Below are positions 1-64,000 of a stretch of 64,000 nt of DNA, piece by piece (the stretch's first letter is position 1; every line of letters begins with the position of its first letter). This stretch comes from Pseudaquabacterium pictum (lineage in GTDB: Bacteria; Pseudomonadota; Gammaproteobacteria; Burkholderiales; Burkholderiaceae_C), in assembly GCF_005403045.1 (NCBI RefSeq), contig NZ_BJCL01000007.1:124001-188000 (forward strand), in the 5' to 3' direction. The notes beneath the pieces are model-generated. The model did no database searches and was not told where the DNA came from. It saw only the letters and a program-made list of their open reading frames with translations. The translations under genes and the position numbers were made by a program.

Positions 1-1
1 C

Positions 2-469
2 GTCTACCTGATGGACTGCCCCGGCTTCATGATCGGGCAGGAGGCCGAACGCACAGCCACCATCCGCATGGGCGTGCGCGCCATGGCGGCCCAGAGCCAG
101 ACCACGGTGCCGTGGTGCACGGTGATCATCCGCAATGCCTTCGGCGTGGCCGGTGCCGCGCACAAGCCGTTCAACCGGCTGAGCCTGCGCTATGCCTGGC
201 TGTCGGCCTACTGGGGCAGCCTGCCGCTGGAAGGCGGCATCGAGGCCGCCTACCGCGCCGACATCGAGGCCGCCGACGACCCCAAGGCCGAGCTGCTGAA
301 GATCGAGGCCCGGCTGAACGCGCTGCGCTCGCCGTTCCGCAGTGCCGAGAAGTTCTGGGTCGAGGAGATCATCGATCCGCGCCAGACGCGCAAGCAGCTG
401 GTCGACTTCATGCACCTGGCCGAGCCGCTGCGCACGCCGGGCAAGACCAGCTTTGCAATGCGCCCCTGA
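2..469 (+). CDS. Acyl-CoA carboxylase carboxyltransferase subunit, 3' end (partial)
   Basis: The last 155 codons of a biotin-dependent acyl-CoA carboxylase carboxyltransferase (acetyl/propionyl-CoA carboxylase beta family); the start lies outside the window. The reading frame is open from base 2. Family-typical C-terminal blocks are visible: DCPGFMIGQEAE, then FGVAGAAHKP, then WGSLPLEGGIEAAYR, which belong to the acyl-CoA-binding half of the carboxyltransferase fold. The exact acyl-CoA substrate cannot be read from the fragment. An AAGGAG ribosome site overlaps the stop codon and serves the enoyl-CoA hydratase 13 bases downstream, so the two are very probably co-transcribed in an acyl-CoA degradation operon. 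Confidence 0.85.
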   Translation, partial: VYLMDCPGFMIGQEAERTATIRMGVRAMAAQSQTTVPWCTVIIRNAFGVAGAAHKPFNRLSLRYAWLSAYWGSLPLEGGIEAAYRADIEAADDPKAELLKIEARLNALRSPFRSAEKFWVEEIIDPRQTRKQLVDFMHLAEPLRTPGKTSFAMRP

Positions 470-482
470 AGGAGCCCGCACC

Positions 483-1313
483 ATGGCCGACACCGACATC
501 CTGTACGACGTTTCGCAGCGCATCGCCACCGTCACGCTGAACCGGCCCGACCGGCTGAACGCCTACACCGCCAGCCTGGGCGAGCAGCTGCGCGCCGCGA
601 TGCGCCGCGCCACCGACGACCCCGGCGTGCGGGTGATCATCCTCACCGGCGCGGGCCGCGGCTTCTGCGCCGGCGCCGACATGGACAACCTGGCCGCCGG
701 CACCGCCAGCGGCGGCGCCACGTTGGCGGCCGAGAACCCGAAGGCTCTGCCGCAGCCGTTCGACCCCGCCAGCAGCCCCGACTACCAGACGGTGCACAGC
801 TACTTCCCGGCCGTGCCCAAGCCGATCATCGCGGCCATCAACGGCGCCTGCGCCGGCCTGGGCCTGGTGTACGCGCTGTACTGCGACCAGCGCTTTGCCG
901 CAGCCGGCGCCAAGTTCACCACCGCCTTCGCCCGCCGCGGGCTGATCGCCGAGCACGGCATCAGCCACACGCTGCCGCGCCTGGTGGGGCTGAGCAAGGC
1001 GCTGGACCTGCTGGTCTCGGCCCGCAAGTTCGACGCCGACGAGGCGCTGCGCCTGGGCGTGGTCGACCGGGTGCTGCCGCCCGACCAGCTGATGGCGGCC
1101 ACCCGCGCCTACGCGCTCGACCTGGCCGACAACGTGTCGCCACGCTCGATGGCGGTGATCAAGCGCCAGCTCTGGGCGGTGGATCAACTGAGCATGCGCC
1201 AGGCCATCGAGGTCGGCAACCAGGAGATGCTGGCCAGCTTCGGCAGTGAAGACTTCAAGGAAGGCGTGGCCCACTTCGTGGAGAAGCGGCCGGCTGCGTT
1301 CACCGGGCGCTAG
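483..1313 (+). CDS. Enoyl-CoA hydratase/isomerase family protein
   Basis: A 276-residue crotonase-fold protein that probably hydrates or isomerises an enoyl-CoA thioester in fatty-acid or branched-chain acid catabolism. The start ATG lies 8 bases after an AAGGAG ribosome site; longer in-frame starts would run into the upstream gene. The oxyanion-hole block GRGFCAGADM is near residues 58-67, and a second block, NGACAGLGL, near 120-128. The RRGLIAEHG stretch near residue 150 carries the glutamate usually implicated in catalysis. It sits directly behind a carboxylase subunit, which suggests a shared acyl-CoA pathway. The precise substrate is not determinable from sequence. Confidence 0.88.
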   Translation: MADTDILYDVSQRIATVTLNRPDRLNAYTASLGEQLRAAMRRATDDPGVRVIILTGAGRGFCAGADMDNLAAGTASGGATLAAENPKALPQPFDPASSPDYQTVHSYFPAVPKPIIAAINGACAGLGLVYALYCDQRFAAAGAKFTTAFARRGLIAEHGISHTLPRLVGLSKALDLLVSARKFDADEALRLGVVDRVLPPDQLMAATRAYALDLADNVSPRSMAVIKRQLWAVDQLSMRQAIEVGNQEMLASFGSEDFKEGVAHFVEKRPAAFTGR

Positions 1314-1360
1314 ACCCTCCGCCAGGTCCGAGATCCCCTGCGCTGCACGGCGGCGCCGAT

Positions 1361-1383
1361 ACACTGGTTGCGACAACCAGTGT
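1361..1383. promoter_or_regulatory. Perfect inverted repeat before the S9 peptidase gene
   Basis: ACACTGGTTG and CAACCAGTGT form a perfect 10-bp stem around a CGA loop. The repeat ends about 5 bases before the GGGGAAAGGAA ribosome site of the peptidase gene. No T-run follows, so it is not a classical terminator. It could be an operator for a dimeric repressor or a 5'-leader hairpin. Role inferred only from position. Confidence 0.4.
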
Positions 1384-1403
1384 CCAAGGGGAAAGGAACA
1401 CGG

Positions 1404-3422
1404 ATGCGCAGCTTGATCGGCCGCCTGTTGCTCGCGTTTGGCATCGCGGGGCTGGTCTGTGCCACTGCAGCGGCCCAGCGGCGCCCTGCGGATGTGCCGG
1501 TGGCGGATTTCTTCAAGCGTCCCGCGCTGGACCAGGTCAAGCTGTCACCCGACGGCAGCCGCATCGCGATGCTGGTGCCCGGCCCGGACGGACGCAACGC
1601 GCTGGCCGTGGCCGATGTCGCGACGCCTGGCAAGCGGGTCGGCATCGCCAAGTTCAGCGATGCCGACATCCTGACGGTCCACTGGGTCAACGACCGTCGG
1701 CTGATCATGTCGCTGATCGATTTCCAGGCGCCAACCGGCGAGCAGCTCTTCGAGGGTCTGTATGCCGTCAATGCGGACGGGAGCGACTTCGTGTTCCTGG
1801 TCGGCCGCGGCCGCGGCTTCGAGAGCGAAGGCCATCTGGCGATCCGTCCGCTGCGCTGGAACCATGAATTCGTGCGCACCGTGCAGGATGGCTCGGACGA
1901 CGTGATCGTGCGGCGCTTCGAGATCTGGCGATTCGACGGCAACCCGCTCCCGACCACCCTGTTGCGCCTGAACACGGCGACGAAGGCAACCCGCGAACTG
2001 GTCCGGGGTCCAGCACCACTGGGCCGCGATTGGGTGCTCGACCGCGCGGGCGTTCCGCGCGCAGTGACGAGTTTCGACGCGAAGGGGGGTGTCCGGGTCC
2101 ATGTGCGGGAGGCCGACGGTGACGCCTGGACGCAGGTGCTCGAGTTCGATGGCATCGATCCACCGCGCACGGCCTTCCAGCCGGTGGATTTCGACTTCGA
2201 TGGCCGGATGATCGTCTCCGCCCAGCGCGGCGACGAGGCGCGCACGGCGGCGCTCTACCACTGGGACGCCCAGCGGAAATCCCTGGCTGCCGAGCCGTTT
2301 CTGGCGCTGAAGGGCTACGACGTCGAGGGCGGGCTCCTGTTTGACCGTCCCTCACGCCGATTGATCGGCGTACGCGTGGTGACCGACGCCGCGGGCGTGG
2401 CGTGGCTGGACGACGAGATGCGCGGCCTGCAGGACCGCATCGACCAGTTGCTGCCGGGCACGAACAACGTGCTGATGTGCGACACGGCCTGCAAGCAGCA
2501 GCAGCGCTACATCGTGACGGCGTTCTCCGACCGGCAACCGGTCGCGCATTTCCTGTTCGACAAGCGCAAGGAAGGCCGGGACGCGCTGACGCTGATCGGT
2601 GCCTCGCGGCCCTGGATCGATGCCAGCCTGATGGCGGTGCAGGAGCTGGTGCGCATCCGCGCGCGGGACGGGCTGGAGATGCCGGTCTCCATCACGCGAC
2701 CCCAGGGCCAGGGGCCCTGGCCTGCCGTGCTGCTGGTGCATGGCGGCCCCAATGTGCGCGGCACCCGATGGGAATGGGAGGCCGATGCGCAGTTTCTCGC
2801 CTCGCGCGGCTATCTGGTCATCGAGCCGGAGTTCCGCGGCAGCACCGGCTACGGGGACAGGTTGTTCCGTGCGGGTTGGAAGCAATGGGGCCTGGCGATG
2901 CAGGACGACGTGACCGACGCGGCCCGCTGGGCCGTGGCGCAGGGCCTGGCCGATCCGAAACGTCTGGTGATTGCCGGCGCGAGCTATGGCGGCTATGCGG
3001 CCATGATGGGCCTGGTCAAGGATCCCGAGTTCTACCGCGCCGGCATCAACTGGGTCGGTGTCACCGACATCGGGCTGATGTACACCGTGGGCTGGAGCGA
3101 CTATGCCGGCTCCATCTGGCAGCGCTACGGCATGCCGCGGCTGGTGGGCGATCCCGTGAAGGACAAGGACCAGCTTGACGCGACATCGCCGCTGAAGCGG
3201 GCTGCCGAGATCGTGCGGCCGGTGCTGATGGCCTACGGCGCGGAAGACTACCGGGTGCCCCTGCCGCACGGCACGAAGATGCGCGACGCCCTGAAGGCGG
3301 CCGGCAAGGTGGAGGTCGAATGGGTCCTGTACCCGCGGGAAGGCCATGGCTTCATGCTCGAGAAGAACCGGATCGACTTCTGGCGCCGCGTGGAAGCGTT
3401 CCTGGCCCGGCACACGCGCTGA
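1404..3422 (+). CDS. Secreted S9-family (prolyl oligopeptidase-like) serine peptidase
   Basis: A 672-residue exported alpha/beta-hydrolase peptidase. The chosen ATG follows a GGGGAAAGGAA ribosome site and begins a clear signal peptide (MRSLIGRLLLAFG, hydrophobic to an ATAAAQ cleavage region near residue 25). An in-frame TTG at 1368 lies inside an inverted repeat and is less likely. Residues about 35-400 look like the WD/beta-propeller half. The C-terminal catalytic half shows GASYGGYAAM with nucleophile Ser527, Asp615 in YGAEDYR and His648 in EGHGF. The family cleaves short peptides in the periplasm or outside the cell. It is a single gene, apparently with its own promoter. Confidence 0.88.
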   Translation: MRSLIGRLLLAFGIAGLVCATAAAQRRPADVPVADFFKRPALDQVKLSPDGSRIAMLVPGPDGRNALAVADVATPGKRVGIAKFSDADILTVHWVNDRRLIMSLIDFQAPTGEQLFEGLYAVNADGSDFVFLVGRGRGFESEGHLAIRPLRWNHEFVRTVQDGSDDVIVRRFEIWRFDGNPLPTTLLRLNTATKATRELVRGPAPLGRDWVLDRAGVPRAVTSFDAKGGVRVHVREADGDAWTQVLEFDGIDPPRTAFQPVDFDFDGRMIVSAQRGDEARTAALYHWDAQRKSLAAEPFLALKGYDVEGGLLFDRPSRRLIGVRVVTDAAGVAWLDDEMRGLQDRIDQLLPGTNNVLMCDTACKQQQRYIVTAFSDRQPVAHFLFDKRKEGRDALTLIGASRPWIDASLMAVQELVRIRARDGLEMPVSITRPQGQGPWPAVLLVHGGPNVRGTRWEWEADAQFLASRGYLVIEPEFRGSTGYGDRLFRAGWKQWGLAMQDDVTDAARWAVAQGLADPKRLVIAGASYGGYAAMMGLVKDPEFYRAGINWVGVTDIGLMYTVGWSDYAGSIWQRYGMPRLVGDPVKDKDQLDATSPLKRAAEIVRPVLMAYGAEDYRVPLPHGTKMRDALKAAGKVEVEWVLYPREGHGFMLEKNRIDFWRRVEAFLARHTR

Positions 3423-3470
3423 ACCCACGTGTTGGGGGCGCGACGCCGGTCTGCAGCATCCGACCCCGCG

Positions 3471-4934
3471 TCACCCACCCGTCGCGTTCGGATCGCGCCA
3501 GGCCCGCTCGAACGGCAGCCGCCAGGCATGCGGTGCGATCAGCTGGTGGATGCTTTTGGGCCCCCAGCTGTCGGCCGGGTACAGCCGCACCGGCGGCGGG
3601 TTCTCCAGCAACTGGGTGCTGACCTGCCACAGCCGCTCGATGCCCTCGGCGGTGTTGAACAGCGTGTGGTCGCCGCGCATCGCGTCCAGGATCAGCCGCT
3701 CATAGGCCTCCAGCACATCGCCGATCAGGCCGGTGTCGTGCATGGCGAACTGCAGGCTCAGCTTGTCCAGCCGCATGCCGGGGCCGGGGCGCTTGCCGTA
3801 GAAGCTGAGGCTCATCTTGCTGGCATCGGCCAGGTCGAAGGTGAGGTGGTCGGGGCCCTGCGCGCCCACGCCTGAGCCGGGCGGAAACATGCTCTTGGGC
3901 GGCTCGCGGAAGGCGATGGAGATGATGCGCTGGCCCTCGGCCATCTTCTTGCCGGTGCGCAGGAAGAACGGCACCCCCGCCCAGCGCCAGTTGTCGATGA
4001 AGCACTTCAGCGCGATGAAGGTCTCGGTCTCGCTCTCGGCGTCCACACCCGGCTCCTGCCGGTAGCCGTTGTACTGGCCACGCACCACGTCGGCCGGCTG
4101 GATCGGCAGCATGCTGCGGAAGACCTTGTTCTTCTCCTCGCTGATGGGCTGCGGCTCCAGCGCGGTGGGCGGCTCCATCGCCATGAAGGCCAGGATCTGG
4201 AACAGGTGGGTCACCACCATGTCGCGGTAGGCGCCGGTCTGCTCGTAGAAGGCGCTTCGCTGGCCCAGACCCAGCGTTTCCGGCACATCGATCTGCACAT
4301 GGTCGATGAAGTTGCGGTTCCAGATCGGCTCGAACAGGCCGTTGGCGAAGCGGAAGGCCAGGATGTTCTGCGCCGGCTCCTTGCCCAGGAAGTGGTCGAT
4401 GCGGAAGATCTGCTCCTCGCTGAACACGGTGTGCAGCTGCCGGTTCAGGTGCACCGCGCTGGCGAGATCCGTCCCGAAGGGCTTCTCCATCACGATGCGG
4501 GCGCGTTCCACCAGCCCGGCCTCGCCCAGCAAGCGCACCGCCGGCAGCGCCGCGCTGGGCGGCACGCTCAGGTAGTGCAGGCGGCGGCACTCGGTGCCCA
4601 GGCTGGCCTCGGCGGCGGCCACCGCCGCCCCCAGCGCCGGTGCGCCGGCGGCCAGCGGCACGTAGTCCAGCGTCTGGGCAAACGCGTCCCAGTCGGCGTC
4701 GGTCACCTGTCGGGCGAAGAACTGGTCGAGCGCGCCACGGGCGATCTGCCGGAAGGCCGGCAGGTCGATGTCGTCGAGCGAGACGCCGATCACCCGGCAC
4801 TGCGGGATGAAGCCCGCCGTGGCCAGGTGGTACAGGCCCGGCAGCAGCTTGCGCTTCGCCAGATCGCCGGTGGCGCCGAACAGCACCACCACCTGCGGGA
4901 ACTGCGGGCCCACGCCGGGCGGGATCTTGGCCAT
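3471..4934 (-). CDS. zwf: Glucose-6-phosphate 1-dehydrogenase
   Basis: A 487-residue enzyme oxidising glucose 6-phosphate to 6-phosphogluconolactone with NADP(+) in the cytoplasm, the entry to the pentose-phosphate and Entner-Doudoroff routes. The N-terminal dinucleotide-binding block [17 protein letters not shown] lies near residues 19-35. The substrate-phosphate block RIDHFLGKE carries His181, and THLFQ further on carries the expected catalytic His. Length matches the family. It stands alone, followed by the convergent S9 peptidase end; the upstream liv operon is on the same strand, 93 bases away. An edd/eda pair is not adjacent, although sugar-acid genes occur further right in the window. 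Confidence 0.95.
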
Positions 4935-5027
4935 GGAGACGCTCCTTGCAGCACGATGCCGCGGCCTGGCGGCCGGGCTGCACCGAGACTAGCAAGCTTC
5001 GGACCGTTGGATGGCCCGACATCAGAC

Positions 5028-5990
5028 TCAATCGCTGCGTTGCCGCCGCTTCTGCCAGGCCAGCAGCTCGCCCACGAAACCGCGGCGGAAGCCGAGCACG
5101 CACAGCACGAAGATCGCGCCGATGATCACGGTCACCCACGAGCCCACCCGGTCGGCCAGGTAGTTCTGCAGGCCGATGATGGTGAAAGCGCCGATCACCG
5201 GGCCGGCGAAGGTGCCCATGCCACCCAGCAGGGTCATCAGCACCACCTCGCCCGACAGCGACCAGTGCGCATCCGACAGCGTCGCAAAGCCCAGCACCAG
5301 GGTCTTGAGCGATCCCGCCAGGCCGGCGATGGTGGTCGACAGCACGAAGGCCAGCAACTTGTACTTGTCGACGTCGTAGCCCAGCGAGATGGCGCGCGGC
5401 TCGTTCTCGCGGATGGCCTTGAGCACCTGGCCGTAGGGCGAATGCACGATGCGGATCACAGCCAGGAACACCGCCACGAAGATCGCCAGAACCACGTAGT
5501 ACATGGTGGTGTCGCTGGCCAGCGGCAGCACGCCGAACAGCGTGCCGCGGGCCACGCCCTGCAGGCCGTCCTCGCCGCCGGTGAACGGCGCCTGCAGCCA
5601 GACGAAATACACCATCTGGGCCATCGCCAGCGTGATCATCGCGAAGTAGATGCCCTGGCGGCGGATGGCGATCAGCCCCACCACCAGGCCGATCAGGCCG
5701 GCGCCCAGCGTGCCCACCAGCACGCCCAGCTCCGGCGAGAAGCCGGCCTCCTTGACCAGCCAGCCGGTGAAGTAGGCGGCCGCGCCCAGGTAGGCCGCAT
5801 GGCCGAAGGACAGCAGACCGGTGAAGCCCAGCAGCAGGTTGAAGGCCACCGCGAAGATGGCGAAGCACAGCGCCTTCATCATGAACACCGGGTACAGCCC
5901 GATGAACGGCGCCGCCAGCAGCACGGCCAGCACGGCGGCCCAGGCCCAGCGGGCCTGCGTCTGCATGCGCTTGTCAGTGAGGGCGCTCAT
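5028..5990 (-). CDS. livM: Branched-chain amino acid-type ABC transporter permease (LivM family)
   Basis: A 320-residue inner-membrane permease with about nine hydrophobic segments. It carries the LivM-type blocks NLLLGFTGLLSFGHAAYLG near residues 50-68 and the loop RENEPRAISLGYDVDKYK that contacts the ATPases. It pairs with the LivH-like permease 1 base upstream to form the channel of an importer. It is the last gene of the livG-livF-SBP-livH-livM operon. Family members carry leucine/isoleucine/valine, but also urea, amides or aromatic acids, so the substrate is unproven. Confidence 0.9.
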   Translation of the reverse strand: MSALTDKRMQTQARWAWAAVLAVLLAAPFIGLYPVFMMKALCFAIFAVAFNLLLGFTGLLSFGHAAYLGAAAYFTGWLVKEAGFSPELGVLVGTLGAGLIGLVVGLIAIRRQGIYFAMITLAMAQMVYFVWLQAPFTGGEDGLQGVARGTLFGVLPLASDTTMYYVVLAIFVAVFLAVIRIVHSPYGQVLKAIRENEPRAISLGYDVDKYKLLAFVLSTTIAGLAGSLKTLVLGFATLSDAHWSLSGEVVLMTLLGGMGTFAGPVIGAFTIIGLQNYLADRVGSWVTVIIGAIFVLCVLGFRRGFVGELLAWQKRRQRSD

Positions 5991-5991
5991 C

Positions 5992-6876
5992 TCAACGTTC
6001 CTTGCCGAACAGGCCGGCGGGGCGGATCACCAGCACGATGGCCATGATCACGAAGACCACGATGCTCGAGGCCTCGGGGTAGAACACCTTGGTCAGGCCC
6101 TCCACCAGGCCCAGCACCAGACCGGTGAGGATGGAGCCCATGATCGAGCCCATGCCGCCGATCACCACCACCGCGAAGACGATGATGATCAGGTTGCTGC
6201 CCATCAGCGGCGTGAGCTGGATCACCGGCGCGGCCAGCACGCCGGCGATCGCCGCCAGGCCGGCGCCGGCGCCGTAGGTCAGCATCACCATCAGCGGCAC
6301 GTTGACGCCGAAGGCCTGTACCAGCTTGGGGTTCTCGGTGCCGGCGCGCAGGTAGCTGCCCAGCCGGGTGCGCTCGATCAGGTACCAGGTGGCGATGCAG
6401 ATCGCCAGCGACGCGAAGATCACGAAGCCCCGGTAATTGGGCAGCACCATGAAGCCCAGGTTGGTGGCGCCCTGCAGCAGGTCGGGCACCGGGTACTGCT
6501 GGCCCGAGACGCCGAACTGATCCCGGAAGATGCCCTCGGCGATCAGCGCCAGGCCGAAGGTCAGCAACAGGCCGTAGATCGGGTCGATGTTGTAGAGCTG
6601 CTTGAGCAGGGTGCGCTCGATCACCACGCCCAGCGCGCCCACCACCATCGGCGCGATCACCAGCGCGCCCCAGAAGCCGATGCCCAGCTTCTCGGTCAGC
6701 CCGAAGGCCACGTAGGCGCCGATCATGTACAGCGCACCATGGGCGAAGTTGACGATGCCCAGCAGGCCGAAGATCACCGCCAGGCCCAGGCTGAGCATGG
6801 CGTAGAACGAGCCGTTGACCAGGCCCAGCAGCAGCTGGCCCAGAAAGGCCTGCAAGGGGATGCCGAAGATCTCCAT
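5992..6876 (-). CDS. livH: Branched-chain amino acid-type ABC transporter permease (LivH family)
   Basis: A 294-residue permease with typical LivH features: GLVNGSFYAMLSLGLAVIFG near residues 18-37 and GIVNFAHGALYMIGAY just after. It has about eight hydrophobic helices. One base separates it from livM. Its ATG lies 12 bases downstream of a run of nine G (mRNA sense) that closes a dispersed GC-rich repeat, so translation starts right after a structured element. It works with LivM, LivG, LivF and the periplasmic binding protein encoded upstream. Confidence 0.9.
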   Translation of the reverse strand: MEIFGIPLQAFLGQLLLGLVNGSFYAMLSLGLAVIFGLLGIVNFAHGALYMIGAYVAFGLTEKLGIGFWGALVIAPMVVGALGVVIERTLLKQLYNIDPIYGLLLTFGLALIAEGIFRDQFGVSGQQYPVPDLLQGATNLGFMVLPNYRGFVIFASLAICIATWYLIERTRLGSYLRAGTENPKLVQAFGVNVPLMVMLTYGAGAGLAAIAGVLAAPVIQLTPLMGSNLIIIVFAVVVIGGMGSIMGSILTGLVLGLVEGLTKVFYPEASSIVVFVIMAIVLVIRPAGLFGKER

Positions 6877-6887
6877 GGTGAACTAGA

Positions 6888-6970
6888 CCCCCCCCCGAAG
6901 CGGCTTCGCCGCTCCCCCCCAGGGGGGCGCCGCCAGCGGCCCGGCAGAGCCGGATCCGCGGCGTCCGCTT
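6888..6970 (-). repeat. Dispersed GC-rich intergenic repeat, copy 1
   Basis: About 83 bp, related to copies at 29696-29774 and 54285-54366. On the plus strand it holds, in order, a C-run, a small hairpin (AGCGGCTTCGCCGCT), a C-run/G-run stem (CCCCCC AGGGGGG) and the conserved block CAGCGGCCCGGCAGAGCCGG followed by a CCGCG box. It lies between the binding-protein gene and livH within one operon. In RNA form it would fold strongly, so it may reduce read-through or stabilise the upstream message. The nine-C tract (6888-6896) is a potential slippage site. Confidence 0.8.
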
Positions 6971-6994
6971 GACGACAGCCGCGTGCTCATCGCT

Positions 6995-8200
6995 TCACTT
7001 CCACAGAGAGCACTTGCTCTCGGCCTTGGTGGTGAAGGCGTCCTCGCCCTTGATGACCTGGGCGACGTTGTAGTAGTCCCAGGGCTCGGTGCTCTTGTCG
7101 GGCGACTTCACCTGCATCAGGTACATGTCGTGCACCATGCGGCCATCGGGCCGGATGTAGCCGCCCTTGGCGAAGACGTCGTTGACCTTGGTGTTGCGCA
7201 TGTGGGCCAGCACCTTGTCTGCATCGTCGCTGCCGGTGGCCTTGACGGCCAGCAGGTAGTTCAGCGTCACCGAGTAGTCGGCCGCCTGGATGGAGCTGGG
7301 CATGCGCTTCATCTTCTCGAAGAACTTGCGGCTCCAGGCGCGGGTCTCGGCGTCGCGGTTCCAGTACCAGCTGTCGGTCAGGTACATGCCCTGGGTGGTC
7401 TTCAGGCCCAGCGCATGGATGTCGTTGATGAACATCAGCAGGCCGGCCAGCTTCATCGTCTTGGTGATGCCGAACTCGTTCGCGGCCTTGATGGCGTTGA
7501 CGGTGTCGCCACCGGCATTGGCCAGGCCCAGGATCTGTGCCTTGCTGCCTTGCGCCTGCAGCAGGAAGCTGGAGAAATCGCTGGCCGACAGCGGATGCCG
7601 CACCGAGCCCACCACCGTGCCGCCATTGGCCTTGATGACCGCGGTGGTGTCGTTCTGCAGCGCGGTGCCGAAGGCGTAGTCGGCCGTCAGGAAGTACCAG
7701 CTCTTGCCGCCACCCTTGACGACCGCGCCGCCCGTGCCCTTGGCCAGGGCCACGGTGTCGTAGGCCCAGTGCACGGTGTAGGGGCTGCACTGCTCGTTGG
7801 TCAGCGCCGAGGTGGCCGGGCCGACGGCCAGGAACACCTTCTTCTTCTCGCGGGCGATGGCCGACATGGCCAGGCCGGTGCTGGAGGTGGTGCCGCCGAT
7901 CAGCATGTCCACGCCCTGGGTGTCGAACCACTCGCGCGCCTTGGCGGCAGCCACGTCGGCCTTGTTCTGGTGGTCGGCGTAGAGGATCTCGATCTTCTTG
8001 CCGTTGATGGCGCCGCCCAGCTCGGCCACCGCCATGCGCATGGCTTCCACACCGCCCTGGCCGTCGATGTCGGAGTACAGGCCCGACATGTCGGTGATGA
8101 TGCCGACCTTGATCACGTCGCCCGAGATCTGGGCCTGGGCGGTGCCGAACAGCGCGGTGGTGGCCAGCGCGCAGGCGGCGGCAATCGACTTGAGTTGCAT
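6995..8200 (-). CDS. ABC transporter substrate-binding protein (LivK/Leu-Ile-Val-binding type)
   Basis: A 401-residue periplasmic type-I binding protein. A Sec signal peptide (MQLKSIAAACALATTALFG, cleavage near AQAQ at residue 23) precedes VIKVGIITDMSGLYSDIDGQ, the usual first strand and ligand loop. It is encoded between livF and livH and delivers the ligand to that permease. The ligand is unknown; relatives bind branched-chain amino acids, amides or aromatic acids. A structured repeat follows the stop codon, a position often used to keep binding-protein expression above that of the membrane components. Confidence 0.88.
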   Translation of the reverse strand: MQLKSIAAACALATTALFGTAQAQISGDVIKVGIITDMSGLYSDIDGQGGVEAMRMAVAELGGAINGKKIEILYADHQNKADVAAAKAREWFDTQGVDMLIGGTTSSTGLAMSAIAREKKKVFLAVGPATSALTNEQCSPYTVHWAYDTVALAKGTGGAVVKGGGKSWYFLTADYAFGTALQNDTTAVIKANGGTVVGSVRHPLSASDFSSFLLQAQGSKAQILGLANAGGDTVNAIKAANEFGITKTMKLAGLLMFINDIHALGLKTTQGMYLTDSWYWNRDAETRAWSRKFFEKMKRMPSSIQAADYSVTLNYLLAVKATGSDDADKVLAHMRNTKVNDVFAKGGYIRPDGRMVHDMYLMQVKSPDKSTEPWDYYNVAQVIKGEDAFTTKAESKCSLWK

Positions 8201-8250
8201 GGGGGGTGTCTCCGGACGGATGGAATGGGAAAACTGGGGGCTGCGGGGCG

Positions 8251-8955
8251 TCAGACGCCCAGGTACTCGTGCAGGCTGTCCAGGCGCGACGGCAGCTCGG
8301 CCTGGGTGAACTGCTGGATCACCTGGCCATGCTCCATCACCAGGAAGCGGTCGGCCAGCGGCGCGGCGAAGCGGAAGTTCTGCTCCACCATCACGATGGT
8401 GTAGCCCTGCTGGCGCAGCGCCAGCACCATCTCGGCCAGCTTCTGCACGATCACCGGGGCCAGGCCCTCGGAAATCTCGTCGAGCAGCAGCAGGCGGGCG
8501 CCGGTGCGCAGGATGCGGGCCACCGCCAGCATCTGCTGCTCACCGCCCGACAGCCGCGTGCCCTGGCTGCTGGCACGCTCCTTCAGGTTGGGGAACATGG
8601 CGTAGATCTGGTCGATCGACATGCCGCCTTCGCCCAGCTGCGGCGGCAGCATCAGGTTCTCTTCGGCCGACAGGCTGGAGAAGATGCCGCGCTCTTCCGG
8701 GCAGTAGCCGATGCCCAGCCGCGCGATACGGTGGGTGGCCATGCCGATGGTCTCTTGGCCCAGCACCTGCACCGAACCCTTGCGGCTGCCGATCAGGCCC
8801 AGGATGGCGCGCAGCGTGCTGGTGCGCCCGGCGCCGTTGCGGCCCAGCAGCGTGACCACCTCGCCCTCGTCGACATGGAAGTCGACGCCGTGCAGCACAT
8901 GCGATTCGCCGTACCAGCCGTGCAGGCCCTTGACTTCGAGGAAGCGCTTGGCCAT
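8251..8955 (-). CDS. livF: Branched-chain amino acid-type ABC transporter ATP-binding protein (LivF family)
   Basis: A 234-residue ABC ATPase. The ATG overlaps the livG stop by one base (TGATG). The signature LSGGEQQMLAVAR and Walker B LLLLDEISEGLAP are intact. Walker A reads GRNGAGRTST, so the usual lysine is Arg44 (codon at 8824-8826) and the second Thr is Ser. I recall arginine here in some LivF-like proteins of proteobacteria, so the subunit may still bind ATP or be a weak-hydrolysis partner of LivG, whose Walker A is canonical. It is followed by the binding-protein gene. Confidence 0.92.
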   Translation of the reverse strand: MAKRFLEVKGLHGWYGESHVLHGVDFHVDEGEVVTLLGRNGAGRTSTLRAILGLIGSRKGSVQVLGQETIGMATHRIARLGIGYCPEERGIFSSLSAEENLMLPPQLGEGGMSIDQIYAMFPNLKERASSQGTRLSGGEQQMLAVARILRTGARLLLLDEISEGLAPVIVQKLAEMVLALRQQGYTIVMVEQNFRFAAPLADRFLVMEHGQVIQQFTQAELPSRLDSLHEYLGV

Positions 8956-9728
8956 CAATGCGCTCCCTTCAACTCGACATTCGCACTGCCCATGTAGGCC
9001 TCGATGACGGCCGGGTTCTTCGACACCTGCTCGTAGCTGCCCTCGGCCAGGGTGGCGCCGCGCTGCAGCACGGTGATGGTGTCGGCGATGCTGGCGACCA
9101 CGCTCATGTTGTGCTCCACCATCAGCACGGTGCGGTTGGCCGCCACCTTCTTGATCAGCTGGCGGATGCGGTCCACGTCTTCCAGGCCCATGCCCTGGGT
9201 GGGCTCGTCCAGCAGCATCAGCGTGGGGTTCATCGCCAGCGTGGTGGCGATCTCCAGCGCGCGCTTGCGGCCATAACTCAGCTCGACAGCGGTCAGCGCG
9301 GCGTACTTCTCCAGGTCCACCTCGCGCAGCAGGTCCATGGCCTGGCCGTTCAGCTGATCGAGCACCTTCTCGCTGCGCCAGAACTGGAAGCTGTTGTTCA
9401 GCGTGCGCTGCAGTGCCACGCGCACGTTCTCGAGCACGGTGAGGTGGGGGAACACCGACGAGATCTGGAACGAGCGGATCACGCCGCGCCGGGCGATGTG
9501 GGCCGAGGTCTCGTTGGTGATGTCCTGCCCGTCGAACAGGATCTGGCCCGAGGTGGGCGTGAGGAACTTGGTCAGCAGGTTGAAGCAGGTGGTCTTGCCG
9601 GCGCCGTTGGGCCCGATCAGCGCATGGATGCTGCCGCGCCGCACCTGCAGATCGACCTTGCTGACGGCCACGAAGCCCTTGAACTCCTTGGTCAGCGCGC
9701 GGGTCTCGAGGATGTAGGGGTTGCTCAT
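8955..9728 (-). CDS. livG: Branched-chain amino acid-type ABC transporter ATP-binding protein (LivG family)
   Basis: A 257-residue ABC ATPase heading the importer operon. Walker A GPNGAGKTTCFN has Lys45. The signature is the LivG form LSYGRKRALEIA and Walker B is LMLLDEPTQGMG. The start at MSNPYILETRALTKEF was chosen because the in-frame upstream extension is low-complexity and lacks family similarity. Its stop overlaps the livF start. The 157 bases between this gene and nrdJ should hold the operon promoter, but I could not recognise a clear -35/-10 pair there. Confidence 0.92.
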   Translation of the reverse strand: MSNPYILETRALTKEFKGFVAVSKVDLQVRRGSIHALIGPNGAGKTTCFNLLTKFLTPTSGQILFDGQDITNETSAHIARRGVIRSFQISSVFPHLTVLENVRVALQRTLNNSFQFWRSEKVLDQLNGQAMDLLREVDLEKYAALTAVELSYGRKRALEIATTLAMNPTLMLLDEPTQGMGLEDVDRIRQLIKKVAANRTVLMVEHNMSVVASIADTITVLQRGATLAEGSYEQVSKNPAVIEAYMGSANVELKGAH

Positions 9729-9885
9729 GTCGGGGGCGCAGTCCGGCCACCAGCCGGTGCTGGCCGGCCACGGCGGGCGCGAAAGGGGTTGAGCATAGCG
9801 GCAAGCGCTGCCCGCACCTGCCGCATCCATGACACACCCGATCGGGGCGTCCCTGGTTGTCAGGCCGGCGTCAGCCCTTGCTGGG

Positions 9886-12879
9886 TCAGCCGCACTGGCC
9901 CACGTAGCCGCAGGCGGTGCAGAACTCGCAGCCGTCCTTGTGGATCAGGGTGTGGTTGCCACACTCGGGGCAGGCCTTGCCGGCCATGGTGGCCAGGTTC
10001 ACCGGCGCTGGCAGTGCGCTGCCCGCCGGCGCGTCAGCCGCTGTCGGCCTGGCCGCAGGCGCCGCCAGGATGCCCATGGCCTGCACCGGCATGCCGTGTT
10101 CATCCAGCACGCCCAGCATGGCGTAGCGGTGGATCACCAGGCGGGCGATGTAGGCCACGGTGCTGGGCCAGGTCTGCTGGCGGCGCTCACCGGGCACCGG
10201 CGCCATGAAGTGGCCCAGCGGCTCGCCCACGTTCAGCAACTTGCGCAGCTTCATGCCAATCCAGGCCGGGTCCATCACCCGCATGTCCAGGCTCAGCAGC
10301 CGGGCCAGGCCATCCAGCGCCCGCGGGTAGTTGCCCGAGAAGCCGATGGCACAGGGCCGGTTGATGGTGCTGCCGTCCGGCCCGGGCAGCGCCACCTCCT
10401 TCAGCGTGACGGTGAAGCTCTCGCCGGTGGCATGGTTGTCGACATCGACCGCCCAGGCCAGCGTGCCGGCGGTGCCGGTGCGCGGCTCGTCCTTGCTGAA
10501 CATGGCATCGACCACCGGCGTGGGGCCGCCCTCCTGCAGCGCACCCAGTTGCTCGCAGCGCCAGCGGATCACCGCCGCGGTGGCCGCCACCACGCCGGGA
10601 AACAGCCGCTTCTCGCCACTGGGCGGGAAGGGCATCTCGAAGGCCCGCTCCTCGGCCACGGTGGCCAGGGCGTCGAGCTTCAGGCGCAGCCAGGCGGCAT
10701 CGTGCGCGCGCATGTCCATCGACAGGGTCTTGGCCAGCGCGCCGATGCCGCGCGGCTGCTCTGCCCCGTTGACCCACACCTCGAACGGCAGGTTCTGCGC
10801 GAACAGGCCCAGGCCCGGGCCGGCCTCGGCCGGCAGCTCGCCGACGAACAGCGAGAAGTCGCCATGCGGATGCTGGATCAGGTAGCTCCAGGCCGGGTTG
10901 CCGCCGGGCAGCTCGGGCCGGCCGGGCCAGCGCAGGCTGTCGAGCACCGGCGCGGGCAGGCGGTCGAGCCGCAGGCGCTGGTTGGCGCCGTCGGCGGCCA
11001 TCGGCTGGGGTGCTGCCGGCTGCGGCGCGGCCGGTGCGACTGGTGGCGCATCCACGCTCAACACCGAGCCCAGCACGCTGTTGGGCCGGTAGGTGGCCAG
11101 GCCCTTCAGGCCGCTCTGCCAGGCCTGCAGGTACAGGCCCTGGAAGTCCTCGTACGGATAGTCGGCGGGCACATTGACCGTCTTCGAAATCGAGGTGTCG
11201 ATGTAGGGCGCCACCGCCGCCACCATCGCGGCATGGGCCTCGGCGCTCATCTCCAGCGCGGTGACGAAGGCCTCGGTCAGCGGCGCATCGGCGCCCTTCA
11301 GGTGGCGGTACAGGCGCCAGGCATGGTCTTCGACCGCGTAGTGCTTGAAGCTGTTGTCGGGCTCGCGCTTCTTGCGGGTGTAGCTCCAGCTGAAGGCCGG
11401 CTCGATGCCGTTGCTGGCGTTGTCGGCAAAGGCCAGGCTGATGGTGCCGGTGGGCGCGATCGACAGCAGGTGGCTGTTGCGCAGGCCCTGGGTGCGGATC
11501 TTGTCCTTCAAGGGCTGCGGCAGGCGCGACGCGAACGCCCCGCGCGACAGGTACAGGTCGGCATTGAACAGCGGGAAGGCACCTCGCTCGACCGCCAGGT
11601 CGGCACTGGCGGCGTAGGCGGCATCGCGCATCACCGCCGAGATCCGGGCGGCCATGGCGCGGGCCGGCGCGGTGTCGTAGCGCAGGCCCAGCATCACCAG
11701 CGCATCGCCCAGGCCGGTGAAGCCCAGCCCCACGCGGCGCTTGGCGCGCGCCTCGGCCTGCTGCTGCGGCAGCGGCCAGACCGTCACATCGAGCACGTTG
11801 TCGAGCATGCGGGTGGCCACCGCGCACACCTGGGCGAAACCGGCGTCGTCGAAATCGGCATCGGCCTCGAAGGGGCGCTGCACGAAGTGCGTCAGGTCGA
11901 CGCTGCCGAGGCAGCAGCAGCCGTAGGGCGGAAGCGGTTGCTCAGCGCACGGGTTGGTCGCCGCGATCGTCTCGCAATACCCCAGGTTGTTGTCGTTGTT
12001 GATGCGGTCGAGGAACAGCACGCCCGGCTCGGCATGGTCGTAGGTGCTGCGCATGATCTGGTCCCACAGCGTGCGGGCGCGCAGCGTGCGGTAGACCCAC
12101 AGGCCGTCGGCGCGTTGCTTGGCACCCGCCGCCTTCAGCGTGGGGCCGGGCTCGGCCTTGTGCACCAGGGCGAAGTCGCCATCGGCGGCCACGGCCTGCA
12201 TGAAGTGATCGGTGATGCCCACCGAGATGTTGAAGTTGCGCAAGTCGCCCGAGTCCTTGGCGCGGATGAAGGCCTCGACATCGGGGTGGTCGCAGCGCAG
12301 CACCGCCATCTGCGCGCCGCGGCGGCTGCCGGCGGATTCCACCGTCTCGCAGCTGCGGTCGAACACCCGCATGTAGCTGACCGGGCCGCTGGCGCTGCTC
12401 TGCGTGGGCGCCACCCAGGCGCCCTGCGGCCGGATGCGGGAGAAGTCGTAGCCCACGCCGCCGCCGCGGCGCATGGTCTCGGCGGCTTCGGTCAGCGCGG
12501 TGTAGATGCCGGCAAAGCCTTCTTCAGGCTGCGAGATCGAGTCGCCCACCGGCTGCACGAAGCAGTTGATCAGCGTGGCCGCCAGCGGCGTGCCGGCGGC
12601 CGAGTTGATGCGCCCGGCCGGCACGAAGCCGCGGCGCTGCGCGTCGAGGAACTTCGCCTCCCAGGCGGCGCGCTGCTCGGGCGCCTCGGCCTCGGCCAGG
12701 GCGCGGGCCACGCGCTGGCGCACATCGTCCAGCGTGGCCTCGTGGCCCTTGGCGTACTTCTCGGCCAGCACCTCGGCGCTGATGGCCTGGGGGGGCAGGT
12801 TGGCGCGGCTGGGGGCGGCCGACGGGGTGGCCGCGCTGCGGGCGCGGGCGGGAGCGCGGGTGGAGGTGTTGTCGGGCAT
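9886..12879 (-). CDS. nrdJ: Adenosylcobalamin-dependent (class II) ribonucleotide reductase
   Basis: A 997-residue enzyme converting ribonucleotides to deoxyribonucleotides with a B12-generated thiyl radical, oxygen-independent. The start [15 protein letters not shown] was chosen; further upstream frame is arginine/proline noise. Visible family blocks are [35 protein letters not shown] and [20 protein letters not shown] with Cys311. The last 28 residues hold a zinc-ribbon-like CPECG...CEFCTACGY tail ending in GQCG, as expected for class II C-termini. It is divergent from a UvrD-like helicase, and a LexA-like box lies 93 bases upstream. I saw no B12 riboswitch in the short leader. Confidence 0.93.
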
Positions 12880-12971
12880 CGGGTGTCTTTCGGGGCCGGG
12901 CCGGCGGGCCGGCCCGCCAGTGTGGGGCCAGGCGCCACAGGGTGGTTGATGCGCCGCAAGGGGCGCGTGAC

Positions 12972-12987
12972 CTGAACGTTTATACAG
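12972..12987. promoter_or_regulatory. LexA (SOS) box-like operator
   Basis: CTGAACGTTTATACAG fits CTG-N10-CAG. Read on the minus strand with two extra bases it is TACTGTATAAACGTTCAG, whose TACTGTATA half equals the enterobacterial LexA half-site. It lies 63-78 bases before the helicase start and 93-108 bases before the nrdJ start. Both products serve DNA repair or replication. Match to consensus is seen; binding is inferred. Confidence 0.6.
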
Positions 12988-13049
12988 TATTCTCGGCCCG
13001 CCGGGCCAGCCCCGGCAACACCCCCACCGCCATCCAACCTGGGCTTGAC

Positions 13050-15152
13050 ATGGCCGCGCTGGCCGACTCCTGCACGACCGCTGCGGCGCCCGCCGACAGC
13101 CCGCCGCCGCCCTGGCTGGCCGACCTGAACCCGCAGCAGCTGGCCGCCGTGCAGCAGGGCGATGCGCCGCTGCTGGTGCTGGCCGGCGCCGGCACCGGCA
13201 AGACGGCCACGCTGGCCGCGCGGGTGGCCGCGCTGGTGCTGGCGGGGGTCGATCCCCACCGGCTGCTGCTGCTGACGTTTTCACGCCGGGCGGCGCAGTC
13301 GATGGCCCAGCGTGCCGGCCGCCGGCTGCACCAGGCCCTGGGCCTGCGCGCCACCCAGGCGCCGCCGGTGCTGCCCTGGGCCGGCACCTTCCATGCCATC
13401 GGCGCCCGCCTGCTGCGGGAGTACGCCACTCAGATCGGCCTGCCGGACCACTTCAGCATCATCGACCGCGGCGACGCGCAGGACCTGATGGCCCTGCAGC
13501 GCCAGGCGCTGGGGCTGGCGGCCGCGCACAGCCGGTTTCCGATGGCCGCCACCTGCCTGGCGATCTGCAGCCGCACCCTCAACAGCCAGCAGCCGCTGGC
13601 CCAGGTGCTGGCCGATCACTTTGCCTGGTGCAGCGCCTGGGAGGCCGAGCTGAAGGTCCTGTTCCGCGCCTTCGCCGCCGCCAAGGCCGCCCAGCAGCTG
13701 CTGGACTACGACGACCTGCTGCTGGCCTGGCTGCAGGTGCTGGCCGACGACGGCCTGGCCGCCCACATCGGCGCCCGCTTCGACGCGGTGCTGGTCGACG
13801 AGTACCAGGACACCAACCGCCTGCAGGCCGCCATCCTGCAGCGGCTCAAGCCCGACGGCCGCGGCCTGACAGTGGTGGGCGACGATGCCCAGAGCATCTA
13901 CCGCTTCCGCGCGGCCGAGGTGGGCAACATCCTGGGCTTTGCACAGCAGTTCGGCCCGCAGGCCCGCACCGTGCTGCTGGAGCGCAACTACCGCAGCAGC
14001 CAGCCCATCCTGGACGCCAGCAACGCGGTGATCGCCCAGGCAGCCGACCGCCATGCCAAGACACTGTGGACGCACCGCACCACCGGCCCGCGCCCGCAGC
14101 TGGTGACGGTGGCCGACGAACTGGCCCAGGCCCGCTGGGTGGCCGATGCGGTGCTGGCCCGGCGCGAGGAGGGCGTGGTGCTGAAGCAGCAGGCGGTGCT
14201 GTTCCGCACCGGCAGCCACAGCGCCGCGCTGGAGCTGGAGCTGGCGCGCCGGCAGATCCCGTTCGTCAAGTACGGCGGGCTGAAGTTCCTGGAGGCGGCC
14301 CACATCAAGGACCTGCTGTCCCTGCTGCGCTGGGGCCAGAACCCGCGCTGCATGCTAGCGGCCTGGCGCGCCGCCCAGCTGGTGCCGGGCCTGGGGCCAC
14401 GCGGCGCGCGCCGGCTGGTCGATGCGCTGACGGCGGCCGACGATCCGCGTGCGGCGCTGGCCGCCTTCCTGCCACCGCCGGCGGCCCGGGCCGACTGGCC
14501 GGCGCTGGCCAGGCTGGTGCAGCAGCTGCAAGCGGCCGATTCCCCCTGGCCGGCCGAACTGGACGCGGTGCGCGCCTGGTACACCCCGCACCTGGAACGC
14601 CTGCACGGCGACAGCGCCGCGCTGCGCCAGCTCGATCTCGACCAGCTGCAGCGCCTGGCCGCGCTGCAACCCTCGCGTGAACGTTTCCTGACCGAGCTGA
14701 CGCTGGACCCGCCCGAGGCCACCAGCGACGAAGCCGGCGTGCCGCACCAGGACGAGGACTACCTGATCCTGTCGACCATCCACGCCGCCAAGGGCCAGGA
14801 GTGGGATGCGGTGACGGTGCTCAACGTCATCGACGGCTGCATGCCGGCCGACATGGCCACCGGCAGCGCCGCCGCGGTGGCCGAGGAGCGCCGCCTGCTC
14901 TACGTGGCCATGACCCGCGCCCGCCACCACCTGGCGCTGATGGTGCCGCTGCGCTTCCATGTCACCCAGCAGCACCGGCTGGGCGACCGCCACCTGTACG
15001 GCGGCTTGAGCCGCTTCATCCCGCCGGCGGTGGCCGCCTGGTTCGACCGGGTGACCGACGGCCCGGCCGCACCCGATGCCGCGCCCGCCGTGCTGCCGCC
15101 GCGGCCCACCGGCGCAGCGCCGCTGCTGCAGCTGGGCCAGGCCTGGGACTGA
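13050..15152 (+). CDS. ATP-dependent DNA helicase, UvrD/Rep (superfamily 1A) type
   Basis: A 700-residue SF1 helicase. The Q-motif-like LNPQQLAAV precedes Walker A AGAGTGKT with Lys51. Motif Ia is [11 protein letters not shown]. Motif II is DEYQDT at residues 250-255, motif [14 protein letters not shown], and the C-terminal motifs include LERNYRSS and HAAKGQEWD plus [10 protein letters not shown]. It probably unwinds 3'-to-5' in repair or replication restart. The start ATG at MAALADSC was preferred over an in-frame upstream ATG, which would put the LexA-like box inside the coding region. Family members (UvrD, Rep, PcrA-like) cannot be told apart with certainty. SOS control is suggested by the upstream box. 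Confidence 0.9.
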
Positions 15153-15223
15153 CACCGGCACCCAGCGCGGCCGCGTCCCTTGCCGGACAGCCGCCCGCCG
15201 GCCCGCCCGGCACACTGCGCCGC

Positions 15224-16054
15224 ATGTCTGCACCCCACCCTTTCGACGCCGCCATCGCCCTGGCGCCAGCCGGCTCCGATGCCTTCAGCGGCCACAGCCA
15301 CCCGGCCTACTGGAACATGATCGGCCCGTTCGGCGGCCTCACCGCCGCGATGGCACTGAACGCGGTGCTGCAGCACCCGCAGCTGCTGGGCGCGCCGATC
15401 TCGCTGACCGTCAATTTCGCCGGGCCGGTGGGCGAAGGCCCGATCACCGCCCGTGCCCGGCCGGCGCGCACCAACCGCAGCACCCAGCACTGGTGGGTGG
15501 AGCTGGTGCAGACGGATGCCGACGGCACCGAGCAGGTGAGCACCACCGCCACCGTGGTGACCGCCGCCCGCCGGCCCACCTGGAGCGCCAGCGACGCAAC
15601 CATGCCCACCGTGCCCGCGCCCGACGGGCTGCCACGGTCCGAGCGCGGCGGCACGCCGGTGGCCTGGATCGCGCGGTACGAGGTGCGGTCGCTGCAGGGC
15701 GACCTGCCGCGCCAGTGGGACGGCCAGACGGCCGATGACAGCCTCACCCGCTGGTGGCTGCGCGACGACCCACCGCGGCCGCTGGACTTCGCCTCGCTCA
15801 CCGCGATGGCCGACGTGTTCTTCCCGCGGGTGTGGCTGCGCCGCGCCACCCGGGTGCCGGTGGGCACGGTGTCGATGACGGTGTACTTCCATGCCGACAG
15901 TGCGCAGCTGGCCGCCTGCGGCGACGGCCACCTGCTGGCCGAGGCGCGGGCGCTGAACTTCCGCCACGGCTTCTTCGACCAGACCGGCCTGCTGTGGAAC
16001 GCCCAGGGCCACCTGCTGTGCAGCACGCACCAGATCGTCTACTACAAGGAATGA
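15224..16054 (+). CDS. Acyl-CoA thioesterase family protein
   Basis: A 276-residue protein with a double hotdog-like thioesterase layout. The N-terminal part has NMIGPFGGLTAAMALNAV near residues 30-47, typical of TesB-like/thioesterase-superfamily proteins, and the second half carries DFASLTAMADVFFPRVW and ALNFRHGFFDQTGLLW. It probably hydrolyses acyl-CoA thioesters in the cytoplasm. The stop is one base before the ATG of the next crotonase gene, so the two form an operon, consistent with an acyl-CoA pathway. It begins 71 bases after the helicase gene. The acyl specificity is unknown. Confidence 0.8.
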   Translation: MSAPHPFDAAIALAPAGSDAFSGHSHPAYWNMIGPFGGLTAAMALNAVLQHPQLLGAPISLTVNFAGPVGEGPITARARPARTNRSTQHWWVELVQTDADGTEQVSTTATVVTAARRPTWSASDATMPTVPAPDGLPRSERGGTPVAWIARYEVRSLQGDLPRQWDGQTADDSLTRWWLRDDPPRPLDFASLTAMADVFFPRVWLRRATRVPVGTVSMTVYFHADSAQLAACGDGHLLAEARALNFRHGFFDQTGLLWNAQGHLLCSTHQIVYYKE

Positions 16055-16055
16055 G

Positions 16056-16823
16056 ATGGCCACCGACCAGCCGACCGCCAGCCTCGACGACCACGGCATC
16101 GCCACGCTGACCATCCCCGGCCGCAAGGCGCTGAACATCGTCGGCACGCCCGAGATCACCGCACTGACCGCGGCGCTGCAGCAGCTGGCAGCCGAGCCGC
16201 GGCTGAGGGTGCTGGTGCTGCGCGGCCGCGACGACCAGGCCTGGATCGGCGGCGCCGACATCCATGAGATGGCGGTGTTGACGCCCGACACCGCACCAGC
16301 CTTCATCACCCGGCTGAAAGACCTGTGCGAGGCGATCCGGCTGTTCCCGGTGCCGGTGGTCGCCCGGCTGGCCGGCTGGTGCCTGGGCGGCGGGCTGGAG
16401 GCCGCACTGGCCTGCGACCTGCGCATCGCCAGCCGCCAGTCCAGCTACGGCATGCCCGAGGTGAAGGTGGGCATCCCGTCGGTGATCCATGCCGCCATGC
16501 TGCCGCGGCGGGTGGGCATGTCGGCCGCCACCTGGCTGCTGCTGACTGGCGAGACCATCGGCGCCGACGAGGCCCTGCGCATCGACCTGCTGCACCAGGT
16601 GCATGCACCCGAGGCGCTGGATGCCGCGGTGCAGGCCACCGCCCGCCAGCTGGCCGGCCTGGGACCGCAGGTGCTGCGCCAGCAGAAGCGGCTGCTGCGC
16701 GACTGGGAGCGCCTGCCGCTCGACGACGCCATCGACCGCAGCGTGGCCGAGTTCGCCCGCGCCTTCAGCACCGGCGAGCCGCAGCAGCACATGCAGGCGT
16801 TCATCACGCGCCGGCGCGCGTGA
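16056..16823 (+). CDS. Enoyl-CoA hydratase/isomerase family protein
   Basis: A 255-residue crotonase-fold protein that begins one base after the upstream thioesterase. The oxyanion-hole block GRDDQAWIGGADI is near residues 58-70 and ARLAGWCLGGGLEAALACDLRIA near 104-126. The segment SYGMPEVKVGIPSVIH carries the glutamate normally used in catalysis. It acts on an unknown acyl-CoA. The last 20 bases overlap, tail to tail, the end of the minus-strand PEP-CTERM gene. Confidence 0.87.
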   Translation: MATDQPTASLDDHGIATLTIPGRKALNIVGTPEITALTAALQQLAAEPRLRVLVLRGRDDQAWIGGADIHEMAVLTPDTAPAFITRLKDLCEAIRLFPVPVVARLAGWCLGGGLEAALACDLRIASRQSSYGMPEVKVGIPSVIHAAMLPRRVGMSAATWLLLTGETIGADEALRIDLLHQVHAPEALDAAVQATARQLAGLGPQVLRQQKRLLRDWERLPLDDAIDRSVAEFARAFSTGEPQQHMQAFITRRRA

Positions 16824-19800
16824 GGGCCACCCGCCGCCGCGCCAGCCCGGCCAGGCCGGCCAGGCCGCCCAGCATCAGCGCCCAGGTGCCGGGTTCCGGC
16901 ACCGGCGCGAAGTTCAGGTACAGGTCCCCGTCGCTCACCGCCAGCGAGAAGCTGCCGCCCGCAGTGGCGTTGGCAAAGCCGCGGCTGTCCAGCGTGAAAC
17001 GCGCCGTGTCGAAGCCGGTGATGCCCAGCGTGGTGTCGGCGATCAGCCAGCGGTGGCCGCGCAACGGATCGAAACCGGCCAGCGGGGACAGCGCGCCGGC
17101 GCTGTCCTGGCTGACCAGGCTGATGGTGAAGCGGCTGTTCGCACTGGTGCCGGCGGTGATGTCCAGGCTCCCGTCGATTGCCCACAGGTCCCAGTCGGTG
17201 CCGGCCGTGCCGGTGGCCGCAGCCAGTTCCACCAGGTAGCTGCCACCGGCCGCCCAGGTGGCGCTGCCGGTGCGGGCCGTGCCGGGGCTGTTGCCCGGCG
17301 AGAAGCTGCCGCCGTCGGTGACGGTGACGGCGCCGAACTGGCCCGCGCCCTTGGCCACGCCACCGAAGTTCACCACCAGCGGGCCGGCGATGCGGCCGTT
17401 GTTGACCAGCAGGCCACCGTTGAGCTGCAGCGTGGTGCCGGCCGCCAGCAGGATCTCGCCGCCCGGCGCATCGGCCGCGCCCACCAGGGTGCGGCTGCCA
17501 CCGCCCAGCACCAGATCGCTGCCTTCGTTGCCGAGCGTGCCGCCGGCCAGCACGTCGATGCGCCCGGTCGAGCTGAAGCCGCTGACCGCCGTGGTGCCCG
17601 CCACCTGCAGCGCACCGGTGGTGATGCCGCCACCTTGCCAGTTGAGCAGGCGCCCGGGGCCGTTGTTCACCAGGCCGGCGTTGGTGAGGCCGACGAAGGT
17701 GGCGCCGTCGCGCGGCAGCAGGGTCACGCCGTTGGCCACCTGCAGACCGACCAGCCGGCGCACGCCGCTGATGTCATGCGCGCCGCTGCCCATCAGCAGG
17801 CCGCCGGTGAGCGTGGTGCCGGTGTACTGCACCCGGCCGCCCGCATCGGCCTGCACCACCGCACCCCCCAGGTTGCGGGCGCCCAGTTGCAGCAGCGCGC
17901 CGGACGCCACGGTGTAGTCGCTGGCCGCGCCGCTGGCCATCTGCAGCGTGCCGCCCAGCACCTGCACCGATCCGGCAAAGCTGTTGACACCGGTCAGCAG
18001 CTGGGTGGCGGCGCCGGTCTTGCGCAGGCTGCCATCGCCAGTGATGCGGCCGGCGAAGCTGTGCACGCCGCTGGCGCCGTCGAGCACCAGCGCGCTGCCG
18101 CTCAGCGGATCGGCCAGCAAGGCCACCTCGCCGACGGCGCCCTGGCTGCTGAGGCCCGCCGTGGTCAGCACGCCACCATCGATGCGCACGCTGCTGCCGG
18201 CCGTCCAGAGATGGGTGACATCGGCCCGGGCGCTACCGCCATCGGCCAGCGTCAGGGTGCCGGTGCCGCCGGTCTGGGCGCCACTGAAGCCGCCGATGCC
18301 CAGCGTGCTGCTCACCAGCAGCTGCGATCCCGCCCCGGTGACCAGCGCCTCGCCCACGCTGCCCGCCAGCGTGCCCAGTGCCACCGCAGCCGCACTGGCC
18401 GTGCCGCCGGATTCGACCGTCAGATTGCCGCGGCTGCCACCCGCGAAGCCCGCAGCCAGCGCGAAGCTGCTGGCCAGCGCGCCCCCGTTGCGCACCGTGA
18501 CCGTGCCCAGGCCGCTGTTGCCGGCGATGAACTGGAAGCCGGCGTCCAGGCGGCTGCCGGCGCCGTCGATCAGCAGCTGCGTGCCGGCCACACCATCGAC
18601 GAACACCGAGCTGGCGCCGGGCTGGTTGGCCCGCACCTGCGCGCCGCCCAGGATGTGCAGGGCGCCGCCACCGACGACGGCCAGCGCCGTGGCGGCCGAC
18701 CCGGCGCCCGGATCGCCCAGGGTCAGGCTGCCGCCTTGCAGCACCAGGCTGCCGGCCTCGGACACCAGCATCTTCAGCGTGCTGCCGGTGCCGGTGAGCG
18801 TGGTGGTGCCGGACCCCAGCTTGACCAGGGTGCCGGTGGCACCGGCCAGCACACCGCCATAGGTGGTGGCGCGGCCGTTGTTGCCGATGCGCAGCAGCGT
18901 GCTGCCCAGCGACAGGCTGCCGTTGCCGGACAGGCCGCCCAGCGTGACATCGGCATGGCCGTTGAGATCCAGCCCGCCGTCCACCGCCAGCTGCACGGTG
19001 CTGTTCTGCAGGGCCTGGGCATGGCCCAGCACGATGCGGCCGCCATCGATGGCGGTATTGCCGCTGAAGGGGTTGGCGCTGGCCAGGGTCTGGGCCGCGG
19101 CGCCGGTCTTGTAGAGCGTGCCGCTGCCGGTGAGCATGCCGCTGAAGCTGGCATCCCCGGTGCCGAGGATGGTCATCGCTACACCCAGCGGGCCGTCGCC
19201 CTGCAGATCGATGGTGCCGCCCCGGCCGGGCTCGGCCAGCAGCCGGCCCACCCGCAGGTGGCCGCCGTCGAGCGTGATGCGGCTGGCCGCCGTCCAGAAG
19301 GTGAGCGCGTCGCTCACCGTGACCAGGCCGCCGTTGCTGACCAGCAGCGAGCCCGTGCCGCCGTTCTGTGCCGTGCTGAACCCGCCCAGGCCGAGCTGGG
19401 CGTTCTCCCAGCGGGCGCCCGCGCCCGACACCTGCGCCGAGCCGGTGGCGCCGGTCAGCGTGCCCAGCAGGCCCACGGTGTTGGTGACCAGGCCGCCCAG
19501 GCCGATGTCCAGCGCGCCCACGCTGGCGTTGTTGAAGCCCATGGCCAGGAAGCTGCCGGCCGCCACCGTGCCTCCGGTCACCACCAGGCGGCCGTTGGCG
19601 TGGTTGCCCACCAGGGTCTGGAAGCCGGTGTGGAGGGTGCTGCCGGTCTCCAGCACCCGCAGTTCGGTGCCGACGCCGCCGTCGATCTGCACCGTCCGGC
19701 CCCGCGCCGACAGCGTGGCGCCGCCGGTCACGTCCAGGGTCGGCGTGCCGGCGGTGGGGGTCAGGCCGTTGCCCACGTGCAGGCCCTGGTCGCGGTTGTT

Positions 19801-20703
19801 CAGCTGCAGGCTGCCGCCGCTGAGCAGCAGGCGGCCGTCGAGCACCTGCACCGCATCGATGCTCGAGCGGCCGGTGAACTGGGCGGTGCCGCCGCCGGAG
19901 ATGGTGAGCCCGCCGGTGGTGGCGCTGAGGCCGCCGTCGTAGCGCAGCGACGTGTTGCTGGTGCCGCCCAGCGTGAGCCTGGTGGCGCCCAGCGCCAGGT
20001 CGCCGCTGCCGGTGAGCAGGCGCAGCCGCGCGGTAGGGCCGGTGGCCAGCTGCAGCGCGTTGTCGGCGTTCAGCGCCACATGGGCCGACTGCAGCGCCAG
20101 CGCATGCTCCAGCCGCAGCACGCCGCTGTCCACCTCCACCCGGCCGCTGAAGCTGCCGGGCTCGGTCAGCGTGAGCCGGCCGGTGCCCTGCAGGGCCAGC
20201 AACGGCGTGGTGGCGCCGCCATTAGCCAGCCCGCCCTTGAAGCTGATGTCGCCCGCGCCGCTCACCACCAGCCGGTCGGCCACCTGCACCTGGCTGGCAA
20301 TCACCACCGCGTTGACCGAGTTCTGCACCAGGGACGCGAAGCCGAGAAAGCGCACCGTGTTGCCGCTGATGGAAAACGCGCCGGCGCCACTGGCAAACGT
20401 CATCGCGTTCAGGTCGAACACCGAAGCGAGGTTCTGCTGCGTGGCAAGCTGCCGGTTGCCCGTGAAGGTGAGCGTGGTGCCGAACCCACCGATCGGCGGG
20501 CGAAACACGCTCCAGTTGAGTGGATCGCTCCACAGGTTGGTGACGCCATTGCCATTCCAGGTCTGGGCCTGCGCATGGCCAGCCGCCAATGCCGCCAGGA
20601 CCAGCGCGATCGCGGTGGGCGCGACACGGTGCGGCCTGGGACGGCAGACGGCGCGGGACCGGGCCGGGTGGCCGTGGTGGACGACGAGGCACGGTGCAGG
20701 CAT
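16804..20703 (-). CDS. Large PEP-CTERM protein with autotransporter-type beta-strand repeats
   Basis: A 1299-residue surface or exported protein. A GGAGG ribosome site lies 8 bases before the ATG. An unusually long basic leader (about 30 residues) precedes the hydrophobic core IALVLAALAAGHAQA. The body is Gly/Ala/Thr/Ser-rich with many degenerate beta-helix repeats, including autotransporter-associated strands such as LYKTGAAAQTLASANPFSG and LRKTGAATQLLTGVNSFAG. The tail VPEPGTWALMLGGLAGLAG then RRR is a PEP-CTERM sorting signal, predicted to be processed by an exosortase not encoded in this window. There is no outer-membrane autotransporter barrel, so anchoring depends on the sorting signal. 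Function is probably matrix or surface related. Confidence 0.85.
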   Translation of the reverse strand: MPAPCLVVHHGHPARSRAVCRPRPHRVAPTAIALVLAALAAGHAQAQTWNGNGVTNLWSDPLNWSVFRPPIGGFGTTLTFTGNRQLATQQNLASVFDLNAMTFASGAGAFSISGNTVRFLGFASLVQNSVNAVVIASQVQVADRLVVSGAGDISFKGGLANGGATTPLLALQGTGRLTLTEPGSFSGRVEVDSGVLRLEHALALQSAHVALNADNALQLATGPTARLRLLTGSGDLALGATRLTLGGTSNTSLRYDGGLSATTGGLTISGGGTAQFTGRSSIDAVQVLDGRLLLSGGSLQLNNRDQGLHVGNGLTPTAGTPTLDVTGGATLSARGRTVQIDGGVGTELRVLETGSTLHTGFQTLVGNHANGRLVVTGGTVAAGSFLAMGFNNASVGALDIGLGGLVTNTVGLLGTLTGATGSAQVSGAGARWENAQLGLGGFSTAQNGGTGSLLVSNGGLVTVSDALTFWTAASRITLDGGHLRVGRLLAEPGRGGTIDLQGDGPLGVAMTILGTGDASFSGMLTGSGTLYKTGAAAQTLASANPFSGNTAIDGGRIVLGHAQALQNSTVQLAVDGGLDLNGHADVTLGGLSGNGSLSLGSTLLRIGNNGRATTYGGVLAGATGTLVKLGSGTTTLTGTGSTLKMLVSEAGSLVLQGGSLTLGDPGAGSAATALAVVGGGALHILGGAQVRANQPGASSVFVDGVAGTQLLIDGAGSRLDAGFQFIAGNSGLGTVTVRNGGALASSFALAAGFAGGSRGNLTVESGGTASAAAVALGTLAGSVGEALVTGAGSQLLVSSTLGIGGFSGAQTGGTGTLTLADGGSARADVTHLWTAGSSVRIDGGVLTTAGLSSQGAVGEVALLADPLSGSALVLDGASGVHSFAGRITGDGSLRKTGAATQLLTGVNSFAGSVQVLGGTLQMASGAASDYTVASGALLQLGARNLGGAVVQADAGGRVQYTGTTLTGGLLMGSGAHDISGVRRLVGLQVANGVTLLPRDGATFVGLTNAGLVNNGPGRLLNWQGGGITTGALQVAGTTAVSGFSSTGRIDVLAGGTLGNEGSDLVLGGGSRTLVGAADAPGGEILLAAGTTLQLNGGLLVNNGRIAGPLVVNFGGVAKGAGQFGAVTVTDGGSFSPGNSPGTARTGSATWAAGGSYLVELAAATGTAGTDWDLWAIDGSLDITAGTSANSRFTISLVSQDSAGALSPLAGFDPLRGHRWLIADTTLGITGFDTARFTLDSRGFANATAGGSFSLAVSDGDLYLNFAPVPEPGTWALMLGGLAGLAGLARRRVALTRAGA

Positions 20704-20782
20704 GGCGGCAACCTCCGGGCGTTGACAACAGCGTGAGCGTATGCACAGCACGGACGGTGTCACCCCCCCTGGAACAGGGATT

Positions 20783-20806
20783 GCGCGCCCGCCGCGGCGG
20801 GCGCGC
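20783..20806. repeat. Perfect 24-bp GC-only palindrome
   Basis: Positions 20783-20806 read the same on both strands: twelve bases GCGCGCCCGCCG and their exact complement with no loop. It could extrude as a cruciform, act as a protein-binding site or arise from GC-rich composition. It lies about 80 bases upstream of the PEP-CTERM gene start on the minus strand and touches an ATG on the plus strand. No T-run follows. Confidence 0.5.
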
Positions 20807-21034
20807 ATGTCGGCCGCCACCTGGCTGCCGCTGGCGGGCCTGCGCTGGGGCCTGGCGCTGGCCTGGCGCATGCGCGCCGGGCTGATCGCCGGTCGCGGCC
20901 GCGTGCACAAGCGCACGCCGTTCACCCACAACGCCATGGCGGCCTGCCCGGTCCAATGGCTGAAGGGCCGCACACGCGCAGCGGAGCAGGCAACGCCGCC
21001 CACCGCCGGCGCCCCAGCCGGGGGGCCGCGGTGA
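20807..21034 (+). CDS. Small hypothetical frame, doubtful
   Basis: A 75-codon frame starting with ATG immediately after the 24-bp palindrome and ending in a GTGA overlap with the next lipoprotein-like frame. The translated product (begins MSAATWLPLAGLRWGLALAW, later basic and Ala/Gly-rich) has one moderately hydrophobic segment near the start and no family I recognise. The GTGA overlap hints at coupling with the downstream frame, but no good ribosome site precedes it. It may be spurious in this GC-rich background. Confidence 0.2.
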   Translation: MSAATWLPLAGLRWGLALAWRMRAGLIAGRGRVHKRTPFTHNAMAACPVQWLKGRTRAAEQATPPTAGAPAGGPR

Positions 21035-21408
21035 GGCGGCTGGCCGCGCTGTGGCTGGTGCTGGCGGCCCTGCTGGGCGGCTGTTCGACACCGGTGCCGG
21101 CACTGCCGCGCCGGCCGGCAGGCGGCCCCACCTGCTCAGTGACTGCGCGTGCCCAGCCAGGTGCCGGCCAGCACCGCCGCCAGGCCCACGCCGTGCCACA
21201 CCGTCAGCGGCTCGCCGAGCAGCAGCACCGCGAACAGCACGCCGAAGATCGGCACCCAGTAGGAATACAGCGCGGTGCGGGCCACGCCCAGCACCATCAG
21301 CGCCCGGTTCCAGACGATGCCGCCCAGCGCGGTGGCCAGCAGGCCCGACACCGCGATCAGCACGACTGTCATCCCGTTGATGCGGCTCGCGTCGTACACC
21401 AGCGGTGA
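21031..21408 (+). CDS. Lipoprotein-like frame, possibly a remnant
   Basis: A GTG-started frame with a convincing lipoprotein signal: VRRLAALWLVLAALLGGCST, where LLGGC is a lipobox. After about 35 codons the frame runs antisense through the 3' end of the EamA gene for 273 bases, and that part is Gln/His/Arg-rich, as expected of non-coding shadow. I read this as either a lipoprotein gene whose real 3' end was lost or a chance signal-like stretch. Confidence is low that a 125-residue product is made. Confidence 0.25.
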   Translation: MRRLAALWLVLAALLGGCSTPVPALPRRPAGGPTCSVTARAQPGAGQHRRQAHAVPHRQRLAEQQHREQHAEDRHPVGIQRGAGHAQHHQRPVPDDAAQRGGQQARHRDQHDCHPVDAARVVHQR

Positions 21409-22032
21409 CGGCCGCAGCCCCACATGCAGCAGCAGCAGCGCCGTGCCGATGACATTGAGCACCGCGCTGATGAACAGCGGGTCGATGCCGCGCGCCAGGC
21501 GCTGCACCATCACGCCACCCAGCACCCAGGTGGTGACCGAGCACAGCACCAGCAGGTCGCCCAGCCCGGCACCGCCCAGTGCCATGCCGGGCCGGTGCAG
21601 CACCACGGCGGCCACGCCACCGAAGCCCAGCGCCACACCCAGGATGCGCGGCGGGCTCAGCCGGTCGCCCAGCAGCACCACCGCCAGCAGCGACGAGACC
21701 AGCGGGTTCAGCGCGATGATCAGCGCCGCATTGGCGGCATTGGTGCCGGCCACTCCCTGGGTGAAGAAGATCTGGTTCAGGTAGACCATCAGGAAGGCGC
21801 AGCCGGCCAGCGCCAGCCACTGCCGGCGTAACAGCGGCGGCCAGGGCATGCGGCGCCAGGCCACCACCACCGCCACCGCCAGCGCGGCCACCGCCATGCG
21901 CAGCACCGACACCAGCAGCGGCTCCATCTGCACCAGCAGCAGTTTCACCACCGACAGGTTGGCACCCCACACCGCGGCGGTGCCCAGCAGCAGCGCCTGC
22001 AGTCCGCGGTCAGCCCCCTTGGGGCCGCTCAC
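21136..22032 (-). CDS. EamA/DMT-family membrane transporter
   Basis: A 298-residue inner-membrane protein with about ten hydrophobic helices in two EamA repeats (first [20 protein letters not shown], second beginning near [19 protein letters not shown]). Conserved features are the [20 protein letters not shown] and [15 protein letters not shown] blocks of the DMT superfamily. The start is GTG at 22032, overlapping the aldolase stop in a GTGA, which implies translational coupling. As last gene of the dehydratase-dgoK-dgoA operon it may import or export a sugar acid or metabolite; this is inferred from context only. Confidence 0.85.
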
Positions 22033-22763
22033 GCTGCGGCCGCCTGCCAGGCCAGGGCGAAGCGCCGCGCCTGCGCAGCCACGTCGGCCACTGCCATGCC
22101 GGGCTTGTACAGCGCCGAGCCGATGCCGGCGCCGGCGGCACCGGCAGCGCGCCAGCCGGCCAGGCTGTCGGGCGTGATGCCTCCGACCGGCAGCACCGGC
22201 GTGCCGGCCGGCAGCACCGCGCGCCAGGCCTTCAGCACCGCCGGGCTGAACTGCTCGGCCGGGAACAGCTTGAGCCCCTGCGCACCGGCCGACAGCGCGG
22301 CAAAAGCCTCGGTGGGCGTGGCCACGCCGGGCAGGCAGACCAGGCCCAGGCGCTGGGCCTCGAACACCACCTCCACATCGGTGTTGGGCGCCACGACCAG
22401 CCGGCCACCGGCCGCCGCAACGGCACGCACCTGGTCGGCATCCAGCACCGTGCCGGCGCCCACCAGGGCCTGCGGAAACGCCCGCGCCAGCGCGGCGATG
22501 CTGTCCAGCGGCTGCGGGCTGTTCAGCGGCACCTCGATCAACGACCAACCGGCGTCCACCAGGGCCTGGCCCACTGGCAGCGCCTCGGCCGGCGTGATGC
22601 CGCGCAGGATGGCCACCAGCGGCAGCTGCGCCAGCGCATCGGCCAGGCGGCGGGCGGCGGCATCGGGCTGGGCGCCAGCGGCCTGGCGCAGCAGGCGGTC
22701 GGCCAGGGCCTTCAGGCTGCGGGCATCACGGGCTTCGGTGGGTGGGTCGGCGTCGGCGGTCAT
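22029..22763 (-). CDS. dgoA: 2-dehydro-3-deoxy-6-phosphogalactonate aldolase
   Basis: A 244-residue class-I aldolase cleaving 2-keto-3-deoxy-6-phosphogalactonate to pyruvate and glyceraldehyde 3-phosphate, the last step of the De Ley-Doudoroff route. [14 protein letters not shown] starts the barrel; [24 protein letters not shown] and [12 protein letters not shown] (Schiff-base lysine) follow, and the PLNSP and GAGTV details match DgoA-type rather than Eda. There is an extra N-terminal stretch of about 45 residues relative to E. coli DgoA. Its ATG overlaps the dgoK stop as ATGA, and its stop overlaps the transporter start. Confidence 0.9.
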
Positions 22764-23686
22764 GCCGACAGTGTGCCTTCCGAGACCAGTGCGGCCGCGC
22801 GGGCCACCGCCAGCAGCCCCTGCCAGGTGGCATCGTCGGGCGCCAGCCGCACCGGGTGGCCACCCGCCGCCAGCGCCCGCTGGTAGCGCAGCGCCAGCCC
22901 GGCGCTGCCCAGCACGGTGACCGGCTGGCCGGGCGGCAGGGCCTGGGCCCGCAACTCCTCGCCGATCAGCAGGCCCGACAGGCGGCTGGCGAGCGCGGCG
23001 CCAGTGGCACGGTCGAACAACGCCAACGTGCGCACCGAGAACAGGTGGTGCAGCAGGCCGCCGGGCTGCTGCGCGCGGGCGACGCCGGCATCGAAGGCAT
23101 CCGCGTCGAGATCGCCATCGGCAGCCGGCAGCATGCGCGCCAGGATCGATTGCTGGCGCAGCAGCGCATAGGTCTCGCCGGTCACGTGGGTGCGGAAGCC
23201 CCGCACCCGGCCGCCGTCCACCTGCATCCACTTGCTGTGGGTGCCGGGCAGCACCAGGGTGTGGGCGCCACCGGCATCGGGCAGCGCCTGCAGTGCGCCG
23301 AAGACCTGCGTCTCCTCACCCCGCAGCACATCGGGCACGCCGTCGTTCTCACAGCTGAGGCCCGGCACGATGGCCAGACAGCCGGGCTGCAGCCAACGCA
23401 GCTGCCGGGCGATGTCGGCCAGGCCGGCCGGACAGGCGGCATACGGCGCCTCGGCCCAGCCCTGGCGGCTGCCCACCATGCCGGCCAGCAGGCACGGCAG
23501 GCCAGGGTGCGCGGCCTGCCAGGCACCGAACTCGGCGTCGAACGCGGCCTGCCAGCCGCCGGGCGCCACGCTGAGCAGGCCACGCGGCGCGGCATGCTGC
23601 GCCAGCACCGTGCCATCGGCCGCCAGCAGGGCACCGCGCAGCGCGCTGGTGCCCCAGTCGACGGCCAGCAGAACAGGCGTGGTCAG
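22760..23686 (-). CDS. dgoK: 2-dehydro-3-deoxygalactonokinase
   Basis: A predicted 308-residue kinase phosphorylating 2-keto-3-deoxygalactonate. Family blocks are seen: [10 protein letters not shown] near the N-terminus (phosphate loop), [24 protein letters not shown] and [14 protein letters not shown]. The first ATG/GTG/TTG in frame is a GTG at 23608, which would remove the [10 protein letters not shown] motif. The only start that keeps it with proper spacing is a CTG at 23684-23686 overlapping the dehydratase stop as CTGA. Both other junctions in this operon are also NTGA overlaps (ATGA, GTGA), which supports the CTG start. An annotation beginning at 23608 would be truncated. Confidence 0.88.
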
Positions 23687-25422
23687 TGGTTGTCCTTGGG
23701 CACGGCGGCGCCACGCTGGCCGACCAGGAAATCGAGGTCGGCGCCCTGGTCGGCCTGCAGCACATGGTCGATGTAGAGCTTCCAGTAGCCGCTGGCCATG
23801 GCGGGCGCGGGCGCCTGCCAGGCGGCCAGGCGGGCTTGCAGTTCGGCATCGTCCACATGCAGGTGCAGGCGGCGGGCGGCGACATCGAGCGTGATCAGGT
23901 CACCGTTTTGCACCACCGCCAGCGGGCCGCCGGCCGCCGCCTCGGGCGCGGTGTGCAGCACCACGGTGCCGTAGGCGGTGCCGCTCATGCGGGCATCCGA
24001 GATGCGGACCATGTCGGTGATGCCCTTCTTCAGCACCTTGGGCGGCAGCGGCATGTTGCCCACCTCGGCCATGCCGGGGTAGCCCTTGGGGCCGCAGTTC
24101 TTCAGCACCAGGATGCAGGTCTCGTCGACATCGAGACTGTCGTCGTCGATGCGGGCATGGAAGTCGTCGGAATCCTCGAACACCACCGCCCGGCCGGTGT
24201 GCTGCATCAGCGCCGGCGTGGCCGCGCTGGGCTTGATGACGGCGCCGCGCGGCGCCAGGTTGCCGCGCAGCACCGCGATGCCGGCGTTGGCCTTGAACGG
24301 CTGGTCCAGCGGCTGGATGACCTGCGGGTTGAAGTTCTCGGCGCCGGCGATGTTCTCGCGCACCGTCTTGCCGTTGGCGGTGACGATGTCCAGGTGCAGG
24401 TGCTGGGCGATCTCCTTCATCACCACCGGCAGGCCGCCGGCGTAGCAGAAGTCTTCCATCAGGTACTGGCCGCTGGGCTGCAGGTTGACCAGGCAGGGCA
24501 GCGTGCTGGCCAGGCGGTCGAAGTCATCGATCGACAGCTGGACGCCCAGCCGGCCAGCGATGGCGATCAGGTGGATCACCGCATTGGTGCTGCCGCCGAT
24601 GGCCGCCAGCGTCTTGATGGCGTTCTCGAAGGCTTCACGGGTGAGCACCTGGCCGATGGTCTGGTCGGCATGCACCATCTCGACAATGCGGCGGCCGGCG
24701 TTGCGGGCCAGCACATTGCGGCGGCCATCCACCGCCGGCCAGGCGGCATTGCCGGGCAGGCCGATGCCCAGCGCCTCGACCATGCTGGCCATGGTGCTGG
24801 CCGTGCCCATGGTCATGCAGTGGCCGTGGCTGCGGTGCATGCAGCTCTCGGCCTCGAAGAAATCCTGCAGCTTCAGCGTGCCGGCGCGCACCTGCTCGCT
24901 CATCTGCCACACGCCGGTGCCGCTGCCCAGTTCCTGCCCGCGCCACTTGCCGTTGAGCATCGGCCCGCCCGACACGCCGATGGTCGGCAGGTTGGCGCTG
25001 CTGGCGCCCATCAGCAGGCTGGGCGTGGTCTTGTCGCAGCCCATCAGCAGCACCACGCCGTCGATTGGGTTGCCGCGGATGCTCTCTTCCACGTCCATGC
25101 TGGCGAGGTTGCGGTAGAGCATGGCGGTGGGCCGCAGCAGGGTCTCGCCCAGGCTCATCACCGGAAATTCCAACGGGAAGCCGCCGGCCTCGTACACGCC
25201 GATCTTCACCTGCTCGGCCAGCGTGCGGAAGTGGCTGTTGCAGGGTGTGAGTTCGCTGAAGGTGTTGCAGATGCCGATGACCGGCCGGCCGTCGAACTGG
25301 TCATGCGGGATGCCCTTGCCCTTGACCCAGCTGCGGTAGGCAAAACCATCGCGGTCCTGGCGGCCGAACCACTGCTGGCTGCGCAGTTCGTGCGGGGCTT
25401 TCTTCTTGGGTTGGTCGCTCAT
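23683..25422 (-). CDS. IlvD/Edd-family sugar-acid dehydratase
   Basis: A 579-residue iron-sulfur dehydratase of the pentonate/hexonate branch (L-arabonate, D-xylonate, D-galactonate type). Cluster ligands are Cys61 in TPCN, Cys129 in GCDKTTP and the Cys in the SCMHRSHGHCMTMG block near residue 202. The C-terminal RISDARMSGTAYGTVVLH block is typical. It converts an aldonic acid to its 2-keto-3-deoxy form; because dgoK and dgoA follow, D-galactonate is the likeliest substrate, but relatives are promiscuous. First gene of a four-gene operon. Its promoter region carries a FadR-type operator shared with the sugar ABC operon. Confidence 0.88.
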   Translation of the reverse strand: MSDQPKKKAPHELRSQQWFGRQDRDGFAYRSWVKGKGIPHDQFDGRPVIGICNTFSELTPCNSHFRTLAEQVKIGVYEAGGFPLEFPVMSLGETLLRPTAMLYRNLASMDVEESIRGNPIDGVVLLMGCDKTTPSLLMGASSANLPTIGVSGGPMLNGKWRGQELGSGTGVWQMSEQVRAGTLKLQDFFEAESCMHRSHGHCMTMGTASTMASMVEALGIGLPGNAAWPAVDGRRNVLARNAGRRIVEMVHADQTIGQVLTREAFENAIKTLAAIGGSTNAVIHLIAIAGRLGVQLSIDDFDRLASTLPCLVNLQPSGQYLMEDFCYAGGLPVVMKEIAQHLHLDIVTANGKTVRENIAGAENFNPQVIQPLDQPFKANAGIAVLRGNLAPRGAVIKPSAATPALMQHTGRAVVFEDSDDFHARIDDDSLDVDETCILVLKNCGPKGYPGMAEVGNMPLPPKVLKKGITDMVRISDARMSGTAYGTVVLHTAPEAAAGGPLAVVQNGDLITLDVAARRLHLHVDDAELQARLAAWQAPAPAMASGYWKLYIDHVLQADQGADLDFLVGQRGAAVPKDNH

Positions 25423-25469
25423 CGCATGCTGGCTTTCCCGGGGTGGGGTTCCGGGCCTGCCCAGATACT

Positions 25470-25482
25470 ATGGTATGACGAT
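25470..25482. promoter_or_regulatory. FadR/GntR-type operator between divergent sugar-acid genes
   Basis: ATGGTATGACGAT is a near-perfect ATNGT-N3-ACNAT palindrome (one mismatch between arms). On the minus strand it reads CAATCGTCATACCATA including flanks, which matches the site at 28229-28241 at 15 of 16 positions. It lies 48 bases before the dehydratase start and 37 before the dehydrogenase start, so it can control both. Binding by the FadR-type regulator encoded at 33596 is inferred. Confidence 0.65.
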
Positions 25483-25518
25483 TGGCTGCAGCAGCCGTGA
25501 AAGCCCTAGGAGCGCCCC

Positions 25519-26487
25519 GTGTCCGTTGATTCCAACCCCATCCCCGTGCTGGCCGTGGCCCGGCTGTCGCCGCTGTACATGTCCCAGCTGGCGGCCGCCT
25601 GCGAGCTGCATGTGCTGCCCGACCTGGACGCCGCCGCCCTGGCCGCGGTGGCGCCGCGCATCCGCGCGGTGGCCGCCAGCGGCGACAGCAAGGTGCCGGC
25701 CAGCCTGATCGACCAGCTGCCGGCGCTGCAGGTGATCTCGGTGATGGGCGTGGGCTACGACGGCGTGGATGTGGCCGCAGCCAAGGCCCGCGGCGTGGTG
25801 GTGACCCACACACCCGATGTGCTGAACGACGACGTGGCCGACCTGGCCCTGGGCCTGATGCTCAGCACCGCGCGCCAGCTGCCCGCGGCCGACCGCTTCG
25901 TGCGCGGCGGCCAATGGCTGCAGGGCAACATGCCGCTCGCCCGCAAGATGAGTGGTGCGCGGCTGGGCATCGTCGGCATGGGCCGCATCGGCCAGGCCAT
26001 TGCCCAGCGTGCGCTGGCCTTCAACATGACGGTGGCCTACACCGCCCGCAGTGCCAAGCCCGAGCTGCCGCACCGCTACCTGCCCAGCGCCGCAGCGCTG
26101 GCCGAAGTGAGCGATTTCCTGGTGGTCATCACCCCCGGCGGCGCCGGCACCCGCCACCTGATCAACGCCGAGGTACTGGACGCGCTGGGCCGCAGCAGCC
26201 CGGGCGGCGGCATCCTGGTGAATGTGGCCCGTGGCTCGGTGGTGGACGATGCCGCGCTGATCGACGCGCTGGAGCGCGGCGTGATCGCCGGCGCCGGGCT
26301 GGACGTGTTCGAGGACGAGCCGCGGGTGCCCGAGCGCCTGCGCGCCCTGCCCCAGGTGGTGCTGACACCGCATGTGGGCAGCGCCACCCAGGGTACCCGC
26401 CAGGCCATGGCCGACCTGGCCTTTGCCAACCTGCAGCTGCGCCTGGCCGGCCAGCCGGCGCGCACGCCGGTGCCGGAATGCCGGTGA
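25519..26487 (+). CDS. D-isomer-specific 2-hydroxyacid dehydrogenase (glyoxylate/hydroxypyruvate reductase type)
   Basis: A 322-residue NAD(P)-dependent enzyme reducing a 2-keto acid such as hydroxypyruvate, glyoxylate or a 2-keto sugar acid. The Rossmann motif GIVGMGRIGQAIA is near residues 150-162. The catalytic set is the Arg in NVARGSVVD, the Glu in FEDEPRVP and the His in TPHVGSAT. It is divergent from the dehydratase operon with 96 bases between the starts and an operator in the middle, so it is probably part of the same sugar-acid pathway. Exact substrate unknown. Confidence 0.88.
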   Translation: MSVDSNPIPVLAVARLSPLYMSQLAAACELHVLPDLDAAALAAVAPRIRAVAASGDSKVPASLIDQLPALQVISVMGVGYDGVDVAAAKARGVVVTHTPDVLNDDVADLALGLMLSTARQLPAADRFVRGGQWLQGNMPLARKMSGARLGIVGMGRIGQAIAQRALAFNMTVAYTARSAKPELPHRYLPSAAALAEVSDFLVVITPGGAGTRHLINAEVLDALGRSSPGGGILVNVARGSVVDDAALIDALERGVIAGAGLDVFEDEPRVPERLRALPQVVLTPHVGSATQGTRQAMADLAFANLQLRLAGQPARTPVPECR

Positions 26488-26682
26488 CGGCGGGCTGCCA
26501 GCAGGCTTGTCGGATTTCTTGACACGCCCGGACCACCACACGGTGCCGCAAGCGTGATGGATTTCCGCTTGCAGGCCAACCCGTGAAAGATCGCACGTCG
26601 GCCATCCTGACAGGCGCAGACGACGCACCGCAGCAATCCAGCAAGTCATTGATTAAAAAGGAGTTTTTGAGCTAGCCGAGGC

Positions 26683-26697
26683 TGGCACGAAGATCGC
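26683..26697 (+). promoter_or_regulatory. Sigma-54 (-24/-12) promoter before PEP-CTERM genes
   Basis: TGGCACGAAGATCGC matches TGGCAC-N5-TTGC except one base (TCGC); the GG and GC doublets are exactly 10 bases apart. It lies about 65 bases before the GTG start of the first PEP-CTERM gene. An A5-GGAG-T5 inverted repeat (26655-26668), unusually AT-rich for this genome, sits just upstream. Sigma-54/PrsR-type control of PEP-CTERM genes is known from related bacteria; here it is inferred. Confidence 0.65.
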
Positions 26698-26761
26698 TAA
26701 CCAAATGCGCAGACGCCGCGGAGGCCCCCTCCGCGCACCCGCACATTTCCAAAGGCCCCTC

Positions 26762-27403
26762 GTGTACAGACTCCTCGGCATCTCGGTCGCATCCCTGCTG
26801 GCCTGCAGCGCCCTCCACGCTGCCACCATCAGCCACGGCAACAGCCATGGTCCGGCCCCCACCGACTGGGACCCGGCACAGACCCTGTCCCTGCAGCAGT
26901 TCGACCCCCTGATGGGAACGCTGAACGCGGTGACCTTCCAGTTCAGCGGCACGGTCCGTTCGGACTTCACCACCAGCAACAAGGCCAACAGGGCCGCGAC
27001 GGCGCAGAGCAACCTCCGTGGCAGCGTGCGATTCGTGCTGCCGACGCTCGACGACGCGCTGCTGACGCTGTCCGCCAGCCAGACGACGCCGCTGGCCGGC
27101 AAGTCCACGGCGACCTACAGCATCGAGGACACCGAGACCGGCACGCTGATGCTCGACAGCGACCTGGATGCCTTCATCGGCACCGGCATGTTCGACCTCG
27201 GTGTGTTTGCGCTCGCCACATCGGCCACCAGCGGGCCTGGAAGCATCAACGGCTTCGTCTTCTCGTACGCCACGGTGTCGGCGAGCGTCACCTATGACTA
27301 CACCGCGGCGCCGCAGCAGAGCAGCCCGGTCCCCGAGCCCGCGTCCCTGGCCCTCGTGGGCATCGCGCTCGCAGCCGCCGGCTTCGCCCGCCGCCGCGCC
27401 TGA
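26762..27403 (+). CDS. PEP-CTERM protein with choice-of-anchor E-like domain (first of pair)
   Basis: A 213-residue exported protein. The GTG start gives a signal peptide (MYRLLGISVASLLACSALHA). The body contains LQQFDPLMGTLNAVTFQFSG near residues 41-60, characteristic of the choice-of-anchor E domain family, followed by beta-rich sequence. The tail VPEPASLALVGIALAAAGF then ARRR is a PEP-CTERM sorting signal. An in-frame ATG at 26705 would add a basic stretch before the signal peptide and lies near the predicted transcription start, so GTG was preferred. A paralogue follows 32 bases later. Role probably extracellular matrix or surface; substrate unknown. Confidence 0.85.
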   Translation: MYRLLGISVASLLACSALHAATISHGNSHGPAPTDWDPAQTLSLQQFDPLMGTLNAVTFQFSGTVRSDFTTSNKANRAATAQSNLRGSVRFVLPTLDDALLTLSASQTTPLAGKSTATYSIEDTETGTLMLDSDLDAFIGTGMFDLGVFALATSATSGPGSINGFVFSYATVSASVTYDYTAAPQQSSPVPEPASLALVGIALAAAGFARRRA

Positions 27404-27435
27404 ACGACCGGTCAACACCGAACAGAACAACTTCC

Positions 27436-28125
27436 ATGCGCTTCCACACGATCGCCCTTGCCGCCGCCCTGATCGCCGCCACCCTCGGCCAGGCCCATGC
27501 CGGCACCATCAGCTACAGCGCCGACGCCTTCGCGGCCGAGGAGACCGACTGGAACAGCTTTGCCGAACTGCAGCGCTTCGACCCGTCGATGGGCATGCTG
27601 CAGCAAGTCACGCTGACGCTCCACGGCAACCTGAGCGGCATCGCAGCCGCCGAGAACCTGAACAACCGGGCGACCCTGCTGACGCTGACGCTGCGCGCTG
27701 AACTGTCGCTGGCACGGCCCGACTCGCTGGACGTGCTGGTGAGCACCACGCCGCTGGCCAGCCAGAGCTTCTCGGCGGCCGTCTACGACCGCGGCATCGA
27801 CTACGCCGGCGCGTCAGGCACCACGCTGTCCAACCTGACGGCCAGCAGCAGCAGCAGCGCATCGTTCACCGACGCTCCGACGCTGGCACTGTTTTCCGGC
27901 CCGGGCAAGGTTCAGCTGCCGTTTGTGGCAGTGGGCCTCTCGCAGGTCAGCGGCGCAGGCAACCTGGCCTATGACTTCAGCACCTACGCCGGCGGTGTCG
28001 CCAGCGTGCACTACACCTACCAGCCCTCGGCCACGCTGCCGCCAGTGCCCGAGCCCACCACCTGGGCGCTGATGTTCGCCGGCCTGGGTGTGGTCAGCTG
28101 GCTGGCCCGGCGCCGCGCTGCCTGA
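27436..28125 (+). CDS. PEP-CTERM protein with choice-of-anchor E-like domain (second of pair)
   Basis: A 229-residue exported paralogue of the preceding gene. Signal peptide MRFHTIALAAALIAATLGQA, cleavage near HAG. The domain hallmark LQRFDPSMGMLQQVTLTLHG parallels LQQFDPLMGTLNAVTFQFSG in the first copy. A Ser-rich stretch is near residue 140, and the tail VPEPTTWALMFAGLGVVSW then ARRRAA is the sorting signal. It is probably transcribed with the first copy from the sigma-54 promoter and ends at a strong terminator 24 bases downstream. The exosortase is not in this window. Confidence 0.87.
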   Translation: MRFHTIALAAALIAATLGQAHAGTISYSADAFAAEETDWNSFAELQRFDPSMGMLQQVTLTLHGNLSGIAAAENLNNRATLLTLTLRAELSLARPDSLDVLVSTTPLASQSFSAAVYDRGIDYAGASGTTLSNLTASSSSSASFTDAPTLALFSGPGKVQLPFVAVGLSQVSGAGNLAYDFSTYAGGVASVHYTYQPSATLPPVPEPTTWALMFAGLGVVSWLARRRAA

Positions 28126-28148
28126 CCGCGCAGCCTGCGCTGCACCAC

Positions 28149-28175
28149 AAGCCGCCCCTCGGGGCGGCTTTTTTT
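28149..28175 (+). terminator. Rho-independent terminator after the PEP-CTERM pair
   Basis: AAGCCGCCCC, a TC loop and GGGGCGGCTT form a 10-bp stem running into seven T. It ends the PEP-CTERM transcript just before the promoter region of the sugar ABC operon. Confidence 0.9.
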
Positions 28176-28228
28176 CGTCTGCGCACCACCGGACGGATGC
28201 GGGAAAGCCCGGGCGCCGGTGCTGGTCA

Positions 28229-28241
28229 ATCGTCATACGAT
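28229..28241. promoter_or_regulatory. FadR/GntR-type operator before the sugar ABC operon
   Basis: ATCGTCATACGAT is a perfect palindrome with arms ATCGT/ACGAT around CAT, following the T-GT-N3-AC-A pattern of FadR-subfamily regulators. With flanks, CAATCGTCATACGATA matches the site at 25470-25482 at 15 of 16 positions. It lies about 60 bases before the first gene of the operon that encodes a FadR-type regulator. Confidence 0.68.
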
Positions 28242-28302
28242 AAGACCACGAAGCGCCGCCGGTCGAGCGGGCGCACGGCCACCCCCACTGGAGACTGAGA
28301 CG

Positions 28303-29691
28303 ATGCACCGCAAGACTTCCTGGATCACCACTGCCTTGGTCGGCGCAGGCCTGCTGGCCGCCGGCCCCGCCTTTGCCCAGGCGCAGGAGAAGCTCACCGT
28401 CTGGTGGGTCAAGGGGTTCTACAAGGCCGAGGACGAGGCGCTGTTCGAGGCCATCAAGAAGTTCGAGGCCAAGAACAAGAACATCAAGATCGAGCTGTCG
28501 CAGTACCCGATCCAGGACATGATCCCCAAGACCGTGGCCGCGCTGGATTCCAACGCACCGCCCGACGTCGCCTACTCCGACACCTACGACTTCCAGGTCA
28601 CCGCCAAGTGGGCCTATGACGGCAAGCTGGAGGACATCACCGGCGTGATCGACCCGCTGCGTGCCAAGTTCGAGCCGCGCGCGCTGTCCACCACCTTCCT
28701 GCTGAACAACACCAACGGCACGCGGGCGTACTACGCCTACCCGGTCAAGCAGCAGACCATGCACATCCAGTACTGGAAGGACATGCTGGCCGACGCGGGC
28801 TTCAAGGACACCGACATCCCCAAGGACTGGAAGGGCTACTGGGACTTCTGGTGCTCCAAGGTGCAGGTGGGCTACCGCCAGAAGACCGGCAACCGCGGCT
28901 TCGGCATCGGCATGCCCATGGGCGTGGACTCCACCGACTCGTTCTTCTCGTTCCTGACCTTCATGGACGCGTACAACGTTCAGCTGGTCAACGACGCCGG
29001 CAAGCTGCTGGTCGACGACCCGGCAGTGCGCACCGCCCTGATCAACGCGGTGACCGACTACACCGCGGTGTACGCCAAGGGCTGCACGCCGCCGTCGTCC
29101 ACCAGCTGGAAGGACCCGGACAACAACGTCGCCTTCCACAACAAGACGACGGTGATGACGCACAACGCCACCATCTCCATCGCCGCGAAGTGGCTGGACG
29201 ACATGAACAACACCACGCTGACCGAAGCCCAGCGTGCCACCGCCAAGAAGAACTACACCGAGCTGATCGCCACCGCCGGCTTCCCCAACAAGCCCGACGG
29301 CAGCAAGATGACCTACCGCGCCGCGGTGAAGACCGGCGTGATCTTCAAGGACGCCAAGAACAAGCCGGCCGCCAAGAAGTTCGTCGCCTTCCTGCTGGAA
29401 GAAGCCAACCTCACGCCGTATGTGGAAGGCTCGCTGGGCCGCTGGTTCCCGGTGCAGAAGACCGCGCAGCAGAGCGCCTTCTGGAAGGGTGACCCGCACC
29501 GCCTGGCCGTCTACAACCAGTTCATGGCCGGCACCACGCCGTTCGAGTTCACCAAGAACTTCAAGTTCACCATCCTGAACAACGAGAACGTCTGGGCCAA
29601 GACGATGAACCGGGTGCTCAACGAGAAGGTGCCGGTGGACAAGGCGGTCGACGAGATGATCGCCCGCATCAAGGCTGTCGCGGGGTCCTGA
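28303..29691 (+). CDS. Sugar ABC transporter substrate-binding protein (family 1)
   Basis: A 462-residue periplasmic binding protein. The ATG follows a GGAG site, and the Sec signal peptide has a core TTALVGAGLLAAGPAFA. Mature sequence begins with QEKLTVWWVKGFYKAEDEAL, a typical family-1 solute-binding start. It delivers a sugar or sugar derivative to the two permeases encoded next. The neighbours (gluconokinase, SDR, epimerase, and a galactonate-type catabolic operon sharing the operator) suggest a hexose, glycoside or sugar acid, but the ligand is not readable. A dispersed structured repeat separates it from the permease genes. Confidence 0.9.
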   Translation: MHRKTSWITTALVGAGLLAAGPAFAQAQEKLTVWWVKGFYKAEDEALFEAIKKFEAKNKNIKIELSQYPIQDMIPKTVAALDSNAPPDVAYSDTYDFQVTAKWAYDGKLEDITGVIDPLRAKFEPRALSTTFLLNNTNGTRAYYAYPVKQQTMHIQYWKDMLADAGFKDTDIPKDWKGYWDFWCSKVQVGYRQKTGNRGFGIGMPMGVDSTDSFFSFLTFMDAYNVQLVNDAGKLLVDDPAVRTALINAVTDYTAVYAKGCTPPSSTSWKDPDNNVAFHNKTTVMTHNATISIAAKWLDDMNNTTLTEAQRATAKKNYTELIATAGFPNKPDGSKMTYRAAVKTGVIFKDAKNKPAAKKFVAFLLEEANLTPYVEGSLGRWFPVQKTAQQSAFWKGDPHRLAVYNQFMAGTTPFEFTKNFKFTILNNENVWAKTMNRVLNEKVPVDKAVDEMIARIKAVAGS

Positions 29692-29695
29692 GCCC

Positions 29696-29774
29696 ACCCC
29701 CGTAGCGCCTTCGGCGCTCCCCCTCAAGGGGGCCACCCCAGCGGCCCGGCGGAGCCGGTTCCGCGGGGTGCGCT
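29696..29774 (+). repeat. Dispersed GC-rich intergenic repeat, copy 2
   Basis: About 79 bp beginning five bases after the binding-protein stop codon. It holds a hairpin AGCGCCTTCGGCGCT with a TTCG-type loop, a C-run/G-run stem around CCCCCTCAAGGGGG, and the conserved block CAGCGGCCCGGCGGAGCCGG followed by TTCCGCGG. Related to 6888-6970 and 54285-54366. As in copy 1, it lies after a binding-protein gene and before its permease genes. Confidence 0.85.
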
Positions 29775-29828
29775 GGATCTGCAACGCTTGGCGGCGACCG
29801 TGCCGCCCACTGAATCGGCGAGGGCCGC

Positions 29829-30695
29829 ATGAACACCACCACGATGCCGGCCGCCTACACGGCACCGCCGCCCAAGCAACTCAGCTCCTGGGAGTTCTGG
29901 GGCCGCATCCTGGTGCTGCCCTATGTGGTGGTGTTCCTGGTCTTCGTGCTCTACCCGGTGGGCTACGGCCTGTGGCTGGCGCGCCACCCGGAGAGCTACA
30001 GCAAGCTGTTCGACGACCCGATCTTCCTGCGCACCGCCATCAACACCCTGGTGTTCCTGGTTGTGGCCATCAACCTGAAGATGGTGATTGCGTTGGGGCT
30101 GTCGGGCTTCTTCGTGCAGGCGCGCTGGTGGATCAAGATCCTGTCGGTGCTGTTCATCCTGCCGTGGGCGGTGCCGTCGATCCCCACGATCCTGTCGGTG
30201 CGCTTCATGCTCAACCCCGAGTGGGGCGTGATCAACACCACCATCTTCAAGCTCACCGGGCTCGATGGCCCCAACTGGCTGAACGATCCGACCTTGGCGC
30301 TGGCCTTCTCGATGCTGATGCACATCTGGAAGAGCCTGCCCTTCTGGACCTTGATCCTGCTGGCCGGCCGGCTGGCCATCCCCACCGAGCAGTACGAGGC
30401 CGCCAGTGTCGATGGCGCCAGCCGCTGGCAGAAGTTTCGCTTCATCACCTGGCCGGCGATGCGCACGCTGTTCGTCACCTCGACCATCCTGTCGATGATC
30501 TGGACGCTGGGCGACTTCAACAGCGTCTACCTGCTCACCGGCGGCGGTCCGGCCGACCTGACCCACGTGCTGGCCACGCTGGGCATCCGCTACCTGCGGC
30601 TGGACCAGATCGACCTGGCCATGGCCTCCATCGTGGTGGCCATGCCCCTGGTGCTGCCGCTGGTCTACATCCTGATGAAGAGGCTGTCGAAATGA
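29829..30695 (+). CDS. Sugar ABC transporter permease (MalF/UgpA type)
   Basis: A 288-residue inner-membrane permease with about six hydrophobic helices. The cytoplasmic EAA loop reads EQYEAASVDGASRWQKFRFI near residues 188-207, the ATPase docking site. It begins after a repeat-containing gap of 137 bases behind the binding-protein gene and ends in an ATGA overlap with the second permease. Together they form the channel of the importer. Family relatives carry mono- or oligosaccharides. Confidence 0.92.
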   Translation: MNTTTMPAAYTAPPPKQLSSWEFWGRILVLPYVVVFLVFVLYPVGYGLWLARHPESYSKLFDDPIFLRTAINTLVFLVVAINLKMVIALGLSGFFVQARWWIKILSVLFILPWAVPSIPTILSVRFMLNPEWGVINTTIFKLTGLDGPNWLNDPTLALAFSMLMHIWKSLPFWTLILLAGRLAIPTEQYEAASVDGASRWQKFRFITWPAMRTLFVTSTILSMIWTLGDFNSVYLLTGGGPADLTHVLATLGIRYLRLDQIDLAMASIVVAMPLVLPLVYILMKRLSK

Positions 30696-31546
30696 GCAAG
30701 GGCCTGAGCTGGAAGAAGGTCAGCACCGAGGCCCAGCTGCTGCTGGTGGGCATCCCGGTGCTGCTGTGGACCCTGGTGCCGATCTACCACATGTTCCTGT
30801 TCGCCATCAGCGAGCGGGACACCGCCACCTCCGGCCGCCTGTGGCCCAAGAACCCCACGCTGCAGAACTTCGAGATCGTCTTCCAGCAGAAGCATTTCTA
30901 CCTGAACCACTTCTGGCAGCAGATGGCCAACTCGGTGCTGATCGCCGCCGCGGTGGGCGTGATCACGCTGTTCATCGCCACCTGCGCGGCCTTCGCCATC
31001 AGCCGGCTGAAGGTGCGCGGCGGCCGCACGGTGATGAACCTGGCGCTGTTCACCTACTTCATCCCCGCAGCCTTCCTGGCCGTGCCGATGTACAAGACCA
31101 TGGGCAACTACGGCCTGCTGAACAACCAGTGGGCGCTGATCCTGGCGATGGTCACCATTGCCTCGCCCTACTGCATCTGGGTGCTCAAGCAGGCCTCGGA
31201 CAAGCTGCCGATGGAGCTTGATGAAGCGGCCCGCATGGACGGCGCCACCGCACCGCAGCTGTTCCGCCTGGTCTACCTGCCGCTGATGGTGCCCAGCCTG
31301 GTGGCCGTGGGCACCTACAGCCTGCTGCTGGCCTGGAACGAATACCTCTACGCCTTCCTGCTGCTGAGCAAGGACACCGACGTCACCCTGTCGGTGGCGC
31401 TGGGCAGCTTCATGTCGGCCGACGATTCGCCGTGGGAGCTGTTGATGGCCACCGGCCTCGTCTATGCCCTGCCGCCCGCGGCCATCTACTACGCCTTCAA
31501 GCGCTACATGGTCGGCGGCCTCACGGCCGGTGCCGTGAAATCCTGA
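30692..31546 (+). CDS. Sugar ABC transporter permease (MalG/UgpE type)
   Basis: A 284-residue carbohydrate permease. The EAA loop [20 protein letters not shown] near residues 171-190 and C-terminal GLTAGAVKS are typical of MalG-like proteins. The start overlaps the previous stop as ATGA, giving coupled translation with its partner permease. An ATPase gene follows 10 bases after the stop. It has six predicted helices, the first near residues 17-38. Confidence 0.92.
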
Positions 31547-31556
31547 GAACCCATCC

Positions 31557-32618
<1,062 letters not shown>

Positions 32619-32620
32619 CC

Positions 32621-33160
32621 ATGGGGGCCGCCGCCGCCGCACACCAGCCGCCCCGGCAACTGGTGGTGATGGGCGTCAGTGGCTGCGGCAAGTCGTCGGT
32701 GGGCCGGCTGCTGGCCCAGGCCCTGGGCCATGGCTTCATCGAGGGCGATGAGCTGCACCCACCCGCCAACGTGGCGAAGATGGCCGCCGGCACGCCGCTG
32801 ACCGATGCCGACCGCGCCGGCTGGCTGGCCGAGATCGGCCGCCGCCTGGGCCAGGCCCAGGCCGCCGGCCAGGGCCTGGTGGTGTCATGCTCGGCCCTCA
32901 AGCGCAGCTACCGCGATGGCCTGCGCGCCGCCTGCCCCGGCCTGCAGTTCGTGCACCTGCACGGCAGTGCCGATCTGCTGCGTCACCGGCTGCAGGCCCG
33001 CACCGGCCACTACATGCCGCCCAGCCTGCTCGACAGCCAGCTGGCCACGCTGGAGCCGCCTGCCGCGGATGAAGCCGCCATCACGCTCGACATCAGCCCG
33101 CCCACCGCCCAGGTGGTGGCCGCGGCGCTGGCACAGTGGCAGGTTTCCACCACCCCTTGA
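32621..33160 (+). CDS. gntK: Gluconokinase
   Basis: A 179-residue P-loop kinase of the GntK family, making 6-phosphogluconate from gluconate and ATP. P-loop GVSGCGKSSVG has Lys24; the conserved blocks EGDELHPPANVAKMAAGTPL and SCSALKRSYRDGLR follow, then GHYMPPSLLDSQLATLE near the end. Length is typical. It sits in the sugar importer operon just after the ATPase gene, so its product may act on an imported or oxidised sugar acid. Zwf, elsewhere in the window, produces the same 6-phosphogluconate pool. Confidence 0.92.
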   Translation: MGAAAAAHQPPRQLVVMGVSGCGKSSVGRLLAQALGHGFIEGDELHPPANVAKMAAGTPLTDADRAGWLAEIGRRLGQAQAAGQGLVVSCSALKRSYRDGLRAACPGLQFVHLHGSADLLRHRLQARTGHYMPPSLLDSQLATLEPPAADEAAITLDISPPTAQVVAAALAQWQVSTTP

Positions 33161-33172
33161 CCGGCCTCCGCC

Positions 33173-33559
33173 ATGCCTGCCCACTTCACCCAGGTCATCC
33201 TGTTCACCGATGCCGACGGCCGCGCCCGCTTCCGCGAGCAACCCATCGCCCTGACCGAGGGCAAGCCGCAGGCCATGCTGTCGCCGCTGATGCCCAGCGG
33301 CGGCATGCAACTGCGCCACAGCCCGGTGGGCTTCCGCAGCGACTTCCACTGCACCGGCGATCCGCAATGGGTCTTCATCCTCGGCGGCCAGATGGAGATC
33401 GGCCTGCAGGACGGCAGCAGCCGGATCTTCGGGCCGGGCCAGCATTTCTTCTCGGCCGACACCCTGCCGGCCGGCGCCAGCTTCGACCCCGCGGTGCACG
33501 GCCACTGGAGCCGGCAGGTCGGCCCTGATCCGCTGGTCACCGCCTTCGTCCGCGGCTGA
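33173..33559 (+). CDS. Small cupin-domain protein
   Basis: A 128-residue single-domain protein with a cupin-like beta-barrel pattern: DPQWVFILGGQMEIGLQDGS near residues 62-81 (the G-X5-HXH region in modified form, without a clear HXH) and FGPGQHFFSADTLPAG near 86-101. It is located between gluconokinase and the regulator gene in the sugar operon. It may bind a sugar acid or isomerise/lactonise it, but the loss of canonical metal ligands leaves the activity open. Confidence 0.72.
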   Translation: MPAHFTQVILFTDADGRARFREQPIALTEGKPQAMLSPLMPSGGMQLRHSPVGFRSDFHCTGDPQWVFILGGQMEIGLQDGSSRIFGPGQHFFSADTLPAGASFDPAVHGHWSRQVGPDPLVTAFVRG

Positions 33560-33595
33560 TCCTTCGGCACAGCGCTTGCAACCCCCGGGCCCACC

Positions 33596-34381
33596 ATGAT
33601 CAAGAACGTGCACGGCAACACCGTCGACCAGCTGGGCGAGGACATCGTCAGCGGCCGCTATGCCGTGGGCGCGGCGCTGCCGCCCGAGCCGATGCTGTGC
33701 GAGACGCTGGGCGTCAGCCGCACCGTGATCCGCGAAGCGGTCAAGAGCCTGGTGGCCAAGGGCCTGCTGATCACCGGCCCCAAGCTGGGCACCCGCGTGC
33801 TGCCCGAAGAGCACTGGAACTGGTTCGACCCCGACGTGGTGGTCTGGCAGAGCAAGATCGGCTTCACCCGCGAGTTCCTGCGCGATCTGCAGGAGCTGCG
33901 CCGCGTCGTCGAGCCGGCCGCGGTGCGCCTGGCCGCCGAACGCGCCACCGCCGACGACATCGCCAACATCGAGGAAGCCTACGCCGGCATGCGCGCGGCC
34001 ATCGAGTTGGGTGGCGACTACGTCACCCACGACCTGCGCTTCCACCAGGGCCTGCTGCGCGCCTGCCACAACCGCATGGTCATCCAGATGAGCAAGGCAC
34101 TGGGCGCGCTGCTGCGCACCGCCTTCGAGCTGTCGACGATGCGGCCCGACGGGCCCGCGCAATCCCTGCCGCTGCACCGCGCGGTGCTGGATGCCGTGAT
34201 CGCCCGCGCGCCGGCCAAGGCCGAGCGGGCCATCCTGGTGCTGATCGACGGCGCCGGCGAAGACATCGAGACCGTGCTGAACTCGCGCCGCAAGCTGCCC
34301 TCGCTGGCCCTGCCGGCGCCGCGGCTGAAGGCACGCCTGCCGGCAGCCGTGGCGGCCAAGCCGGCCGCGCCCGCACGCTGA
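33596..34381 (+). CDS. FadR/GntR-family transcriptional regulator
   Basis: A 261-residue regulator. The winged helix-turn-helix is within residues 11-68, with LPPEPMLCETLGVSRTVIREAV as recognition region (given here by its first and last residues Leu30 and Val51). The C-terminal all-helical FCD-type domain follows, with DLRFHQGLLRACHNRMV carrying the Asp/His metal-ligand pattern. FadR-subfamily members bind T-GT-N-AC-A palindromes; sites of that type stand before both the dehydratase operon and this operon, so it is the obvious candidate for both. A sugar acid is the likely inducer. The C-terminal 25 residues are Ala/Lys/Pro-rich and probably disordered. Confidence 0.9.
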   Translation: MIKNVHGNTVDQLGEDIVSGRYAVGAALPPEPMLCETLGVSRTVIREAVKSLVAKGLLITGPKLGTRVLPEEHWNWFDPDVVVWQSKIGFTREFLRDLQELRRVVEPAAVRLAAERATADDIANIEEAYAGMRAAIELGGDYVTHDLRFHQGLLRACHNRMVIQMSKALGALLRTAFELSTMRPDGPAQSLPLHRAVLDAVIARAPAKAERAILVLIDGAGEDIETVLNSRRKLPSLALPAPRLKARLPAAVAAKPAAPAR

Positions 34382-34411
34382 TTCCCGTCCACTTCCCACC
34401 CCCACACCACC

Positions 34412-35437
34412 ATGCAACTGCTCATCACCGGCGGCGCCGGCTTCGTCGGCGCCCGCCTCGCGCGCACCCTGCTGCAGCGCGGCCAGCTCGGCGGCCAGGC
34501 CATCACCCGCATCGTGCTGGCCGACATGGCACCGCCACCGGCCGACCTGCTGGCCGATGGCCGCGTCGAGGCCCGCGTCGGCCCGCTGCTGCAGCACTGT
34601 GAAGGCCTGCGCGACGAGGCCATGGACGGCGTCTTCCACCTCGCCTCGGCCGTGTCGGGCGAATGCGAGGCCGACTTCGACCTCGGCCTGCGCAGCAACC
34701 TCGACAGCACCCGCGCCCTGCTGGATGCGCTGCGCCATCGGGTCAACGGTGGCGCGGCGCCAGCGAAGCTGGTGTTCAGCAGCTCGGTGGCCGTCTACGG
34801 CCCCGATGCGGCGGTGCCGATGCCGGCCATCGTGACCGACACCACCCTGCCCACGCCGCAGACCAGCTACGGCATCCAGAAGCACATCTGCGAGCACCTG
34901 GTGGCCGACTACACCCGCAAGGGCTACATCGACGGCCGCAGCGCCCGGCTGATGACCGTCACCGTGCGGCCTGGCCGGCCCAACGGTGCCGCCTCGTCGT
35001 TCTTCAGCGGCATCATCCGCGAGCCGCTGGCCGGCGTGGAGGCCATCTGCCCGGTGGATGCCGGCGTGCGCCATCCGGTCAGCAGCCCGCAGCGCACGGT
35101 CGACGGCCTGATCGCCGTCTACGAGGCCAGCCGTGAGGCCTACGGCGGCCGCACCGCGCTGAACCTGCCGGCGCTGAACATCAGCGTGGCCGAGATGCTG
35201 GCCGCGCTGGAAGCCGTGGCCGGCCCGGCCGTGCGCGCCCGGGTGCGCTTCCAGCGCGACGAGCGCATCGCCGGCATCGTGGCCAACTGGCCCACCGGCG
35301 CCCGCGCCGACCGCGCCGCCGCGCTGGGCCTGCTGCCCGAGGACAACTTCGCCGACATCGTCCGCCAGTACATCGCCGACTGCCGCGCCGCCCACACCGG
35401 CCCGGGCACGCCCGATGCACTGAAAGGTCTGGCATGA
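34412..35437 (+). CDS. NAD-dependent epimerase/dehydratase family protein (D-erythronate dehydrogenase-like)
   Basis: A 341-residue extended short-chain dehydrogenase. Nucleotide motif GGAGFVG is at residues 7-13, and the catalytic pair is Tyr153 and Lys157 in SYGIQKH. The block VTVRPGRPNGAASSFFSGII resembles D-erythronate/threonate dehydrogenases (DenD/LtnD-like), which oxidise C4 sugar acids; partner kinases and decarboxylases of that pathway are not present here, so a different sugar acid is possible. The stop overlaps the next SDR start as ATGA, indicating coupled expression within the importer operon. Confidence 0.85.
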   Translation: MQLLITGGAGFVGARLARTLLQRGQLGGQAITRIVLADMAPPPADLLADGRVEARVGPLLQHCEGLRDEAMDGVFHLASAVSGECEADFDLGLRSNLDSTRALLDALRHRVNGGAAPAKLVFSSSVAVYGPDAAVPMPAIVTDTTLPTPQTSYGIQKHICEHLVADYTRKGYIDGRSARLMTVTVRPGRPNGAASSFFSGIIREPLAGVEAICPVDAGVRHPVSSPQRTVDGLIAVYEASREAYGGRTALNLPALNISVAEMLAALEAVAGPAVRARVRFQRDERIAGIVANWPTGARADRAAALGLLPEDNFADIVRQYIADCRAAHTGPGTPDALKGLA

Positions 35438-36201
35438 GCAACGCCACGCCGGCGCAATACGACCTGCGCGGCCGCGTGGCGGTGGTCACCGGCGGTGCGC
35501 AGGGCATTGGCCTGGCCACCGCCCGGCGGCTGCAGCACAGCGGCGCCACCGTGGTGCTGTGGGATCTGGATGCGGAACGCCTGCCTGGCGCGGTGCAGGC
35601 CCTGGCCGGCGGCGGACCGGTCTCGGCCGAGGTGGTGCAGCTCACCGACGAAGCCGCCGTGGCCACCGCCACCGCCGCCACCATCGCCCGCCACGGCCGC
35701 ATCGACATCCTGGTCAACAACGCCGGCATCACCGGCGGCAACGCGCCCACCTGGGAACTGTCGCCAGCCGCCTGGCGCCAGGTGGTGGAAGTGAACCTGA
35801 TTGCGCCCTTCCTCACCTGCCGGGCGGTGGTGCCGGGCATGATCGCCAGCGGCTGGGGCCGCATCGTCAACATCGCCTCGGTGGCCGGCAAGGAAGGCAA
35901 CCCCAACGCCAGCCACTACAGCGCCAGCAAGGCCGGGCTGATCGGCCTGACCAAGAGCCTGGGCAAGGAGCTGGCCACCACCGGCGTGCTGGTCAATGCG
36001 GTGGCACCGGCGGCGGCCCGCACCGCCATCTTCGACCAGATGGCGCCGCAGCACATCCAGTTCATGCTGGGCAAGATCCCGATGGGCCGCTTCGTCGACG
36101 TCGACGAGATCGCCGCGATGGTGGCCTGGCTCAGCTCGCCCGAATGCAGCTTTGCCACCGGTTCGGTGTTCGACCTGTCCGGCGGCCGCGCCACTTATTG
36201 A
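35434..36201 (+). CDS. Short-chain dehydrogenase/reductase (sugar or polyol type)
   Basis: A 255-residue classical SDR. Cofactor motif TGGAQGIG is near residues 18-25, NNAG near 90, and the catalytic pair is Tyr162 and Lys166 in YSASK. The Asp in VLWDLDAERL suggests NAD preference. Last gene of the sugar importer operon, coupled to the upstream dehydrogenase. In this context it may oxidise an imported aldose to its lactone or a ketose/polyol, feeding the sugar-acid dehydratase pathway encoded to the left; this is inference. Confidence 0.87.
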   Translation: MSNATPAQYDLRGRVAVVTGGAQGIGLATARRLQHSGATVVLWDLDAERLPGAVQALAGGGPVSAEVVQLTDEAAVATATAATIARHGRIDILVNNAGITGGNAPTWELSPAAWRQVVEVNLIAPFLTCRAVVPGMIASGWGRIVNIASVAGKEGNPNASHYSASKAGLIGLTKSLGKELATTGVLVNAVAPAAARTAIFDQMAPQHIQFMLGKIPMGRFVDVDEIAAMVAWLSSPECSFATGSVFDLSGGRATY

Positions 36202-36281
36202 GCCTGGTACGCATTCGCCGCTGCGCCAGCACCCCGGGCCTGGGTTCCAATCGCGCTTTGGGCTGAACAAAGAACAACGCC

Positions 36282-37034
36282 ATGCTGGAACTCCTGAGCA
36301 ACCCGCAGACCTGGATCGCCTTCGCCACGCTCACCTTGCTGGAGCTGGTGCTGGGCATCGACAACATCATCTTCATCTCGATCCTGGTCGACAAGCTGCC
36401 CAAGGCCAAGCAGGAGCTGGCCCGCAAGATCGGCCTGTTCATGGCCATGTTCATGCGCATCGGCCTGCTGCTGGTGCTGGCCTGGATCGTCGGCCTGGTA
36501 GCGCCGCTGTTCACCGTGTTCGGGCAGGAGATCTCCGGGCGTGACCTGATCCTGATCGCCGGCGGCCTGTTCCTGATCTGGAAGAGCACCGGCGAGATCC
36601 ACCAGTCGCTCGAAGGGGAAGAAGACCAGGGCGGGGCCAGCGCGGTCAAGGCCACCTTCGCCTCGGTCATCCTGCAGATCATGGTGGTCGACCTGGTGTT
36701 CTCGCTCGACTCGATCATCACCGCTGTCGGCATGGTCGACGACGTGCGCATCATGATCGCGGCGGTGATCTGCTCGGTGGCGCTGATGATGGTGTTCGCC
36801 AGTCCGATCGGCCGCTTCGTGTCTGCCCACCCCACCGTCAAGATGCTGGCGCTGTCCTTCCTGGTGGTCGTGGGCGTGGTGCTGGTGGCCGAGGGCTTCG
36901 ACCACCACGTGCCCAAGGGCTACATCTACTTCGCGATGGCCTTCTCGCTGGGCGTGGAGATGATCAACATCAACATGCGCAAGCGCCATGCCCGCAAGGT
37001 GACGCTGAACCCGCCGCGCATCCCGGGCGACTGA
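36282..37034 (+). CDS. TerC-family integral membrane protein
   Basis: A 250-residue inner-membrane protein with about seven helices. TerC hallmarks are LLELVLGIDNIIFISILVDK near residues 19-38 and VDLVFSLDSIITAVGMVDD near 146-164, where intramembrane Asp residues are thought to handle metal ions, plus a SPIGRFVSAHPTVKML loop. Relatives (TerC, Alx/MntX-like) export Mn or support membrane protein metalation. Monocistronic, with 80 bases upstream. That leader is too short for a yybP-ykoY riboswitch, and I see no such element. Confidence 0.88.
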   Translation: MLELLSNPQTWIAFATLTLLELVLGIDNIIFISILVDKLPKAKQELARKIGLFMAMFMRIGLLLVLAWIVGLVAPLFTVFGQEISGRDLILIAGGLFLIWKSTGEIHQSLEGEEDQGGASAVKATFASVILQIMVVDLVFSLDSIITAVGMVDDVRIMIAAVICSVALMMVFASPIGRFVSAHPTVKMLALSFLVVVGVVLVAEGFDHHVPKGYIYFAMAFSLGVEMININMRKRHARKVTLNPPRIPGD

Positions 37035-37040
37035 CCCCGC

Positions 37041-37062
37041 GGCCCGCCAGCCTCGGCGGGCC
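37041..37062 (+). terminator. GC-rich hairpin after the TerC gene
   Basis: GGCCCGCC and GGCGGGCC form an 8-bp stem with a six-base loop, 7 bases after the TerC stop. There is no T-run, so it may act as an RNA-end stabiliser or a weak terminator. Confidence 0.5.
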
Positions 37063-37066
37063 ACCA

Positions 37067-37084
37067 GCATGGTGCGCACCATGC
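37067..37084. promoter_or_regulatory. Perfect 18-bp palindrome upstream of the peptide-importer operon
   Basis: GCATGGTGCGCACCATGC is perfectly self-complementary and contains TGGTGC/GCACCA arms resembling sites of dimeric GntR- or TetR-type repressors. It lies 137 bases before the first gene of the racemase-ABC-amidase operon and just after the TerC hairpin. No regulator gene is nearby. Role inferred. Confidence 0.45.
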
Positions 37085-37220
37085 ACCAGACAGGATCAGG
37101 GTGAACCCGTGCATTCCGGGTTGACCCGGGCCTGACCAGCACCAGGGCGGTGCCAGACTGCCGGCACCCAGCAGCACGTGCACCAGCGCGGACAGGTACA
37201 CCGCTTGCTGGCCTGCTGCC

Positions 37221-37937
37221 ATGCCCACCCTGTTGCTGATCAACCCCAACACCAGCGCCCATGTCACCGCCCTGCTGGCACGGCATGCGCAAGCCATGGC
37301 GCCGGCCGGCGCCATCCTGCATGCGCTGACCGCGCCGTTCGGCGAACCCTACATCGCCACGCCCGCAGCCGCCGACACCGCCACCCGCGCCGTGCCGGCC
37401 GCCTGGGCCGCCCACCTGGCCGCCCACGGCGCGCCCGATGCGGTGCTGGTGGCCTGCTTCGGCGACCCCGGGGTGGCCGCACTGCGTGCCACCACCACCG
37501 TGCCGGTGCTGGGCCTGGCCGAGGTGGCGATGCGCGAGGCCGATGCCCTGGCCGCGGCCGATCCCGCCGGGCGTTATGCCATCGTCACCGGCGGTGCGGC
37601 CTGGGGCCCGATGCTGGAAGACTTGGCCACCCAGCTGGGCCTGGCCGCCCGCCTGGCCGGCGTGGTGACGGTGGAGCGCACCGGCGCCGAGCTGCTGGCC
37701 GACCCGCCCGCCGCCGAGGCCCTGCTGCTGGGCGCCTGCCAGCAGGCGCTGGCCCTGGGCGGCGTGCGCGCCATCGTGATCGGCGGCGCCGCCCTGGCCG
37801 ACCTGGCCGCGCCGCTGGCACCACGCGTGCCGGTGCCGCTGATCGACAACGTGCGCGCCGGCCTCCAGGCCGCCTGGACGGCAGCGTGGCACGCCGCTTG
37901 CAAACCCACGCCACACCCTTCGACGGAGACACCCTGA
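37221..37937 (+). CDS. Aspartate/glutamate/hydantoin racemase-family protein lacking the second catalytic Cys
   Basis: A 238-residue member of the Asp/Glu/hydantoin racemase superfamily: TLLLINPNTS at the start, ACFGDPGVAAL with Cys79, and VLGLAEVAM. Two-base racemases of this family need a second cysteine in a GCAG-type loop; here that position reads IGGAALADL, with Gly189. This suggests a one-cysteine enzyme, for instance a decarboxylase-, isomerase- or lyase-type activity, or a stereo-specific partial reaction. It leads the operon of a peptide-type importer and an amidase, starting 2 bases before the binding-protein gene, which points to amide, hydantoin or D-amino-acid derivative use. Confidence 0.82.
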   Translation: MPTLLLINPNTSAHVTALLARHAQAMAPAGAILHALTAPFGEPYIATPAAADTATRAVPAAWAAHLAAHGAPDAVLVACFGDPGVAALRATTTVPVLGLAEVAMREADALAAADPAGRYAIVTGGAAWGPMLEDLATQLGLAARLAGVVTVERTGAELLADPPAAEALLLGACQQALALGGVRAIVIGGAALADLAAPLAPRVPVPLIDNVRAGLQAAWTAAWHAACKPTPHPSTETP

Positions 37938-37939
37938 CC

Positions 37940-39592
37940 ATGACGCTTTCGATGTTGCCCCGCCTGTTGCCCTGCGCCGCCCTGGGCCTGGCGGCCCTCC
38001 TGTCCGCCCCGGCCGCGCTGGCCCAAGAAAAGGTGCTGCGCATCGCGATGACGGCCGCCGACATCCCGCGCACCCTGGGCCAGCCCGACCAGGGCTTCGA
38101 GGGCAACCGCTTCACCGGCATCCCGATGTACGACGCGCTGACGCACTGGGACCTGAGCAAGGCCGATGCCCCCAGCGTGCTGATCCCCGGCCTGGCCACC
38201 AGCTGGGCCGTCGATGCCAAGGACAAGACGAAATGGGTCTTCAAGCTCCGGCCGGGCGTGAAGTTCCATGACGGCTCTGACCTGAACGCCGACTCGGTGG
38301 TCTGGAACGTGCGCAAGGTGCTCGACAAGGACGCGCCCCATTTCGATGCCAGCCAGGTCGGCGTCACGGCCAGCCGCATGCCCACGCTGCGCAGCGCCCG
38401 CAAGATCGACGACCTGACGGTCGAGCTGACCACCAGCGAACCCGACGCCTTCCTGCCGCTGAACCTGACCAACCTGTTCATGGCCAGCCCGGCCCACTGG
38501 CAGAAGAAGTTCGACGCCGCCGCCGGCGCCACGCCGGCCGACAAGGCCAAGGCCGCCTGGACGGCCTTCGCTGCCGATGCCAGCGGCTCGGGCCCGTTCA
38601 AGATGGCCCGCTTCGTGGCGCGTGAGCGCCTGGAGCTGGTGCCCAACAAGACCTACTGGGACCCGAAGCGCACGCCCAAGGTCGACCGCGTGGTGCTGCT
38701 GCCCATGCCCGAGGCCAATGCCCGCACCGCCGCCATCATGAGCGGCCAGGTCGACTGGATCGAGGCCCCGTCGCCCGACGCCATGGCTGCCATCCAGGGC
38801 CGCGGCCACAAGATCTACTTCAACCAGCAGCCGCATGTGTGGCCGTGGCAGCTGTCGTTCGCCGAAGGCTCGCCCTGGCTCGACAAGCGGGTCCGCCAGG
38901 CCGCCAACCTGTGCGTGGACCGCACCGGCCTGTTGAAGCTGCTGGGCGGCATGATGGGCATCCCCAAGGGCACGGTGCCCCCGGGTCACCCGTGGTGGGG
39001 CAACCCGAAGTTCGACATCAAGTACGACGTGGCCGCCGGCAAGAAGCTGATGGAGGAAGCCGGCCACACCACCGCCAAGCCGCTCAAGGTGAAGGTGCAG
39101 ATCAGCGCCAGCGGCTCGGGCCAGATGCAGCCGCTGCCGATGAATGAATTTGTGCAGCAGAGCCTGAAGCAATGCGGCTTCGATGTGCAGTTCGACGTGA
39201 TCGAGTGGAACACCCTGTTCACCAACTGGCGCAAGGGCGCGAAGGACCCGTCGGCCAACGGCGCCAACGCCATCAACGTCAGCTACGCGGCGATGGACCC
39301 GTTCTTCGCGATGGTGCGCTTCACCAGCACCAAGACCTTCCCGCCGGTCAGCAACAACTGGGGCTACTTCGGCAACGCCGAGTTCGACAAGCTGATCGCC
39401 GACGCGCGCACCAGCTTCGACGACAAGGCGCGCGACGTGGCGCTGTCCAAGCTGCATGCCCGCATCGTGGAAGAGGCGCCGTTCGTCTGGATCGCCCATG
39501 ACGTCGGCCCGCGTGCCATCGCCGCCAAGGTCAAGGGCGTGGTGCAGCCGCGCAGCTGGTTCATCGACCTGGCCCCCGTGACGGTGGACTGA
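37940..39592 (+). CDS. Peptide-type ABC transporter substrate-binding protein (family 5)
   Basis: A 550-residue periplasmic binding protein. Signal peptide with core LLPCAALGLAALLSA, cleavage near ALAQ at residue 29. Family-5 features: FKLRPGVKFHDGSDLNADSV near residues 101-120, FRKV-like VRKVLDKD, and the large two-lobed body. The ATG is 2 bases after the upstream stop. The ligand is unknown; family-5 proteins bind peptides, opines, nickel complexes or sugars, and the flanking racemase-like and amidase genes favour an amide- or peptide-like compound. Confidence 0.9.
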   Translation: MTLSMLPRLLPCAALGLAALLSAPAALAQEKVLRIAMTAADIPRTLGQPDQGFEGNRFTGIPMYDALTHWDLSKADAPSVLIPGLATSWAVDAKDKTKWVFKLRPGVKFHDGSDLNADSVVWNVRKVLDKDAPHFDASQVGVTASRMPTLRSARKIDDLTVELTTSEPDAFLPLNLTNLFMASPAHWQKKFDAAAGATPADKAKAAWTAFAADASGSGPFKMARFVARERLELVPNKTYWDPKRTPKVDRVVLLPMPEANARTAAIMSGQVDWIEAPSPDAMAAIQGRGHKIYFNQQPHVWPWQLSFAEGSPWLDKRVRQAANLCVDRTGLLKLLGGMMGIPKGTVPPGHPWWGNPKFDIKYDVAAGKKLMEEAGHTTAKPLKVKVQISASGSGQMQPLPMNEFVQQSLKQCGFDVQFDVIEWNTLFTNWRKGAKDPSANGANAINVSYAAMDPFFAMVRFTSTKTFPPVSNNWGYFGNAEFDKLIADARTSFDDKARDVALSKLHARIVEEAPFVWIAHDVGPRAIAAKVKGVVQPRSWFIDLAPVTVD

Positions 39593-39610
39593 CGAGGCAC
39601 GACCGAGCCG

Positions 39611-40561
39611 ATGTTCGCCTACCTGCTGCGCCGCATCGGCTACGCCCTGCCCATCATGGCGGGCGTGGCCCTGGTGTGCTTTGCCCTGGTGCACCTGGCG
39701 CCGGGTGATCCGCTGGTGTCCATCCTGCCGCCCGATGCGTCGGCCGATCTGGCCGCGCAGATGCGCACGCTCTACGGCTTCGACCGCAGCTACCCCGAGC
39801 AGTTCGCGGTGTGGGTGTGGCGGGCGCTGCAGGGCGACCTGGGCACCAGCATCGCCAGCGGCCGGCCGGTCACCACCGAGGTGCTGACCGCTGTGGGGCA
39901 CACCCTCCGCCTGGCGGTGCTGGCCACCTTCATCGGCTTCGTCCTGGGCAGCCTGTTCGGCTTCGTCGGCGGCTACTTCCAGCGCGCCTGGCCCGACCGC
40001 CTGGCCAGCACGCTGGCGGTGCTGGGCGTCAGCGTGCCGCACTACTGGCTGGGCATGGTGATGGTCATCATCTTCTCGGCCATCCTGGGCTGGCTGCCGG
40101 CCACTGGCGGCGGCCCCGGCGACAAGGACTGGGCCTGGGACTGGAACCACCTGCAGTACATGCTGCTGCCGGCCATCACGATGAGCGTGATCCCGATGGG
40201 CATCATCGCCCGCACGGTGCGCGCGCTGGTGGCCGAGATCCTGGCGCAGGAGTTCATCGTCGGCCTGCGTGCCAAGGGCCTCACCCACCTGGGCATCTTC
40301 GCCCATGTGGTGAAGAACGCCGCCCCCACCGCGCTGGCGGTGATGGGCCTGCAGCTGGGCTACCTGCTCGGCGGCTCGATCCTGATCGAGACGGTGTTCG
40401 CCTGGCCGGGCACCGGCTTCCTGCTCAATTCCGCCATCTTCCAGCGTGACCTGCCGCTGCTGCAGGGCACCATCCTCGTGCTGGCCATGTTCTTCGTGGT
40501 CCTGAACCTGCTGGTGGACGTGCTGCAGACCCTGCTCGACCCGCGCATCGCCCGGGCCTGA
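39611..40561 (+). CDS. Peptide-type ABC transporter permease (DppB/OppB type)
   Basis: A 316-residue inner-membrane permease with six predicted helices. Typical DppB markers: VCFALVHLAPGDPL near residues 23-36, the ATPase-docking loop GLRAKGLTHLGIFAHVVKNA near 218-237 and the C-terminal LLQGTILVLAMFFVVLNLLV then DPR. It forms the importer channel with the DppC-like protein encoded 5 bases downstream. It begins 18 bases after the binding-protein gene. Confidence 0.92.
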   Translation: MFAYLLRRIGYALPIMAGVALVCFALVHLAPGDPLVSILPPDASADLAAQMRTLYGFDRSYPEQFAVWVWRALQGDLGTSIASGRPVTTEVLTAVGHTLRLAVLATFIGFVLGSLFGFVGGYFQRAWPDRLASTLAVLGVSVPHYWLGMVMVIIFSAILGWLPATGGGPGDKDWAWDWNHLQYMLLPAITMSVIPMGIIARTVRALVAEILAQEFIVGLRAKGLTHLGIFAHVVKNAAPTALAVMGLQLGYLLGGSILIETVFAWPGTGFLLNSAIFQRDLPLLQGTILVLAMFFVVLNLLVDVLQTLLDPRIARA

Positions 40562-40566
40562 ACCCC

Positions 40567-41459
40567 ATGTCCAGCCTCACTGCATCCCCCGCCGCGCCGG
40601 CCGAACTGGTTGCCGCCCAGCGCTCGCCCGGCTACTGGCAGAGCGTGGGCACCCGCCTGCTGGCCGACAAGGTGGCCATGAGCGCCGGCTTCGTCGTGCT
40701 GCTGCTGCTGGGCTTGGCGGTGTTCGGCCCCTGGCTGGCGCCGGCCGACCCGTACCAGTCGTCGATGCTCAGCCGGCTCAAGCCCATCGGCACCGACGGC
40801 TACCCGCTGGGCACCGACGAGCTCGGCCGCGACATGCTCAGCCGCCTGATCGTCGGCGCGCGGCTCAGCCTCTTCATGGGCCTGACGCCGGTGCTGTTCG
40901 CCTTCGTCATCGGCTCGGCCATCGGCATCCTGGCCGGCTACGCAGGTGGTTGGGTCAACACCGCGATCATGCGCACCATCGACGTGTTCTACGCCTTCCC
41001 GTCGGTGCTGCTGGCGATTGCGCTCTCCGGTGCACTGGGCGCGGGCATCTTCAATTCGCTGCTGTCGCTGACCATCGTCTTCGTGCCGCAGATCGCCCGG
41101 GTGGCCGAGGCGGTCACCGCCCAGGCCAAGGGTCGGGATTACGTCGAGGCCGCGCGCGCCTCCGGCGCCAATGCCTTCACCATCGTGCGGGTGCATGTGC
41201 TGGGCAATGTGCTGGGGCCGATCTTCGTCTACGCCACCAGCCTGATCGCGGTGAGCCTGATCCTGGCCTCGGGCCTGAGCTTCCTGGGCCTGGGCGTCAA
41301 GCCGCCCGAGCCCGAGTGGGGCCTGATGCTCAACACCCTGCGTACCGCCATCTATGTGCAACCCTGGGTGGCGGCCCTGCCGGGCCTGATGATCTTCATC
41401 ACCTCGATCGCCTTCAACCTGCTCTCCGACGGCCTGCGCAGCGCCATGGACAACAAGTC

Positions 41460-41463
<4 letters not shown>
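40567..41463 (+). CDS. Peptide-type ABC transporter permease (DppC/OppC type)
   Basis: A 298-residue permease with the DppC layout: an N-terminal helix, the [20 protein letters not shown] block near residues 79-98, the ATPase-docking [21 protein letters not shown] near 195-214, and [14 protein letters not shown] near 240-253. The stop overlaps the start of the first ATPase gene as ATGA. Works as the partner of the DppB-like permease. Confidence 0.92.
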
Positions 41464-42470
<1,007 letters not shown>

Positions 42471-42474
42471 CGCC

Positions 42475-43485
42475 ATGGCTGCAGCAGACTCCCAAGCGCC
42501 GATGGTCGACATCCGCAACCTGCGCGTCACCTTCACCGGTGGCAAGAAGCCGGTGCAGGCGGTCAACGGCGTCAGCCTGGCGGTGCAGCGCGGCGAGGTG
42601 GTGGCGCTGATCGGTGAATCCGGCTCGGGCAAGAGCGTCACCCTGCGCACCCTGCTGCGCCTGCACAACGAGCGCCGCAGCCAGATCACCGGCCAGGTGC
42701 AGGTGGACGGCCGGGATGTGCTGGCGATGGACAGCCGCACCCTGGCCGACTACCGCGGCAAGGTCACCTCGATGATCTTCCAGGAGCCGCTGCTGGCACT
42801 CGACCCGGTCTACACCGTCGGCCGGCAGATCGTCGAGTCCATCCGCCGGCATGAGCCGGTCAGCGCCGCCGAGGCCCACCAGCGCGCGCTGGCCCTGTTC
42901 GAGCGGGTGCGCATTCCCAGCCCCGAGCGCCGGCTGGCCGCCTATCCGCACGAGATGAGCGGCGGCATGCGCCAGCGGGCGATGATCGCGCTGGCCCTGG
43001 CCTGCAAGCCGCAGGTGCTGCTGGCCGACGAGCCGACCACCGCGCTCGATGCCACGGTGCAGATCCAGGTGCTGCTGCTGCTGCGCGAGCTGCAGCGCGA
43101 GCTGGGCCTGTCGGTCATCTTCGTCACCCACGACATCGGCGCCGCGGTGGAGGTGGCCGACCGCATCGCGGTGATGTATGCCGGCCGCATCGTCGAGGAA
43201 GGCACGGCGCGCCAGCTGATCCGCACACCGCGCCACCCCTACACCCGTGCCCTGCTGCAGAGCCGCGCCCATGGCGCCATGGACAAGGGCGGCCGCCTGG
43301 CCACCATCGGCGGCAGCCCGCCCGACCTGGCCAACCTGCCGGCCGGCTGCGCCTTTGCCGACCGCTGCCCGATGGCGCAGGATGCCTGCCGCGGCACCCA
43401 GCCCGATGCTGTGGTGCTGGCGCCCGGCCACCTGGCCCGCTGCCTGCGCACCGACGCCACCGCGGCGCTCGCATCGCCGGTCTGA
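42475..43485 (+). CDS. Peptide-type ABC transporter ATP-binding protein (DppD/OppD type)
   Basis: A 336-residue ATPase. Walker [36 protein letters not shown], signature [16 protein letters not shown] and Walker [16 protein letters not shown] are all canonical. The C-terminal Cys-containing extension [15 protein letters not shown] is present as in its partner. Begins 4 bases after the DppF-like gene and completes the importer; an amidase gene follows after 47 bases. Confidence 0.92.
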
Positions 43486-43532
43486 GCCCGGCGCCGCCCA
43501 CCGCGGCGGCCCCACCACCACACGGAGACACC

Positions 43533-44726
43533 ATGCCGCTGCACGACCCTGCCCACGCCTTCGTCCCCTACCCGGATGTGCCGGTGCCGCATGCGGCCAC
43601 CGGCCCGCTGTCGGGCCTGCGCTTCGGCGTGAAGGACCTGTTCGACGTGGCGGGCTATCCCACCGGCGGCGGCAGCCCCTTCCTGCTGGCGATGTCGGGC
43701 ATCAAGACCACCACCGCGCCCACGGTGCAGCGGCTGCTCGATGCCGGCGCGGCGATGGTCGGCAAGACCGTCACCGACGAGTTCGCCTTCTCGATGAACG
43801 GCAACAACGCCCACTTCGGCGCGCCGATCAACGGTGCGGCGCCTGACCGCATCAGCGGCGGCTCATCGTCGGGCTCGGCCTCGGCCGTCAGCAGCGGGCT
43901 GTGCGACTTCGCGCTGGGCACCGACACCGGCGGCAGCGTGCGCGCCCCCGCCAACCACTGCGGGCTGTACGGCCTGCGGCCCACCCATGGCCGCATCCCG
44001 CTGGCCGGCGTGCTGGACCTGGCGCCCGGCTTCGACACCTGCGGCTTCTTCACCCGCGACGCCCACAGCTTTGCCCGCGTGGCCGGCGTGCTGATGGACG
44101 CCGACCCGGTGGCCCTGCCCGCCACGCCGCGCCTGCTGTGGCCCACCGAGGTGTGGGCCCTGCTGGCACCCGACGTGCTGGCCGATGCCCAGCCGGTGGC
44201 CGAGCAGGTGCAGGCGGTGCTGGGCACGGCCGCGCCCGTGACGGTGGTGCGCGACAGCTTCGAGGCGATGTACTGGCACTTCCGCCACCTGCAGGGGCGC
44301 GAGAGCTGGATGACCGACGGCCCGTTGATCGAGCGCTTTGCGCCGCCGCTGGGCCCGGGCGTGGCCGAGCGCTTCGCCTGGAGCAAGCAGGTCACCGATG
44401 CGCAGGTGGCCGCGGCCAGCGCCTTCCGCGCGGCCTATGCGCAGCAGATCGACGACCTGCTGGGCAGCGACGGCGTGCTGCTGATGCCCACCATGCCCGA
44501 CGTGGCGCCGCTGCGCGCCGCGCTGGACAGCGCGCTGGAGGACTACCGCAACAGCGCCATCCGCATGCTGTGCATCGCCGGCCTGTCGCGCACGCCGCAG
44601 CTCAGCCTGCCGCTGCTCAAGCGCAACGGCGCACCGATGGGCCTGTCGCTGCTGGGCCCTCGCGGCAGCGATCTGTCGTTGATCGCCCTGGCCCAGCGTC
44701 TCTCGGCGGCAGGCCTGGGCGCCTGA
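43533..44726 (+). CDS. Amidase (amidase-signature family)
   Basis: A 397-residue serine hydrolase with the Ser-cisSer-Lys triad of the family: Lys34 in FGVKDLFD, Ser111 in SGGSSSGSAS, and nucleophile Ser135 in DTGGSVRAPA. It hydrolyses an amide to a carboxylate and ammonia in the cytoplasm. It is shorter than many members (about 450-500 residues). Last gene of the racemase-importer-amidase operon, so its substrate is probably what the importer brings in, or a product of it. Ends 9 bases from the convergent universal stress protein gene. Confidence 0.9.
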   Translation: MPLHDPAHAFVPYPDVPVPHAATGPLSGLRFGVKDLFDVAGYPTGGGSPFLLAMSGIKTTTAPTVQRLLDAGAAMVGKTVTDEFAFSMNGNNAHFGAPINGAAPDRISGGSSSGSASAVSSGLCDFALGTDTGGSVRAPANHCGLYGLRPTHGRIPLAGVLDLAPGFDTCGFFTRDAHSFARVAGVLMDADPVALPATPRLLWPTEVWALLAPDVLADAQPVAEQVQAVLGTAAPVTVVRDSFEAMYWHFRHLQGRESWMTDGPLIERFAPPLGPGVAERFAWSKQVTDAQVAAASAFRAAYAQQIDDLLGSDGVLLMPTMPDVAPLRAALDSALEDYRNSAIRMLCIAGLSRTPQLSLPLLKRNGAPMGLSLLGPRGSDLSLIALAQRLSAAGLGA

Positions 44727-44735
44727 CGCCAGGGG

Positions 44736-45179
44736 TCAGTGCAGGACGAGCAAGGGCAGCTTGCTGCGCGCCAGCACGTTCTTGGTATGCGAGCCGAAGA
44801 CCAGCTCGCCCAGCGTGCCGCGGCCGTGGGTCACCATCACGATCATGTCGCAGCCCGACTGCTCGGCCTGCTCGATGATGGCCCGGTCCACCCCGTCGGT
44901 GCGGGCGTGCAGGCCGTGGAATTCGACGCCGGCCTCGGCCGCCTTGATCTGGAAATGGGTCAGCACCTTGTGCGCATGGGTGTCGGTGCGCTCGATGTGC
45001 TTTTCGGTCTGCTTCTCGTAGGCCGGCAGCTGGGTGCCCACGGTGGGCAGCGGCGCATCGGGCTCGACGACGAAGCCGGTGATGGCGGCGCCCAGCTGCT
45101 TGGCCAGGTCGATGCTGGCGACCATGGCGCGTTCGCTCAACGCGCTGCCATCGACGGGAACGAACAGGTTGCGGTACAT
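44736..45179 (-). CDS. Universal stress protein (UspA family)
   Basis: A 147-residue single-domain Usp. The start MYRNLFVPVDGSALSERAM is the usual first strand and loop; the nucleotide-binding signature MVTHGRGTLGELVFGSHTKN near residues 117-136 follows the G-2X-G-9X-G-S/T pattern of ATP-binding members. Monocistronic, with about 70 bases to the next minus-strand gene upstream. Likely induced in stress or stationary phase, but no promoter was identified. Confidence 0.9.
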   Translation of the reverse strand: MYRNLFVPVDGSALSERAMVASIDLAKQLGAAITGFVVEPDAPLPTVGTQLPAYEKQTEKHIERTDTHAHKVLTHFQIKAAEAGVEFHGLHARTDGVDRAIIEQAEQSGCDMIVMVTHGRGTLGELVFGSHTKNVLARSKLPLLVLH

Positions 45180-45249
45180 GGCGGGTCCTTGGCGTGGTGT
45201 GGGATGCCTGCACTCTAGGCACCTGCCAGCCCGCGCTGGTTGACGCCGG

Positions 45250-45897
45250 TCAAGCCCGCCGCTGCAGCCCCGGCGGCTGGTTGCCGCCATCGTCCCAGCC
45301 CGGCCCGTCGAACCAGGCATCGCCGGCCAGCGCGGCCCGCAGCATCGGCAGCGCATCCAGGCCGAAGAAATGGCGGCCGTCGGCCACCAGGGTGGGCACA
45401 CCGAACAGGCCCAGCGCCACGGCCGCTTCGGTGCGCGCGCGCAGTTCGGCCTTGACGGCATCGCCGGCCGGATCGCGCTGCGGCGCCACGGCCGCATGCA
45501 GCGCCGCCAGCGCCGCCGGCTCGTTCGGGTCGGCGCCGTCGCGGCACCACACATGGCGGAACAGCAGCTCCACCGTGCGCCGGCTGGGCGTGCCGCCGGC
45601 CGGCGCGGCCGCCACCGCCAGCCGCTGCAGCGCCAGCGGGTTGAACGGATGCGGCTTGGGCAGCTGCAGCGGCGTGCCCTGCTGGTGGGCCTGCCACAGC
45701 ACCTGGCGGTAGGTCCAGGCGCGCTTGGGCGTGATTTCGGCCGGGCCCTTCTGGCCCCAGTGCGCCAGCAGGCCGGCCAGCAGCACCGGCTGGTAATTCA
45801 CCACCACGTTCAGCCCCTCCAGCGCCTGCGGCAGGCGGTCGAAGGCCAGCCAGGCATAGGGTGACAGGGCATCGAACCAGAAATCCACCACTTTCAT
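45250..45897 (-). CDS. 2-hydroxychromene-2-carboxylate isomerase/DsbA-family oxidoreductase
   Basis: A 215-residue thioredoxin-fold protein of the DsbA/HCCA-isomerase (kappa GST-like) family. The start VDFWFDALSPYAWLAFDRL places Ser10 where the isomerase family has its catalytic serine instead of a CXXC. The end LFGVPTLVADGRHFFGLDAL is the cis-Pro region. Probably glutathione-dependent isomerisation in aromatic or other catabolism. Its ATG overlaps the stop of the DUF1289 gene (ATGA), so the two are translationally coupled. Confidence 0.85.
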   Translation of the reverse strand: MKVVDFWFDALSPYAWLAFDRLPQALEGLNVVVNYQPVLLAGLLAHWGQKGPAEITPKRAWTYRQVLWQAHQQGTPLQLPKPHPFNPLALQRLAVAAAPAGGTPSRRTVELLFRHVWCRDGADPNEPAALAALHAAVAPQRDPAGDAVKAELRARTEAAVALGLFGVPTLVADGRHFFGLDALPMLRAALAGDAWFDGPGWDDGGNQPPGLQRRA

Positions 45898-46139
45898 GCG
45901 CGGCCTCCTCGGGGGGCTGGTCGGCGTGGCGCGGTGCCGCTGTCCTGCAGCAGGCGCCAGGCTTCCTGCCGGGGCGGCAGGCGGTCGAGCACCGCCAGCC
46001 GGGCTGCGCTGTCGAGCCGGCCCCAGGTGGCGATCTCCTCGATGGTGCGCAGGCAGCCCTCGCACCAGCCGGTGGGTGCATGCATGCGGCAGATGTTGAT
46101 GCAGGGGCTGGCCACGGCGGGCGGTGCGGTGTCGGCCAT
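45894..46139 (-). CDS. DUF1289-domain protein
   Basis: An 81-residue protein with the conserved DUF1289 cysteine pattern: SPCINICRMH, then GWCEGCLRTIEEIATWGRL. The four cysteines suggest a metal or iron-sulfur site; function is unknown. Nested in a tight three-gene run: its ATG shares one base with the YbaK-like stop upstream, and its stop overlaps the isomerase start downstream by four bases. Confidence 0.87.
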   Translation of the reverse strand: MADTAPPAVASPCINICRMHAPTGWCEGCLRTIEEIATWGRLDSAARLAVLDRLPPRQEAWRLLQDSGTAPRRPAPRGGRA

Positions 46140-46633
46140 CAGGCGGCCTCCACCACGTCGGCCGCCGGTGCGCCGGTCAGGCGCAGCAGGTCGTCGGGGC
46201 GCAGGCAGAACACGCCGTTGGGGTGGCCCGCCGCGGCCCAGATCTCGGGAAAGCGGAACAGGTCCTGGTCGACCAGCACCACCGGCGGGTTGGCGTGGGC
46301 CACCGGCGACACGCCGCCGATCGAGAACCCGGTCTGCTGCTTGACGAAGGCGGCATCGGCGCGGCCCACCGGGCCCACCTGCTGCGCCACCTTGGCCTCG
46401 TCCACCCGGCGGTCGCCCGAGGCCACCACCAGCACCGCCACGCCGTCGGCACGGCGGCGGAAGATCACGCTCTTGGCGATCTGGCCAGTGTCCACGCCCA
46501 GCGCGGCGGCAGCCTCGGCGCAGGTGCGGGCCGGCACGTCCAGCCACACCGGCGCGTGCGGGTGGGCCTGCGCCGCCAGCGCGGCAGCCACGCGGCGGAA
46601 GCCCTCCGGCCGGTCGTCGGCGGCCGTCGTCAT
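46139..46633 (-). CDS. YbaK/EbsC-family aminoacyl-tRNA deacylase-like protein
   Basis: A 164-residue editing-domain protein of the YbaK/ProX family, which hydrolyses mischarged aminoacyl-tRNA such as Cys-tRNA(Pro). GVDTGQIAKSVIFRRRADG carries the conserved catalytic-lysine region near residue 54, and GFSIGGVSPVAHANPP is the usual GGVSP loop. It starts within four bases of the HMG-CoA lyase stop (46630-46633), so it may be read with that gene. Precise tRNA target unknown. Confidence 0.88.
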   Translation of the reverse strand: MTTAADDRPEGFRRVAAALAAQAHPHAPVWLDVPARTCAEAAAALGVDTGQIAKSVIFRRRADGVAVLVVASGDRRVDEAKVAQQVGPVGRADAAFVKQQTGFSIGGVSPVAHANPPVVLVDQDLFRFPEIWAAAGHPNGVFCLRPDDLLRLTGAPAADVVEAA

Positions 46634-47556
46634 GCCGCCACCTGCGCGCGCTTGGTCAGCAGCGCCTTGCCGGCGCGCGAGACCGGCGGCCGGCCCAGCA
46701 CACCGCTGATGAAGCCACCGGCGTCCACCAGTGCGTCCAGGTCGATGCCGGTGTCAATGCCCATGCCTTGCAGCATGAACACCACATCTTCGGTGGCCAC
46801 ATTGCCGGTGGCGCCCTTGGCATAGGGGCAGCCGCCCAGGCCGGCCACGCTGGTGTCGAAGGTGTGGATGCCCAGCTCCAGGCAGGCGTAGATGTTGGCC
46901 AGCGCCTGGCCGTAGGTGTCGTGGAAGTGCCCGCTCACCTCTTGTACCGGGTAGTGCTTCAGCGCCCGCTCCATCACCGCCTGCACCTTGCGCGGCGTGC
47001 CCACGCCGATGGTGTCGGCCACGCCGCAGTGGTGCACGCCGATCTGCTTGAACAGCTTGACCAGGTGCTCGACCTCGTCGGGCGTCACCTCGCCCTGGTA
47101 GGGGCAGCCCAGCGCGCAGCTGATGGCCGAGCGCACCTTCAGCCCGGCCTCGCGCGCAGCGGCCACCACCGGGGCAAAGCGCTCGATGCTCTCCTCGATG
47201 CTGCAGTTGATGTTGCGGCGGCTGAAGGCCTGGCTGGCGGCGCCGAACACCACCACCTCGTCGGGCCGGGTGGCGTCGCCGCCAGCCAGCGCGGCCTGCA
47301 GGCCCAGCATGTTGGGCACCAGCACGCTGTAGCGGTTGCCGGCCTTGCGGTAGACGCCGGCCATGACCTGAGCGTTGTCGGCCATCTGCGGCACCCACTT
47401 GGGGCTGACGTAGCTGGTGACCTCGATCTCGCGCAGGCCGGCGGCCTGCAGGCGGTGCACCAGATCGATCTTCACGGCGGTGTCCACCGGCTGCTTTTCG
47501 TTCTGCAGGCCGTCGCGCGGGCCCACTTCCACCAGGGTGACACGGTCAGGAATCAT
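46630..47556 (-). CDS. mvaB: Hydroxymethylglutaryl-CoA lyase
   Basis: A 308-residue TIM-barrel lyase cleaving HMG-CoA to acetoacetate and acetyl-CoA, the last step of leucine breakdown. VGPRDGLQNEK near residues 12-22 holds the catalytic Arg-Asp pair, and GLGGCPYAKGATGNVATED near residues 232-250 holds the catalytic loop Cys. Metal-binding His residues are in SGHFHDTYG. Together with the methylcrotonyl-CoA carboxylase genes to the right it forms a leucine catabolic set (equivalent to liuE). A plus-strand gene starts about 140 bases upstream, so it probably has its own promoter. Confidence 0.93.
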   Translation of the reverse strand: MIPDRVTLVEVGPRDGLQNEKQPVDTAVKIDLVHRLQAAGLREIEVTSYVSPKWVPQMADNAQVMAGVYRKAGNRYSVLVPNMLGLQAALAGGDATRPDEVVVFGAASQAFSRRNINCSIEESIERFAPVVAAAREAGLKVRSAISCALGCPYQGEVTPDEVEHLVKLFKQIGVHHCGVADTIGVGTPRKVQAVMERALKHYPVQEVSGHFHDTYGQALANIYACLELGIHTFDTSVAGLGGCPYAKGATGNVATEDVVFMLQGMGIDTGIDLDALVDAGGFISGVLGRPPVSRAGKALLTKRAQVAA

Positions 47557-47697
47557 GGCGTTGCCTTCGAAGTGTGCGGATTATCGTGTCGGGATACCGT
47601 GACATGCTGGGCTTGGGGGATGACAGCGACCCCACCGGGCGCACAATGGCGCTCTGCCGTGGTGCATCTGCGCCCGGCCCCGTCCGGAGCCTCTGTC

Positions 47698-48090
47698 TTG
47701 GGAACCTCCCTGAGCCGCCTGCAGCTGGCGCAGCGGATCCACCTGCTGCTGCTGCGCGAGATCGACCACGCCATCGAGGTGGAACGCCTGCTGGCCGACC
47801 CGCGATACGCCCGCGACGTGCTGCTGGTCTGCGATGCCGTGCCCGGCGGCGAGCTGGTGCCGCTGGCGCAGCTGTTCCGCGAGGCCTCGCGCCCGAAAGC
47901 CGGCGAGCCGGCCGAGCCCGGCCACACGCCACAGCCCAACGACTGGGGGCGCGACACCTCCGGCTTCGGCGTCACCCAGCCACCGCCGCTGCCCGGCGCC
48001 AGCGGGAGCCGCCGCGCCACCGACAGCGAGCCCGTGCCGCTGGACACGCCGCGCCGCAGCTGGCTGCCGCGCTGGCGCGACATCACCTAG
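47698..48090 (+). CDS. Hypothetical protein
   Basis: A 130-residue protein of unknown function. The TTG start was chosen because GGAG lies 8 bases before it; an in-frame ATG at 47620 would add 26 residues but has no properly spaced site. The N-terminal 60 residues are helical (LQLAQRIHLLLLREIDHAIE, then RYARDVLLVCDAV); the rest is Pro/Ser/Arg-rich and probably disordered. It lies between the HMG-CoA lyase and carboxylase alpha genes but on the other strand, ending 11 bases from the carboxylase stop. I do not recognise a family; similar short proteins appear to be lineage-specific. Confidence 0.6.
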   Translation: MGTSLSRLQLAQRIHLLLLREIDHAIEVERLLADPRYARDVLLVCDAVPGGELVPLAQLFREASRPKAGEPAEPGHTPQPNDWGRDTSGFGVTQPPPLPGASGSRRATDSEPVPLDTPRRSWLPRWRDIT

Positions 48091-48101
48091 GGCCAGTCGC
48101 G

Positions 48102-50111
48102 TCACGCCGGGGCCAGGCGCAGCAGCTCGCCACCCTCGCCCACCTGGTCGCCCACCGCGTACAGCAGCTCGGCCACCACGCCGTCACGCGGGGCATGCAG
48201 GGTGTGCTCCATCTTCATCGCCTCCATCACCGCCAGCGCCTGGCCACGGGTCACCGTGTCCCCGGCCTTGGCGAGGAAGGCGATCACCTTGCCCGGCATC
48301 GGCGCAGTGAGCTGGCCGCCTTCGGCCGCGCCCTCGCCGGCATGGGCGATGGCGTCGATCTGCTGCAGCACCGCGCTGTGCGCGGGCGCGAACACGGCGA
48401 CCCGCTCGCCATGGGCATACACCGTCAGGTGCAGGCGGCGGTCGGCCAGGGTCACGTCATGCCGGCCGCCGCCCAGGGCGGTGGCCTGCAGCGGCCAGCG
48501 CTGGTCGGCGATCTGCAGCTCGAGGCGGTTGTCCGCCGCCGCGCCATGTGGCCGGGCCAGTGCCACGGCATGCAGCGCACCGGCATGCTGGATGTCGAAG
48601 TGCCGGCGCGCGCCGCCGTGCAGGCGCCAGCCGTCGCGCCGGCTCCAGGGGTCGTCGCCCTCGGCGGCGACTTCCTCGGCCAGGGCATGGGCCACCACGC
48701 CGGCGGCGGCGATCTCCAGCGCCAGTGGCGGCTGCTTGAGCAGCACAGCAGCCTCACGCTCGATCAGCGCGGTGTCCAGGTCGGCGGTGGCGAAGCTCTG
48801 GCTGGCCACCACCCGGCGCAGGAAGGCCACATTGGTGTGCAGGCCGACGATGTGGGTGGCCGCCAGCGCAGCGTCCAGCCGGGCCAGCGCCTGGGCGCGG
48901 GTGTCGCCGTGCACGATCAGCTTGGCCACCATCGAGTCGTAGTACGGCGTGATCGCGTCGCCCTCGCCCACGCCGGCATCCACCCGCACCGCGCCGCGTT
49001 CGAACTGCACATGCGGCGGCCAGCGCAGCACGTCCAGACGGCCGGTGGCAGGCAGGAAGTTGTTGTCGGGCTGCTCGGCGCAGATGCGTGCCTCGATGGC
49101 ATGGCCGGTGATCTGCAGCTGGTGCTGCCGCAGGGGCAGCGGCTGGCCGGCGGCCACGCGCAGCTGCCACTCCACCAGGTCGAGCCCGGTGATGGCCTCG
49201 GTGACCGGGTGCTCCACCTGCAGCCGGGTGTTCATCTCCATGAAATAGAAGCGCAGGTCACCGTCGTCCACCTCCTCGGCGATGAACTCCACCGTGCCGG
49301 CGCCCACATAACCCACCGCCTGGGCGGCGGCCACCGCGGCGGCGCCCATCTCGGCGCGGCGCGCGGCGCTCATGCCGGGCGCGGGGGCTTCCTCCAGCAC
49401 CTTCTGATGGCGGCGCTGCACCGAGCAATCCCGCTCGAACAGGTGGATCACCTGGCCCTGGCTGTCGCCGAACACCTGGATTTCGATGTGGCGCGGCCGC
49501 AGCACGTAACGCTCGACCAGCACATGGTCGTTGCCGAAGCTGTTCTTGGCCTCGCGCTGGCAGCTGGCCAGCGCGGCGGCAAAGTCTTCCGGCCTGTCGA
49601 CCCGGCGCATGCCCTTGCCACCGCCGCCGGCGCTGGCCTTGATCAGCACCGGGTAGCCGATGCGCGCGGCCTCGCGGGCCAGCAGCTCGGGTGTGTTGTC
49701 GTCGCCGTGGTAGCCGGGCACCAGCGGCACGCCGGCAGCCTCCATCAGCGCCTTGGCGGCCGACTTGCTGCCCATGGCCGCGATGGCGCTGGCCGGCGGG
49801 CCGATGAAGGCGATGCCCGCCGCGGCGCAGGCCTCGGCAAATTCGGCGTTCTCCGACAGGAAGCCGTAGCCCGGGTGCACCGCCTGGGCGCCGGTGGCCT
49901 GGGCCGCGGCCAGGATGCGGTCGGCACGCAGGTAGCTGTCCTTCGGCGAGGCGCCGCCGATGGCCACCGCCTCGTCGCAGGCCATCACATGGCGGGCCTT
50001 GGCATCGGCGGCCGAATACACCGCCACGGTGCGGATGCCCAGCCGGCGGCAGGTGGCGGCCACGCGGCAGGCGATCTCGCCCCGGTTGGCGATCAGGATC
50101 TTCTTGAACAT
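48102..50111 (-). CDS. liuD: Methylcrotonyl-CoA carboxylase biotin-carrying alpha subunit
   Basis: A 669-residue biotin-dependent carboxylase subunit. Biotin carboxylase domain from MFKKILIANRGEIACRV, with the ATP-grasp glycine loop SAGGGGKGMR and FMEMNTRLQVEHPVTE. A linker domain follows, and a C-terminal biotinyl domain with AMKME (biotin on Lys633) and LTAPMPGKV. It carboxylates methylcrotonyl-CoA with the beta subunit encoded at 51719-53353; the substrate is inferred from that partner and the HMG-CoA lyase gene. Propionyl/geranyl-CoA relatives cannot be fully excluded. It starts 13 bases after the DUF4126 gene. Confidence 0.92.
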   Translation of the reverse strand: MFKKILIANRGEIACRVAATCRRLGIRTVAVYSAADAKARHVMACDEAVAIGGASPKDSYLRADRILAAAQATGAQAVHPGYGFLSENAEFAEACAAAGIAFIGPPASAIAAMGSKSAAKALMEAAGVPLVPGYHGDDNTPELLAREAARIGYPVLIKASAGGGGKGMRRVDRPEDFAAALASCQREAKNSFGNDHVLVERYVLRPRHIEIQVFGDSQGQVIHLFERDCSVQRRHQKVLEEAPAPGMSAARRAEMGAAAVAAAQAVGYVGAGTVEFIAEEVDDGDLRFYFMEMNTRLQVEHPVTEAITGLDLVEWQLRVAAGQPLPLRQHQLQITGHAIEARICAEQPDNNFLPATGRLDVLRWPPHVQFERGAVRVDAGVGEGDAITPYYDSMVAKLIVHGDTRAQALARLDAALAATHIVGLHTNVAFLRRVVASQSFATADLDTALIEREAAVLLKQPPLALEIAAAGVVAHALAEEVAAEGDDPWSRRDGWRLHGGARRHFDIQHAGALHAVALARPHGAAADNRLELQIADQRWPLQATALGGGRHDVTLADRRLHLTVYAHGERVAVFAPAHSAVLQQIDAIAHAGEGAAEGGQLTAPMPGKVIAFLAKAGDTVTRGQALAVMEAMKMEHTLHAPRDGVVAELLYAVGDQVGEGGELLRLAPA

Positions 50112-50124
50112 GGGCTTGTCTCCA

Positions 50125-50748
50125 TCAAACGGCCACGGGCGCGCCGCCCAGCCGGCCGCGCAGCTTGCGCACCAGTAATCGCAGGAACTTGAACAACACC
50201 AGCGTGAGCACCACGCTGGCCACGACCAGCACCACCAGCGCCAGGCCGAACCACACCGGATGCGCCACCGCCAGCCACAGCATGGCGGGCACCAGCGCAT
50301 CGCCGGCCAGCGACAGCGCGATGTTGGAGAACGGCTCGGGCGAGGTGTTGACCGCCGCCCGGGTGGTGGCCTTGGCCACGTGGCTGGTGGCCGCCAGCGT
50401 GCCGCCCAGCAAGGCCGCGGCGGTGGCCCAGGCGGCCTGGTCGCCACCGAACACCGCGCCGGCCAGCGCCGCGCCGGCGGGGATGCGCAGCAGCGTGTGC
50501 AGCCCGTCCCACAGTGAATCCAGCCCCGGCACCTTGTCGGCGAAGAACTCCACCGCCAGCATCAACCCGGCGGCACCCAGCACCAGCGGGTGCTGCAGCA
50601 GCTGCAGACCAGCCGGCAGCGGCACCCAGCCCATGGCGCCCGCCAGGCCGGTGAAGAACACCACCGCATACAGCCGCAGGCCGCTGGCCCAGCCCAGCGC
50701 CGCGGCCAGGGCCAGCAAATGGGTGGTGTCCAGGGTGTCGATGCTCAT
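50125..50748 (-). CDS. DUF4126-domain membrane protein
   Basis: A 207-residue hydrophobic protein. LAAALGWASGLRLYAVVFFTGLAG near the start, with GLRLY typical of DUF4126, then VEFFADKVPGLDSLWD and KATTRAAVNTSPEPFSNIA. About five predicted helices; the basic C-terminus is probably cytoplasmic. Function unknown. It is embedded in the leucine-degradation operon between carboxylase beta and alpha genes, overlapping the GNAT-NTF2 gene by ATGA. Confidence 0.88.
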   Translation of the reverse strand: MSIDTLDTTHLLALAAALGWASGLRLYAVVFFTGLAGAMGWVPLPAGLQLLQHPLVLGAAGLMLAVEFFADKVPGLDSLWDGLHTLLRIPAGAALAGAVFGGDQAAWATAAALLGGTLAATSHVAKATTRAAVNTSPEPFSNIALSLAGDALVPAMLWLAVAHPVWFGLALVVLVVASVVLTLVLFKFLRLLVRKLRGRLGGAPVAV

Positions 50749-51707
50749 GGCTGGCCCGCATCGCGCCGGTAGGCGCCGATGGCCTCGGCGGTGCGCCAGG
50801 CCGGCGGGGCCTCCCAGGTGGCCCAGGTCTCGTCGGCGTGCGCCACCAGCGCGCCGCGGAAGCGCCACAGGGTGTGCGCCAGGAAGCAGGTGCCGCCGTG
50901 GCGCACCTCCACCAGCGAATGCACGCGGCCGCCCCGCCCATCGACATCCGCCATCGGCGTCACCTCGACCACGCGCAGCGTCCAACCCTCGGGATAGATC
51001 ACCTGCACGCGGATGATGGCGTCGGCATCCAGCAGATGCTCGCCGCTGGCGCGCCAGAACAGCGTGGCGTCGTCGGCCAGGAAAGCCCGCGCCGCCGTCC
51101 AGTCGCGCGCCTGGAAGCTGGCCCACAGCGCCCGCACGGTGGCGGCGTGGTGGGCGGGCTCGGTCTCGGTGGGCGCCGGCGTGGCCAGCGGCTTGACCAT
51201 CACCACGCTGCGGTAGGCCTTGCCCTGCCACTGCACGCTGGCGATGTCGGCATAACCGGCGCGGGCATAGCGCTGGCGCAAGGCGGTGGCAGGCATGGCG
51301 GTGTCCAGCAGCATGGCGCGGTGCCCGGCGCCGCGGGCCCAGGCTTCGGCGGCCTGCAGCAGCGCCGCGCCGATGCCCTGGCCCTGGCAGGCGGGATCGA
51401 CCGCGTACTGGTGGAAGTGCGCCACATCCTGCCGGTAGAACCAGGGCAGCGCATGGGCCCAACCCTGGGTGTTGGGGTCAAAGGGCCCGGCCGCGGTGAT
51501 GGTGCCCAGCAGCGTGCCATCGGCGCGCACCGCCACCCAGCTGTGGGCGCCCTGCAGGCGCTGGGCGGTCATGGCGGCCGTCTGGGTGGCGGCGGTGAAG
51601 TTCATGCCGGCCGCAGCCAGCGGCGCATAGGCGCGGTGCAGCAGCGCGGTCAGCGCGGCAAGGTCATCACCGGCCTGCCAGGGGCGGAGGGTCCAGTCGG
51701 CTGCCAT
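50745..51707 (-). CDS. GNAT acetyltransferase fused to an NTF2-like (SnoaL-type) domain
   Basis: A 320-residue two-domain protein. Residues about 5-180 form a GNAT domain, with the acetyl-CoA loop YAVDPACQGQGIGAALLQAA. Residues about 195-320 form an NTF2/SnoaL-like small-barrel domain (RALWASFQARDWTAARAFLA then TLFWRASGEHLLDADAI). The start is ambiguous: an ATG at 51707, or a GTG at 51722 that would overlap the carboxylase beta stop as GTGA. It sits between the carboxylase beta and DUF4126 genes in the leucine operon; a role there is not obvious. Substrate unknown. Confidence 0.82.
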   Translation of the reverse strand: MAADWTLRPWQAGDDLAALTALLHRAYAPLAAAGMNFTAATQTAAMTAQRLQGAHSWVAVRADGTLLGTITAAGPFDPNTQGWAHALPWFYRQDVAHFHQYAVDPACQGQGIGAALLQAAEAWARGAGHRAMLLDTAMPATALRQRYARAGYADIASVQWQGKAYRSVVMVKPLATPAPTETEPAHHAATVRALWASFQARDWTAARAFLADDATLFWRASGEHLLDADAIIRVQVIYPEGWTLRVVEVTPMADVDGRGGRVHSLVEVRHGGTCFLAHTLWRFRGALVAHADETWATWEAPPAWRTAEAIGAYRRDAGQP

Positions 51708-51718
51708 GGCCCGCGCGC

Positions 51719-53353
51719 TCACATCCGGAACACGCCGAACCGGGTCTCCGGGATCGGCGCATTCAGGCTGGCGGACAGGCCCAGGGCTAGCACGCGGCGG
51801 GTGTCGGCGGGGTCGATCACGCCGTCGTCCCACAGCCGGGCGCTGGCGAAGTACGGGTGGCCCTGCTCGTCATATTGCTTCAGGATCGGCGCCCGGAAGG
51901 CGGCTTCCTCCTCGGCGCTCCACTGGCCGCCGCGGCCTTCGATGCCGTCGCGCTTGACGGTGGCCAGCACGCTGGCGGCCTGTTCGCCGCCCATCACGCT
52001 GATGCGCGCGTTCGGCCACATCCACAGGAAGCGCGGGCTGTAGGCGCGGCCGCACATGCCGTAGTTGCCGGCGCCGAAACTGCCGCCGATGATCACGGTG
52101 AACTTGGGCACCTGGGCGCAGGCCACGGCCGTCACCATCTTGGCACCGGCGCGGGCGATGCCCTCGTTCTCGTACTTGCGGCCGACCATGAAGCCGGTGA
52201 TGTTCTGCAGGAACACCAGCGGGATCTTGCGCTGGCAGCACAGCTCGATGAAGTGCGCGCCCTTGTTGGCGCTTTCGGCGAACAGGATGCCGTTGTTGGC
52301 GACGATGCCCACCGGCATGCCCTCGATGTGGGCGAAGCCGCAGACCAGGGTGCTGCCGTAGCGGGCCTTGAATTCGTCGAAGGCGCTGTCGTCCACCACG
52401 CGGGCGATGACCTCGCGCACGTCGAAGGGCTTGCGGGTGTCGGTGGGGATCACGCCGTGCAGTTCGGCCGCCGGGTACTTGGGTGGGCGCGGCGGCTGCA
52501 GCAGCAGCGGCTGGGGCTTGCGGCGGTTGAGCCGGCCCACCGCCTGGCGGGCCAGCGCCAGCGCATGCAGGTCGTTCTCGGCCAGGTGGTCGGCCACGCC
52601 ACTCAGGCGGGTGTGCACATCGCCGCCGCCCAGGTCTTCGGCGCTGACCACCTCGCCGGTGGCCGCCTTCACCAACGGCGGGCCGCCCAGGAAGATGGTG
52701 CCCTGGTTGCGCACGATGATGGTCTCGTCGCTCATCGCCGGCACATAGGCGCCGCCGGCGGTGCAGCTGCCCATCACCACCGCGATCTGCGGGATGCCCT
52801 GGCCACTCATGTTGGCCTGGTTGAAGAAGATGCGGCCGAAGTGGTCGCGGTCGGGGAAGACCTCGTCCTGGTTGGGCAGGTTGGCGCCGCCGGAATCCAC
52901 CAGGTAGATGCAGGGCAGGTGGTTCTGCGCCGCGATCTCCTGCGCACGCAGGTGCTTCTTCACCGTCAGCGGGTAGTAGGTGCCGCCCTTGACGGTGGCG
53001 TCGTTGCAGACGATCAGGCAGTCCACCCCAGACACCCGTCCGATGCCGGCGATCATGCCGGCGCAGGGTGCGGCATCCACGGTGTTGCCGCTGCGGTCCT
53101 TCTCGGGGTACAGGCCCAGCGCGGCCAGCGGGGCGATTTCGAGGAACGGGGTGTCGGGGTCGAGCAGGCGCTCCACCCGCTCGCGCGGCAGCAGTTTGCC
53201 GCGGGCCAGGTGCTTGGCCCGGGCATCGGCGCCGCCGCCCTCGGCGATCTTCGCCAGCCGCGCATTGAGGTCGTCCACCAGCGCCTGCATGGCGGCGGCA
53301 TGGGCGCGGAAGGCCTCGGAACGGGGGTTGAGCTTGCTCTGCAGCTGGGCCAT
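51719..53353 (-). CDS. liuB: Methylcrotonyl-CoA carboxylase carboxyltransferase beta subunit
   Basis: A 544-residue carboxyltransferase that moves CO2 from biotin to 3-methylcrotonyl-CoA. Typical blocks: [20 protein letters not shown] near residues 51-70, [37 protein letters not shown], and [20 protein letters not shown] in the C-terminal half. The N-lobe sequence is the MCC-beta rather than propionyl-CoA form. First gene of the operon liuB-GNAT-DUF4126-liuD. A LiuR-like palindrome lies about 80 bases upstream. It is separate from the partial carboxyltransferase at the window start. Confidence 0.94.
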
Positions 53354-53430
53354 GCGGTCTCCGCCAGGGTCTGGATCTTATGGGTGCGAGCCGGCAGCTT
53401 AAACCGCAGGCGCGGGGCGCCGCGGATTAT

Positions 53431-53458
53431 CAATTGACGTTTACGTCAACGTCAATTG
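53431..53458. promoter_or_regulatory. LiuR-like operator before the leucine-degradation operon
   Basis: CAATTGACGTT and AACGTCAATTG are perfect 11-bp arms around TACGTC. Inside it lies TTGACGTTTACGTCAA, close to the MerR-family LiuR motif (TTTACGTTTACGTAAA-like) known for branched-chain amino acid degradation genes in proteobacteria. The AT-rich site stands out in this GC-rich DNA and lies 78-105 bases before liuB. The rest of the 301-base gap up to ompW shows nothing I recognise; the liuR gene is not in the window. Confidence 0.65.
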
Positions 53459-53654
53459 AGGTCGGTCGCCTGGTGCCTGTGGTGCCAGCGCGTCGACCCG
53501 GCTTGCGGTGCATCAAGCTGGCTGACGACTGCGGGTTTTCCCGTGCATTGCTTGATCGGCGCCAAGCGGCGGCGGTGGCCGACGGCATGCAATGCCACCA
53601 CGGCGGGCCCACAACGCGGCGCGCCGGTGCATTTCACTGACCACGGAGAAGACC

Positions 53655-54278
53655 ATGAACAAGACCACCCTCATCACCCTGGCCGCCGTTGCCGCGCTGG
53701 GCGCCACCCTGCCCGCCGCCGCCCAGGACACCGGCAACTGGATCGTGCGCGCCCGCGCGGTGCACCTGGATTCGGCCGACAAGGACAGCACCGGCCTGGG
53801 CCTGTCGATCAACAACAAGTGGATCCCGGAAGTCGACATCAGCTACTTCTTCAGCCCCAACCTGGCGGCCGAGCTGATCCTGACCTATCCGCAGAAGCAG
53901 ACGGTGCATTCCAGCGTGCTGGGTGCCGATGCCGGCACCTTCAAGCACCTGCCGCCGACGCTGACGCTGCAGTACCACGCCACCGGCTTCGCCGGCTTCC
54001 GGCCCTATGTGGGCGCGGGCCTGAACTACACCAACATCTCGGCGGTGCACCTGGATGCGGCCAGCCGTGCGCTGGGCGCGTCGGTCAACCTCAAGCGCAG
54101 CAGCGTGGGCCTGGCGCTGCAAGCCGGCGTGGACGTGCCGCTGGGCGGCGGCTGGCTGCTGAACGCCGACATCAAGAAGGTGCAGATCGGCACCAAGGTG
54201 CTGGCCGACGGCAGCAGCGTGGGCAAGTTCAAGGTCGACCCGCTGCTGATCGGCGTGGGCGTCGGACGCAGGTTCTGA
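53655..54278 (+). CDS. ompW: OmpW-family outer membrane protein
   Basis: A 207-residue outer-membrane beta-barrel. GGAG ribosome site before ATG; signal peptide MNKTTLITLAAVAALGATL with cleavage near AAAQD. Barrel strands alternate with turns, including DISYFFSPNLAAELILTYPQ (typical OmpW strand), YHATGFAGFRPYVGAGLNYT and a C-terminal VGVGRRF ending in Phe, as BAM recognition requires. OmpW proteins form small channels for hydrophobic compounds. Convergent with the cyclo-ligase gene, with a repeat between. Confidence 0.92.
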   Translation: MNKTTLITLAAVAALGATLPAAAQDTGNWIVRARAVHLDSADKDSTGLGLSINNKWIPEVDISYFFSPNLAAELILTYPQKQTVHSSVLGADAGTFKHLPPTLTLQYHATGFAGFRPYVGAGLNYTNISAVHLDAASRALGASVNLKRSSVGLALQAGVDVPLGGGWLLNADIKKVQIGTKVLADGSSVGKFKVDPLLIGVGVGRRF

Positions 54279-54284
54279 TCGAAC

Positions 54285-54366
54285 CCAGCGGCCGCCGCGG
54301 AACCGGCTCTGCCGGGCCGCTGGCGGCGCCCCCTGGGGGGAGCGCCGAAGGCGCTACGGGGGGGGC
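54285..54366 (-). repeat. Dispersed GC-rich intergenic repeat, copy 3
   Basis: About 82 bp, in minus-strand orientation relative to copy 2: GTAGCGCCTTCGGCGCT hairpin, C-run/G-run stem and CAGCGGCCCGGCAGAGCCGG, then TTCCGCGG. It separates the convergent ompW and cyclo-ligase genes and could work as a bidirectional terminator. Its edge lies inside the cyclo-ligase reading frame: the stop codon (TAG of GTAGCGCC) and the terminal Pro codons come from the repeat. Eight consecutive G (54358-54365) are at its end. Confidence 0.85.
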
Positions 54367-54950
54367 GGCCACACCACCCCGTCCTCGGTGAGGATGGCGT
54401 CCAGCGGCACATCGTGCGGCTCGGGTTCCAGCCAGGGCACCAGGCCATGCGCATAGCCCACGCCCACGGTGTAGGGCCGCGGTGTCAGCGCCGCCAGCGT
54501 GCGGTCGTAGAAGCCGCCGCCGTAGCCCAGGCGGAAGCCGCCGGGGCCGAAGCCCACGCAGGGCACCAGCAACATTTCAGGCTCGAACTCCTGCGTGCCC
54601 TTGGGCTTGGGGATGCCGTAGGCATCCTCCTCCATCGGGCAACCCGGGTACCAGACATGGAATCGCAGTTGCTTGGTGTCGCGGTCGATCACCGGCAGGC
54701 CGATGTTGCGGAAGTCTTCGCCCTCGGTCCAGCGGTACAGCGCCGGCAGCGCGTCGAACTCGCCCTTGATCGGCCAGTAGGCGCCGATCGAACTCTCGCT
54801 GCGTGTCAGCAGGAAGACCCGCAGCACCTCCTGCAGATGCACCGAGCGCTGGTGCCGGTCGACCATCGCCTGCCGTTCGGCCTGCAACTGCCGGCGCAGC
54901 ACCTTCTTGTCGCGCGAGGGTTCGAAGCTGAAGCGGTAGGTGGAGGTCAT
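54354..54950 (-). CDS. 5-formyltetrahydrofolate cyclo-ligase
   Basis: A 198-residue enzyme that turns 5-formyl-THF plus ATP into 5,10-methenyl-THF. The start MTSTYRFSFEPSRDKKVLRR was chosen over an in-frame upstream ATG that adds Arg-rich noise. Family features: LRRQLQAERQAM near residues 18-29, YWPIKGEFDALP, and the loop GFGPGGFRLGYGGGFYDRTL near residues 140-159. The last residues are PPPP encoded by the G/C-run of the dispersed repeat, which also supplies the stop codon, so the native C-terminus was probably altered. Confidence 0.9.
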   Translation of the reverse strand: MTSTYRFSFEPSRDKKVLRRQLQAERQAMVDRHQRSVHLQEVLRVFLLTRSESSIGAYWPIKGEFDALPALYRWTEGEDFRNIGLPVIDRDTKQLRFHVWYPGCPMEEDAYGIPKPKGTQEFEPEMLLVPCVGFGPGGFRLGYGGGFYDRTLAALTPRPYTVGVGYAHGLVPWLEPEPHDVPLDAILTEDGVVWPPPP

Positions 54951-55021
54951 GCGCCGGCATTGTCGGCCAGCCACCCGCGTCGCGGTGGGCCGGATCACAC
55001 ACCCGACCTAGACTGTGCGGC

Positions 55022-55474
55022 ATGGTTGCCAGATCTGCCGCACCCAGTGAACTGCAGCTGCATGCGCTGGAGCTGCTGTCGGCGCTGGGCCCGGCCCGCG
55101 CACGGCGCATGTTCGGCGGCGCCGGCCTGTACATCGGCGAGCACTTCGTCGCGCTGATCGCCAACGACGTGCTCTATCTGAAGGCCGACGCCACCGCCCA
55201 ACCGGCCTTCCAGGCTGCCGGCAGCCAGCCGTTCACCTATGCCACCCGCCATGGGCAGCGCACGGTGATGGCCTACTGGAGCGCGCCCGAGGCGGCGATG
55301 GAATCGCCCGCGCAGATGCGCCCCTGGGCCGCGCTGGCCCTGGATTCGGCGCTGCGCGCGGCCGCGGCCAAGCGCCCCGCCGCGCCGCGCAAGGCCCAGG
55401 CCAGCGTGCGCCAGACCAGGCCCGCACCGGCCGGCCGCGCCCCCGCGGGCAAAGGCCGCAAGACCGGCACCTGA
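55022..55474 (+). CDS. TfoX/Sxy N-terminal-domain protein
   Basis: A 150-residue protein. Residues 1-105 match the TfoX N-terminal domain: RRMFGGAGLYIGEHFVALIA near 28-47 and PFTYATRHGQRTVMAYWSAP near 71-90, with a helix WAALALDSALRAAAAK. The C-terminal 45 residues are Ala/Arg/Pro-rich. Full TfoX (Sxy) activates competence genes; proteins with the N-domain alone have an unclear role. Its 3' 202 bases overlap, antisense, the DUF2917 gene, and both reading frames look genuine. Confidence 0.85.
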   Translation: MVARSAAPSELQLHALELLSALGPARARRMFGGAGLYIGEHFVALIANDVLYLKADATAQPAFQAAGSQPFTYATRHGQRTVMAYWSAPEAAMESPAQMRPWAALALDSALRAAAAKRPAAPRKAQASVRQTRPAPAGRAPAGKGRKTGT

Positions 55475-55746
55475 ACCGCCGACACCGCCGCGGCCGCTGC
55501 CACCGGCAGCGCTGCACCGGCCAGCCAGCGCAGCTGCACCACCTGGCCGGCCGTCCACGGCTCCACCACCAGCCGCTGGCCGCGGCCCAGGGCCACCGCA
55601 TCGCCGGCGGCGAGCACATGGTCGGCGGCATCGCCGCTGCGGGTGATCCAGGCCCGGCCGGCCACCACCTGCAGCCAGCCGGTCTGGCGGGCCTGGACGG
55701 GCAGCACGGTGTCGATGCGCAGCTGGCGGGTGGTTGCACCCAGCAC
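55273..55746 (-). CDS. DUF2917-domain protein
   Basis: A 157-residue protein from a GTG start. The first 80 residues match DUF2917: TGWLQVVAGRAWITRSGDA, then DHVLAAGDAVALGRGQRLVV and VQLRW, a cupin-like strand pattern. The C-terminal SAESRASAAQGRICAGDSI block is also conserved in the family, as I recall it, so the overlap with the tfoX-like gene is real and not a mis-called end. It is divergent from a GcvA-like LysR gene 144 bases away, a frequent arrangement in Burkholderiales, so LysR control is likely. Function unknown. Confidence 0.82.
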   Translation of the reverse strand: MLGATTRQLRIDTVLPVQARQTGWLQVVAGRAWITRSGDAADHVLAAGDAVALGRGQRLVVEPWTAGQVVQLRWLAGAALPVAAAAAVSAVQVPVLRPLPAGARPAGAGLVWRTLAWALRGAAGRLAAAARSAESRASAAQGRICAGDSIAASGALQ

Positions 55747-55890
55747 TTGCAGGGCACTGGCGGGGGGGCAGACGGGTCATGGGTTTCTCCGGTGGAAGGA
55801 GGCTGGGCCTCAGGGTTGGTACGGATATCTTCGGCGCCGAACGGCCCGTGGTCCAATGCCGAAAGTTCCCCGTATTGATGAGGATCGCGC

Positions 55891-56880
55891 ATGAATCCAG
55901 CCAATCGCCGCCCGCTGTCCCTGGACGGCCTGCGGGCCTTCGAGGCGGTGGCGCGGCGGCTGTCGTTCAGCGCCGCGGCCGACGAACTTCACCTCACCCA
56001 GTCGGCCATCAGCCGGCAGATCAAGGCGCTGGAGACCGAGCTGGGCGCGCCGCTGTTCAACCGCGGCACCCGCAAGGTGGAGCTCACCGCCGCCGGCATC
56101 CTGCTGCGCCAGGCGGTGCTGCCGGCGCTGGACGGCATCGACCGCAGCGTGCGGCAGATCCGCGTGGCCCAGGGCCGGCGGGCGGTCAGCGTCAGCACCT
56201 TCGCCAGCTTCGCCACGCTGTGGCTGCTGCCACGGCTGGCCGGCTTCCAGCAGCAGCACCCGGACATCGACATCCGCATCTCGGCCACCGATGTGCGGGT
56301 GGACATGGACGACCCCGAGGTGGACGTGGCGCTGCGCTACGACGACGCCAACGCGGTGCCACCCGACGCCGAGCCGATGTTCGGCGAGCTGCTGACCCCG
56401 GCCGCCAGCCCCTGGCTGGTGCAGCAGGCGGCGCAGGGCCAGCTGCCGCCACTGCGCACGGCGGCCGACCTGGCCGGGCACGCCCTGCTGGAAGAGGACG
56501 ACCACCATCCCAGCGCCGCCAACCTGAGCTGGCTGCGCTGGCTGGCGTTGCAGGGCCTGACCGGCCTGACACCGCGGCGCTGGATCTACCTGAACTACAC
56601 CCACCAGCAGGTGCAGGGCGCGCTGGCCGGCCAGGGCGTGGCGCTGGCCCGCATGGCCCTGGTGCATGAGCAGATCGCCCGGGGCGAGCTGGTCGAACCC
56701 TTCGGTGCCACCGGCCGGGTGGCGGCACCGTTCAGCTACTGGCTGATCCCGCTGCCCGGCGCCCGCCTGCGCCCGGAGCTGCGCGCCTTCATCACCTGGG
56801 TGCGGGGCGAAGCAGCCGTCACCCGCAGCGCACTGGGCGAACCTGGCGCCGTCACGGATGCGCTCGGCGCATCACTGTGA
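55891..56880 (+). CDS. LysR-family transcriptional regulator (GcvA-like)
   Basis: A 329-residue regulator. The helix-turn-helix is near residues 23-43 (RRLSFSAAADELHLTQSAIS), followed by IKALETELGAPLFNRGTRKV. The effector domain begins about residue 95 with VSVSTFASFATLWLLPRLAG, typical of GcvA-like members. It probably controls the divergent DUF2917 gene and itself through the 144-base intergenic region; I could not pick out a convincing T-N11-A site. Effector unknown. Confidence 0.9.
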   Translation: MNPANRRPLSLDGLRAFEAVARRLSFSAAADELHLTQSAISRQIKALETELGAPLFNRGTRKVELTAAGILLRQAVLPALDGIDRSVRQIRVAQGRRAVSVSTFASFATLWLLPRLAGFQQQHPDIDIRISATDVRVDMDDPEVDVALRYDDANAVPPDAEPMFGELLTPAASPWLVQQAAQGQLPPLRTAADLAGHALLEEDDHHPSAANLSWLRWLALQGLTGLTPRRWIYLNYTHQQVQGALAGQGVALARMALVHEQIARGELVEPFGATGRVAAPFSYWLIPLPGARLRPELRAFITWVRGEAAVTRSALGEPGAVTDALGASL

Positions 56881-56955
56881 TGCCAAACCCGCACGCCAGG
56901 CAAGGCGCAGCCGCCCTAGCATCCGCACACCACTGACCACAGCCAAGGAGTCCCC

Positions 56956-57651
56956 ATGCTGCACCTGCACATCGGCAACAAGAACTACTCATCCTGGTCG
57001 ATGCGGCCCTGGGTGCTGCTGAAGCACTTCGGGCTGCCGTTCCAGGAGGTGATGCACCGATTCGACAGCTTCGACGCGACCTCGCGGTTCAAGCAGGCGG
57101 TGACCCAGCTCAGCCCGGTGGGCAAGGTGCCGCTGCTCGTGCACGGCGACCTGGTGGTCTGGGACACGCTGGCGATCGCCGAGTACCTGGCCGAATACGC
57201 CGCCGAGCACTTCCCGGAGCACGCGCTGTGGCCACGCGACCAGGCCGCCCGCGCCCGTGCCCGCAGCCTGTGCGCCGAGATGCACAGCGGCTTCGGCGCG
57301 CTGCGCAACGCCTGCCCGATGAACATCGAGGCCAGCCTGCCCGAGGTCGGCGCCCGCCTGCTCGCCGAGCAGCCGGCGGTGGCGGCCGATCTGGCCCGCA
57401 TCACCGGCATGTGGCAGGCCGCGCTGGCCGTCAGCGGCGGGCCATTCCTGTTCGGCAGCTTCGGCATCGCCGATGCCTACTACGCCCCGGTGGTGGCCCG
57501 CCTGCGCACCTATGCCCTGCCGGTGCCCGCCGAGGTGGCCGCCTACATGCAACGGGTGTGGAGCAGCCCCGGTGTCGCCGCCTGGGTGACCGACGCCCTG
57601 GCCGAGCAGGAATTCCTGGACTTCGAGGAGCCGTACCGGAAGGGGCGTTGA
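56956..57651 (+). CDS. Glutathione S-transferase family protein
   Basis: A 231-residue cytosolic GST. Thioredoxin-like N-domain with NKNYSSWSMRPWVLLKHFGL (Ser catalytic region near residues 12-16) and SPVGKVPLLVHGDLVVWDT carrying the cis-Pro; helical C-domain from about residue 85, including FGSFGIADAYYAPVVARLRT. AAGGAG ribosome site upstream. Monocistronic; followed by a 419-base gap with two structured repeats. Substrate unknown. Confidence 0.9.
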   Translation: MLHLHIGNKNYSSWSMRPWVLLKHFGLPFQEVMHRFDSFDATSRFKQAVTQLSPVGKVPLLVHGDLVVWDTLAIAEYLAEYAAEHFPEHALWPRDQAARARARSLCAEMHSGFGALRNACPMNIEASLPEVGARLLAEQPAVAADLARITGMWQAALAVSGGPFLFGSFGIADAYYAPVVARLRTYALPVPAEVAAYMQRVWSSPGVAAWVTDALAEQEFLDFEEPYRKGR

Positions 57652-57696
57652 GGGCTCTGTGCGGACATGCCTTGATTGGCGCGAGGCCGAGGCCGC

Positions 57697-57785
57697 CGGG
57701 TACCTGGCCGACTCCATGTCCCCCGTCCTACACGCCGCAAGCGGCGAATAGGACTCCGCCTCTACTTCCGTCGGCCAGGTACCCG
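57697..57785. repeat. Structured repeat element A (hairpin core in a unique outer stem)
   Basis: An 89-bp element with perfect 16-bp outer arms CGGGTACCTGGCCGAC (57697-57712) and its complement (57770-57785). Inside is a 45-base core (57713-57757) that forms its own hairpin: GTCCTA (57725-57730), GCCGC-AA-GCGGC, TAGGAC (57749-57754). A 12-base pyrimidine-rich linker precedes the right arm. The identical core occurs inverted in element B. No coding role is apparent. Confidence 0.85.
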
Positions 57786-57849
57786 CCGTCCTCGTCCAGC
57801 CTCCGTCTCCGCGTGCGGCGAAGGGCTCAGTGGTGGCCGAGCGTCGGAT

Positions 57850-57941
57850 CGGGTGGGCCTGTTTTGCGGAGGTCAGGAGGAGTCCTATTCGCCGCTTGCG
57901 GCGTGTAGGACGGGGGACATGGAGCAAAACAGGCCCACCCG
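57850..57941. repeat. Structured repeat element B (same core inverted, different outer stem)
   Basis: A 92-bp element in opposite orientation to element A. Perfect 18-bp outer arms CGGGTGGGCCTGTTTTGC (57850-57867) and its complement (57924-57941). The core (57879-57923) equals the element A core on the other strand at all 45 positions, and an 11-base purine-rich linker (57868-57878) is the counterpart of A's pyrimidine-rich one. The 64 bases between A and B, and the 129 bases up to the next gene, hold no gene I can support. Confidence 0.85.
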
Positions 57942-58070
57942 AGCCGGCGCGATCGCTCAAATCAAACGACTGCCAAGAGCCCACAGCCGCGATCAGACTT
58001 CACCGGATGGCTTGGCCACCAGCGGCAGGCGACACTTCGGCCAACCCCCAACTGCCGCCTGGAGATCCGC

Positions 58071-59672
58071 ATGCCCCCCGCCGACGCTGCCGAACGCATC
58101 TCCGTCCGGGAGGCAGTGCACCGGCTGATGCGCCAGTTCGGCATGACCACGGTGTTCGGCAATCCGGGGTCGACCGAGCTGCCGCTGTTCCTCGACTTCC
58201 CGCCCGACTTCCGCTACGTGCTGGGCCTGCAGGAGGCGGTGGTGGTGGGCATGGCCGACGGCCATGCACAGGCCACCCGCAATGCCGCCTTCGTCAATCT
58301 GCACTCGGCCGCCGGCGTGGGCCATGCGATGGGCAACATCTTCACCGCGTTCAAGAACCGCACGCCGCTGGTCGTCACCGCGGGCCAGCAGGCACGCTCC
58401 ATCCTGCCGTTCGACCCCTTCCTGCACTCGGCCCAGGCCACCGAGCTGCCGAAACCGTACGTCAAGTGGAGCATCGAGCCTGCCCGTGCCGAAGATGTGC
58501 CGCTGGCCATCGCCCGGGCCTACCACGTGGCCATGTCGCCGCCCTGCGGGCCGGTGCTGGTGTCGATCCCCGCCGACGACTGGAACGTGCTGACCGAGCC
58601 GGTGCCAGTCCGCCAGGTCAGCCAACGCCTCCGGCCCGACCCCGCGCTGCTGGCCAGCGTGGGTGACCTTCTCGATGCCAGCGCCCGGCCGGCCTTCGTC
58701 ATCGGCGCCGCCGTCGACCGCGACGGCGCCTGGGACGCTGCCTTGGCCCTGGCCGAGCGCCACCAGGCCCGCGTCTTCGCCGCGCCGATGTCCGGCCGCT
58801 GCGGCTTCCCGGAAGACCACCCGCTGTTCGCCGGCCACCTGCCGGCCATGCGCGAGCGCATCGTCGCCCTGCTGGCCGGGCACGATGCCATCCTGGCCAT
58901 CGGCGCGCCGGCCTTCACCTACCACGTCGAGGGCAACGGCCCGCACCTGCCGCCCGGCGCCACGCTGGCGCAGCTGATCGACGACCCGGCCACCGCCGCC
59001 TGGACACCGCAGGGCACGTCGGTCGTCTGCAGCATCGGCCTGGGCCTGGCCGACCTGCTGGCCCGGCCGGCCCCGGCACCGCGCCAGCCGCCCGCGGCAC
59101 GCCCGCCGCGCGCCCGCCTGGCGCCGCCGCCGGCCGGCGAGCGCCTGCCGGTGGCCTGGGTGCTGCAGACCCTGGCCGAAGTGCGTGCACCCGACAGCAT
59201 CGTGGTGGAAGAAGCACCCAGCGCCCGCGCGCCGATGCAGGCCCACCTGCCGATGCTGCACAGCGGGACCTTCTACACCATGTGCAGCGGTGGCCTGGGC
59301 CACAGCCTGCCCGCCGCCGTGGGCGTGGCCCTGGCCCAACCGGGCGCGCGGGTGATCGCGCTGATCGGCGACGGCTCGGCGATGTACGCCATCCAGGCGC
59401 TGTGGAGCGCGGCCCAGCTGCGGCTGCCGATCACCGTGCTGATCCTGAACAACCGGCGCTATGCGGCGCTGCAGGACTTCGCGCCGGTGTTCGGCTACCC
59501 GCCCGGTGCCGAGGTGGCCGGCACCGCCCTGCCCGACCTCGACTTCGTCGCCCTGGCCGCCGGCCATGGCATGCCCGGCGTGCGCGTGGGCCAGGCCGAC
59601 CGCCTGGCCGATGTGCTGGCCAGTGCACTGCAGTCGACCGGGCCCGTGCTGGTGGAGATCGAGGTGGCTTGA
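58071..59672 (+). CDS. mdlC: Benzoylformate decarboxylase (thiamine-diphosphate enzyme)
   Basis: A 533-residue ThDP enzyme decarboxylating phenylglyoxylate to benzaldehyde in mandelate-type pathways. Catalytic residues match P. putida BFDC with an offset of 8: Ser34 in GNPGSTELP, Glu55 in LQEAVVVG, His78 in NLHSAAG, and a later His in FTYHVEGNG. The ThDP-binding GDGSAMYAIQALWSA motif is in the C-terminal third. The residue context also fits related 2-ketoacid decarboxylases, so the substrate is likely but not certain. No mandelate racemase or dehydrogenase gene is adjacent. The long upstream gap carries two structured repeats. Confidence 0.85.
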   Translation: MPPADAAERISVREAVHRLMRQFGMTTVFGNPGSTELPLFLDFPPDFRYVLGLQEAVVVGMADGHAQATRNAAFVNLHSAAGVGHAMGNIFTAFKNRTPLVVTAGQQARSILPFDPFLHSAQATELPKPYVKWSIEPARAEDVPLAIARAYHVAMSPPCGPVLVSIPADDWNVLTEPVPVRQVSQRLRPDPALLASVGDLLDASARPAFVIGAAVDRDGAWDAALALAERHQARVFAAPMSGRCGFPEDHPLFAGHLPAMRERIVALLAGHDAILAIGAPAFTYHVEGNGPHLPPGATLAQLIDDPATAAWTPQGTSVVCSIGLGLADLLARPAPAPRQPPAARPPRARLAPPPAGERLPVAWVLQTLAEVRAPDSIVVEEAPSARAPMQAHLPMLHSGTFYTMCSGGLGHSLPAAVGVALAQPGARVIALIGDGSAMYAIQALWSAAQLRLPITVLILNNRRYAALQDFAPVFGYPPGAEVAGTALPDLDFVALAAGHGMPGVRVGQADRLADVLASALQSTGPVLVEIEVA

Positions 59673-59801
59673 GCGGCCTCACAGCGCCACCGCGATTGCC
59701 CGCGCTCAGGCCGCCCGCACAGGCCCTGCGTTACAGTGGTTTTCCCTGGGTGCCCGCGGTCCGCATGCCGGCACCCGTTCCCGTTTGTGAAGATCCCTCC
59801 G

Positions 59802-61823
59802 ATGCGCCGTCTCCCCTCGCCCGGTCGCCTGCTGCTGGCCACGCTGGCCGCCGCCTGCCTGGCCACTGCCGCCGTGCCCGCCGCGGCCCAGGCCAGCATG
59901 CCGGACAGCACGGTGGTCGACGCCCGCGAGGCCGCCCGCAAGCGTGACCGCACCCGCCTGGCCGCGGCCCGCGCCGCCGCCGAGGCCGGCAACCACCCGC
60001 TGCTGCCCTGGGTGGCCTACTGGGATCTGTTCAGCCGGCTGGGCGAGGCCACCGTCGACGAGGTGGAAGGCTTCTACGCCCGCTTCCCCGGCAGCTATGT
60101 CGAGGACCGGCTGCGCAACGACTGGCTGCGCGAGCTGGGCAAGCGGCGCGACTGGGCCAACCTGGCGCGCGACTACCCCCGCTTCCGGATGAACGACGAC
60201 CGCGAGGTCACCTGCTGGTGGCTGTTCACCGAGCACCTGGCCGGACGCGACGTGGCCGAGCAGGCGCGCACGCTGTGGTTCGCCCAGCGCGAGGTCGACG
60301 ACGGCTGCAACCTGCTGGCCACCGCGCTGGTCGATGGGAAGAAGCTGCCGGCCGACGACGTCTGGCGCAAGGCCCGGCTCAGCCTGGAGCAGCAGCGCCC
60401 CGGCGCCGCCAAGGCCGCCGTGGGCCTGCTGGGCAATGCACAGGCGCGCGACGCCGCCGAGGCGGTCGACAACCCCGGCCGCCACCTGGCCCGGCCGGTG
60501 GCCGCTGGCCGCACGGCGCAAGAGCTGCGCCTGCTGGCCTTGATGCGCCTGGCGCAGACCGACGCGGGCGCCGCCGCCGCCCGGCTGGAATCGCGCAGCC
60601 TGCGGCTCGACGATGCGCATGCCGCCTGGGCCTGGGCGTACCTGGCGCGGCAGTCGGCCTTCCAGCTGTCGACCGATGCCGCCGGCCAGGTGCAACGCGC
60701 GCTGAGCCTGCTGCCAGACGACGCCGATCCCGGCTGGAGCGACGACACCCTGGCCTGGGGCGTGCGTGCCCTGCTGCGCGGTGCGCCGCCGGCCCAGCGC
60801 TGGCCAGCCGTGGCCCGGCTGATCGGCTGGATGGGCCCGGCCGAACTGCGCGACCCGGCCTGGGCCTACTGGAAAGCCCGCGCCACCCTGGGCAGCGCCA
60901 AGGCCGGCCCCGCCGGCGATGCCCAGCGTGCCGAGGCCCGGCTGCAGCTGGAAGCCGTGGCCGGCACCACCAACTTCTACGCCAAGCTGGCCACCGAAGA
61001 CCTGGGCCGCACGCCCGGCCTGCCGCCGGCGCCGGCGCCGCTGAGCGATGCCGAACTGGCCGCCGCCAGCGGCCACCCCGGCCTGCAACGCGCGCTGCTG
61101 CTCATCAACCTGGGCCTGCGCGACGAGGCCCGGCGCGAGTGGAACTTCAGCCTGCGTGGCATGGACGACCGCGCCCTGATGGCTGCCGCCCGCCTGGCCT
61201 GCGAGCGGCAGGACTGGCAGCTGTGCATCAACACCGCCGAGCGCACCCGCAACGAAGTCGACCTGCGCCTGCGCTATCCGATGCCGTTTGCCGACGAGAT
61301 CACCGCCGCCGCCCGCGCCCAGGGCCTGGAGCCGGCCCTGGTGTTCGGCCTGATCCGGCAGGAGACGCGCTTCATGCCGCAGCTGAAATCCAGCGTCGGC
61401 GCCAGCGGCCTGATGCAGGTGATGCCGGCCACCGCCCGCTATGTGGCCAAGAAGATCAACCTGCCCTGGGACAACCCGGCGCTGATCAACGACCCGCTCA
61501 CCAACCTGCGGCTGGGCACGGCCTACCTGCGCATGGTGCTGGACGATCTGGGCGGTTCGCAGGCCATGGCCGCGGCGGCCTACAACGCCGGCCCGGGCCG
61601 GCCGCGCCGCTGGCGTGAAGGGCCGACGCTGGAAACCGCGATCTGGGCCGAGAACATCCCGTTCAACGAGACGCGCGACTATGTGAAGAAGGTGCTGTCC
61701 AACGCCGCCGTCTACGCCGCCCTGCTCGACCCCCGCCAGGCGCCCGCGCTGCGCCCGCGCCTGGGCCCCGGCATCGGCCCGCGCGACGGCGCCGCCCCCG
61801 CACCCAACACCGAACTGCCCTGA
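59802..61823 (+). CDS. slt: Soluble lytic murein transglycosylase
   Basis: A 673-residue periplasmic peptidoglycan lyase. Signal peptide MRRLPSPGRLLLATLAAACL with cleavage near AAAQA. Long alpha-superhelical U and L domains (Ala/Arg/Leu-rich repeats, residues 30-480) precede the catalytic domain: GLIRQETRF with Glu521, SSVGASGLMQVMPATARYVA, and AAAYNAGPGRPRRW. It cleaves the MurNAc-GlcNAc bond to 1,6-anhydro products. The C-terminal 25 residues are Pro/Gly-rich. It is followed by an NDUFA9-like gene after 26 bases, probably co-transcribed. Confidence 0.92.
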   Translation: MRRLPSPGRLLLATLAAACLATAAVPAAAQASMPDSTVVDAREAARKRDRTRLAAARAAAEAGNHPLLPWVAYWDLFSRLGEATVDEVEGFYARFPGSYVEDRLRNDWLRELGKRRDWANLARDYPRFRMNDDREVTCWWLFTEHLAGRDVAEQARTLWFAQREVDDGCNLLATALVDGKKLPADDVWRKARLSLEQQRPGAAKAAVGLLGNAQARDAAEAVDNPGRHLARPVAAGRTAQELRLLALMRLAQTDAGAAAARLESRSLRLDDAHAAWAWAYLARQSAFQLSTDAAGQVQRALSLLPDDADPGWSDDTLAWGVRALLRGAPPAQRWPAVARLIGWMGPAELRDPAWAYWKARATLGSAKAGPAGDAQRAEARLQLEAVAGTTNFYAKLATEDLGRTPGLPPAPAPLSDAELAAASGHPGLQRALLLINLGLRDEARREWNFSLRGMDDRALMAAARLACERQDWQLCINTAERTRNEVDLRLRYPMPFADEITAAARAQGLEPALVFGLIRQETRFMPQLKSSVGASGLMQVMPATARYVAKKINLPWDNPALINDPLTNLRLGTAYLRMVLDDLGGSQAMAAAAYNAGPGRPRRWREGPTLETAIWAENIPFNETRDYVKKVLSNAAVYAALLDPRQAPALRPRLGPGIGPRDGAAPAPNTELP

Positions 61824-61849
61824 CCGCCAGGGCCGGACCCATCCCCACC

Positions 61850-62773
61850 ATGCAGAAGATCGTCATCACCGGCGGCACCGGCTTCGTCGGCCGCAGCCTT
61901 TGTGAACACCTGACCGCCCACAGCACCAGCTGCCGCCTGGTGGTGCCCACCCGCCGCCTGGTCAACGGCCGCAGCGTGCAGGTGCTGCCCACCGTCGACC
62001 TGGTGCAGGCCGACGTGCACGACCCGCGCGCCATGGCCGCGGTGCTGCAGGGTGCCGATGCGCTGGTGCACCTGGTGGCCATCCTGCACGGCAGCGACGA
62101 AGCCTTCGACCGCGCCCATGTGCAGCTGCCGCGCAGCCTGGCCGCCGCCTGCGCGCAGGCCGGCGTGCGCCGGGTGGTGCATGTCAGCGCGCTGGGTGTG
62201 GGCGCGCAGGCGCCATCGGCCTACCTGCGCAGCAAGGTCGCCGGCGAGGCGGTGTGGCAGCAGGCCCTGGCCGCGGGGGGTGACCTCACCATCCTGCGGC
62301 CGTCGGTGATCTTCGGCGCCGAAGACCGCTTCACCAACCTGTTCGCCAAGCTGTCGCGGCTGTTTCCGGTGCTGCCGCTGGCCGGTGCCGGTGCCCGCTT
62401 CCAGCCCGTGTGGGTGGGCGATGTGGCCCAGGCCATCGTCCAGAGCCTGCTGCAGCGCCCTGGCCCGGGGCCGATCGTCGAATGCGCTGGTCCGCAGGTG
62501 ATGACGCTGCAGGAGATCGTGCAGCAGGTGGGCGCCATGGCCGGCTGCCGCCGCCCGGTGGTCGGGCTGCCCGAGGCCGCCGGCCTGCTGCAGGCCGCCG
62601 CCATGGGCCTGCTGCCCGGCGAGCCGATGATGTCGCGCGACAACGTGCTGAGCATGCGCGTGCCCAACGTGGCCAGCGGCAAGCTGCCCGGCCTGCGTGA
62701 CCTGGGCATCACGCCGCAGGGCCTGGCGCTGCTGGCGCCGCACTTCCACCCGACCGACCTGCGGGCGCGCTGA
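61850..62773 (+). CDS. NDUFA9-like NAD(P)-binding atypical SDR (complex I-associated type)
   Basis: A 307-residue protein with an N-terminal Rossmann motif [20 protein letters not shown]. Subsequent blocks [40 protein letters not shown] and [20 protein letters not shown] match the complex-I NDUFA9-subunit-like family common in proteobacteria. The usual YXXXK is present as YLRSK. Role probably NAD(P)H-linked lipid/quinone or respiratory support; unproven. The stop is 14 bases before cca. Confidence 0.88.
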
Positions 62774-62787
62774 CGCGGCGCACGCCG

Positions 62788-64000
62788 ATGCAGGCCTGGA
62801 TCGTCGGCGGCGCGGTGCGCGACCGGCTGCTGGGCCGGCCGGTGAACGACCGCGACTGGGTGGTGGTGAGCAGCACGCCCGAGGCCATGGCCGCCGCCGG
62901 CTTCACCCCGGTGGGGCGCGACTTCCCGGTTTTCCTGCATCCGCAGACGCACGAGGAATACGCGCTGGCCCGCACCGAGCGCAAGAGCGGCCGCGGCTAC
63001 CTGGGCTTCACCGTGCAGGCCTCGCCCGATGTCACGCTGGAAGACGACCTGGCACGGCGTGATCTGACGATCAACGCCATCGCCGAAGACCCGGCCACCG
63101 GCGCCCTGGTCGACCCCTACAACGGCCAGCGGGATCTGCAGCAACGGGTGCTGCGCCATGTCGGCCCGGCCTTCGTCGACGATCCGGTGCGGCTGCTGCG
63201 GCTGGCGCGGCTGGCGGCGCGGTTCGCCGATTTCAGCGTGGCGCCCGAGACCGAAGCCCTGCTGGCCGAGATGGTGGCCAGCGGCGAGGTCGACCACCTG
63301 GTGCCCGAGCGGGTGTGGCAGGAACTGTCGCGCGGGCTGATGGAAGACCGGCCCGAACGCATGTTCGCCGTGCTGCGGCAGTGCGGCGCACTGCGGGTGC
63401 TGCTGCCCGAGGTCGACCGGCTGTGGGGCGTGCCGCAGCCACCCGCGCACCACCCCGAGGTGGACACCGGCGTGCACCTGATGCTGGTGCTGCAGCAGGC
63501 CGCGCGGCTGCAGGCCCCATTGCCGGTGCGCTACGCCTGCCTGGTGCACGACCTGGGCAAGGGCACCACGCCGCCCGAGCAGTGGCCGCGCCACATCGGC
63601 CATGAGCAGCGCAGCGCGGTGCTGGCCCGCCAGGTGGCCCAGCGCTGGAAGGTGCCGAATGACTGCGCTGCGCTGGCCGACGTGGTGGCCCGCGAGCACG
63701 GCAACATCCACCGCAGCGGCGAGTTCGGCGCCGACGCGGTGCTGCGCCTGCTGGAGCGCTGCGACGCACTGCGCCGGCCGCAGCGCTTCGCCGACGCCCT
63801 GCTGGCCTGCGAGTGCGATGCCCGCGGCCGCACCGGGTTGGAAGACCGGACTTATCCGCAGCGGGCGCGGCTGGCCGGTGCGCTGGCGGCCGCGCTGGCC
63901 GCGCCGGTGCAGGCGGTGGCCGAGGCGGCTGCGGCCGCCGGCCTGGCCGGCCCGGCCATCGGCGAGCGGGTGCGTGCGGCGCGGGCCGCCGCCATCGCCG
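62788..64000 (+). CDS. cca: tRNA nucleotidyltransferase (CCA-adding enzyme), 5' part
   Basis: At least 404 codons; the 3' end is outside the window. It adds the CCA tail to tRNAs. Nucleotidyltransferase core: [20 protein letters not shown], then DRDWVVV with the metal-binding Dx[13 protein letters not shown]; and [16 protein letters not shown]. It also has the HD phosphodiesterase-type domain of the long gammaproteobacterial-type Cca, with [20 protein letters not shown] near residues 250-270. Located 14 bases after an NDUFA9-like gene, so it may share its transcript. Confidence 0.95.

What the first reader, a model, noticed from the sequence alone, without database searches (positions are those of the whole stretch)
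57697..57941. Two inverted copies of a 45-base hairpin core, each locked in a different perfect outer stem
Seen directly: cores 57713-57757 and 57879-57923 are identical on opposite strands and fold on themselves (GTCCTA...TAGGAC around GCCGC-AA-GCGGC). Each is closed by its own perfect palindromic arms, 16 bp (CGGGTACCTGGCCGAC) and 18 bp (CGGGTGGGCCTGTTTTGC). The arms differ in sequence but keep full pairing, CGGGT ends and similar spacing, with an 11-12 base pyrimidine/purine linker on the same side. Conserved core plus compensated stem is what selection on secondary structure, or a hairpin-recognising mobile element (REPIN- or MITE-like), would leave. I know no named family with this architecture.
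Basis: seen in the sequence. Interest (0 to 1): 0.75.

Follow-up and report, generated by a model that had tools for sequence, protein, structure and literature searches.

The report
Widespread strand-specific hairpin repeat in Burkholderiales
The two mirrored hairpins are one copy of a scattered, REPIN-like repeat whose stems keep pairing while their letters change; relatives of it sit between and even inside genes across a large bacterial family, and what moves it is still unknown.

Summary
The full element is 331 bp (57652-57982), starting at the base after a stop codon, with GGGCTC...GAGCCC ends and two inverted hairpins; the same genome holds 31 places with it. Across relatives the unit is: variable outer stem, conserved unpaired box, variable inner hairpin, second conserved box. 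Covariation is very strong. Outer-stem mismatches are strand-specific: G.T 223 against A.C 31 on the purine strand in 166 units, also where that strand is antisense to the host gene. At least 168 of 399 genomes, 76 of 141 genera of the family match. Close pairs are mostly inverted; units lie in-frame inside mpl, dnaE, mutL and putA homologues; in four genes one site carries either orientation. Best reading: a non-autonomous REPIN-like palindromic element acting as a folded purine strand. No cognate transposase was found: no unit lay beside the Y1 loci examined, and the one Y1 relative found in the window genome lacks its HUH motif. The published Betaproteobacterial repeat BRE (PMC3110155) may be the same family; undecidable here.

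The parts
57652..57982 (.). whole element, 331 bp, with inverted ends; begins at the base after the stop codon of the upstream GST-like gene
   Evidence: ends GGGCTCTGTGCGG / CTGCCAAGAGCCC found by script; copies in the same genome share such ends
57652..57664 (+). left end GGGCTCTGTGCGG
57970..57982 (-). right end, inverted (GGGCTCTTGGCAG on the minus strand)
57697..57785 (-). hairpin A; its purine (folding) strand is the minus strand; outer arms 57697-57712 and 57770-57785
57712..57724 (-). conserved box 1 of hairpin A (reads CTCCATGTCCCCC on +, GGGGGACATGGAG on -)
   Evidence: family comparison
57725..57753 (-). inner hairpin of A (variable within the family)
57754..57770 (-). conserved box 2 of hairpin A (CTCCGCCTCTACTTCCG on +)
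57786..57849 (.). spacer between the two hairpins
57850..57941 (+). hairpin B, inverted relative to A; its purine (folding) strand is the plus strand; outer arms 57850-57867 and 57924-57941
57868..57882 (+). box 2 of hairpin B, purine strand (GGAGGTCAGGAGGAG); in other copies of this genome an IS110-like element is inserted within this box
57912..57924 (+). box 1 of hairpin B, purine strand (GGGGGACATGGAG)

Best explanation
It is one copy of a non-autonomous, REPIN-like palindromic repeat of Burkholderiales. The unit is a hairpin of about 90-105 nt: a covarying outer stem of about 16-25 bp, an asymmetric internal loop of two nearly constant purine stretches (box 2 then box 1, read on the purine strand), and a variable inner hairpin. 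Two units in inverted orientation make the window element, so each DNA strand carries one purine-strand hairpin. Shown: dispersal, covariation, strand specificity, inverted pairing, intergenic and in-frame genic positions, either orientation at the same genic site. Inferred: that the purine strand acts as a folded single-stranded DNA hairpin recognised in trans through its internal loop, which spread the copies; and that copies are now kept alike within a genome by recombination or gene conversion, since no intact cognate transposase was found in this genome.
For: 62 BLAST rows in the own genome are 31 places; 25 of the 31 have the core at up to 12 of 45 mismatches, 24 of them at up to 3. Covariation in 50 units: 22 of 24 pairs change on both sides, 241 cells against 71 shuffled, score 0.503 against 0.131, slid controls 0.08-0.11. 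Strand specificity: G.T 223 vs A.C 31 in 166 units (4 of 170 dropped for poor arms); 114 units more G.T, 10 fewer, 42 ties; one unit per arm cluster, 69 units: 103 vs 13. It holds in 7 of 7 units whose purine strand is antisense to the gene (12 vs 1 cells), which fits a DNA-level or pre-insertion constraint better than an mRNA one. Of 23 close pairs 21 are inverted with box 2 facing inward, 79-179 nt apart. Copies in one genome reach 98% identity over 189 nt, while the copy at the same GST site in sister genome G006 is 78% identical over 285 nt and inverted relative to the gene, though that gene is 90% identical.
Against: No transposase could be tied to it: no unit within up to about 1.5 kb of 64 Y1 loci or 21. 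The one Y1 relative found in the window genome reads EVL where HxH is expected. That protein is present in 21 of 21 genomes of the genus, also in the six with no unit match, so its presence says nothing. No target-site duplication (by eye) and no clean empty site. No GTAG or CGTC tag at the hairpin foot. G.T tolerance cannot by itself tell RNA from single-stranded DNA. Most units outside the window's genus were found by a pattern or model that contains the boxes, so part of their constancy is by selection; the copies found by BLAST are free of this.
Confidence: 0.55

Rival explanations
1. The purine strand is a structured RNA (a dispersed sRNA or mRNA element) whose internal loop binds a protein; the repeats spread as regulatory modules.
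For: G.U-type tolerance only on the purine strand; boxes nearly constant; of 20 units placed inside or between Pfam domains, 15 have the purine strand as mRNA sense; the possibly related BRE was found through a transcribed Bordetella locus (PMC3110155, abstract, passages and section 14 read).
Against: Five of those 20 lie with the pyrimidine strand in the mRNA, and in the 7 such units counted the G.T bias still follows the purine strand. Inverted pairs and in-frame positions in unrelated enzymes look like dispersal. No Rfam family at gathering score in 7 loci; in the window only MIR918 matches on both strands (62.5 and 56.3 bits, E 5.7e-10 and 1.3e-8, but threshold 268).
Confidence: 0.25
2. 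No function and no present mobility: old inverted repeats kept near-perfect by template switching at quasipalindromes and by gene conversion.
For: Changes on both sides are frequent (241 of 1200 cells) against 73 one-sided G.T cells in the 900 outer cells of the same 50 units, read on the purine strand; no clean empty sites or duplications found; within-genome homogenisation; no plasmid or phage match.
Against: Template switching alone does not explain the constancy of the unpaired boxes in BLAST-found copies of several species, nor the seven-fold strand bias of mismatches.
Confidence: 0.15
3. A MITE: a deletion derivative of a DNA transposon recognised by its ends GGGCTC...GAGCCC, the hairpins being passengers.
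For: Copies from 73 to 331 bp share these ends in the window genome.
Against: Ends are imperfect (12 of 20 matching in the window copy), no target-site duplication seen, no transposase seen in the stretches printed beside such ends at the 14 places looked at, and no such end within 260 bp of the units in the 14 loci of other genera tested.
Confidence: 0.05

Closest known systems
REP/BIME/REPIN sequences with TnpA-REP (RAYT); PMC3733652 (passages and section 15 read) and PMC6006769 (passages read)
   Same: Palindromic, many copies, inverted dimers, mostly intergenic and often just 3' of genes, also inside genes including DNA repair genes, targets of IS110-type elements
   Different: Unit about 90-105 nt with a conserved internal loop instead of a 20-40 bp palindrome; no GTAG/CGTC tag at the foot; no transposase gene flanked by units found
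BRE, Beta-proteobacterial repeat element, PMC3110155 (abstract, passages and section 14 read)
   Same: 75-91 bp in Bordetella, GC-rich, chromosomal only, in Alcaligenaceae, Comamonadaceae and one Rhodocyclaceae, some inside coding sequences
   Different: Cannot be compared: its sequence is not in the text held. It forms tandems with few bases between, whereas 21 of 23 close pairs here are inverted; section 14 describes no hairpin. No Bordetella, Polaromonas, Delftia or Acidovorax among the 80 titles shown of the 120 stretches, a scan that stopped at its limit
Rickettsia palindromic elements (RPE), as described in PMC3733652 (section 15 and passages)
   Same: Palindromes within the reading frames of unrelated proteins, including DnaE
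   Different: RPE-4 and RPE-6 are CGTC-tagged; sequences were not compared here
MITEs with terminal inverted repeats
   Same: Small, inverted ends
   Different: No target-site duplication seen, no parent transposon found

Membership tests
REP/REPIN (RAYT-mobilised) | multi-copy palindrome with inverted dimers | tested here: met
REP/REPIN (RAYT-mobilised) | GT[AG]G or CGTC tetranucleotide at the foot of the hairpin | tested here: not met
   by inspection: the foot of the outer stem is variable; GTA/GTC letters occur only inside box 2
REP/REPIN (RAYT-mobilised) | tnpA-REP gene flanked by the same units | tested here: not met
   none beside 64 Y1 loci or 21; overlapping sets, flanks up to about 1.5 kb
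REP/REPIN (RAYT-mobilised) | intact HUH-Y1 transposase in the carrying genome | tested here: not met
   window genome only: one relative found, HUH lost; other carriers do have Y1 proteins
BRE | sequence identity with the published BRE | not testable with these tools
   sequence not in the text held; no supplement look-ups allowed
BRE | about 75-91 bp, chromosomal, betaproteobacterial, some in coding sequences | tested here: met
   similar length (about 90-105 nt), mainly betaproteobacterial hosts and genic copies; no plasmid match
Rickettsia palindromic elements (as a kind) | in-frame palindrome inside conserved proteins | tested here: met
   20 units with Pfam matches spanning or on both sides, one of them (L181) partly by inference
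MITE | target-site duplication | tested here: not met
   21 rows printed, 4 of them artefacts; no direct repeat seen by eye in the other 17
known structured RNA (Rfam 15) | match at gathering score | tested here: not met
   0 matches in 7 loci; in window 57000-58600 only matches far below threshold

The most novel reading that the evidence does not exclude
A separate class of strand-specific mobile hairpin: recognition sits in a conserved purine internal loop inside a freely evolving stem, not in a foot tag, and is served by an unidentified recombinase other than RAYT. Units can be set or turned in place within essential genes (dnaE, mpl) without breaking the frame, in either orientation.
Probability: 0.3. 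Interest if true: 0.78.

Novelty: new variant of a known kind. Interest (0 to 1): 0.55.

Why it matters
It shows a hairpin family with very clear compensatory change and a strand-specific signature across a bacterial family, without the transposase that explains REPs. Finding what recognises the purine internal loop would name a new hairpin-handling enzyme or RNA-binding partner. The in-frame copies in DnaE, MutL and Mur ligases show how proteins absorb palindromes, and the G.T/A.C count is a simple general test for which strand of a palindrome folds.

Tried and rejected
RAYT as the mover: Y1_Tnp was sought in the genus (13 of 21 genomes, none in the own genome) and in 61 genomes around Comamonadaceae bacterium OS-4 (49 of 61). 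No unit lay beside the loci examined, and the protein is present with or without units. The one match (L377) is a unit locus that I had put in the set myself; the 64 others are Y1 loci, a few of them the same gene twice. A first test with the boxes, mismatches allowed, on 15 Y1 loci also found none.

Transposon with GGGCTC ends: the pattern search with one mismatch gave 59 forward and 75 reverse matches against 31 and 26 for the reversed control, listed in part. Of 17 such places fetched I looked at 14: genic chance matches, or short versions of 73 to about 124 bp, no transposase seen.

Empty sites: the putA site is filled in two genomes, half deleted in one, and has another linker in the rest of those aligned. 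In a 400-kb against 400-kb comparison each side had three units, after I dropped two rows whose arms do not pair; only two sites could be compared and both are old and blurred (itself returned no alignments). At the GST site G006 carries the element inverted, G010 shows only GGGCCC, and the contig of G002 ends inside an element. No clean empty site.

Plasmids and phages: no match of one 80-base unit in either collection nor of the window element in plasmids; one stretch of the viral collection holds the exact pattern.

Papers that looked near and were not: PMC2755013 (passages; CRISPR only) and PMC5217627 (passages and section 13; other motifs). PMC2267715 (passages) mentions new structured families in bordetellae; their sequences were not seen.

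Not tested: bias of the units to a replication strand. Of 182 units, 85 lie deep in long open frames of some strand. For L069-L188 the list holds 63 distinct frames; 56 were scanned with Pfam. Left out were five second frames and the two frames of one weak L134 unit. Frames from L421-L450 were not scanned.

Full report
What is there. The two hairpins are as described, and they are parts of a 331-bp element, 57652-57982, that begins at the base after the TGA of a glutathione-S-transferase-like gene (56956-57651) and ends before a thiamine-pyrophosphate-enzyme-like gene at 58071 (both names recalled from the sequence, not scanned). The ends are inverted, GGGCTC...GAGCCC, imperfect further in: 12 of the first 20 bases match. 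The whole element folds far better than shuffles.

Copies in the same genome. The query 57690-57950 gave 62 BLAST matches, which are 31 places. In 25 of these 31 the 45-base core is present at up to 12 mismatches, in 24 at up to 3; six places lack it. The arms fall into a few types (A-like CGGGTACCTGGCCGAC, B-like CGGG[AT]GGGCCTG[CT]TTTGC, and rarer ones) and by eye pair in nearly every copy whose two arms are in the assembly. Shorter versions down to 73 bp keep only the ends. One copy (L032) is a fusion of an A left half and a B left half at the inner palindrome, which is what loss of everything between the two cores would give.

The family. Lined up, the constant parts are box 1 (CTCCRTGTCCCCC) and box 2 (CTCCTCCTTTACCTGCG); the outer arms and the inner hairpin vary but pair. 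These units were found by their boxes, so their box constancy is partly by selection; copies found by BLAST in sister species show the same boxes around quite different inner hairpins, with some variants such as CTCCGTGTCATTCC. With a covariance model from 50 units, 168 of 399 genomes of the window's family have a match, in 76 of 141 genera (a lower bound, since 11 candidates per genome were scored with stricter filters). In the window's genus 15 of 21 genomes match, with 26 matches in the own genome. Of 61 genomes around Comamonadaceae bacterium OS-4, 33 match, up to 76 times, the number of candidates scored. The genus contains Ideonella sp. A 288: the same unit pair lies at C38 of G016 and of G083, and G083 is the genome of L134, titled Ideonella sp. 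A 288; this rests on equal coordinates.

Covariation. On 50 distinct units with a 14-nt inner part, 22 of 24 pairs have changes on both sides, 241 such cells against 71 in shuffles, no shuffle reaching any of the five measures, and slid structures fall to 31-49% paired against 90.4%. This was counted on the pyrimidine strand; in its 900 outer cells 73 read A.C or C.A there and 10 G.T or T.G, so on the purine strand 73 more cells are wobble pairs. Over 163 units the Watson-Crick fraction at outer positions 1-20 is 0.79-0.97 against 0.25-0.82 when arms are shuffled among units.

Which strand folds. A mismatch G.T on one strand is A.C on the other, so a strand that must fold tolerates G.T and avoids A.C. 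On the purine strand the outer stems of 166 units (of 170; four dropped for fewer than 9 of 16 pairs) have 223 G.T and 31 A.C cells; 114 units have more G.T, 10 fewer, 42 tie. It holds at 17 of 20 positions, is reversed at one and tied at two. With one unit per arm cluster (69 units): 103 against 13, 50 units more, 2 fewer, 17 ties. G.G and G.A mismatches show the same bias (37 against 6 C.C; 60 against 8 T.C; A.A and T.T 6 each). Units share ancestry, so the p-values overstate; the cluster count is the fairer one. The bias follows the unit, not the gene: in 7 units inside genes whose sense strand reads the pyrimidine strand (two of them, L133 and L165, with one-sided Pfam support), all 7 have more G.T on the purine strand. 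I read this as favouring single-stranded DNA, or a constraint met before insertion, over an mRNA element; an independent purine-strand RNA is not excluded.

Inside genes. Of 182 units in L069-L188 and L421-L450, 85 lie at least 120 bp deep in an open frame of 220 codons or more on some strand; many such frames are spurious in GC-rich DNA. I scanned 56 of the 63 distinct frames of L069-L188 with Pfam. In 20 units of 19 loci Pfam domains span the unit or lie on both sides: Mur ligase (Mpl-like; L070, L076, L099, L144, L152, L186), DnaE (L081, L105, L184), PutA (L122, L125), DsbA-like (L135, L136), a helicase-related protein with two units (L119), MutL (L166), CobB-like (L141), AraC-type regulators (L161, L181; for L181 the place of the second domain piece is inferred from L161), FtsX-type permease (L143). 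The other scanned frames have one-sided or no matches. In 15 of the 20 the mRNA reads the purine strand, in 5 the pyrimidine strand (strands). In four genes, mpl, dnaE, a histidine kinase (L101, L133; one-sided Pfam matches) and the AraC regulator, the same site by flanking sequence carries the unit in one orientation in one genome and the other in another. The GST site of the window shows the same: sister genome G006 has the element inverted, starting at the same base after the stop codon. Either units turn in place or the same site is hit repeatedly; these data cannot tell.

Inverted pairs. Among 147 units, 23 neighbours lie within 400 bp; 21 are inverted with box 2 inward, one outward, one in tandem. 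This is the REPIN architecture.

What moves it. A Y1/HUH-related protein of about 230 aa is found by a profile in 21 of 21 genomes of the genus, also in the six without a unit match, so its presence does not discriminate. In the window genome and in G010 the place of the HxH motif reads EVL, in G015 QVY; in eight others of the genus HVH is kept. My script did not recover the right frame in the remaining ones, so the motif there is unknown. Pfam does not recognise the window genome's protein at E 0.01. No unit lies within up to about 1.5 kb of 64 Y1 loci or of 21 (overlapping sets). PMC6006769 (passages read) reports Y1 subclasses not associated with REPs, which fits. So membership in the RAYT-mobilised REPs is not met here, though the element works like one in layout and placement.

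Literature. PMC3110155 (abstract, passages and section 14 read) describes BRE, a repeat of 75-91 bp with 69% GC in Bordetella, also counted in Comamonadaceae and Azoarcus, chromosomal, some within coding sequences, in tandems. It could be this family. Its sequence is not in the text held, and searches for its name or bprJ2 gave only that paper and one on BvgAS signalling (listing only). PMC3733652 (passages and section 15 read) shows that REPs within genes, also in DNA repair genes and in R. conorii DnaE, are known, and that REPs often lie within 20 bp of a gene's 3' end. Searches for Comamonadaceae or Burkholderiales palindromic repeats gave no description of this hairpin in the listings and passages seen. 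Hence new variant of a known kind, with the caution that BRE may be its first report.

Verdict. A real, widespread, structure-constrained dispersed repeat; REPIN-like in layout, purine-strand-specific in fold, with no known mover. Interest 0.55.

Noticed in passing
L025, L026, L027, L029, L033 (one end); L009, L010, L013, L030, L037 (other end): An IS110-like element (open frame starting VQSFLGVDVSKAKLDVA after a 233-bp non-coding left end; family recalled, a 39-aa piece of the other end had no Pfam match) is inserted within box 2 at the same point in at least five copies and breaks the assembly there. IS621 of the IS110 family is reported to target REP elements through a bridge RNA (PMC11208160, passages read).
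   Followed up: partly
L040 from about position 1743: What looks like the start of a group II intron (recalled) follows box 1 of a unit in G010; Rfam gave no match on this locus.
   Followed up: partly
L063 about 1350-1520: A second, different hairpin is nested inside box 1 of a unit in G002.
   Followed up: no
putA linker in L263-L267, L274, L275: Genomes without the unit carry a shared AT-rich linker (AGCTACTAAATC..ATAGCAA), perhaps another repeat at the same site; PMC5217627 (section 13) lists a 125-copy motif with ATAGCT in a Polaromonas, not compared.
   Followed up: no
G000:C15:90233-90907 (L392, L418): An open frame related to TnpA-REP that has lost the HUH histidines yet keeps the rest of the protein, also in G010: possibly a repurposed transposase.
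   Followed up: partly
window 57786-57849: The spacer between the two hairpins seems to hold a further small inverted repeat (CCNCC...GGTGG), seen by eye in several copies of the genus.
   Followed up: no
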